From the IMG/VR virus record IMGVR_UViG_3300004278_000015, positions 1-25,122 of that record: a DNA stretch of 25,122 nt, one strand, 5' to 3'. Positions 1-25,122 of this stretch are shown one piece after another. This DNA comes from a virus. Each line of letters opens with the position of its first letter. Positions within the stretch are counted from its first letter, which is position 1. The notes under the pieces were generated by a model. That model was not told the origin of the DNA. It saw nothing but the letters and a program-made list of their open reading frames with translations, and ran no database searches. A program made the position numbers and the translations under genes.

Positions 1-33
1 TCTGTTGTTTTTACTTAACTTACGACATTTCAT
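1..33 (-). CDS. possible start of next gene, cut by window edge
   Basis: An ATG at 33-31 opens a frame of eleven codons (starting MKCRKLSK) that stays open to the window edge. The same frame upstream, back to a TAG, reads CCRQCC just before the ATG, so the region is cysteine-rich and could belong to a small zinc-knuckle protein with an unusual start. The Shine-Dalgarno match is weak. The only support is the frame and its position just after the previous gene in the same direction. It could equally be non-coding. Confidence 0.2.
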   Translation of the reverse strand, partial: MKCRKLSKNNR

Positions 34-88
34 GCAACACTGCCTGCAACAATTTCTTCTCTAAAATGTGTCAAATTAATCAAATTGA

Positions 89-367
89 TCAAATCTGACA
101 GTTTTGATTTTTTTGCTCAGCAGATATGGACTGGTGTAACATTACAAGATAGCCTATTGCACTGATGATTTTGTCGTTTGCCCTTTGGTTCAGTCCATTG
201 CTATGCAATTCTATGGCTTCCAATAATCGCACATCTATATGGCACATTTTAACATGTACTGGATCATCTAATTTATCACAATCATATGTCCCATTCACCA
301 CCTGATTATCAAAATTATTTTTTATTGCAGGCAGAACTACCTGTTGCAAGTGATATAATTTACCCAC
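89..367 (-). CDS. hypothetical small protein
   Basis: A 92-residue protein that I do not recognise. No ATG fits the start. A GTG at 367 sits 5 nt after a perfect AGGAGG, and a TTG one codon further upstream is the alternative. It overlaps the end of the sulfotransferase-like gene by 8 bp, so the two are probably translationally coupled. The sequence looks mostly helical, with a hydrophilic middle (YDCDKLDDP) and an Asn/Gln-rich end. It has two cysteines and one histidine-rich patch but no clear metal site, signal peptide or membrane segment. Its place at the end of the base-modification cassette suggests a role there, but nothing in the sequence proves it. Confidence 0.6.
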   Translation of the reverse strand: MGKLYHLQQVVLPAIKNNFDNQVVNGTYDCDKLDDPVHVKMCHIDVRLLEAIELHSNGLNQRANDKIISAIGYLVMLHQSISAEQKNQNCQI

Positions 368-1133
368 CAATGCCTCCTGCTGTTACTAGATTTTTATCAA
401 TTACACTTTTATTCAATTCCATCCCTACAAATAATTCTAGCCCTTGGATGTTCCCTTCCTGCAATTCCTTGAAATCTACATAAAATACATTTTTGCAATG
501 TTGGGTAACACTATTGATGGCAGATCCGTATATATCACAATACTTTTTAAATGATGTAAAATCATTAACATAATGGTCACCATACACTATGGATCTATTG
601 AAAATAGATCCATATATATTTTGCATTGATGCATATGTTGCATCAGGATGTCTTTGTGTAATAATAATTTTGTGATATTTTAAATTCCACTGGCCTAGTG
701 TAAAAGGAAATCTAACATCTTTGATTGCCCATGGCTGATTCAGGTTGTTGTAGCAAAATTCTATGTAATTTCTGTGTTGTGTCAATTGTTCCAATGTTCG
801 GAAATGAGCCATATTCCAGTTATCTCTTCTGGTATAGTCATTTACCATAGGGATAGCCTCATAATAATCCTGTTCGTGTAGCGGAAAGTCCCCATCTACA
901 TCATAAGGTTGCAGGAATGATGAATATGGCACATTTGCCCTCATGAGCTGGTCATTTATTTTTATTATATTCCTGACCTCAAAATATCCCTTTTTATTGT
1001 ACTCATCCTTTCCCATCATTTTGAAAATTCCACCAGCATCTAAATTCCAGCCTGCATCTGACAGCAGGTTTGTGACCAAAGATGTGCCTGTTCTAGGCAT
1101 CCCCATGATTATTATGTTGTTATTGTATTCCAA
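360..1133 (-). CDS. sulfotransferase-like P-loop protein
   Basis: A 257-residue P-loop transferase. The N-terminal motif GMPRTGTS (residues 11-18) is the phosphosulfate-binding loop typical of sulfotransferases. Around 137-169 come IKDVR and RHPDATYAS, which resemble the second nucleotide-binding motif of that fold (IKDPR, RxP...S). The family moves a sulfuryl group from PAPS, but P-loop proteins of this type also include kinase-like enzymes in phages. The start is a TTG at 1133, 4 nt after AAGGAGG. The first ATG would fall at residue 10, inside the beta strand leading to the P-loop. It overlaps the kinase gene by 22 bp. In the modification cassette it could modify a base or be the 5-hydroxymethyl-dU DNA kinase. 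The family call is fairly sure, the substrate is unknown. Confidence 0.7.
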   Translation of the reverse strand: MEYNNNIIIMGMPRTGTSLVTNLLSDAGWNLDAGGIFKMMGKDEYNKKGYFEVRNIIKINDQLMRANVPYSSFLQPYDVDGDFPLHEQDYYEAIPMVNDYTRRDNWNMAHFRTLEQLTQHRNYIEFCYNNLNQPWAIKDVRFPFTLGQWNLKYHKIIITQRHPDATYASMQNIYGSIFNRSIVYGDHYVNDFTSFKKYCDIYGSAINSVTQHCKNVFYVDFKELQEGNIQGLELFVGMELNKSVIDKNLVTAGGIGG

Positions 1134-1660
1134 CTTGCCTCCTTATATATTTTTTCCACTTGCATTTGTGGTGTTTTGCCTGCAATGTTTTTCAAAATCT
1201 CCACCTGAGCACCTAGTGTTTTCAATTCTAGTATCCATTGGTTATATAAATTATTTATATCACCCATTGATGAAGGAGAAAATCTGTTAATCCTTGTTCT
1301 TTTACATTTCTCAAGATCTCTTTTCATAAAATAACACACAGAATCTACAGGCAAAATGCTGTGCACCCAATATTCCAGCATATCATGTGCATGCAAATGT
1401 GATAATTTACCATGATAAATTTGATAAATTATGACAGACAATAGAGATCTGTCAAGTATTATATCACAATTTAATATTCGAGCCATATCAGTAACAGTAA
1501 GGTCTATGATAGGCTCATCCCATCCCTTAATATTCTGGTGTAATAACCATAATTTATGGTAAATCATAGGCTTCATATATGGTATTCCACTGTGTTTAGA
1601 TAATTCCTTTGCGAATGTAGTTTTGCCAGATCCATCAAGTCCTTCAAATATGATCAACAT
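1112..1660 (-). CDS. dTMP-kinase-like deoxynucleoside monophosphate kinase
   Basis: A 182-residue kinase of the thymidylate kinase type. It opens directly into the Walker A motif GLDGSGKT (residues 7-14), has the DR motif (ILDRSLLS, D70-R71) and an Arg-rich lid (KRTRINRF). The family phosphorylates dTMP or a related dNMP with ATP. An ATG at 1708 would add 16 residues that lie inside the upstream gene. The ATG at 1660 follows AGGA and puts the P-loop at the normal place, so I chose it. It overlaps the PLP-enzyme gene by 7 bp. Beside a ThyX-like protein and a dUTPase, the likely substrate is dTMP or 5-hydroxymethyl-dUMP, as for the hmdUMP kinase induced by SPO1-like phages. That substrate is inference. 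An alternative is a DNA-level hydroxymethyl-dU kinase. Confidence 0.8.
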   Translation of the reverse strand: MLIIFEGLDGSGKTTFAKELSKHSGIPYMKPMIYHKLWLLHQNIKGWDEPIIDLTVTDMARILNCDIILDRSLLSVIIYQIYHGKLSHLHAHDMLEYWVHSILPVDSVCYFMKRDLEKCKRTRINRFSPSSMGDINNLYNQWILELKTLGAQVEILKNIAGKTPQMQVEKIYKEASWNTITT

Positions 1661-2766
1661 GGGTATATCTTCCTGTATGCTGAGAAAGCACGGCCAAGGC
1701 CTAAACATATAAGATCAAATTCAACATCAGTAATATTAAAATTCCACGCCATTATTATCCAATCTTTTTGTAGCACAGGCAATATTATACCTGCATCGTC
1801 AAGTTGTGCCTGCATTATTTTTGAATCACACATAATTCCAACCAAATTCCCTTCTCCCATGGGGATAAATTTATATTTTTGTGCAATGTTCTTGACAGCT
1901 TCATTTCTAGCTTTCACTGTTGGCAGATGCCTCTTAATTTCCTTGATAACATTAAGTGTCCAGTGTAAATCTTTCTCCCTTCCTGAGTAGGTAGAAAAGT
2001 GATCACCAACTTTCATTACTTGCCCTGCTCTCTCATTTATGCAAGTCAATGCTACACCTTTGCCTGCAGAAATTCCTTTGGCCAGAGCGCACATATCAGG
2101 CTTTATATCCCATGATTCATGAGCAAATATATTAGTGCCCCATCTTCCTGCTCCAACTTTTATTTCATCAAGTCCTAGCAGGACATCATATTTGTTTCTA
2201 GCCACATTGATGCCGTCCCAGAATGAATCAGTGTAAGGCATAATTTTATGGTGGGTGAAAACTGTAGCCAGCAAGATCCCTCCACAATCATCTTTGATTT
2301 CTGATGGTAATGAAAAGAATTTCACCCATGGCAATAATGGTTCAAAGCCAATCCGGTTATGTGTATCTGTTACTGATAAACTTCCCAATGTCCTGCCGTG
2401 GAATCCATCTCTGTAAGCATATATAAATTTGTCATCCCTGCCATTATCAACCATGTGTTTTCTCATGATTTTTATCATGACTTCCACTGATTCTGATCCA
2501 CTGCCTGACATCCATATATATGGAAATCCTAGAATTTCAGATAATTGCTCATAGTCTTTTTCACGTGTACTGCTAGTGTACATTAATGGCATAAAATTAG
2601 GTCTTGTCAATGGCATTCTCATTTTTGGATAATATCCCAAACTCAAAATACCAGCATCATTGAAAAGATCATACATCACTCTGCCATCTATATCCATTAC
2701 AGCTAGGCTATTATCTACATATATAGGAAATATTTTAGCATATGGATTTACCATGGGTAACATCAT
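1654..2766 (-). CDS. class III PLP-dependent aminotransferase-like enzyme
   Basis: About 370 residues of fold-type I, aminotransferase class III (ornithine/acetylornithine aminotransferase group). Visible motifs are SGSGSESVEVMIK (phosphate-binding area), FHGRTLGSLS (FHGRT block), LGLDEIKVGAGRWG (the DE pair that holds the PLP pyridine nitrogen) and ALAKG, whose lysine near residue 230 forms the Schiff base. Odd: the block normally reading EPIQGEGG is replaced by ATVFTHHKI, and the STFGGNP block is changed to STYSGREKD, so substrate or chemistry probably differs. The ATG at 2766 overlaps the ThyX stop (ATGA); a GTG at 2781 is possible. Hypermodified-thymine phages use PLP enzymes to process amino acids attached to the base, which fits this cassette, but a role in cofactor or polyamine metabolism is also possible. 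Confidence 0.8.
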   Translation of the reverse strand: MMLPMVNPYAKIFPIYVDNSLAVMDIDGRVMYDLFNDAGILSLGYYPKMRMPLTRPNFMPLMYTSSTREKDYEQLSEILGFPYIWMSGSGSESVEVMIKIMRKHMVDNGRDDKFIYAYRDGFHGRTLGSLSVTDTHNRIGFEPLLPWVKFFSLPSEIKDDCGGILLATVFTHHKIMPYTDSFWDGINVARNKYDVLLGLDEIKVGAGRWGTNIFAHESWDIKPDMCALAKGISAGKGVALTCINERAGQVMKVGDHFSTYSGREKDLHWTLNVIKEIKRHLPTVKARNEAVKNIAQKYKFIPMGEGNLVGIMCDSKIMQAQLDDAGIILPVLQKDWIIMAWNFNITDVEFDLICLGLGRAFSAYRKIYPC

Positions 2767-3623
2767 AATTCGATCCCCCACATCTCACCATATAATTCCT
2801 TGCGTTCATGGAATTCTCCTACATCTTCCATTGGATATGGTTTGTGATTTTCCTGTAAATATAAAGGACAGGCGTGATGGCAATCAGATCCATCCACTCT
2901 GCGTTCATTCTCTAGTTTATATACACAAGTCTTAAAACAACTATTATCCATACACGGTGGTTGTGCTATATCCCTGAAGGCCGGATGGATCTTGGTTGCT
3001 AGTTCATTAATAATTCCGTGGATAATAGGAAACCACAAACCTGCCTGTAAAATCCAGCAGGATCTCTTGCCCATGATATGCTGAATAGAACAGAGATTTA
3101 ATGCCCAGCTGATCCTGTGCTGTGCTCCTAGTGGAATCATTTCCCTAGCATCTTCAATTGGAATGCGAGTTTTCCAATTATTGTATCTATCCTGTGCCTC
3201 AAGCATATCAGCATCCCACTCTTGCTTTTGCCTTCGTGTTAATCCATCAGGAATTCTGTAAGCCCCATAATCAGCAAACTTTCCCATGTCCTGAATTCTC
3301 ATACTCTGTGACCAGAATGTTGATGTATGGAGATCCGGTACAATATCAACTCCGATATTATCACCAACTTTCGTGCCGATGCGATGTCTCACCATTTGTT
3401 CCCTGAAAGATACAGAAACATTTTCAAGCATGAACACAAAAGATATATGCTCACCCACCGGAATATTCTGGGCAATTACTTTCTTAAATACTGGAAGGGC
3501 ATCCTTGATATTCACTTGATTAACATCCAGTAAGGGATCTTCATTTTTACTTGCTTCCCACAAGGCATATACTGTCTCAATTGGTTTATTTGACCATGAC
3601 ATTAATGTTACTTTTGGCTTCAT
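2763..3623 (-). CDS. thyX: divergent flavin-dependent thymidylate synthase (ThyX) with Cys-rich C-terminus
   Basis: A 286-residue ThyX homologue. ThyX makes dTMP from dUMP with FAD, NADPH and methylene-tetrahydrofolate. Seen: VGEHISFVFMLENVS and REQMVRHRIG (RHR at 79-81) match the family, SQSMRI (105-110) matches the later part of the ThyX signature, and EDAREMIPLG plus NLCSIQHIMGKR match the C-terminal core. Odd points: RHR and SxSxR are separated by about 22 extra residues instead of the usual short RHR(x7)S spacing, and residues 224-252 carry five cysteines (C-x4-C-x3-C-x14-C-x3-C) that could bind zinc or a cluster. The start ATG follows AAAGGAG and overlaps the upstream stop by 4 bp. The neighbours suggest it may be a dUMP hydroxymethylase instead of a methylase. 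The family is sure, the altered reaction is a guess. Confidence 0.88.
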   Translation of the reverse strand: MKPKVTLMSWSNKPIETVYALWEASKNEDPLLDVNQVNIKDALPVFKKVIAQNIPVGEHISFVFMLENVSVSFREQMVRHRIGTKVGDNIGVDIVPDLHTSTFWSQSMRIQDMGKFADYGAYRIPDGLTRRQKQEWDADMLEAQDRYNNWKTRIPIEDAREMIPLGAQHRISWALNLCSIQHIMGKRSCWILQAGLWFPIIHGIINELATKIHPAFRDIAQPPCMDNSCFKTCVYKLENERRVDGSDCHHACPLYLQENHKPYPMEDVGEFHERKELYGEMWGIEL

Positions 3624-4525
3624 TTTATCTCCTTTAGTGATTTGATTCTTGTAATATTTTCATGTTGGCAATTTTGGTTATATATTTTATCTACTAAATA
3701 CACTTTATAGCCTAGATTGGCAATGTTAATAGCAAATTTCGGGTTGTCCTCAACCATATAATCTATGTTTGGAAAATCCTTGATGACAGAATAATTTTTA
3801 TCTTCATCCCAGATGATAGCATCATATTGTAATTCACCATCTTTCAACCATTCCATAGTATCGGCAAAGATCCGGCTGTATTGCTTGTAAGGCCTACTGG
3901 TGAGCAGAATTATAGTTTTGCCTGCTTGTTTCTGCCTATCCAGAAAGTCTTTGGCACCATCACAAATAGGAATGTATCTTTTCTGGCCTGTATCTCTATA
4001 TTCATGTTTCAAAGCAATCATTTTATCCCATGACAGTACCTTAGCATATTCTTCATATAAGTCATAGGTTGTTATATCAATCCACACACCTGTTTGTTCC
4101 TTAATAAAATTTTGAAAGGCAATAGGATAATCACCAAGGACACCATCGATATCCACCGCAATACAATTGATATCTTCAAGTAAATTCAATTCCAATTCCT
4201 GCTTATATCTTTGCTCGCAAACTGCTGATTTTCTGAAATATTCACTATTGAAATGTTCTGGCTCCCAATCCCACAATATCCCTATGCTCAACCAGTATTT
4301 GAAAATGTCAATCCACTCCTCTTTCAGATTGCTGTAAATTACCTTCCTGTTACCTCTGTGAGTCTTGAAATTTATCTCACGCAATAGTTCGTGGATCTCA
4401 CCCTGTAATTGAAGGCAATATTCTTTGGTAATTTTTTGCCTTTCCTCATCAGTTACCTCATCATATTTTACAAAATTCTTATTGAACAATTTTTGATCAT
4501 GCCAAATTTGTTTCAAGTCAACCAT
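3620..4525 (-). CDS. MazG-type dUTPase fused to HAD-family phosphatase
   Basis: A 301-residue two-domain protein. Residues 1 to about 100 look like an all-alpha NTP pyrophosphatase of the dimeric dUTPase/MazG group: the metal-binding ExxE (EIHE, 43-46) and ExxD (EWID, 70-73) are present with the typical phage sequence LLREINFK between them. Residues about 120-301 are a HAD hydrolase: nucleophile motif VDIDGV (D125, D127), motif II LLTSRP (T209), a lysine near 243 and VEDNP (258-262). The first domain would turn dUTP (or dTTP) into the monophosphate, and the second could dephosphorylate a deoxynucleotide such as dTMP. Thymine-replacing phages such as SPO1 have both activities as separate steps. 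The start follows TAGGAG, and the gene overlaps both neighbours by a few bases. Domain calls are strong, substrates inferred. Confidence 0.82.
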   Translation of the reverse strand: MVDLKQIWHDQKLFNKNFVKYDEVTDEERQKITKEYCLQLQGEIHELLREINFKTHRGNRKVIYSNLKEEWIDIFKYWLSIGILWDWEPEHFNSEYFRKSAVCEQRYKQELELNLLEDINCIAVDIDGVLGDYPIAFQNFIKEQTGVWIDITTYDLYEEYAKVLSWDKMIALKHEYRDTGQKRYIPICDGAKDFLDRQKQAGKTIILLTSRPYKQYSRIFADTMEWLKDGELQYDAIIWDEDKNYSVIKDFPNIDYMVEDNPKFAINIANLGYKVYLVDKIYNQNCQHENITRIKSLKEIK

Positions 4526-5369
4526 AAATAATTTCTCCTATGTTTTTTGTTATATTCTCATATACATCAGTAATGAGCACTTTGGGATCCCACTGGGCAT
4601 ATCTACCAAAAAAGTAAATGCCTTGTTTCCTCATAGCAATACTAAACAAATTCAAGTGTTCTTGTTGCTCAGTATTGATGCGGATCTTGCCTGGAAAAAT
4701 TTTATGGTAAAATCCTTTTGCTTGCTCTAGGGATTCTGTTACCACTTCACATTTTTCATTGTGATATGTCTTACGATAGTAATGTACAGCAGGATCAGGG
4801 AAATATTCAAGGGTGATGCTATTATCATTGTGAGTCCTGAAACCATATTCTGTCTTGGTAAAAATAGGCCTATAATCAAAAGTGCATCGGCCTTCACCAG
4901 ATATGTTCATAAATATTGGCATGGCTATGGTGGATATTAATTTATCATATTTTATGTCATCCCCATCTTTAATCTTTATAACCTTATTGTAAATATTAAT
5001 ATCTGTAATATCAGATGATAACCTGATAGATGGGGAACATTTACTGATCATTTCTAAAATATCCAGATTATATCCTTCACATTCGGTAACTTTTAAACTT
5101 ACATCTTGGATCTGATCATAAACTTTCATTGAGTATTTTTTCTCAGGATCTTTAATGTTTCCATTTACAATCCACCTCACTAAAAATTTATTTTCCTTTG
5201 GTGTTAATTTATCATTAAGATATTCATGACAATAGAATGATGCTGACATATTAGAGAATGACAAATTGTGCCTTTTCTCTAGGATGATAATATCTTGAGT
5301 TGCCCCATATGCCTGTAGCATATATCCGGTCATCAATCCAGAAAGTCCACCACCCAGAATTGCTATCAT
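4518..5369 (-). CDS. FAD-dependent oxidoreductase (amine oxidase / UGM-like)
   Basis: A 283-residue flavoprotein. It begins with a Rossmann dinucleotide-binding motif (IAILGGGLSGLMTGYML, GxGxxG variant at 6-11, followed by the acidic ILEK at the end of strand 2). The C-terminal IYFFGRYAQW, followed by an Asp/Tyr helix, resembles the FAD-contacting end of the amine oxidase and UDP-galactopyranose mutase group. KYDKLISTIAMP is the usual domain-crossing segment. It is short for that group (normally 370 or more), so the substrate domain is reduced. The start ATG follows GAGGAGG and begins right after the MCM-like gene stop. FAD-dependent enzymes acting on amino-acid adducts are part of known thymidine hypermodification pathways, so a DNA- or nucleotide-level role is possible. 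The exact reaction cannot be read from the sequence. Confidence 0.72.
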   Translation of the reverse strand: MIAILGGGLSGLMTGYMLQAYGATQDIIILEKRHNLSFSNMSASFYCHEYLNDKLTPKENKFLVRWIVNGNIKDPEKKYSMKVYDQIQDVSLKVTECEGYNLDILEMISKCSPSIRLSSDITDINIYNKVIKIKDGDDIKYDKLISTIAMPIFMNISGEGRCTFDYRPIFTKTEYGFRTHNDNSITLEYFPDPAVHYYRKTYHNEKCEVVTESLEQAKGFYHKIFPGKIRINTEQQEHLNLFSIAMRKQGIYFFGRYAQWDPKVLITDVYENITKNIGEIIYG

Positions 5370-6671
5370 TTAAAATACCTCCTCATCACCAAAATCTGAC
5401 ACTGGCAATGTAATTTTACCTGACATCACATCCCGTAAAAAAGTGATAAATGCAGGTGTTTTTTTATACAAAGATGAATTGACTTTTATCAATGCTCTCT
5501 GATGCCTCAATACTTTTAGAATATCCTTTGCATTTAGTCGATCCCCCACCATGTCCTCAACATCTCCTAGATTCAACACTTCAGAATCCATGAACATGTC
5601 CACTGTCTTTCTAGGGATAATTTTCTTGACTTCCTCAACATCTCTCAGCACCAGCATCTCATTTTGTTTTTTTGCCCACTCATCATACCTCATCGATGAC
5701 TTAGAATAGCACTTTTCAAGAAAGTGATATGCAAATTCAGCATGCTCAGGATATACCATGACTCTTTCCCCATCCTCAGAACAGGAGAAAAATCGACAAG
5801 CAACAGCAACAGCCATCTTTGCCAATTTGATTCGTTGTTCCGCTGGCTCTACTATGGGAATGCCACTGTTATATTTCTTTCCCTGTGTAGATGCATAGTC
5901 AAGTATTGCTTGTGTGGCTTTAGCACCAATAATAACATCAGATGGTGTTCTTGACCATGCCCACAATATAAGATCCCTGTACAGCCTTTGCTTGATCTTT
6001 ATTTTCTGTTGTCGCTTCACAGCTTTATTATACACATCAGATTCAACATCACCAGATGCTGAAGTAATAACAATATCAAATCTACTTATATCTTCAGGCC
6101 TTCCTATTAATTCCCTGACAGACAATACACCATAGGTGTAAGTTTGCATTGGCTGACCTCTTCTGGCGTTTGATATCCAAATTAATCTAGTCCTTGCCCT
6201 TGTCTTTTCCATTTGAATTTTAATAATCTCTGCTATGCCTGTGGATCTTATTCCTGACATCATAGATATTTCATCAATAGATAGGCCGGATGCCTCATCC
6301 AACACAAATAATCTCCGGTCATTCAAAGGGATCTTGCCCCATTGTATATTCCACCGCTTATTTACTTGGGATAATCCACCGACTAATCCAGCAAATGTGG
6401 ATGATTCTCCTGTGCCCATTTCACCAAGTTTATAAAAATCCATAAGGCCTTTTACAGTGGCTGTTTTCCCTGTCCTAGTATCTCCAAGTATTAAGGCCTC
6501 AAGATAACCCTTCAGCACCATCCGGCCTTGAAATTCAAATCTCAATACAGAATGATAAACCAGATCCACAGTCAGCAGGAGATCCTGCCGTTCATTTATG
6601 CCAGTAATGATCTCAAGGTCACTGGCAATATCTTTATATTTTGAAATTAGTTGTTCAGTTTTTGTTAACAT
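5370..6671 (-). CDS. MCM-like AAA+ replicative helicase, ATPase half
   Basis: A 433-residue AAA+ protein. Walker A is GDTRTGKT (63-70), Walker B LFVLDEA (121-127), sensor 1 LIWISN (N168) and the MCM-type arginine finger GRPEDISRFDIV (R197), which parallels the LSRFD motif of MCM proteins. These motifs identify a DNA-unwinding hexamer of the MCM-like type found in phages and mobile elements. No N-terminal zinc/OB region is present: the protein starts at the linker (KYKDIASDLEIITGINERQD). Matching N-terminal features sit at the C-terminus of the primase gene at 7344-8891. It overlaps the YopX-like gene by 17 bp and has only a weak Shine-Dalgarno, suggesting coupling. After the AAA+ core comes a helical tail (about 330-433) that may be a winged-helix-like end. 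Confidence 0.85.
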   Translation of the reverse strand: MLTKTEQLISKYKDIASDLEIITGINERQDLLLTVDLVYHSVLRFEFQGRMVLKGYLEALILGDTRTGKTATVKGLMDFYKLGEMGTGESSTFAGLVGGLSQVNKRWNIQWGKIPLNDRRLFVLDEASGLSIDEISMMSGIRSTGIAEIIKIQMEKTRARTRLIWISNARRGQPMQTYTYGVLSVRELIGRPEDISRFDIVITSASGDVESDVYNKAVKRQQKIKIKQRLYRDLILWAWSRTPSDVIIGAKATQAILDYASTQGKKYNSGIPIVEPAEQRIKLAKMAVAVACRFFSCSEDGERVMVYPEHAEFAYHFLEKCYSKSSMRYDEWAKKQNEMLVLRDVEEVKKIIPRKTVDMFMDSEVLNLGDVEDMVGDRLNAKDILKVLRHQRALIKVNSSLYKKTPAFITFLRDVMSGKITLPVSDFGDEEVF

Positions 6672-7047
6672 CTAAATTCCATTTGTTGCCTATAATTTCC
6701 CAATAATCTAAATCCATCCTACAGCAGAATAACATCTTACCATCTTTGTCACGATCTAATAAAAATGTGCCCCTTTCAAATATTATTATTCCACTCCATT
6801 TATTAAATTCTTTTCTGTGCGTAACTTCATCCCCTTCATAAATTTCATTTTTATTTATATCAATTTCACCAGTCCACATAGAAACTGTATCAGCCCTGAC
6901 TTTAAAATTATGAAATATATTTGGATTTGCATCCCCATTTTTACTTTCATATTCCCTTATAAATGACCCACCAGCATATCCTTTGAATTTATCCCCATAA
7001 ACCCATCTGCTTTCTTCATTGCTCCATCCTCTGAATTTGTGTTGCAT
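6655..7047 (-). CDS. YopX family protein
   Basis: A 130-residue protein of the phage YopX family. Recognisable parts are the N-terminal KFRGWSNEESRWVYGD, the central TVSMWTGEIDINKNEIYEGD (compare the usual TGLKDKNGKEIYEGD) and the closing YWEIIGNKW (the typical EVIGN). The family is widespread in phages and prophages, and its function is unknown. The fold is a small beta barrel. The start ATG follows a perfect AAGGAG at good spacing, right after the SSB-like gene. It interrupts what seems to be a split primase-helicase locus, and may have been inserted there along with its neighbour. Confidence 0.85.
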   Translation of the reverse strand: MQHKFRGWSNEESRWVYGDKFKGYAGGSFIREYESKNGDANPNIFHNFKVRADTVSMWTGEIDINKNEIYEGDEVTHRKEFNKWSGIIIFERGTFLLDRDKDGKMLFCCRMDLDYWEIIGNKWNLDVNKN

Positions 7048-7056
7048 TTTTACTCC

Positions 7057-7341
7057 TTAAAATGGTATGTCATCATCTATTGCTGTACCACTATCAGGCA
7101 CCAATCTATTACCTTCATAATGGTATCCATCCGGTGGTGGTGGATTAGATTCTCCATTCTTCTCTTTTCTTTCTGGATTAGTTACATACACAATATAATC
7201 CGGCTGATTATCTGACTTTTTGTATCCATTTTCAAACACTAGCATTTTAGCATCACCCATTTTCCCTGATAGCATTTTCTTGCCTTCTCCGGTTTTGCTA
7301 ACCCACAAGGCACCAATTTTTACTAGCTTATCTTTTGGCAT
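7057..7341 (-). CDS. SSB-like protein with acidic C-terminal tip
   Basis: A 94-residue protein. The N-terminal 55 residues (LVKIGALWVSKTGEGKKMLS ... AKMLVFENGYKK) look like a short beta-barrel repeat. A proline-rich, flexible linker (SNPPPPDGYHYEG) follows, and the protein ends in IDDDIPF, which matches the conserved acidic tip through which bacterial SSB proteins bind primase, Pol III and recombination factors. By analogy it may coat single-stranded DNA at the phage fork or recruit host SSB partners. An ATG at 7347 overlaps the primase stop, but the ATG at 7341 has AAGGAG 7 nt upstream, so I prefer it. The core is too short for a classic SSB OB fold (about 110 residues), so it may be a minimal version. 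The tip is clear, the ssDNA binding is inferred. Confidence 0.65.
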   Translation of the reverse strand: MPKDKLVKIGALWVSKTGEGKKMLSGKMGDAKMLVFENGYKKSDNQPDYIVYVTNPERKEKNGESNPPPPDGYHYEGNRLVPDSGTAIDDDIPF

Positions 7342-7343
7342 TA

Positions 7344-8891
7344 TCATTCTCCTTTTATTTGAAACACCTTAAGTGCTTTTTTTAATTTTGGATTCATTTT
7401 AAATGTATCAATTGAATCCTGTGCTTTCCTTGCCTCATGTATCATATGAGTGGCATATTGAGTTTTGGGATCTGGTATTGTAATTCCCTTAAATACATAT
7501 ACCTTATTGCTTTCAATTCCATGGCCAATAAAAAATGCTTGCCTCACGACATATTTTTGTTCATCATTCTGATAGTCTATATCAGGGATGAGTCGGATCT
7601 CCTCAACATTCTTGGCCACCAATACCTCTGAATTGTACCTACTACAAGTTGATACAATTCCGGCTGTTTTACGGATATATAAATCTAATTCCTTTTTTGT
7701 GACTTGAATCATTTCTAGGATCTGCGTGGTGTTTAAATCAAAGGAAATATTTTTTCTGCCGTTAGCCAATCCCACTGGGCAGTAATGGCATTTTTTATCA
7801 AAGTCCTGATCACATGTAAAACAGATTTTTTGTGGAACTAAATATGGTGATAGATCCTTGCCAGCAACAAGCACTTTCATTTCAAAATGTTTAAAATAAT
7901 TTTTTGCTTCTGATGCCTCAGCTAATGGAGTTTCAATATAATTATTTATCACATCCTCATCTACTTCAGCAAGATATGGTTTTGTATTCTGGATCAGTGT
8001 CTTGAATTCTACAGATGTTTTTCCGTGGGTGATAAAATAATCTGTAACATCTCCATTATCAGGCTCTGTTATAGGTAGTTCCATTACATAAAGATTTTTA
8101 CAAACATCTTTTAAATAATCTGCTATCTTAAGAGATCCTGATTTGCCTTTCTCATCTATATCAAAACATATATATACAGTCTTTTGCTCGAACAATTTTG
8201 TCCAGAATGACTTCCAGATCCCTGCTCCAGATGTTACTGTAATGGCCGGAATTCCTAATTGGTTCAAAAGCATACAATCCATCTCACCTTCACACAGTAC
8301 AAGTGACGGCAGGTTCACATTCTCATATGGGAATAATTTTGCCTCACCATATCCGGCACCATAGGATTTGAATTTATCTCCTTTTGTGGTAGTCGGTGAA
8401 TATTTCCTGATATTTATACAATGTCCAAATTCATCGAATATCGGTATAGTATATCTGTTGTAGTGATAGCCTAGCCGGAATTTTTCAATAGTATCAATAT
8501 TGATACCACGCTTTGCTTGGAGATATTCCACAGCTTTGCTATTATTCAGTAGTGCTTCATGGTAGGATTCAACCTCACTAATATCTATTGTTTTCTTTGT
8601 TTTTTTCTTTGGCTGTAGGCCTAATTTATTGATAATAAATTGCTGTGCCTCATCTTTTGATAAATTCTCTGCCTTCTGGATAAATGTGAATATATTTCCT
8701 GATCCGCAATTTGAAAAACAATGCCATTGGCCTGTAGTTAAATTGTATGTGAAGGAAGGTGTTTTATCAGTATGGAAAGGGCACATGGTAGATACTTCTG
8801 TTGGGGATACTTTTGTTTGCTTTCCTTTGAAATAGTCCCCATAAAAAATCTGGTAGTGAATTACACTATTAATCTTGTCAATCAATTCCAT
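7344..8891 (-). CDS. DnaG-type primase (CHC2 + TOPRIM) with MCM-N-like C-terminus
   Basis: A 515-residue primase. The CHC2 zinc finger has C37, H40, C58 and C62 (CPFH ... CFSNC, with one extra residue in the last pair). The TOPRIM domain shows LVLCEGEMD (E201, D205), FDIDEKG (D244, D246) and DVTDYF (281-286). It would make RNA primers at the phage fork. From about 320 onward it leaves the DnaG pattern: SPYLVPQKICFTC ... CHYCPVG (C357, C360, C368, C371) is a second zinc site, and near the end GITIPDPKTQ and SIDTFKMNPKLKKALKVFQ resemble the N-terminal half of phage MCM-like helicases. The ATPase half of such a helicase lies two genes downstream. The start ATG follows AAAGGA. No DnaB-binding domain of the DnaG type is seen. 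Confidence 0.87.
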   Translation of the reverse strand: MELIDKINSVIHYQIFYGDYFKGKQTKVSPTEVSTMCPFHTDKTPSFTYNLTTGQWHCFSNCGSGNIFTFIQKAENLSKDEAQQFIINKLGLQPKKKTKKTIDISEVESYHEALLNNSKAVEYLQAKRGINIDTIEKFRLGYHYNRYTIPIFDEFGHCINIRKYSPTTTKGDKFKSYGAGYGEAKLFPYENVNLPSLVLCEGEMDCMLLNQLGIPAITVTSGAGIWKSFWTKLFEQKTVYICFDIDEKGKSGSLKIADYLKDVCKNLYVMELPITEPDNGDVTDYFITHGKTSVEFKTLIQNTKPYLAEVDEDVINNYIETPLAEASEAKNYFKHFEMKVLVAGKDLSPYLVPQKICFTCDQDFDKKCHYCPVGLANGRKNISFDLNTTQILEMIQVTKKELDLYIRKTAGIVSTCSRYNSEVLVAKNVEEIRLIPDIDYQNDEQKYVVRQAFFIGHGIESNKVYVFKGITIPDPKTQYATHMIHEARKAQDSIDTFKMNPKLKKALKVFQIKGE

Positions 8892-8953
8892 TCAAATCCT
8901 TTGCTATGTAGAAAAATATTTTAGGAATAATAAAAAAAAATATTTTTTCAAAA

Positions 8954-8963
8954 CCCTATAGGG
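8954..8963. repeat. 10-bp palindrome CCCTATAGGG
   Basis: A perfect G/C-capped palindrome standing in otherwise A/T DNA, about 60 bp before the primase start. It could be an operator for a dimeric regulator or an origin element. Confidence 0.4.
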
Positions 8964-9048
8964 AATAAACAGCTAATAAATATATAAAAAAATATTATTA
9001 TTATTTACTATAGAGTGTATATTTTTTTTATAAAAAATAAGTCCAATA

Positions 9049-9080
9049 AATACAATATAGTAATTTTCCATCATTGTATT
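9049..9080. repeat. inverted repeat AATACAAT / ATTGTATT
   Basis: Two perfect 8-bp arms at 9049-9056 and 9073-9080 with a 16-nt spacer. In DNA this A/T-rich such arms can arise by chance, so the support is modest. Confidence 0.3.
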
Positions 9081-9187
9081 GTATATAGATCTTTTCATAT
9101 TTTCACGATTATTGAATTGTGATAATTATTAATTTTTGTAATTCCAATTTTAATCTTTTCGTGTAATTCATAATATGAATAATATGA

Positions 9188-9220
9188 ATATGCTGGGAAC
9201 CATTACAATTCCCAGCATAT
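9188..9220 (-). terminator. 12-bp perfect hairpin after the 277-residue protein gene
   Basis: ATATGCTGGGAA (9188-9199) and TTCCCAGCATAT (9209-9220) form a perfect 12-bp stem with a 9-nt loop, beginning 7 nt after the stop codon of the upstream gene on the minus strand. The sequence that follows is U-rich but has no clean U run, so it is either an imperfect intrinsic terminator or an mRNA 3'-end protecting hairpin. A direct repeat TAATATGAA x2 lies beside it. Confidence 0.7.
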
Positions 9221-9227
9221 AGGTTGG

Positions 9228-10061
9228 TTAAAATACCTCTACAGGATTACCATCAATCCCAGTATCTTCTGTCATCTCATCTTTGGTATGCTTATCATCT
9301 TGAAAGTCAATAGTCATATCCTTAAGCATATCCCAGACTTTTTCAGCATCAGCATATTCTTCAGCAGTCAACAGTCCGGCTAACTTTGTGGTGAGAACAT
9401 AATATGTTCCTTTGTCATTTTTCTCCTTTTTTGTCTCCAACAAATAAGGTCTAGCGAAAATATCACCACCACTGAATTTGGCCATGTTTGCCAACTCTTT
9501 TCCAGCATTGGAACTAGTGTTCATAAATGATACAGCAACAATTTTATTACCTATATCCTTGGCTGATAATCCCAATACTACAGCAGGGAAAGTGTAGATC
9601 AAAGTACATGCTGGTGGGACACTATTTTCCTTGTCATCCTTAGTCCATTTACTCTTGGGACATCTCCTACATGAATCAGCAATCATATCACCCATATCAG
9701 GCTGTTTTGAATTCATTGAACCACAGATAATTCCGCCACCATCACTTCTGTCTTTCCAGTAGATCCGTCTTTTTTTGAACATGATAGGGATGAATTTTAA
9801 TTTATCCCCATAATTGTATCCTGATAGTGAATTCAGTAGATCTCCCTTGCCGGCAGTTTCAACAAATTTAGGATCATCTTCATCGATCTCAGGGGATAAT
9901 GGTTGCATCATTTTTACATATGGTACTATGTAATCATCGGCATCCATCTCATCAAATCCTCTGCCAGATCCTGTGGATGGTACTATGGCACCAGCAGGTA
10001 TCCCTTCTACCAATTCCAGTTCATCTTTTTTCTTTGTTAGGTCTGTTGACTTTTTTGTCAT
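9228..10061 (-). CDS. phage protein with Cys cluster, possible ssDNA-binding protein
   Basis: A 277-residue acidic protein, probably cytoplasmic. After a Lys/Glu-rich N-terminus it has DDYIVPYVKMMQPLSPE and GDKLKFIPIMFKKRRIYWKD, a layout I associate with a common phage family that sits beside recombination and replication genes and is often proposed to bind ssDNA. Cysteines at about 113, 131, 134 and 152 (C-x17-C-x2-C-x17-C) could form a zinc site. The C-terminus is very acidic (DEMTEDTGIDGNP), as in many ssDNA-binding proteins. The start ATG follows GAGGAG and overlaps the upstream stop (ATGA). A strong hairpin directly follows. The function is inferred from layout and context, not from a clear signature. 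Confidence 0.55.
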   Translation of the reverse strand: MTKKSTDLTKKKDELELVEGIPAGAIVPSTGSGRGFDEMDADDYIVPYVKMMQPLSPEIDEDDPKFVETAGKGDLLNSLSGYNYGDKLKFIPIMFKKRRIYWKDRSDGGGIICGSMNSKQPDMGDMIADSCRRCPKSKWTKDDKENSVPPACTLIYTFPAVVLGLSAKDIGNKIVAVSFMNTSSNAGKELANMAKFSGGDIFARPYLLETKKEKNDKGTYYVLTTKLAGLLTAEEYADAEKVWDMLKDMTIDFQDDKHTKDEMTEDTGIDGNPVEVF

Positions 10062-10552
10062 TTTGACTTCTCCTCTTTCATTTTGTTTCTGAATGTTGTG
10101 GACACTGTACTCTTGATTTTGGCCTTAGTACCATGCCCTAATCCAGGTGGGGTGAAACCATTTTTGATTACAAATTCTCTGAATGGTGTCACATTGATTT
10201 GCTTTCTTAAGAATTCCCATGCTTGAGACTTTACTGCCCATTTGACAAATTGGTTGAATCCACCTGTCTCATCATCAAATGTAGAATATAATTCTGTTTC
10301 TCTTTTGTGAGATCCGAATGCTGTGGTGATTTTCTCATCATCCTCCTCCATTCCTAGATCATCCATGATTTTCATGATCTCCCAATGCCATTTATCAATA
10401 GCCTTGTTATTGGCCTTTACTCTAGTATTGAGATCTGTATTTTCCAATTTAGCCAAGCAGATTTTCTCTGATAAAATCTTGAGCAGATCCTTGTCTGAAT
10501 TGTTTATTACATCCTCTATTGGGACAGGTTTGGTAGTTTGTTCCTGTTGCAT
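10058..10552 (-). CDS. conserved-looking phage protein, partner of downstream gene
   Basis: A 164-residue protein that I cannot name. The first half is helical and probably coiled-coil (ILSEKICLAKLENTDLNTRVKANNKAI). The middle has a beta-like part (ITTAFGSHKRETELYSTF), then an amphipathic helical part and VTPFREFVIKNGFTPPG, close in style to small phage proteins that end in a basic tail and are encoded just before a ssDNA-binding or recombination gene. Here the stop overlaps the start of the 277-residue gene by 4 bp, so the two are surely co-translated. The start follows AAGGAG. A role in recombination or replication is context-based inference. Confidence 0.6.
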   Translation of the reverse strand: MQQEQTTKPVPIEDVINNSDKDLLKILSEKICLAKLENTDLNTRVKANNKAIDKWHWEIMKIMDDLGMEEDDEKITTAFGSHKRETELYSTFDDETGGFNQFVKWAVKSQAWEFLRKQINVTPFREFVIKNGFTPPGLGHGTKAKIKSTVSTTFRNKMKEEKSK

Positions 10553-10560
10553 ATCACTCC

Positions 10561-10920
10561 TTATTTATTGGCTGTTGCTATATCATCATAATCAGACACG
10601 CTCATTTTTCTCATAAAATATTCATTTTTCAATGCGTCAAATATGAGTAAATTGATAGAGCCTAATTTTTCAAAAATAATAGCAAGGGAAATGGCTTGGG
10701 CAATGGTGCTACCGCACAACAATACATAGTCATCCGGTGTAATATCTGCTATGCTGTATGTAATTTTTCTGGTCAATTCTTTGATACTGTGAATGTTTAA
10801 TCTTCCTGATGTAATGTGTTTAATATTATCATGAGATGCAAAATCACTTATGTTGAAAAAAGAATAACTAGAATTGAAATTTGTGATGTACACATTTCGA
10901 TGGTTGGCATTGCCATTCAT
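10561..10920 (-). CDS. hypothetical protein
   Basis: A 119-residue soluble protein of unknown function. The C-terminal half (DDYVLLCGSTIAQAISLAII ... SINLLIFDALKNEYFMRKM) reads like alternating strand and helix of a small Rossmann-like or alpha/beta fold, a pattern seen in short phage hypotheticals. The N-terminus (NVYITNFNSSYSFFNISDF) looks like beta strands. The start ATG has AAAGGA upstream. It follows the helicase after a 41-bp A/T-rich gap containing the palindrome CTTAAATTTAAG. I see no catalytic motif. Confidence 0.55.
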   Translation of the reverse strand: MNGNANHRNVYITNFNSSYSFFNISDFASHDNIKHITSGRLNIHSIKELTRKITYSIADITPDDYVLLCGSTIAQAISLAIIFEKLGSINLLIFDALKNEYFMRKMSVSDYDDIATANK

Positions 10921-10961
10921 ATCCTTTGTTCCTTTATTATTTTGAAAATTTACGCTTAAAT

Positions 10962-12605
10962 TTAAGAATTATTATATACTTGAGCAAAGGCCTTAATATC
11001 TTTCACTAAATCATTCAATGTTTTCTTTCCGGCCAGTGCCTTGAAAACAACATTATCATTAGATCCTTTACAGCATAAATGATATACGGTCATTGGCTTA
11101 GTTTGAGAAATCCTGTTTATTCGATCTACTGATTGCTGATATCCTTCATATGAATAGTCTGTGCTATAATACAAAGCATAATTTGCTGATGTTAATGTCA
11201 GGCCGTGACCTGCACATTTAGGGTGAGCAATGAAAAATCTACATTCTGGATCATTCTTAAATCTATCAATAGCAATCACCCTGTCCTTATCCTTTGTGCC
11301 ACCGTAGTATGTGACAGATGCTTGTTTCAACTTGTCTTTGATCATTAATATGTTTTGGGTGAAATTACACCAGATTATGGCTTTGCAGTCATTGGGAATA
11401 TCACCAAGCAATTCCATCAGGAGATCTAATTTTGGATTAGGTTTGAAAAATGTCAAATCCTCATTATCTGTGTTCTGTAAATAACCACTAGAGATCTGAG
11501 CCAATCGCATTAATTTTGTCAGAACTATCGGAGCATCATAAACATCTCCTTCAATATATGTGATCATATCAATAGCCATTTCCTTATAGGCCTTAAGCTG
11601 TGCCCCTTTCATTTCACAGGTAATTGTTTGAGTTGTAATTGGTGGAAGATCTAAACATTCACTTTTTTTCCACGCTATGGCATATGGCTCATACAATTCC
11701 TTGATGGCTTGGATGGCTCCATGCTTTGGTGATATTTTCGGAATATTAGTATTTGGTATAATATATTTATCAAAATATCTAGCCTGAAATGAATAAAAAT
11801 TAGATCCTAGTATTTTATTATCTACAAATCTGATCTGTGAGAATATCTCCAGCATAATATTTGGTGCTGGTGTTCCTGTCATAATAGACTTATATTCAGC
11901 ATCTAGCTTCAGAATGCTTTTAGATTGTTTAGAGTTATGATTTTTTATTCTCGATGATTCATCTAGTATAATACTGTCCCACGGAATTCTTTGGAGATCA
12001 GGCTCAATTCTCCATGACTTCTCATAGTTCATTATATAGATCCCCTGCTGGCCTTCAGCAAGAATTTTCTCAGCATTTAATACTGTGCTATTTAATTTAA
12101 ATATTTTCTTGTGAGTACCCCAGAAATCAACAATGTCTTTCTCCCAGACATTATCAATCAGGGCTTTAGGACAAATAATCAATGTGTATTTAAGATCCCT
12201 GAATTTCATTAAAGCAATCTGTACCATTGTCTTTCCTGCACCTGGTTCCGAGAAGTCAATATTGCTATTGAAATTCTTAAAAAATGCAAAAGATATTGCT
12301 TGGTGATTATAGAATTCATAATTCAGATATTTTGATGTATCAGGATGCTCATAGGCATCCTGTTTAATCTTTAATAATTGGATGGACTCTTTTGACTTTT
12401 TATCCATTTCAGTATAAACTGTATTATCAATATTTACATCAGGAAAGTAAGTCAGCAAGACTTTCAATGTATCTGGATCAGCCGGATATGTCCAGCACTT
12501 ACTTCCCTTGTCCCATGAGTATCCAGAGATACATTTGCAAACATCTCTTTCTTGGTATGATGTTCCTATCAGATGGAATCTGTAGTTATATCCAACTAGA
12601 TGCAT
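10962..12605 (-). CDS. SNF2-family DEAD/DEAH-type helicase
   Basis: A helicase of about 547 residues. The N-terminal 60 residues (YNYRFHLIG ... KCWTYPADPDTLKVLL) resemble the HARP-like domain attached to SMARCAL1-type annealing helicases. Motif I is EPGAGKT (near 120-127), motif Ia CPKALIDNVW, motif II LDESSRIKN (DESS replacing DEAH), motif III TGTPAPN, and motif VI YQQSVDRINRISQ with the paired arginines. These are SNF2 superfamily 2 features, so it probably translocates on or remodels DNA during phage replication or recombination. The ATG at 12605 overlaps the upstream zinc-ribbon gene by 10 bp. A TTG at 12614 would add three residues. No nuclease domain is attached. Confidence 0.88.
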   Translation of the reverse strand: MHLVGYNYRFHLIGTSYQERDVCKCISGYSWDKGSKCWTYPADPDTLKVLLTYFPDVNIDNTVYTEMDKKSKESIQLLKIKQDAYEHPDTSKYLNYEFYNHQAISFAFFKNFNSNIDFSEPGAGKTMVQIALMKFRDLKYTLIICPKALIDNVWEKDIVDFWGTHKKIFKLNSTVLNAEKILAEGQQGIYIMNYEKSWRIEPDLQRIPWDSIILDESSRIKNHNSKQSKSILKLDAEYKSIMTGTPAPNIMLEIFSQIRFVDNKILGSNFYSFQARYFDKYIIPNTNIPKISPKHGAIQAIKELYEPYAIAWKKSECLDLPPITTQTITCEMKGAQLKAYKEMAIDMITYIEGDVYDAPIVLTKLMRLAQISSGYLQNTDNEDLTFFKPNPKLDLLMELLGDIPNDCKAIIWCNFTQNILMIKDKLKQASVTYYGGTKDKDRVIAIDRFKNDPECRFFIAHPKCAGHGLTLTSANYALYYSTDYSYEGYQQSVDRINRISQTKPMTVYHLCCKGSNDNVVFKALAGKKTLNDLVKDIKAFAQVYNNS

Positions 12606-12895
12606 AACAGGCAAATTTGTTGTGGGTACATATTAGAAAATTCCTTGAATTCAGGATAAATGTCTGTTGTGGTTTTTGGTATGCCATTAGGTGAACAGAA
12701 TAAGAATACATGACCGCACTCAGGGCAATGTCTCATCCCTCCATATTGGTCACTATTATTTTTTCGCTTGTCCTCTCTCAACTGTATTGCATTTTTCATA
12801 TAAAAAGTGCCATGAGCATGCTGATAAAATGGGAAGGCATCAAAATCTTTAGTTACTTGAAAATGCTCTTTGAGTTGTTCTGTGGGATGTTTCAT
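12596..12895 (-). CDS. small zinc-ribbon protein
   Basis: A 99-residue protein with two cysteine pairs: CPECGHVFLFC (about 57-66) and CLLC at the very C-terminus (95-98). These probably make a single zinc ribbon, with a 30-residue insert in between. The N-terminal half is helical and charged (EQLKEHFQVTKDF). It is coupled on both sides: its ATG overlaps the stop of the 42-residue ORF, and its end overlaps the SNF2 helicase start. It may load or regulate the helicase, but that is only context. No known family is recognised. Confidence 0.6.
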   Translation of the reverse strand: MKHPTEQLKEHFQVTKDFDAFPFYQHAHGTFYMKNAIQLREDKRKNNSDQYGGMRHCPECGHVFLFCSPNGIPKTTTDIYPEFKEFSNMYPQQICLLCI

Positions 12896-13020
12896 ATCAG
12901 TTCTCCTTTGTCATTAAATATTAATTGTTGTATGATCCACCACCTTAATCCTTGGATTTGCTCCAGTGTAACTTCCTCATCAAGATCATCTAATAAAATT
13001 TGTTGTGAATACATTGTCAT
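12892..13020 (-). CDS. 42-residue small protein, translationally coupled
   Basis: A short ORF that fills a gap. It starts with ATG at 13020 inside the previous stop (ATGA) and ends with TGA inside the next start (ATGA), so both junctions are 4-bp overlaps. The product begins MTMYSQQILLDDLDEEV, has a hydrophobic, Trp-containing centre (GLRWWIIQQLIF) and is acidic at the N-terminus, likely a short amphipathic helix pair. The double ATGA coupling and the lack of any stop make it a credible gene. Function unknown. Confidence 0.7.
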   Translation of the reverse strand: MTMYSQQILLDDLDEEVTLEQIQGLRWWIIQQLIFNDKGELI

Positions 13021-13331
13021 TTCAGCAATCCCTTCACAGCCAATATATTCTTGACTGCCCCATTGACCACTATAATAGCCCTGTACTGGTGTCTTTTGCC
13101 TGATATGGTTAGTTTCTGCCTTACATCGATGAAACCATCCTTAGTTGTGAACCTCACATCAGGATTCATGACTCTGAATTTATTTTCCTGAAATTGTCTC
13201 ACTGAAGCATTCCCCCCAAAGCCCCACGTGAAACAATTCTTGTAATAATTGTGGGTATCCAGAATTCTCTGGATCTCTGCTTTTGCTTGTACTGATAGTC
13301 TTTTTTTTGTGTTATATGATTTTGTTTTCAT
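13017..13331 (-). CDS. hypothetical basic protein
   Basis: A 104-residue, Lys/Arg-rich protein. Starting at the ATG at 13331 (TAATG overlap with the previous stop, GGAG 12 nt upstream) removes a six-residue extension from a GTG at 13349. It begins with a basic helical part (KKRLSVQAKAEIQRILDTH) followed by short beta-like segments (FRVMNPDVRFTTKDGFIDVR). It may bind nucleic acid because of its charge, but no motif is recognised. Confidence 0.6.
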   Translation of the reverse strand: MKTKSYNTKKRLSVQAKAEIQRILDTHNYYKNCFTWGFGGNASVRQFQENKFRVMNPDVRFTTKDGFIDVRQKLTISGKRHQYRAIIVVNGAVKNILAVKGLLK

Positions 13332-13876
13332 TAGTCGTATTGTCTCCACACTTTTTTATCATCATAAACAAATCGACAAGTATGGCCACTTTTTTTATCA
13401 TTGTAATGCTTGTAATGATATTCCACCAAGAGATGTAAATCACCCCCATGTTTATTTACAGCTATGCCTATTTCTACGTGCTTGAATAGTGCTATAAAAT
13501 AGCCTAGATTTCCATGATCAATTATTGCTACATCAGCTATTTTACACCAAGCACCTTCCGTCTTTATATCTGTCACCCATACATTAGCCAAGGGCTTCAA
13601 TTCCAAATCCTTCAATTTATCATTGAAAAGTTCGCACGCTTTGTGATGAGTCATGGTATCAACTTCTCTTATAGCAACAACCTGATCCACTTCAATCATT
13701 AGACCTCTTGATTCTAGGGCATTCAGAGCCATTTTGTATTGATCTTCCACCACATCTTTCGGGGCATTGGTTAGACTTTGGATATGTCTCCATGCCACTG
13801 GATTTTTTTCAGTAGCAAGTTCAGGAAGGTCATACAGGGCGGTTACTACTACTCTTGCCATTTCAAATTTTGTCAT
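13331..13876 (-). CDS. hypothetical protein
   Basis: A 181-residue protein. The frame is open back to 13921, but that start lies inside a terminator hairpin, whereas ATG 13876 has AAAGGAG 9 nt upstream, so I use 13876. The first 65 residues are helical (MTKFEMARVVVTALYDLPEL) and could be a winged-helix-like domain (DVVEDQYKMALNALESRGLM). The rest is beta-rich and ends with several His and Lys residues (EYHYKHYNDKKSGHTCRF). No family recognised. Confidence 0.6.
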   Translation of the reverse strand: MTKFEMARVVVTALYDLPELATEKNPVAWRHIQSLTNAPKDVVEDQYKMALNALESRGLMIEVDQVVAIREVDTMTHHKACELFNDKLKDLELKPLANVWVTDIKTEGAWCKIADVAIIDHGNLGYFIALFKHVEIGIAVNKHGGDLHLLVEYHYKHYNDKKSGHTCRFVYDDKKVWRQYD

Positions 13877-13904
13877 ATTCTCATTCTCCTTTGTTTCTTT
13901 TTGT

Positions 13905-13933
13905 AAAAAAGGCAGGATCATTGTGACCCTGCC
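13905..13933 (-). terminator. intrinsic (rho-independent) terminator
   Basis: On the minus strand GGCAGGGTCA pairs with TGATCCTGCC (10 bp with one G-U, loop CAA; 13911-13933), followed directly by six T (13910-13905). It begins 9 nt after the stop codon of the 194-residue gene. This is a clean terminator, and it overlaps the false N-terminal extension of the next ORF. Confidence 0.88.
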
Positions 13934-13942
13934 GTGTTAAAT

Positions 13943-14527
13943 TTAATTCTTTGTAATTCTAGTAACACCCATGCCTTCAGGACACAAATGGAAATCATAA
14001 CTATCTACCATTTGTGATATTTTCCCCCACAAAGCAATGTGCGTTCGATTTTCAACATGATTATGATGTAAGCAATCATATAATCCCCCATCAAAACAAA
14101 CCAGTCCTTTGTCTTCATTATAATTAATCATAACACCGTGTGAATAAGGATCTGTATTTACATATTCAGCACAATCCATAGCTTTGTAAATTTCATTTGT
14201 GTTAGCAACATAGTCAGCTACAACTTTTTTGATTTCGGATATTATTACTAATTTCATATCAGTAGGTTCATCAGGGTTGATTATGTTCATGATAGTTTCA
14301 TATAAATATCTGTTCTTCAGAGAAGGTCTTGTGTACCATTCACGATCATAGTCAATGACTCTATTAAGTGGAGTGCTTTTGTGGCTAACAAATAATCTTG
14401 ATACAGCAGATCCTTCAATTCCACGCTCAGAAGGTTCATCCCATACTTGTGCTAGAAAAGTATAATCACCACAAGTACCTTCAACCCAGTTGCTTTTTTT
14501 ATTTTCTTTTGTAATTTTAATTTCCAT
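13943..14527 (-). CDS. hypothetical protein, possibly DUF7678-like N-terminus
   Basis: A 194-residue protein. The start at ATG 14527 has AGGAG 6 nt upstream, while the ATG two codons earlier (14533) abuts the AGGAG. Residues 14-50 (NWVEGTCGDYTFLAQVWDEP, then GIEGSAVSRLFV) recall a small phage domain of unknown function, which I remember as DUF7678 but cannot confirm. The C-terminal half (GVMINYNEDKGLVCFDGGLY, then HNHVENRTHIALWG) has several His and Cys. It stands alone between the tail module and the intrinsic terminator, so it may be the last gene of the late unit or its own unit. Confidence 0.6.
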   Translation of the reverse strand: MEIKITKENKKSNWVEGTCGDYTFLAQVWDEPSERGIEGSAVSRLFVSHKSTPLNRVIDYDREWYTRPSLKNRYLYETIMNIINPDEPTDMKLVIISEIKKVVADYVANTNEIYKAMDCAEYVNTDPYSHGVMINYNEDKGLVCFDGGLYDCLHHNHVENRTHIALWGKISQMVDSYDFHLCPEGMGVTRITKN

Positions 14528-14628
14528 TTTCATCTCCTTTGTTTCTTTGTTGTTCTTAACCTATCTAAAAATAGGGTTGCTCAATAACATGAACCTAATG
14601 TTTTCTAATCTTTTTTTAAAAAAAAATA

Positions 14629-17600
14629 TTAAATATGTTCTGCTATTATAGATGTGGTCATTGAATCACTGGATAGGCCTATGTTTAGAATTTTCCATTT
14701 CTCTGTTTCAGGGTTGGCAAATATACCATCAGACACAGGATGTCTAACATTGATAAAATCCCACTGATTGTATATAAGTGGAGTCATACCAAGCACATTA
14801 AATTCACAAGTAAATACCTTGTCTTTGTTGCGAGCAATAATGTGATCTCCAAAAATATCTGCTGTGGCTTCATCTCTTGTGTATTTGTGAGTCTTTTTAT
14901 CCGGCTGAGTCCCATGATCTGTAATTGAAGTAGCATCAGAATATGAAACTACAGTATTATCATTCATAGTTATTTTCAAGTCATTAATCAATTTATTATC
15001 TCTATATAACTTGAATGAATCCTCTTCAATTACATGGCACAGGAACATTCCTTCAAATACACCAAAGTCACTATCCACAGTGGTGATATCTGTGTGGGTA
15101 TCTCCTTTGTAAAATCCCATTACTTCACAGAAAAAATCTGACGCACCGGAATTGGCCATAACGCTGAAATTAAGAGTCCCAGCACCAGTAACAGCAGTAT
15201 CAAGATCAATAGTGAAAATCCCTGTTGTAATATTATAACCTACAGACCAGCTCAATATACTGCCATCTTCAATCAATGTAGCAACTTCAGATGCTAATAC
15301 AGATCCCCCTTTGTAAATGTCCTTTGTAGGAACAACAGATATTGTGGTTTGTACTTTGAAAGTCATAGAAAAATCAGCCACAGGAAATGTCCCTGATATT
15401 ACAAGATTAGTAGCATTCACTGTGGTTATAGTATATGTACCAGCATTTGATCCTGTGGTTATAATTAATACACTGGATGTAGTAACTCCATCCTTTATAA
15501 ATTGAGCCCCTGCTGACCCTAATATACTGCCCCCCAAAGTACAAGAGCCATCAGTATCAGAATATTGCTCTCTAATATCTAGGGTGGTTGTCTCTGCGTT
15601 TGTGGTAGATAAAAAAGCCCTTTTATGATGATTGTATGAGAATTGATCCACCCAATTTGATCCTGTAGTATCTTCAATTTCACTGATGAGATTTGAGGCA
15701 CTGAAAGGATCTGTGGATACAAAAGTCCTCATCGATGCTCTGTTTTGTTCGTCAAAATATATGAGTGATTTTAATTTCTTAGCAAAATCATCAATGAATT
15801 TATCTGTGTCCTGTGGTTTATTTTCCACGGCAAATTTCAATACAGAAGTGGAAACATCATTGCTAGCAATATTAAAAGAATCCATATTGATCTCAGCATC
15901 CACTAGGCCTAATTCATCCCTGATCAATTGCTCCACTATTGAAGCACCATTTTGACACACAGAAGATCTATTTATCTGGAAGTCAAGCCCTGTATCAGCT
16001 TCAGAGAAATCCCCCTCAATTACCAACACTGTCGCTGATGTAATTGATTTTATAGGATACTGACCGACTAAATTAGCATTTCCATCAGTAATTTCTAATA
16101 TATCACCCTCTTGAGCATCAACAGCAAAATCACCACCAGCAGATCCAAATTCATTTACAACAGCCCCAACTTGTGTTACCCCATCTGTCAGAGTAGTTTG
16201 CTGGACAGAATAAGCATCATCATCAACATGAGTTTCAGTGTACCCATCACCTGTTGCTCTTCCCACTGACCATGATCCAATGAACTGGCCAACACCGCCA
16301 AATTTTAAAACATCAGTAGGGCTGATAATTTTAGTACCTTTGTAATAAGCCACAACATGTTTAATAGTTAATTGTGCTGTCTTGTTTGTGTCAGCAGATA
16401 ATTTTCTTAGAGTAATTTTAAATTTCAATGCTGGTATATTAGGAGATCCTGAAACCAATAAGGCTGTAGGTTGTATTATTCTATCATAATCTGTATTGCC
16501 GGATAATTCTGATTGAGTATATGTTTGTATTACTGATAATACTGGCGGATTTACTTGCTGAACAAGTACGCTGAAATCAGCATCACCAGCACCAGCACCA
16601 CCATAACCGCACCAAGCATATAATCCACAATAGACTTCCTGATCAGAACTAAATGAGTCAATAGAATTCTGGATGTAAATTATTACATAACATTCATCCC
16701 CAGCCCCAGATCCGGCAGAAATATTTAATTTTCCACCTACATCATCCCAATCCACCATTAAATCTTCATTGGTAACTGATGTATTTGGATCAGCATTTGT
16801 GGTAACAGTATAATCTTTAATACAGGAAATATTCATTTCACAATTAGTGACTTTGCCGGCAGTATTATCCACACCCAATTCTATTATAGATCCTTCAATA
16901 TCATCATATCTAGCCATTTTTAAACCATCGGCAGTAGCATTAGAAAGTCTCATTGGAAAGTCGGATGTTTCAAATATTATATCAATATTTCTTACTGAAT
17001 TTACTGTGTCATAAGATCCTAATTGGTTGATACTAGCAAGAAAATATCTTTTATCATCAGCAACTCCTTCACCTAAATATAATAATTTAGGTACAGGGAT
17101 CTTGTCATCAGTAGGGTCAAATGGTAGCATTCCAGTACCAGATCTGCTATCCCATAGAGATCCGACTATGTAATCACCAAACACTACAGCTTTGATTTTC
17201 CCTGCTGTAGTATCATTTATCTTAGACACCATTGCTGTTAAAACATCAAATCCAATCACATCACCAATTTGTGTATCAGAAAATAGATCTTTAGACTTAG
17301 CATTTATTTCAACAGAATGGATATCAACAGAAGGTGAATCATCAACTTGCCCTTGAAAAATCTGAAATCTATCACTAGCATTTAATTGTGCTGATCCATC
17401 ATCGAAAATCAACCAGCATCTTATTGGTGTAGATTCTGGTTTTGGAAACAAAGTGGATCTGTAAAAATTAGAGAATAAATCATGATTATCTATTCCAAAG
17501 GAAATATCATTGACAATTCTCAATCCCCCTTCACGCTTAGAATTATAAGCAAATGCTGGTGGTGAAACAATTTCATCTTTATAATCTCTGTGGATTGAGA

Positions 17601-17940
17601 AAGTCATAGCCCCATCAGTTGCTGTCCATGTCCCTGAAATGACTAAAGTAGTTTCATTTGTAACACTATCAACAACATAAGTCCCATCATTAGATCCTCC
17701 GGTAATTACAACATCATCCCCAGCAGATACTTGATTTGTTACAAAAGTAGATCCAGCTGAAACTAACACAGACAATGATATTGTCCCAGCCCCATCAGTG
17801 CCAGATTCAACATCCTTGATAGTCACAGCAGATCCTAGGCAGAAATTTTCTTCAATGTAGGGAAAGTCAATTAAAAGCCTTGGTTTGGCACCAGCACGCC
17901 AAGCATATTTGGCAAGATGAGCGGATATAGGTTTGGCCAT
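14629..17940 (-). CDS. large tail-tip / baseplate hub-like protein with repeated modules
   Basis: An 1103-residue virion protein placed last in the tail module, where the central tail-tip or baseplate protein is usually found. The body reads as beta-rich domains: about 120-330 (RCWLIFDDGS ... FQIFQGQVDDS), a middle jelly-roll-like part (about 380-540) and a C-terminal hub-like part (about 980-1103, ARNKDKVFTCEFNVLG, NQWDFINVRHP) that resembles tail-tip proteins of the gp27/J type. Three copies of a module of about 75 residues, sharing the core GSNxGTYxIxSVTxxxxLVISG, occur at about 43-119, 585-658 and 796-866. They may be adhesion or decoration domains inserted in loops. The ATG overlaps the upstream stop (TAATG). 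Receptor binding is likely but not shown. Confidence 0.75.
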   Translation of the reverse strand: MAKPISAHLAKYAWRAGAKPRLLIDFPYIEENFCLGSAVTIKDVESGTDGAGTISLSVLVSAGSTFVTNQVSAGDDVVITGGSNDGTYVVDSVTNETTLVISGTWTATDGAMTFSIHRDYKDEIVSPPAFAYNSKREGGLRIVNDISFGIDNHDLFSNFYRSTLFPKPESTPIRCWLIFDDGSAQLNASDRFQIFQGQVDDSPSVDIHSVEINAKSKDLFSDTQIGDVIGFDVLTAMVSKINDTTAGKIKAVVFGDYIVGSLWDSRSGTGMLPFDPTDDKIPVPKLLYLGEGVADDKRYFLASINQLGSYDTVNSVRNIDIIFETSDFPMRLSNATADGLKMARYDDIEGSIIELGVDNTAGKVTNCEMNISCIKDYTVTTNADPNTSVTNEDLMVDWDDVGGKLNISAGSGAGDECYVIIYIQNSIDSFSSDQEVYCGLYAWCGYGGAGAGDADFSVLVQQVNPPVLSVIQTYTQSELSGNTDYDRIIQPTALLVSGSPNIPALKFKITLRKLSADTNKTAQLTIKHVVAYYKGTKIISPTDVLKFGGVGQFIGSWSVGRATGDGYTETHVDDDAYSVQQTTLTDGVTQVGAVVNEFGSAGGDFAVDAQEGDILEITDGNANLVGQYPIKSITSATVLVIEGDFSEADTGLDFQINRSSVCQNGASIVEQLIRDELGLVDAEINMDSFNIASNDVSTSVLKFAVENKPQDTDKFIDDFAKKLKSLIYFDEQNRASMRTFVSTDPFSASNLISEIEDTTGSNWVDQFSYNHHKRAFLSTTNAETTTLDIREQYSDTDGSCTLGGSILGSAGAQFIKDGVTTSSVLIITTGSNAGTYTITTVNATNLVISGTFPVADFSMTFKVQTTISVVPTKDIYKGGSVLASEVATLIEDGSILSWSVGYNITTGIFTIDLDTAVTGAGTLNFSVMANSGASDFFCEVMGFYKGDTHTDITTVDSDFGVFEGMFLCHVIEEDSFKLYRDNKLINDLKITMNDNTVVSYSDATSITDHGTQPDKKTHKYTRDEATADIFGDHIIARNKDKVFTCEFNVLGMTPLIYNQWDFINVRHPVSDGIFANPETEKWKILNIGLSSDSMTTSIIAEHI
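15343..15555 (-). repeat. tail module repeat, copy 3
   Basis: Protein-level repeat, residues about 796-866 of the tail-tip protein. Core TTGSNAGTYTITTVNATNLV then ISGTF ... MTFKV, preceded by GSAGAQF. Confidence 0.65.
15967..16188 (-). repeat. tail module repeat, copy 2
   Basis: Protein-level repeat, residues about 585-658 of the tail-tip protein. Core EGDILEITDGNANLVGQYPI then KSITSATVLVIEGDF ... LDFQI, preceded by GSAGGDF. This is the most diverged of the three copies. Confidence 0.6.
17584..17814 (-). repeat. tail module repeat, copy 1
   Basis: Protein-level repeat, residues about 43-119 of the tail-tip protein. Core TGGSNDGTYVVDSVTNETTL then VISGTW ... MTFSI, preceded by VSAGSTF. It sits in the N-terminal domain and splits it. 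Confidence 0.65.
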
Positions 17941-18320
17941 TATGTAGGTTCAGTTCTTAAGGTGAATGAGACATTTCTAAATAGGCCTGCAGAGATAGGG
18001 AATTGAAGTGTTCCAGCATCCCATAATGTTACTGTTCTGGCTACTGATAATTCATCTGTCCATGTAAATGGATTTGCTTGCCAATCTATGAGGGCATTGC
18101 TAAAAAAAGCAACTAATAAATCATGATCAGCTTTTGTAATTCTGTTAAGTTTTATTGACCACTTTTCTAAAGTATCACCCAATGAATGCGTTTTCTTAGA
18201 TCTTCCACCAGAAAGTCCTGTAATTTGATTTGGCTCATATTCATGTTGCATTGGCAGGGCATTCCCTTTGGCAAATGTATAGGTTGTTACTGTGGCTTTT
18301 GTAAAGGTTGCTAGTGCCAT
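17940..18320 (-). CDS. minor tail / distal-tail-like protein
   Basis: A 126-residue protein between the tape measure and the tail-tip genes, the usual place for a Dit-like or lambda gpM-like adaptor. It has a beta-rich, Trp-containing pattern (KWSIKLNRITKADHDLL, WQANPFTWTD, LWDAGTLQFPISAGL, FTLRTEP) seen in short phage tail proteins that close the tube at the tip. Both ends overlap neighbours by TAATG, showing tight coupling. Assigned from position and style, not from a catalytic motif. Confidence 0.65.
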   Translation of the reverse strand: MALATFTKATVTTYTFAKGNALPMQHEYEPNQITGLSGGRSKKTHSLGDTLEKWSIKLNRITKADHDLLVAFFSNALIDWQANPFTWTDELSVARTVTLWDAGTLQFPISAGLFRNVSFTLRTEPT

Positions 18321-20968
18321 TACATTGTACTCAAATTAGAATTTACACCACTATCAGATTCCACTTTTACCATTCCACTTTTTACAGCACCTTTCAATCC
18401 ATTATTAAATGCTCTAGGGTTGCTCATAAATAACCTTTCTAGTGACTTTGCATCCACAGCACTGATATTTGTATTATATACATCTCCACCTCCTGATTGT
18501 ACCACAGGATCTTGAAGTCTTTGGGCAAATTCTGATACTCCTCCTTGTCTTGTAACTGTAGGAGCATCCACAACAAACTCTCCTCTTTTCAATATGGCAG
18601 GAACATCATCACTGGCTCCACCACCACCTAAAACAGCACCACCACCAATGAACTTTTGCGCTCTGATAGTTGCTACTTGGATGGCTCCAATAGTTGCTAC
18701 TAGGCCTGCCTTGACTAAATTTGGCAAGGCCTTAATGACTCCCAAGGCAGTATTGGCTAGTGCTTCAGCAATTAAGAATGGTTTTTGTTTCTTTCGTGCT
18801 TTGGCTCTGTCCTTATCAGCTTTCTTATTTATTGCCTCAATTTTATCAGCTTTCTGTTTCTCAAGTTGTGCCTGCCTTTCCAGCATCTCCTCATCAGATA
18901 AATTTTGTCTGGCTAGTATCTCCTGACCGGCATTAAACTCCTCTTCAGCAAGTCTAATTTTTTCAGCAGTAGCACCATCGATCTCAGCCATCTCCTTACC
19001 CAGCAGGGCAGATCCTAAACCGCCAAGCATTTGCACATTTTGTAATGTACTTCCGAATGTTGCCGTGAGACTCTCTGATACAGATGTGCCCCAAGCATTT
19101 ATTTTATCCTGTAAATTTATAAATGATGATTCTGTACTCTTCTCAAATTCTTTCACTGGTTGTGGTTTAAATGCTAAATGAAGTCTTTGATCAATCTCTG
19201 CTGATGCCTCTTTTATTGTTCCCCCAACTAGATCAAATGTTTCCTTATTTGAATCAACTATGGCCTTGTTCCCATCGGCAACAGTTTGTGGAATTACATC
19301 AGTGTAAGTCTTATCTATAATCTGTGCTATCTGTTCCATAGCAATTTTCACTTGCCCCACAAATCCTTCATTAAATGAGGATAAATCGCCAGCAACATCT
19401 ACATCAGCAGTGAATTTGAAATCTCCAAAGGCCTGTTCCAAATTTGATATCCCTGTTATAGATCCCTTTTTAACTCCATCCATAATAATGCCAGCCATCA
19501 GAGCATTAATGCCAGCATCTTCAAACATTTTAAATAATTCTTTGGATGCTTTCCCATCTTTTAAATTGGCACTGATAACCTCATTCAGCTTTCCAAATTC
19601 TTTTCCACCACTATTTACAAATTCTTCAGCAACATCTCTGCCAAAAATATTAGCAAACTTCAATGCATTATTCCTTTGCTCTCCACCAAATAATATATTC
19701 TTAAAATCAATATCAAATGATTCCATACCGATCTTAAATGCTACCACAGCAGATTTTCCAGCAATTTTAAATATCTGGGAAATCAATGGTGGTAATAATG
19801 ATAATGAAACTTTTACTATATCTTTTACAGCTTGAAAAATTACACTTATATTTTTAAGGATCTCCTTGCCAACTACATCCCAGCCAATTTTCCCTAATCT
19901 TTCCATTTCATTATTTATTTTATCAATATCATCAGAAATGGCCTTTATGATCACATCACCTAGTGTGATAAGTATAGATATTACATTCTGTTTCATCCTA
20001 GCAAACTTGACATTTATAGAATCCAACATAATAGCAAAGGCCTTGTCTGTTGCACCGGCTGAATTTGCCATACCTTCTAGGCTCTCAGCGAGTTTTGTTG
20101 CTCCAGTGGTAGTAAGTGGGAGAACAGCCTGTAAAGACCTTATATTGCTGAATAATTGGGTAAATGTCTTGCCACTTTTTATCGATGCTTCCTTGACTTT
20201 GTTCAATGTGAACGCTAGGCCTTTTGTTTTCAATGTCAATTCTGAATTTTTTACACCTACGCTGTCCAGTGCCTTGGCCAGATCCTCTGATGGCTTTTGT
20301 AATTCTACAATCAATGCTCTGATGGCTGTCATTGCCTCTTCTGTTTTCTGTCCTTGGGATGTTAATGTTGCTAGAGATGCCCCGACTTCATTCAGGGATA
20401 CACCAGCAGGAGATGCAATTGAAACTAATCTACCAAATGAGCCGGATATTTCACCAATTGTTGTTTTACCTAATCTAACAATCGTGAATAATTTATCTGT
20501 AACTTTTACTGATTCTTCAGCAGATTTATTATAAGCATTCAATGTAGTGGTAAGCAGATCTGCTGACTTATCAACACTGGTAACACCACCAACAGCCAAT
20601 TTGGCTGAAGCATTTAATACTTGTGCTGATTCAGCAATCTTGAAAAAACCAGCAGAGACAATATCATATCTTGCCTTGACTAATGGCTGTAAGCCCTGCC
20701 CTGTGGCACTGGCTAGTCCTCTCAATTCCTTAGACATATTCTTGATAGTGTTCTCAGTAACATCATCCATCAAGGTAGTAACTTCCAATAGTCCTTTTTG
20801 TAAATCACCAGCCAATTTAGTAGATAGTAAACCAACCCCAATTGTTAATAATGCTAGATTTTTTGTTGACTTCACTGCTGATGATCCAATTTTCTGAATT
20901 CCGTGAGTTACAGCGGTGAATGCTTTCCGTGATTTATTATCAGCAATGATTGATATTTTTACAGCCAT
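18320..20968 (-). CDS. tail tape measure protein
   Basis: An 882-residue tape measure protein. Residues about 50-330 match the TP901-type core (LQKGLLEVTTLMDDV, GLASATGQGLQPLVKARYDI, GLTSQG-like LATLTSQGQKTEEAM). A long charged coiled coil follows at about 690-765 (EEEFNAGQEIL ... KADKDRAKARKKQK), then a Gly/Ala-rich hydrophobic segment (about 770-815) and the typical end DDVPAILKRGEFVV. It sets tail length: at about 0.15 nm per residue it would give a tail of about 130 nm (estimate). It starts one base after the stop of the frameshifted chaperone extension, as is standard in long-tailed phages. Both a siphovirus and a myovirus are possible; no sheath gene is seen in the window. Confidence 0.92.
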   Translation of the reverse strand: MAVKISIIADNKSRKAFTAVTHGIQKIGSSAVKSTKNLALLTIGVGLLSTKLAGDLQKGLLEVTTLMDDVTENTIKNMSKELRGLASATGQGLQPLVKARYDIVSAGFFKIAESAQVLNASAKLAVGGVTSVDKSADLLTTTLNAYNKSAEESVKVTDKLFTIVRLGKTTIGEISGSFGRLVSIASPAGVSLNEVGASLATLTSQGQKTEEAMTAIRALIVELQKPSEDLAKALDSVGVKNSELTLKTKGLAFTLNKVKEASIKSGKTFTQLFSNIRSLQAVLPLTTTGATKLAESLEGMANSAGATDKAFAIMLDSINVKFARMKQNVISILITLGDVIIKAISDDIDKINNEMERLGKIGWDVVGKEILKNISVIFQAVKDIVKVSLSLLPPLISQIFKIAGKSAVVAFKIGMESFDIDFKNILFGGEQRNNALKFANIFGRDVAEEFVNSGGKEFGKLNEVISANLKDGKASKELFKMFEDAGINALMAGIIMDGVKKGSITGISNLEQAFGDFKFTADVDVAGDLSSFNEGFVGQVKIAMEQIAQIIDKTYTDVIPQTVADGNKAIVDSNKETFDLVGGTIKEASAEIDQRLHLAFKPQPVKEFEKSTESSFINLQDKINAWGTSVSESLTATFGSTLQNVQMLGGLGSALLGKEMAEIDGATAEKIRLAEEEFNAGQEILARQNLSDEEMLERQAQLEKQKADKIEAINKKADKDRAKARKKQKPFLIAEALANTALGVIKALPNLVKAGLVATIGAIQVATIRAQKFIGGGAVLGGGGASDDVPAILKRGEFVVDAPTVTRQGGVSEFAQRLQDPVVQSGGGDVYNTNISAVDAKSLERLFMSNPRAFNNGLKGAVKSGMVKVESDSGVNSNLSTM

Positions 20969-21436
20969 CTATCCAGTACCATTTACTATAGAATTATGAA
21001 TAATAGTGATTTTATTCACCAACCTCAATAATACATCCTGATCAATTGGATCTGGATGGAGCATATAAATTGCATCTTGCATCATTTGTAAAGTGGGAAT
21101 TCTTGTTTCATAATTCTTTCCTGCTCTAGTAAATTTATATGATTGTGTTGGAGATAATTTATGTGTAAGATCGCAAACATCAAAGGCAAATGAATTATCC
21201 ACAGAAAGGTTGAGTGGAACATCTTGGATAACAGCACAATAATGATCTTCAACTTTAATAGTTCCAATGCCTTGCCCTTTCTTGTTTTGCCTCAACACTT
21301 CATATCGTGATTGAAATGTTTGTTTGCTCTTATCACAACTCGGAATTCTTTTTGTCTCACTACATTGAAGCCTACATTCTGAACAATAATTCCGGCCTAC
21401 ACCGAATGTGGCTGTTATCTCAACATAGTCTATTAA
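20969..21436 (-). CDS. tail assembly chaperone, frameshifted C-terminal (T) part
   Basis: This reading frame is made by a -1 shift from the gene before it. After the heptamer at 21442-21436 the -1 frame is open for 155 codons and stops at 20969, one base before the tape measure start. As a separate gene it would need a GTG at 21298 with no Shine-Dalgarno site, and the 46 codons before that GTG would stay unexplained. The first part of the extension has YCSECRLQCSETKRIPSCD, a cysteine cluster that could bind zinc. The fused product would be 346 residues. In lambda-like phages the equivalent GT protein bridges the tape measure and the tail tube protein during assembly. The frame was checked codon by codon by hand and contains no stop. 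Confidence 0.82.
   Translation of the reverse strand, partial: LIDYVEITATFGVGRNYCSECRLQCSETKRIPSCDKSKQTFQSRYEVLRQNKKGQGIGTIKVEDHYCAVIQDVPLNLSVDNSFAFDVCDLTHKLSPTQSYKFTRAGKNYETRIPTLQMMQDAIYMLHPDPIDQDVLLRLVNKITIIHNSIVNGTG
21395..21412 (-). promoter_or_regulatory. hairpin downstream of slippery site
   Basis: On the minus strand GCCACA and TGTAGGC form a six-pair stem with one bulged A around a TTCGG loop. It begins 23 nt after the slippery heptamer, further than the usual 5-9 nt, so its help in frameshifting is uncertain. Confidence 0.3.
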
Positions 21437-22008
21437 TTTTTTAAGTCTGTACCCTTATCTACTGATTCAATTGATGTATCAAATTGTAGTCCAAATAGTG
21501 GAATTAATATATCCATTGTGAAAGCAATTTTAATATCAGATGGAAACATCTTACCAAATTCATCTTTGGTGAATTCAAATACAGCACCATCATCATCACA
21601 AATATTATTCCAGCCAATTATATACCCTTCACAGAATTCAAAAGCCAATCCCAATTGTTCATCTTCCGTGAATTCTATTTTACCATTTTTGACCCATGTC
21701 CTTGCAATGTTTATGACTTCCCTGTCACCTGGTTTTCTGTACTTTAATGAGCATGATTCCAGTGGCTCTAGGATCTTCTTAATTTCAGCAATATAAAAAG
21801 ACTCTTTGTCAATTAGAATATTCTGCTTGCTCGATATTGCTTCTGGAACATCACCTTCCAACCCAGCAATCTTTTTATTGAGATTAATCAATTCAGTTTG
21901 CAATAAAGATAATTTATCACCTTCACTTTTAATCTCATTTTTGTAAATAAGGTGCTTGGGAATATCCCATGTATGCTCTTTGGTTGATCTGGTTATTTGT
22001 AATGACAT
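21433..22008 (-). CDS. tail assembly chaperone (G part)
   Basis: A 191-residue protein before the tape measure gene, acidic to neutral and helical, with the slippery sequence at its end. N-terminal part ITRSTKEHTWDIPKHLIY, coiled-coil-like region at about 30-60 (LSLLQTELINLNKKIAG), then Trp-rich WVKNGKIEFTEDEQLGLAFE. By position and by the -1 frameshift it is the G-like chaperone that coats the tape measure protein during tail assembly. The start ATG follows AAAGG. In lambda G and GT are both made, at a ratio set by the shift. Here the ratio cannot be read. Sequence similarity to a named family is not recognised; the assignment rests on gene order and the frameshift. Confidence 0.78.
   Translation of the reverse strand: MSLQITRSTKEHTWDIPKHLIYKNEIKSEGDKLSLLQTELINLNKKIAGLEGDVPEAISSKQNILIDKESFYIAEIKKILEPLESCSLKYRKPGDREVINIARTWVKNGKIEFTEDEQLGLAFEFCEGYIIGWNNICDDDGAVFEFTKDEFGKMFPSDIKIAFTMDILIPLFGLQFDTSIESVDKGTDLKN
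21436..21442 (-). promoter_or_regulatory. -1 ribosomal frameshift site A AAA AAT
   Basis: In the reading frame of the upstream gene the codons are TTA AAA AAT TAA. The heptamer A AAA AAT fits the X XXY YYZ rule, lies directly before the stop codon, and slipping back one base enters the long open frame that ends at the tape measure gene. Confidence 0.85.
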
Positions 22009-22026
22009 CTTAGTGCCTTTCTGTTA

Positions 22027-22323
22027 TTAGTTGTGACTGATCTTTTCAATGAGATCACTTTTAGTATCTCCTGAATTGTATGGAATTTTTTCATCATCCA
22101 TCCAATCTTTAATATCTGCCTTCACCCAACTATCATCAGGAAATTCTTTTTCAATTTCATTGATAACTTTATTGTCTAGGGTGATCTGTCCTAAATTAGC
22201 CGGATATGATTCAATAATAGCAATAGCATCAGCATCATTTTCATCACAAATGAATGTGCCTGTCATAGATGAAATGCCCTTGTATTTAAATCTCTTTGAA
22301 GGTAACTTGTATTTAAGTTTCAT
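22027..22323 (-). CDS. small protein with HeH/SAP-like C-terminus
   Basis: A 98-residue protein. The last 30 residues (VKADIKDWMDDEKIPYNSGD, then TKSDLIEKI) look like a HeH/LEM or SAP-like helix-extended-helix motif, common at the ends of small phage proteins encoded near head-tail genes. The N-terminal part (KYKLPSKRFKYKGISSMTG, FICDENDADAIAIIES) is a short beta-rich piece. It starts 3 bases after the tail-tube paralogue without a Shine-Dalgarno site and so depends on coupling. Probably a tail assembly or completion protein. Confidence 0.6.
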   Translation of the reverse strand: MKLKYKLPSKRFKYKGISSMTGTFICDENDADAIAIIESYPANLGQITLDNKVINEIEKEFPDDSWVKADIKDWMDDEKIPYNSGDTKSDLIEKISHN

Positions 22324-22325
22324 TT

Positions 22326-23795
22326 TTAATATGCCTGATTTTGATCTCTGAAAACATTGAATGGATTAGCATTTGCCATCTTAATGACAAATTCAGGATA
22401 TGGGGATGATAATTTCACATATGTCCCAAGATCCTCTGCGTGCATTGCTGGGATCTCTGATGGTATTAAGGCCTTCCAACTTACTGCTTGGGTGATTATT
22501 CCTGCTCCACTGGTTGGTGCTCCAACCCCTGTAATTGTCATACTGGGAATGAATAATGATAATTCTCTAGCCCCCACCCCAACAATAGCAGATCCCTGAA
22601 ATTGAAGATTACACATCAGCTCAGTTTTATTGGCTCTGTAATTTATCCAAGTATCAGCAGTGTATCTTGGCACTGTAAATGTCCCTGTTACTGTTCTGAA
22701 ATTGTCCCTTGCTGGTGCTGATCTGTATGTGCCTGATATAGAGTCTTGATCATCGCCATTTAGGTTGTTATTGACCTCTATGCTGAATGCTGATATGCTG
22801 ACTTTATCATCATTATCAAATACTGTGGAGGCATGGAATGTAGCAACCCAGATAGTGAGATCATTGAACATAACTTTCTCTAGCAGTTCAGTTTGAGTTT
22901 GATCCCCTGAAGCATAATTTAGAGCCCACGCTGTAGATACTGTATTTTGTCCTGTATCACTAGTATCTAAATCAAATGGTAGCATATCAAAACCAAATTT
23001 CAATGACTCTCCGGCATTCCCTGAAATATTCATAGTGTTGACCATTGAAGATCTGAATATCCATAGTGAAGCAGTCTTATCAAATCCCAGTGTTCCACGC
23101 CTTATGATCTTATCACTAGCAGTACCAACACCACCAGTAGGATAGGATGCATATGCTGTAGTCCATAATTCATCACATAAATTATTAGATACTTCATACC
23201 AAGCATTCCATGCATTGTGAATTTCAAAGGAATCATCATCAGGGATAACTGTCCAATTTGGGGCTGTTGCAACTTCTGCTGTGGATGTAAATGAACTGAT
23301 AATTCTGACTTGCCCTTCACCGGCACCGGCAGTAATTCTTACATATTTACCTACATCTCCAGCCACGAACGGTGTGGTGGTAGCAAAGACATTTGCATTT
23401 GTCTGCCCTCCACCGATAGTTTCACAAACACCCTGAACAATACTTGCCGGCAAAGCTGACGGTGTTGCTGGATTAATAAATCCCATAGCACAACCAACCA
23501 AAGCAGATAGGCCATCATATGTTCCTACACATGATAAACTTCCTGATGGCTTAATTCCTGTAAGGTCTAAAGATGTTTCACCAGCAACACCTATTACAGT
23601 TTGATCTGCTTCAAAATTATGTTCTTCATCGATGCCTTCAGATTCCAAAGGGAAAAGATCACTGCCCCCCAATGGCACCTCTTCTGTGTCTGCTGTGGCT
23701 GTAGATGTTGGATAGGCACTGGTGTCTATTCCTAGTTGACCACCTTCAACTCTGAAGGCACTTTTCGTATTAAAACCCTGTGCTGGATTAGCCAT
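22326..23795 (-). CDS. tail tube-like protein, large paralogue with inserted module
   Basis: A 489-residue virion protein related to the next gene upstream. Shared blocks: SMTISGNA/TMNISGNA, an aligned SAFS(L/I)xxNNNL block, PRYTADT, and ITGVGAPTSGAGIITQAVS against ITGVGAPVSGPGIVTQTIS. Such beta-rich blocks and the place before the tape measure fit a major tail tube protein. It is about 125 residues longer than its partner. About 70 of these (124-194, TPFVAGDVGKYVRITAGAGE then GQVRIISSFTSTAEV) are an insertion whose pattern matches the repeated module of the tail-tip protein. The start ATG follows AAAGGG. It may be the main tube, or a special ring at the tip or neck. Confidence 0.72.
   Translation of the reverse strand: MANPAQGFNTKSAFRVEGGQLGIDTSAYPTSTATADTEEVPLGGSDLFPLESEGIDEEHNFEADQTVIGVAGETSLDLTGIKPSGSLSCVGTYDGLSALVGCAMGFINPATPSALPASIVQGVCETIGGGQTNANVFATTTPFVAGDVGKYVRITAGAGEGQVRIISSFTSTAEVATAPNWTVIPDDDSFEIHNAWNAWYEVSNNLCDELWTTAYASYPTGGVGTASDKIIRRGTLGFDKTASLWIFRSSMVNTMNISGNAGESLKFGFDMLPFDLDTSDTGQNTVSTAWALNYASGDQTQTELLEKVMFNDLTIWVATFHASTVFDNDDKVSISAFSIEVNNNLNGDDQDSISGTYRSAPARDNFRTVTGTFTVPRYTADTWINYRANKTELMCNLQFQGSAIVGVGARELSLFIPSMTITGVGAPTSGAGIITQAVSWKALIPSEIPAMHAEDLGTYVKLSSPYPEFVIKMANANPFNVFRDQNQAY
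23214..23426 (-). repeat. tail module repeat, copy 4 (in tail tube-like protein)
   Basis: Protein-level repeat, residues about 124-194 of the large tail tube paralogue: FVAGDVGKYVRITAGAGEG, then QVRIISSFTSTAEV and SFEIHN. The small paralogue lacks it, so it is an insertion. Confidence 0.5.
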
Positions 23796-23822
23796 GAGTC
23801 ATTCCCTTTCTTAAATTTTTAT

Positions 23823-24917
23823 TTATGACCAAAGAACAGCAGATCTTTCATCATCAGTATCAATCCCAAATTCTGTACTCACCACTGTTGAATTATCTTG
23901 AAATAATGTAATAGAATGAGAAGGTACAAGACATTTCAAGGATATTGTTTGAGTCACAATTCCTGGCCCACTTACTGGAGCACCTACCCCAGTGATTTGT
24001 GCTTCTGGTATATAAATATGAAACTCTTTTGAATCGGCAGTTCTAACAAAATGGAATTCCAATTGCAACCTAGTCCCATTAGATCTCCAATCCAAATAAG
24101 TATCTGCTGTATATCTTGGAATTGTCAATTCACAAGTAACTTCTCTCATGCCATTTTGTACTGGCTCAAGAGTTTTCATTATCTCTGTGTGAGTTGTAGG
24201 ATCTATTGTTGCCTGCTCAGGTTCAGTGAGATTATTATTCAATGTTAATGAAAAGGCAGAAATGTTTTTACCATCTCCGGCAATAAGAGCATTTGCTGTA
24301 TCTCCGATATAAAAAGCAAGATCAGTCCACATGACCTTATCAGCAACACCAGCCATTGTAGTCCTTAAGGATGCCAGATTTGCTTGAGTATTAACTCCTG
24401 ATGAGGTGTTTCTATCCTGCTCATAGCCAATCACATCAGCAGATACATTTAGACCTTCCTTAGCATTCCCTGAGATAGTCATAGAGTTGACATAACATCC
24501 GTGATTTTCCCAAAGTGCAACAGACTTTTCTATTGCTATTGTAAGCAGTGCTCTGTTAGCATCAGCACAAAAACCTGTTTTATCAAGCAGGAATTGGAGA
24601 TCACCAGATCCAGCATCCCATGTACCACCTTGCCCCATGCCAGCACCAATCAATAATGTAGATCCCTTGAATGTGGATGATACTTTTTCATTATATAATA
24701 TCGGAATATCAATATTGCCCACAACAGGTTCAAAGACCTTATCTGTATCAACAATACCAGCATTCCCTGCTAAATATTCAGCATCTACAAACTCAGGATC
24801 TTCTGTTATTGATTCTGAATTGAATGGTACTAAATCTGTTGCTTGGATTGGCGTGGCCAGAGCAGTTTGTCTTGCCATCCCGCATATTCCATTAAAACCT
24901 TGTCCTGTGCCTGACAT
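23823..24917 (-). CDS. tail tube-like protein, small paralogue
   Basis: A 364-residue protein with no signal peptide. It shares the PRYTADTYLDWRSNGT block, the NNNLTEPEQATID region and the ITGVGAPVSGPGIVTQTIS end with the 489-residue neighbour. This looks like duplication of a tail tube gene. It has ATG 24917 with AAAGGG upstream, and the stop lies 27 bp before the next start. Both proteins are probably tube or tube-like rings. A head-tail connector role is an alternative for one of them. Name based on position and duplication, not on a motif-level match. Confidence 0.72.
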   Translation of the reverse strand: MSGTGQGFNGICGMARQTALATPIQATDLVPFNSESITEDPEFVDAEYLAGNAGIVDTDKVFEPVVGNIDIPILYNEKVSSTFKGSTLLIGAGMGQGGTWDAGSGDLQFLLDKTGFCADANRALLTIAIEKSVALWENHGCYVNSMTISGNAKEGLNVSADVIGYEQDRNTSSGVNTQANLASLRTTMAGVADKVMWTDLAFYIGDTANALIAGDGKNISAFSLTLNNNLTEPEQATIDPTTHTEIMKTLEPVQNGMREVTCELTIPRYTADTYLDWRSNGTRLQLEFHFVRTADSKEFHIYIPEAQITGVGAPVSGPGIVTQTISLKCLVPSHSITLFQDNSTVVSTEFGIDTDDERSAVLWS

Positions 24918-24918
24918 A

Positions 24919-25116
24919 TTATTGCCCTTTCTTAACTAATTGTTTTTTATCCCAGTGGATAGTTCCACCACACCTTTTACATTTAACAAATCCCACTTCA
25001 ATTCCGGCTTCAATATTCCAACCTTTTCTTTTGCTGTCAATATGTAAAATACCATCATCATCAACCTTACCCATTAATTTAGTACAGTTGGCTGATTGAC
25101 ATCTTAAATTCTTCAT
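24919..25116 (-). CDS. Com-like zinc-finger protein
   Basis: A 65-residue protein with two cysteine pairs: C6-x4-C11 (RCQSANC) and C46-x2-C49 (VKCKRCGG), separated by an acidic/basic stretch. It resembles the Mu Com family (MKxxRCKNCNKLL ... IRCPRCK), which are small zinc-finger proteins that bind mRNA. In Mu, Com switches on translation of mom, a DNA modification gene. Here the gene sits directly before the tail tube genes, 1 bp from the next start, so a role in translation of late genes is as likely. The start is ATG 25116 near the window edge, so its Shine-Dalgarno region is not visible. The zinc-finger call is fairly sure, Com function is inference. Confidence 0.7.
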   Translation of the reverse strand: MKNLRCQSANCTKLMGKVDDDGILHIDSKRKGWNIEAGIEVGFVKCKRCGGTIHWDKKQLVKKGQ

Positions 25117-25122
25117 ACTATT

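Follow-up and report, generated by a model that had tools for sequence, protein, structure and literature searches.

A phage gene cassette around a divergent ThyX, probably for a modified deoxyuridine

What does a phage make with a row of coupled genes in which a divergent ThyX stands beside a dUTPase-phosphatase fusion, a PLP-dependent enzyme, a kinase and an FAD protein? The question is raised by the window, the whole 25,122-b fragment of an uncultured virus (IMGVR_UViG_3300004278_000015) that was analysed here. Seven minus-strand open reading frames lie across 5369..89, neighbours overlapping or abutting throughout, which confirms the seven consecutive coupled genes of the preliminary description but not the order given there: on the DNA the FAD gene comes first and the dUTPase-HAD fusion second, followed by ThyX, the PLP enzyme before the kinase, the sulfotransferase-like gene and the gene for a small protein (Table 1). 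The starts of the FAD, dUTPase-HAD, ThyX and sulfotransferase-like genes have Shine-Dalgarno-like stretches ahead of them. The PLP enzyme probably begins at an ATG just inside 2781, and for the kinase an ATG near 1660 is a more probable start than 1708. At its left end the window reaches a 115-b direct repeat, beyond which there is no sequence. Judging from sequence, we put at about 60% the probability that the cassette makes a 5-substituted deoxyuridine nucleotide, replacing some or all thymidine in the phage DNA, by the route proposed below; that it is a modified-deoxyuridine cassette seems quite likely.

Table 1. Features of the cassette and of its upstream neighbours in the window
Feature	Coordinates	Strand	Basis
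Small protein, 93 aa, no family	89..370	-	ORF overlapping the sulfotransferase gene by 11 b
Sulfotransferase-superfamily protein	360..1133	-	PRTGTS and RHPxxxxAS motifs; Sulfotransfer_3 E 6e-8
dTMP kinase / deoxynucleoside kinase-like P-loop kinase	1112..1708, likely start about 1660	-	Thymidylate_kin E 3.8e-6, just above cut-off
Class III PLP-dependent aminotransferase-like enzyme, acetylornithine/ornithine aminotransferase branch	1654..2781	-	Aminotran_3 E 6e-32
Divergent ThyX-like flavoenzyme, 286 aa, proposed dUMP C5-modifying enzyme	2763..3623	-	Thy1, fold, residues
18-residue insertion (about residues 84-101), between the RHR and S-x-R parts of the ThyX motif	3321..3374	-	Alignment
dUTPase_2-type NTP pyrophosphohydrolase + NT5C-type HAD 5'-deoxynucleotidase fusion, 301 aa	3620..4525	-	Pfam, ortholog, motifs
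FAD oxidoreductase, UDP-galactopyranose mutase / amine oxidase superfamily, 283 aa	4518..5369	-	GxGxxG N-terminus; profile match
MCM-type replicative helicase	5370..6671	-	Directly upstream of cassette; MCM E 2e-4, phrog_18685 E 8e-63
DnaG-type primase, replication module	7344..8891	-	Zn_ribbon_DnaG E 6e-14, Toprim

The window ThyX matches Pfam Thy1 (PF02511; E 2e-15) with 57.5 bits against a curated cut-off of 24.8, and scores 43 with NCBIfam thyX, under the cut-off of 87.9. The closest fold to its AF2 model (pLDDT 81.8) is T. maritima ThyX (1o27, E 5e-9). Residues Q75, R78, S88, R90, R147, R174 and Q180 are retained, including the dUMP contacts R90 and R174, and four others are substituted (H53 to N, N85 to W, E86 to S and Y91 to I); RHR, S88 and R90 are thus present, and the full RHR...NExSxRY motif with H53 and Y91 is not. 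In ThyX, Y91 and N85 hold H53, the residue that stacks on the pteridine of folate (PMC11940539), and Y91 and S88 assist carbinolamine attack (PMC8316439). Both H53 and Y91 are absent from 31/31 cassette-type phage ThyX proteins (27/27 and four from further phages) and present in 11/11 ordinary ones, a count that the partly pattern-based recovery of cassette-type loci could bias, although the patterns leave out H53 and Y91 and five of the loci (L074, L075, L081, L082 and L097) were recovered with no use of ThyX information. The 18-residue insertion marks the clade of the window, L028 and L069; LIS04, Vibrio and ordinary ThyX proteins are without it.

A comparison of gene neighbourhoods of related ThyX proteins, as the preliminary description had proposed, brought out a conserved row. 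In a very distant phage, represented by the 90-kb contig L028 (IMGVR_UViG_3300028920_000055), the FAD, dUTPase-HAD, ThyX, PLP and kinase genes keep the window's order at 26-38% protein identity (ThyX 38%), and the row is therefore more than chance. L028 differs from the window in having a DnaE polymerase next, no adjoining sulfotransferase gene and no ExxE in the dUTPase half; its contig gave no match to a ThyA-type enzyme (PF00303). Partners recur elsewhere, and deoxyribosyltransferase and HD 5'-nucleotidase are among those in related loci. Where loci were recovered by a dUTPase-HAD motif scan, which holds no ThyX information, the FAD gene adjoins in 8/8 readable cases, and nearby genes in most encode either ThyX with SDRs or the combination of SDR, PLP and kinase. 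FAD homologs directly upstream of dUTPase-HAD, or beside or near ThyX, were seen in L028, L074-L078, L080-L082, L004 and L005. Hand-built codon patterns succeeded in finding the related viral loci; when viral contigs were scanned with single proteins or two rows (ThyX, dUTPase-HAD), only the window's twin contig came back, and a WIxQAxLW motif scan of genome contigs gave nine stretches, 0/9 matching the ThyX profile.

These observations bear on whether the cassette simply supplies dTMP. A dUTPase, a ThyX and a dTMP kinase make up the normal dTTP pathway, and the FAD, PLP and sulfotransferase-like proteins could belong to unrelated pathways such as that for surface sugars, given that proteins resembling UDP-galactopyranose mutase or sulfotransferases can act on sugars. 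We consider this quite unlikely, because fusing a phosphatase to the dUTPase would run counter to dTTP supply, the FAD gene stays beside dUTPase-HAD across distant phages and none of the cassette partners was seen at ordinary phage ThyX loci. Furthermore, Y91 is missing in the whole group, and mutation of Tyr91 in T. maritima ThyX lowers flavin oxidation about 1000-fold (PMC11940539).

Replication genes (primase, MCM, PolA or DnaE) accompany the cassette genes in nearly every locus read, and in L074, L076, L077 and L078 the FAD gene has a primase-MCM fusion gene upstream. This setting argues against a nucleotide-pool weapon, in which a modified dU nucleotide or a signal would harm host DNA synthesis or block a defence system. 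The phosphatase, deoxyribosyltransferase and HD 5'-nucleotidase partners of related loci could sabotage nucleotides, but the modified base of phage SP-15 is found in its virion DNA (PMC5977210), and we regard such a weapon as highly improbable.

The remaining proteins were assigned by profiles, motifs and orthologs. As a profile, the FAD family finds UDP-galactopyranose mutases as its best solved-structure matches (E 1.5e-5 and 2.9e-5); the window protein itself has only weak Rossmann/DAO matches in Pfam, and its AF2 model was poor (pLDDT 47) and was left out of the analysis. In the fusion, the dUTPase half matches Pfam dUTPase_2 above its cut-off (E 2.4e-5), the HAD half was confirmed as NT5C-like through the L028 ortholog (NT5C E 8e-9), and the ExxE, ExxD and DxDG motifs are retained. 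The best solved relative of the PLP enzyme, which has orthologs in L028 and L076, is acetylornithine aminotransferase 2eh6 (E 3e-32). The window enzyme keeps the PLP lysine motif LAKG and has lost the usual C-terminal Arg of 'IRFLPPL', so that ordinary transamination with 2-oxoglutarate is doubtful. Matches to this enzyme in phage records are mostly weak and resemble bacterial DNA in those records. The kinase family also includes SP-15 gp134, SP-15 gp10 and LIS04_126. A sulfotransferase common to the window and a Vibrio phage was rejected, as direct comparison found no similarity and the coincidence is at superfamily level only; the SULF profile matches to the two proteins are circular, since both were profile seeds. 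For the 93-aa protein there was no match in Pfam, PHROG or NCBIfam.

In the route that we propose, the dUTPase-HAD fusion would degrade dUTP, and probably dTTP/dTMP, to dUMP and so remove the competitor, as its families suggest. The ThyX-like flavoenzyme would couple a carbon group to C5 of dUMP via a flavin-N5 adduct, to which ThyX homology and the retained dUMP contacts point. As H53, N85 and Y91, which stack or position folate, are gone, it would handle methylene-folate otherwise than ordinary ThyX does. Non-canonical donor handling thus appears, from these residues, slightly favoured; relaxed constraint or a different folate mode could alternatively account for the loss. Speculatively, the donor may be an aldehyde from the class III PLP enzyme; semialdehydes are products of its relatives. 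An aldehyde is preferred because ordinary ThyX is already able to use formaldehyde as a flavin carbinolamine, but a PLP-made aldehyde must be called rather doubtful; in loci of the SP-15 type, dehydrogenases and a nucleoside deoxyribosyltransferase may perhaps supply it. The kinase would phosphorylate the product for incorporation by the polymerase, and the mutase-like flavoprotein and the sulfotransferase-like protein might, again speculatively, further alter or protect the group. Tentatively, a widespread phage ThyX group may have switched donor from the folate one-carbon unit, coupling aldehydes of varied length to dUMP C5 via the flavin-N5 adduct, with swappable partners (class III PLP enzyme, dehydrogenases, deoxyribosyltransferase) supplying and finishing the side chain.

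Phages phiW-14, ViI and M6 make modified thymine, using PLP and FAD enzymes. Their routes use a ThyA-type enzyme to reach hmdU, the starting compound, and end on the DNA, where HMUDK and ADDT act. Neither HMUDK (5-hmdU DNA kinase, PF18723) nor ADDT (amino acid:DNA transferase, PF18724) was found in the window, itself a fragment, or in nine related records, SP-15, LIS04, VA-RY-3 and ECO71P1 among them, and both controls (ViI and phiW-14) were positive in each search. A cassette feeding this known route, as first envisaged, is consequently not supported. An aGPT-PPlase, which the preliminary description thought might lie to the left of the window, is not required, and such a step was considered and dropped. 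The same two absences weigh against hmdUMP as the product, which the preliminary description had ascribed to ThyX. There, ThyX would move one carbon from folate or formaldehyde, water would trap the methylene, and the hmdUMP would be phosphorylated, incorporated and decorated on the DNA. An exocyclic methylene intermediate does occur in ordinary ThyX catalysis, where formaldehyde can serve as donor (PMC8316439), and SP-15 gp130 was proposed in 2018 as a hydroxymethyluridylate synthase (PMC5977210). With the folate-stacking residues gone as well, we think this route unlikely; the active site of the window ThyX points to a changed handling of the donor rather than to hmdUMP formation. The modified-deoxyuridine reading nevertheless remains the best, on the conserved gene order, the loss of folate-handling residues in ThyX and the link to SP-15. 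A route via ThyX is likewise the best explanation, but not a wholly new one, given the proposal for gp130 (PMC5977210).

If true, an aldehyde-coupling ThyX would be a new C-C bond-forming flavoenzyme activity and a general C5-alkylation route to modified thymines, and it would explain the dihydroxypentyluracil of SP-15. The biosynthesis of that five-carbon modified thymine has been an open question since the 1970s, and our analysis points to a ThyX without H53 and Y91. This two-residue signature separates cassette-type from ordinary ThyX. Cultured phages with the cassette type include Pbunaviruses (studied for therapy), Wifcevirus and Vibrio, Xanthomonas, Gordonia and Streptomyces phages, in which the protein is mostly annotated as plain thymidylate synthase or as hypothetical; JG024, VA-RY-3, ECML-117 (Wifcevirus), FoX7, GretelLyn, Dryad and LIS04 are individual carriers. 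Hundreds of sequenced phages may, if the reading is true, carry unrecognised modified DNA, which bears on restriction, CRISPR, cloning and sequencing.

Among isolates, the ThyX closest to that of the window is LIS04_124 of a Listeria phage (Thornevirus; E 5e-17), which shares the WIxQAxLW motif, the C-terminal extension and the absence of H53 and Y91 but not the 18-residue insertion; no dUTPase-HAD or FAD homolog was detected in LIS04. Another thymidylate synthase is annotated in LIS04 as LIS04_09; it is unlike ThyX and by eye of ThyA type. Vibrio phage vB_ValP_VA-RY-3/PVA7, Wifcevirus, Pbunavirus (JG024) and Carpasinavirus have an FAD homolog beside or near a ThyX without H53 and Y91, together with a HAD phosphatase and DnaE. 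They differ from the window in their ThyX clade, a separate HAD and no PLP enzyme seen, and the Wifcevirus and Carpasinavirus sets contain an SDR, which the window cassette does not.

Pseudomonas phage JG024 has FAD (PJG24_067), ThyX (PJG24_061; H53I, Y91A), HAD and DnaE genes, and the PLP enzyme and fused dUTPase are absent from the region read. Its DNA resists ScaI, NdeI and BsaI (PMC10913387). XbaI (TCTAGA) cuts JG024 DNA, and EcoRI and HindIII partly cut DNA of a PB1-like phage (PMC3634792); a modification, if there is one, would thus be partial or tolerated. A search of JG024 found no N6_N4 or D12 methyltransferase; host methylation may be an alternative source of the resistance.

SP-15 is the one chemically studied member; dihydroxypentyluracil, formed ahead of DNA synthesis, takes the place of about half of its T (PMC5977210). 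Its gp9 is an ordinary ThyX with both H53 and Y91, whereas gp130 has neither and is very divergent, a pairwise comparison with the window ThyX giving no significant similarity. The FAD homolog, PLP enzyme and fused dUTPase domain were not found in SP-15. Its locus, gp127-gp135, has an SDR (gp129) and a nucleoside 2-deoxyribosyltransferase, as do L048/L056-type loci; neither is among the window's cassette genes, and the parallel is therefore partial. Like the window, the SP-15 locus sets a kinase and a HAD phosphatase close to a ThyX without H53 and Y91, and both of these (gp134 and gp135) match the cassette family profiles. Finally, the SP-15 base is made at the nucleotide level, as is proposed for the window cassette.

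Directly downstream of the MCM gene, next to a replication module that also encodes an SNF2 helicase and a primase, the window carries seven minus-strand genes that all overlap or abut their neighbours, in the order FAD protein, dUTPase-HAD fusion, ThyX, class III PLP enzyme, kinase, sulfotransferase-like protein and small protein. Pfam supports five of the seven and gives no family support to the FAD protein or the small protein; as a profile, the FAD family finds UDP-galactopyranose mutases as its best match (E 1.5e-5). The phosphatase half of the fusion is NT5C-like, as read through its ortholog in L028 (a 90-kb phage contig). Acetylornithine aminotransferases, in which a C-terminal Arg binds the 2-oxoglutarate carboxylate, are the nearest relatives of the PLP enzyme, and this Arg is missing in the window (WIIMAWNF), L028 (VLKMAP) and L076 (IKLTPP). 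The sulfotransferase is common to the window and a Vibrio phage cassette at superfamily level only.

The ThyX active site was read from an alignment of 27 cassette-type proteins, the divergent phage group that includes the window's, and 11 ordinary ones (one from T. maritima and ten from phages, SP-15 gp9 among them). H53 and Y91 are both missing in all 27 cassette-type proteins and present in 11/11 ordinary ones; both are also missing in four more isolates (Pbunavirus Ab27, Carpasinavirus FoX7, Streptomyces Dryad and Gordonia GretelLyn). N85 occurs in 0/27, which is weaker evidence, as this residue varies among ordinary enzymes too. R90 and R174 are found in 27/27, and S88 is Ser or Thr in 25/27. 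In T. maritima ThyX, Y91 and N85 hold H53, which stacks on the folate pteridine, and mutation of Y91 altered the flavin site and lowered flavin oxidation about 1000-fold (PMC11940539). Y91, together with S88, helps the attack on the carbinolamine of the flavin, and ThyX can use formaldehyde instead of methylene-folate (PMC8316439). Given the T. maritima roles, dUMP binding looks kept in the cassette-type enzymes, because R90 and R174 remain, and folate handling looks lost, because H53 and Y91 do not. A predicted model of the window protein confirms the ThyX fold, and its viral library fold matches include SP-15 gp130. Ordinary ThyX group into a single clade in the tree (99/98), and the other ThyX fall outside it, the deep branches being weak and that of gp130 very long. 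In gp130 and five metagenomic proteins (L048, L052, L056, L038 and L016) the first ThyX motif lacks RHR, and the five have a second RHR-like stretch, e.g. LRAQIVRHRELQF, within a long insertion, which suggests a rearranged active site.

The cassette is conserved in other phages. A scan with a codon pattern built on RxxWIxQAxLW, a ThyX motif, retrieved a phage ThyX group. In L028, which belongs to this group, the FAD, dUTPase-HAD, ThyX, PLP and kinase genes stand in exactly the window's order (26-38% identity), followed by a DnaE polymerase gene. A second pattern, for the phosphatase only, retrieved nine further loci, with a FAD homolog directly upstream of dUTPase-HAD in 8/8 that were sufficiently long. 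Partners are two SDRs and ThyX (L074, L081, L082), two SDRs with the ThyX end missing (L077), SDR and ThyX (L075), SDR, PLP enzyme and kinase (L076), or a kinase with ThyX further along (L080/L097). A third pattern, for the FAD protein, retrieved more FAD-phosphatase pairs, including L112, L114 and L120. In a parallel set (L069, L070, L072, L059, L039, L048, L056), ThyX stands beside varying combinations of a YfbR-type HD 5'-deoxynucleotidase, nucleoside deoxyribosyltransferase, SDR, HAD or radical SAM gene, and PolA or DnaE then follows in most loci. In the stretch read of nine control loci with ordinary phage ThyX, there was no FAD, dUTPase-HAD, SDR, PLP or kinase family member. Contig fragments cannot show absence.

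Several of these loci have features of their own. Just before ThyX and PolA in L069, L070, L072, L059 and L039, the deoxyribosyltransferase, the YfbR-like enzyme and a DUF6378-like protein recur, some loci lacking one or more of them; DUF6378 may belong to thymine replacement. In L025 (also L100), glycosyltransferase-like genes flank ThyX, an arrangement that would suit glycosylation of the side chain; Pfam gave no match for the one such gene tested.

Features and their coordinates in the window and the comparison loci
Feature	Sequence	Positions	Remarks
Imperfect 115-b direct repeat	window; L002	1-115; 13676-13790	left contig end; spacing ~168 b; 96.5% identical
Pam3 gp34 homolog (cyanophage)	window	9228-10061	replication module; Pfam Pam3_Gp34, E 6e-40; homologs also in L005 and L048
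Tail-tube-like gene	window	22326-23795	does not pass Phage_tube_2; apparently related to next
Tail-tube-like gene	window	23823-24917	adjacent; passes Phage_tube_2
ThyX of JG024	L136 (JG024 40000-66275)	7236-8153	
FAD homolog of JG024	L136	9368-10393	
Cassette-type ThyX with three glycosyltransferase-like genes (by eye), SDR, dCMP deaminase	L025	590-5463	
Radical SAM/SPASM protein	L039	881-1912	directly upstream of cassette-type ThyX
FAD gene, split	L111 (Vibrio phage PVA7)	7116-8007	two adjacent ORFs
Sulfotransferase-like gene	L098 (L028 phage)	1832-2407	HPRSGT motif by eye; ~10 kb from cassette

The window is the whole IMG/VR record: a phage fragment, 25,122 b long, which also carries genes for a tape-measure and a tail-tube protein. 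A second contig (L002), identical across 13.6 kb, stops 168 b beyond it inside the direct repeat, so the available sequence goes no further left; short ATTTGATCA repeats lie inside this repeat, where both contigs terminate.

The Pseudomonas phage JG024, a Pbunavirus, encodes DnaE, a HAD_PNKP phosphatase, a FAD homolog and a ThyX in which H53 and Y91 are both absent; the part of its genome that was read showed neither a PLP enzyme nor a fused dUTPase. The Pbunavirus set is annotated merely as thymidylate synthase and hypothetical proteins. ScaI, NdeI and BsaI reportedly do not cut JG024 DNA despite existing sites, XbaI does, and the authors suspected methylation (PMC10913387); EcoRI and HindIII cut a PB1-like phage incompletely (PMC3634792). 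Methylation by the host is a possible cause of this resistance; a search of JG024 for the N6_N4 and D12 methyltransferase families found none. The resistance is suggestive, not proof, of a base modification.

On the observed genes, their conserved order, the ThyX residue losses and the link to SP-15, a pathway can be proposed in which dUTPase-HAD would clear dUTP/dTTP, the ThyX-like enzyme would build a C5-substituted dUMP, the kinase would raise it to the diphosphate and the polymerase would use the resulting nucleotide. More speculatively, the donor could be an aldehyde: flavin N5 would react with R-CHO, C5 of dUMP would then attack, and reduction would yield 5-CH2R-dUMP, a product consistent with the saturated side chain in the SP-15 base. 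The class III PLP enzyme could supply the aldehyde in the window; in the SP-15 type it might derive from deoxyribose. According to the title of a 1978 paper cited in PMC5977210, ribose label enters the SP-15 base.

HMUDK and ADDT, markers of the post-replicative hmdU route, were detected in the controls ViI and phiW-14, which carry both; neither was found in the window, itself a fragment, or in the related records searched. In SP-15, about half of the thymine is dihydroxypentyluracil, formed before DNA synthesis; a published guess assigns the role of hydroxymethyluridylate synthase to gp130 and that of thymidylate synthase to gp9 (PMC5977210). The ThyX residue pattern fits this split, gp9 appearing ordinary and gp130 changed. 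LIS04_124, the isolate ThyX closest to that of the window, occupies the corresponding position in a phage related to SP-15. The genes close to gp130 include those for the SDR gp129, the deoxyribosyltransferase gp127, the kinase gp134 and the HAD protein gp135, and the last two proteins belong to the same families as the kinase and HAD of the window.

Follow-up and report, generated by a model that had tools for sequence, protein, structure and literature searches.

The gene at positions 2763-3623 (minus strand) of the window, by which we mean the whole 25,122-nucleotide stretch of IMG/VR virus record IMGVR_UViG_3300004278_000015 analysed here, encodes an insert-bearing ThyX-like protein of 286 residues. 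It belongs to a viral ThyX subfamily in an operon that is undescribed in the open-licence literature, where no account of either the subfamily or the cassette operon was found. Rather than a plain dTMP synthase, we take the protein, with moderate confidence, for a ThyX re-tasked as a C5 one-carbon transferase on dUMP, which would start a nucleotide-level route to a modified, probably aminated, deoxyuridylate. The family, the insert, the residue losses and the cassette linkage described below were all computed.

The ThyX fold and its inserted loop

An earlier note on this DNA had taken the open reading frame for ThyX without giving its strand, and the identification is confirmed. Pfam Thy1 (PF02511) matches the product at 57.5 bits against a gathering cut-off of 24.8. 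The HMM and structure-prediction comparison that the note had proposed places the AlphaFold2 model (mean pLDDT 85) closest to T. maritima ThyX (5chp; VIA-align Z 14.5, rmsd 2.7, 193 residues), and the top rows of the VIA-align result are all ThyX-family proteins. A search of the PDB with the family profile matched ThyX, while plain phmmer with the single window protein gave no ThyX match there. By its modelled fold, together with the Pfam match and family conservation, the protein is a ThyX. For the NCBIfam equivalog TIGR02170 (thyX) it scores 43 bits, under the cut-off of 87.9. This weighs against a simpler account, which we regard as somewhat unlikely: the protein would be an ordinary dTMP synthase with a lineage-specific loop, the dUTPase, ThyX and TMP kinase of its cassette would make dTTP, and the aminotransferase and FAD enzyme beside them would be separate and merely linked. 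The intact ThyX fold and dUMP residues speak for that account.

The RHR motif lies at residues 79-81 and SQSMRI at residues 105-110, with an insert between them, as had been noted. R81 is separated from the SxR serine (S107) by 25 residues; the T. maritima enzyme has 7 at this place, which sets the insert at 18 residues (T84-S101); the earlier size of about 22 versus 7 mixed two end points. Translation and alignments with relatives and T. maritima ThyX place the coding segment of the insert TKVGDNIGVDIVPDLHTS (residues 84-101) at 3321-3374 on the minus strand. The insert directly precedes the active-site loop.

A motif-centred scan of IMG/VR together with profile scans yielded 56 loci and, at 95% identity, 47 distinct full-length proteins. 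A scan with the whole single protein had a near-identical contig as its sole match, and it was the motif-centred query that retrieved the family. The insert is present in all 47 of these non-redundant viral relatives, none of which keeps the x7 spacing of ThyX between RHR and SxR: the distance runs from 25 to 44 residues, being mostly 25 and otherwise 26, 30-33 or 44. Around the insert, G83 and P96 are conserved in 47/47 relatives, D93 and W104 in 46/47 and S101 in 45/47. The alignments thus confirm that the insert in the window protein is not due to chance, since every full-length relative has one. Two scans covering 84,980 bacterial and archaeal genomes returned no relative.

The nearest relative in a collection of 50,697 phage records is the ThyX of Listeria phage LIS04 (LIS04_124, OQ999172), at 22.8% identity. 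This closest named-phage homologue is full-length, with the REQMVR helix and the HR(V/I)xW region in common; in contrast to the window protein, it has VRSKFASYWTQTSR without the insert, lacks the cysteine triad and has no aminotransferase cassette nearby. In phage SP-15, gp130 (L117:35670-36911), a proposed hydroxymethyluridylate synthase (PMC5977210), occupies the position that ThyX has in LIS04, in the vicinity of genes for a nucleoside deoxyribosyltransferase and an exonuclease; its Thy1 regions seem to be rearranged. Direct kinship between gp130 and LIS04 ThyX was weighed, given the shared neighbourhood, but the sequence of gp130 has diverged so far (it matches the insert-family profile at E 2e-4) that no function was transferred from SP-15.

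Residues 82-99 of the insert region have pLDDT values below 50 in the AlphaFold2 model, which, being a monomer, says nothing in this respect about the tetramer. PolA phages that have neither the aminotransferase nor the FAD gene conserve the insert just as strongly, which makes it a feature of the ThyX subfamily and not of the aminotransferase cassette. Its presence in phages without the aminotransferase favours an ordinary dTMP synthase and counts against a re-tasked enzyme. The absence of Tyr91 from some insert-less phage ThyX proteins is a further point against re-tasking.

Active-site residues and the cysteine tail

The window protein was aligned with T. maritima ThyX (TM0449, PF02511), with which it shares the fold, the RHR motif and the dUMP-binding serine and arginines, and counts were taken over the 47 relatives. 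In ThyX, R78, S88, R90 and R174 bind or activate dUMP (PMC6514825, PMC8316439). The three arginines correspond to R79, R109 and R187 of the window protein and are kept in 47/47 relatives each; Ser88 corresponds to S107 and is Ser or Thr in 46/47. The GVPxExAR...P region and the region of R174 are likewise shared with the T. maritima enzyme. Beyond its 18-residue insert, the window protein is set apart from TM0449 by replacement of the equivalents of H53, N85, Y91, R165, N169 and H178. Y91 becomes I110 and is Tyr in none of the 47 relatives, the H53 equivalent is His in only 3/47, and N85 becomes W104, with Trp in 46/47. At the position of the FAD-phosphate arginine (Mtb R190, T. maritima R165) the family has mainly small residues, with no Arg among the common ones and C178 in the window, and N169 and H178 are replaced in the family by His and Ile.

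In T. maritima ThyX a hydrogen bond between Y91 and H53 gates the folate site and N85 also holds H53; Y91 is a possible general acid in the transfer of the methylene, flavin oxidation becomes about 1000-fold slower when Y91 is mutated, and Y91 and H53 are both critical (PMC11940539). On the alignments, the H53/N85/Y91 switch is gone family-wide while the dUMP-binding arginines stay. It is fair to suppose that the active-site loop has been remodelled to serve another chemistry or to use another acid, for which D93, nearly invariant in the family, would be the natural candidate. The retention of the dUMP residues together with the loss of Y91, H53, N85 and the FAD-phosphate arginine across the 47 proteins argues for a re-tasked ThyX, and the absence of Y91 and H53 from essentially all members argues against ordinary dTMP synthesis.

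The tyrosine of ThyX also screens the reactive C5/N5 from solvent (PMC6514825), and its loss could let water in. This would suit a dUMP hydroxymethylase as such, whose product, 5-hydroxymethyl-dUMP, would lead to hmU in DNA that is decorated after replication; hydroxymethyl-dUMP is a known precursor in phage W-14 (PMC5977210). We think this improbable, as nucleotide-level chemistry suits the kinase and aminotransferase of the cassette better.

The C-terminal cysteines have exactly the spacing that had been reported, C224-x4-C229-x3-C233-x14-C248-x3-C252, but only three of the five are conserved. C224, C233 and C252 are invariant (47/47 each), C229 is Cys in 2/47 relatives and C248 is unconserved. 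The proposal that the enzyme is metal- or iron-sulfur-regulated, with a cysteine tail sensing redox or metal state, finds some encouragement in the invariant triad, in the nearly invariant R242 and D247 among the 47 relatives, and in the good confidence with which the tail is modelled by AlphaFold2. A ThyX of that kind would call for at least four conserved cysteine ligands, and three are conserved. The identical triad also occurs in the insert-less phage ThyX proteins ECO71P1 and SRB7757 and in a divergent paralogue without the dUMP arginine. The insert and the cysteines are therefore not one joint innovation, and the regulatory proposal is weak; we give it very little credence. A structural zinc site is possible, and so is a fourth ligand other than Cys.

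The five-gene cassette

In order of transcription the cassette of the window comprises a FAD oxidoreductase, a dUTPase_2/HAD fusion, ThyX, a class III aminotransferase and a thymidylate-type kinase, all on the minus strand, and their overlapping ends point to a single operon. The putative FAD-dependent oxidoreductase (4518-5369) is a divergent member of the cassette family, of protoporphyrinogen oxidase (PPO), amine oxidase or UDP-galactopyranose mutase (UGM) type. It matches the cassette FAD profile (E 1e-7) though it was excluded from profile building. Its Pfam matches are weak, as is its likeness to these three enzymes, and the best Foldseek matches are PPO and UGM, a hint only given the poor AlphaFold2 model (pLDDT 59). 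Its fold and substrate are poorly defined, which counts against a re-tasked ThyX. The second protein (3620-4525) joins a dUTPase_2/MazG-like domain (Pfam dUTPase_2 25.1 bits, PHROG matches, family alignment) to a HAD phosphatase domain, in which the DxD aspartates D125 and D127 are invariant in the family alignment.

The class III PLP aminotransferase (1654-2781; Pfam Aminotran_3 E 6e-32) has a start that overlaps the end of ThyX. In its alignment the catalytic Lys235 and the other PLP motifs are invariant; matches in the phage collection that look like host DNA within phage records were left out. The best PDB match of its family profile is acetylornithine aminotransferase 2eh6 (E 2e-103). Enzymes of the acetylornithine aminotransferase class turn an aldehyde into a terminal amine and back, using glutamate. 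The invariant lysine and PLP motifs and the overlapping frames favour the re-tasked reading; against it, the closest relatives of the aminotransferase use ornithine derivatives, not nucleotides. The dNMP kinase of thymidylate type (1112-1660) is identified by PHROG thymidylate kinase (E 6e-13), with Pfam Thymidylate_kin at threshold, and its family alignment has the P-loop GLDGSGKTT and a DRS motif. Its start is probably an internal Met (MLIIFEG), the open reading frame reaching 1708. By BLAST, the dUTPase/HAD protein, aminotransferase and kinase are conserved near relatives of the ThyX at about 25% identity.

Profiles find all four partner genes in 17/17 complete PolC loci as well as in the window, versus 0/24 PolA loci (Fisher p 7e-11). 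In the reverse direction, a search from the FAD gene recovers the whole cassette in 24/24 loci uncut by a contig end. Five loci have the genes in a different order, which means that the linkage is maintained and not merely inherited. The ThyX proteins encoded in cassettes group in a single clade (support 97/98). In the clade of the window the ThyX gene is obligately locked into the five-gene cassette. This linkage argues for a re-tasked ThyX, and the fact that the FAD and aminotransferase partners are never lost argues against their being bystanders of a dTMP synthase. In favour of the latter, a dUTPase, a thymidylate synthase and a TMP kinase also make up the ordinary route to dTTP, which also counts against re-tasking.

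Several further genes were seen in or near these cassettes. One cassette has two aminotransferase genes flanking the kinase (L140:11922-14744), and in several phages (L025, L026, L028, L034 and L054; cluster 23, e.g., L035:9180-9980) a methyltransferase-like gene with a weak DUF938 match is inserted in the cassette or close to it. In the window a sulfotransferase-family gene (360-1133, minus strand) immediately follows the kinase and has no counterpart in the gene clusters around relatives. An MCM-like AAA+ protein (5370-6671) and a DnaG-type primase (7344-8891), both on the minus strand, match two parts of one long PHROG, phrog_18685, as if they were a single polypeptide elsewhere.

In PolA phages the insert-bearing ThyX has other partners, namely a YfbR-like 5'-deoxynucleotidase, a nucleoside 2-deoxyribosyltransferase and often a radical SAM/SPASM protein (L018, L045-L053, L060 and relatives), a neighbourhood that possibly serves a different modification route. 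Such phages also have a second, insert-less ThyX-like paralogue (L022:7742-8647, L043:319-1224, L050:1759-2640, L053:1800-2678, L109:6235-7089) whose motif has degenerated to RVHRHxSFFSESHQL, with Gln in place of the dUMP-binding Arg90. The two ThyX genes are separated by a radical SAM/SPASM gene.

Other thymidylate synthases were sought in 14 contigs of 49-114 kb, some of which may be incomplete. ThyA (PF00303) was found in 0/14 by a search whose controls did match, and canonical ThyX is absent from 13/14. The exception is the contig of one cassette phage (L028), in which a second, canonical ThyX with RHRLASYAQESTRY and Y91 adjoins a dCMP deaminase, the cassette lying about 20 kb away; the two ThyX proteins of this contig are unlikely to be redundant. 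The presence of a canonical ThyX alongside the cassette, together with the lack of ThyA in the 14 contigs, supports re-tasking, and its retention tells against a dTMP-synthase role for the insert-bearing protein. Conversely, most large contigs show no second thymidylate synthase, a point against re-tasking that favours dTMP synthesis; the lack of ThyA in all 14 counts for dTMP synthesis too. Where the insert-bearing ThyX is the sole visible synthase of thymidylate type, this fits a dTMP role, thymidylate supply by the host, or full replacement of thymine. The profile for 5-hmU DNA kinase (PF18723) had no match in the 14 contigs, and its positive controls were equally silent.

The proposed reaction and its precedents

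A changed reaction such as dUMP hydroxymethylation had been suggested from the signature loop. The suggestion of a change is indirectly supported by the loss of H53, N85 and Y91 beside retained dUMP arginines, by the obligate cassette and by the one canonical ThyX found besides, but hydroxymethylation, a possible first step, is not separable from amine trapping or plain methylation. For the cassette we infer an altered chemistry, an order of steps and a product as follows. The dUTPase domain of the dUTPase/HAD protein would convert dUTP to dUMP, and the protein may destroy competing nucleotides. The insert-bearing ThyX would still bind dUMP and flavin and move a one-carbon unit to uracil C5, where the methylene would not simply be reduced to methyl and would instead be trapped by water, giving hydroxymethyl, or by an amine. 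A functional C1 group would thus be placed on C5, 5-hydroxymethyl being the simplest. The FAD oxidoreductase could then oxidize this group to an aldehyde and the aminotransferase convert the aldehyde to an amine with glutamate as donor, after which the kinase would raise the modified dUMP toward the triphosphate for incorporation by the phage polymerase.

A full aminomethyl-dUTP pathway is one concrete version of this scheme. In its most specific form, the cassette would make an aminated deoxyuridine triphosphate (e.g., 5-aminomethyl-dUTP) wholly at the nucleotide level, the insert with its invariant Asp and Pro would replace the Tyr91 lid, and thymine would be replaced in these phages. We consider this combination rather unlikely.

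Precedents for a re-tasked ThyX are PolB and MnmEG. PolB, which methylates UMP and dUMP in polyoxin biosynthesis, is a ThyX that has taken on a new function (PMC5954106), a paralogue recruited to modified nucleotides whose structure 4p5b matches the window model with Z 13.7. Unlike the window protein it belongs to a bacterial antibiotic pathway, and neither insert nor cassette operon is in evidence for it. In MnmEG, a C5 methylene formed with FAD and folate is trapped by an amine to give aminomethyl-uracil (PMC9626948). Its substrate is tRNA and its proteins are unrelated, so the likeness would be one of mechanism only.

The thymidine hypermodification systems of phages ViI, M6 and W-14, according to published accounts, resemble the cassette in having a phage-encoded C5 one-carbon step at dUMP together with PLP and FAD enzymes. 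They use a ThyA-type synthase, and hmU is modified after replication. The window cassette differs in having ThyX, a class III aminotransferase and a dNMP kinase, in phages whose 14 large contigs gave no ThyA. If the cassette makes a modified nucleotide, it would represent a ThyX-based entry to thymine hypermodification, and if that nucleotide is an aminated dUTP, the route would be distinct from the ThyA-based, post-replicative ones. A modified nucleotide would also account for the tight linkage of an aminotransferase and a FAD enzyme to a thymidylate-synthase-like gene that neighbours the replicative polymerase, and with the insert-bearing ThyX one could probe directly what Tyr91 contributes to catalysis and what becomes of the C5 methylene.
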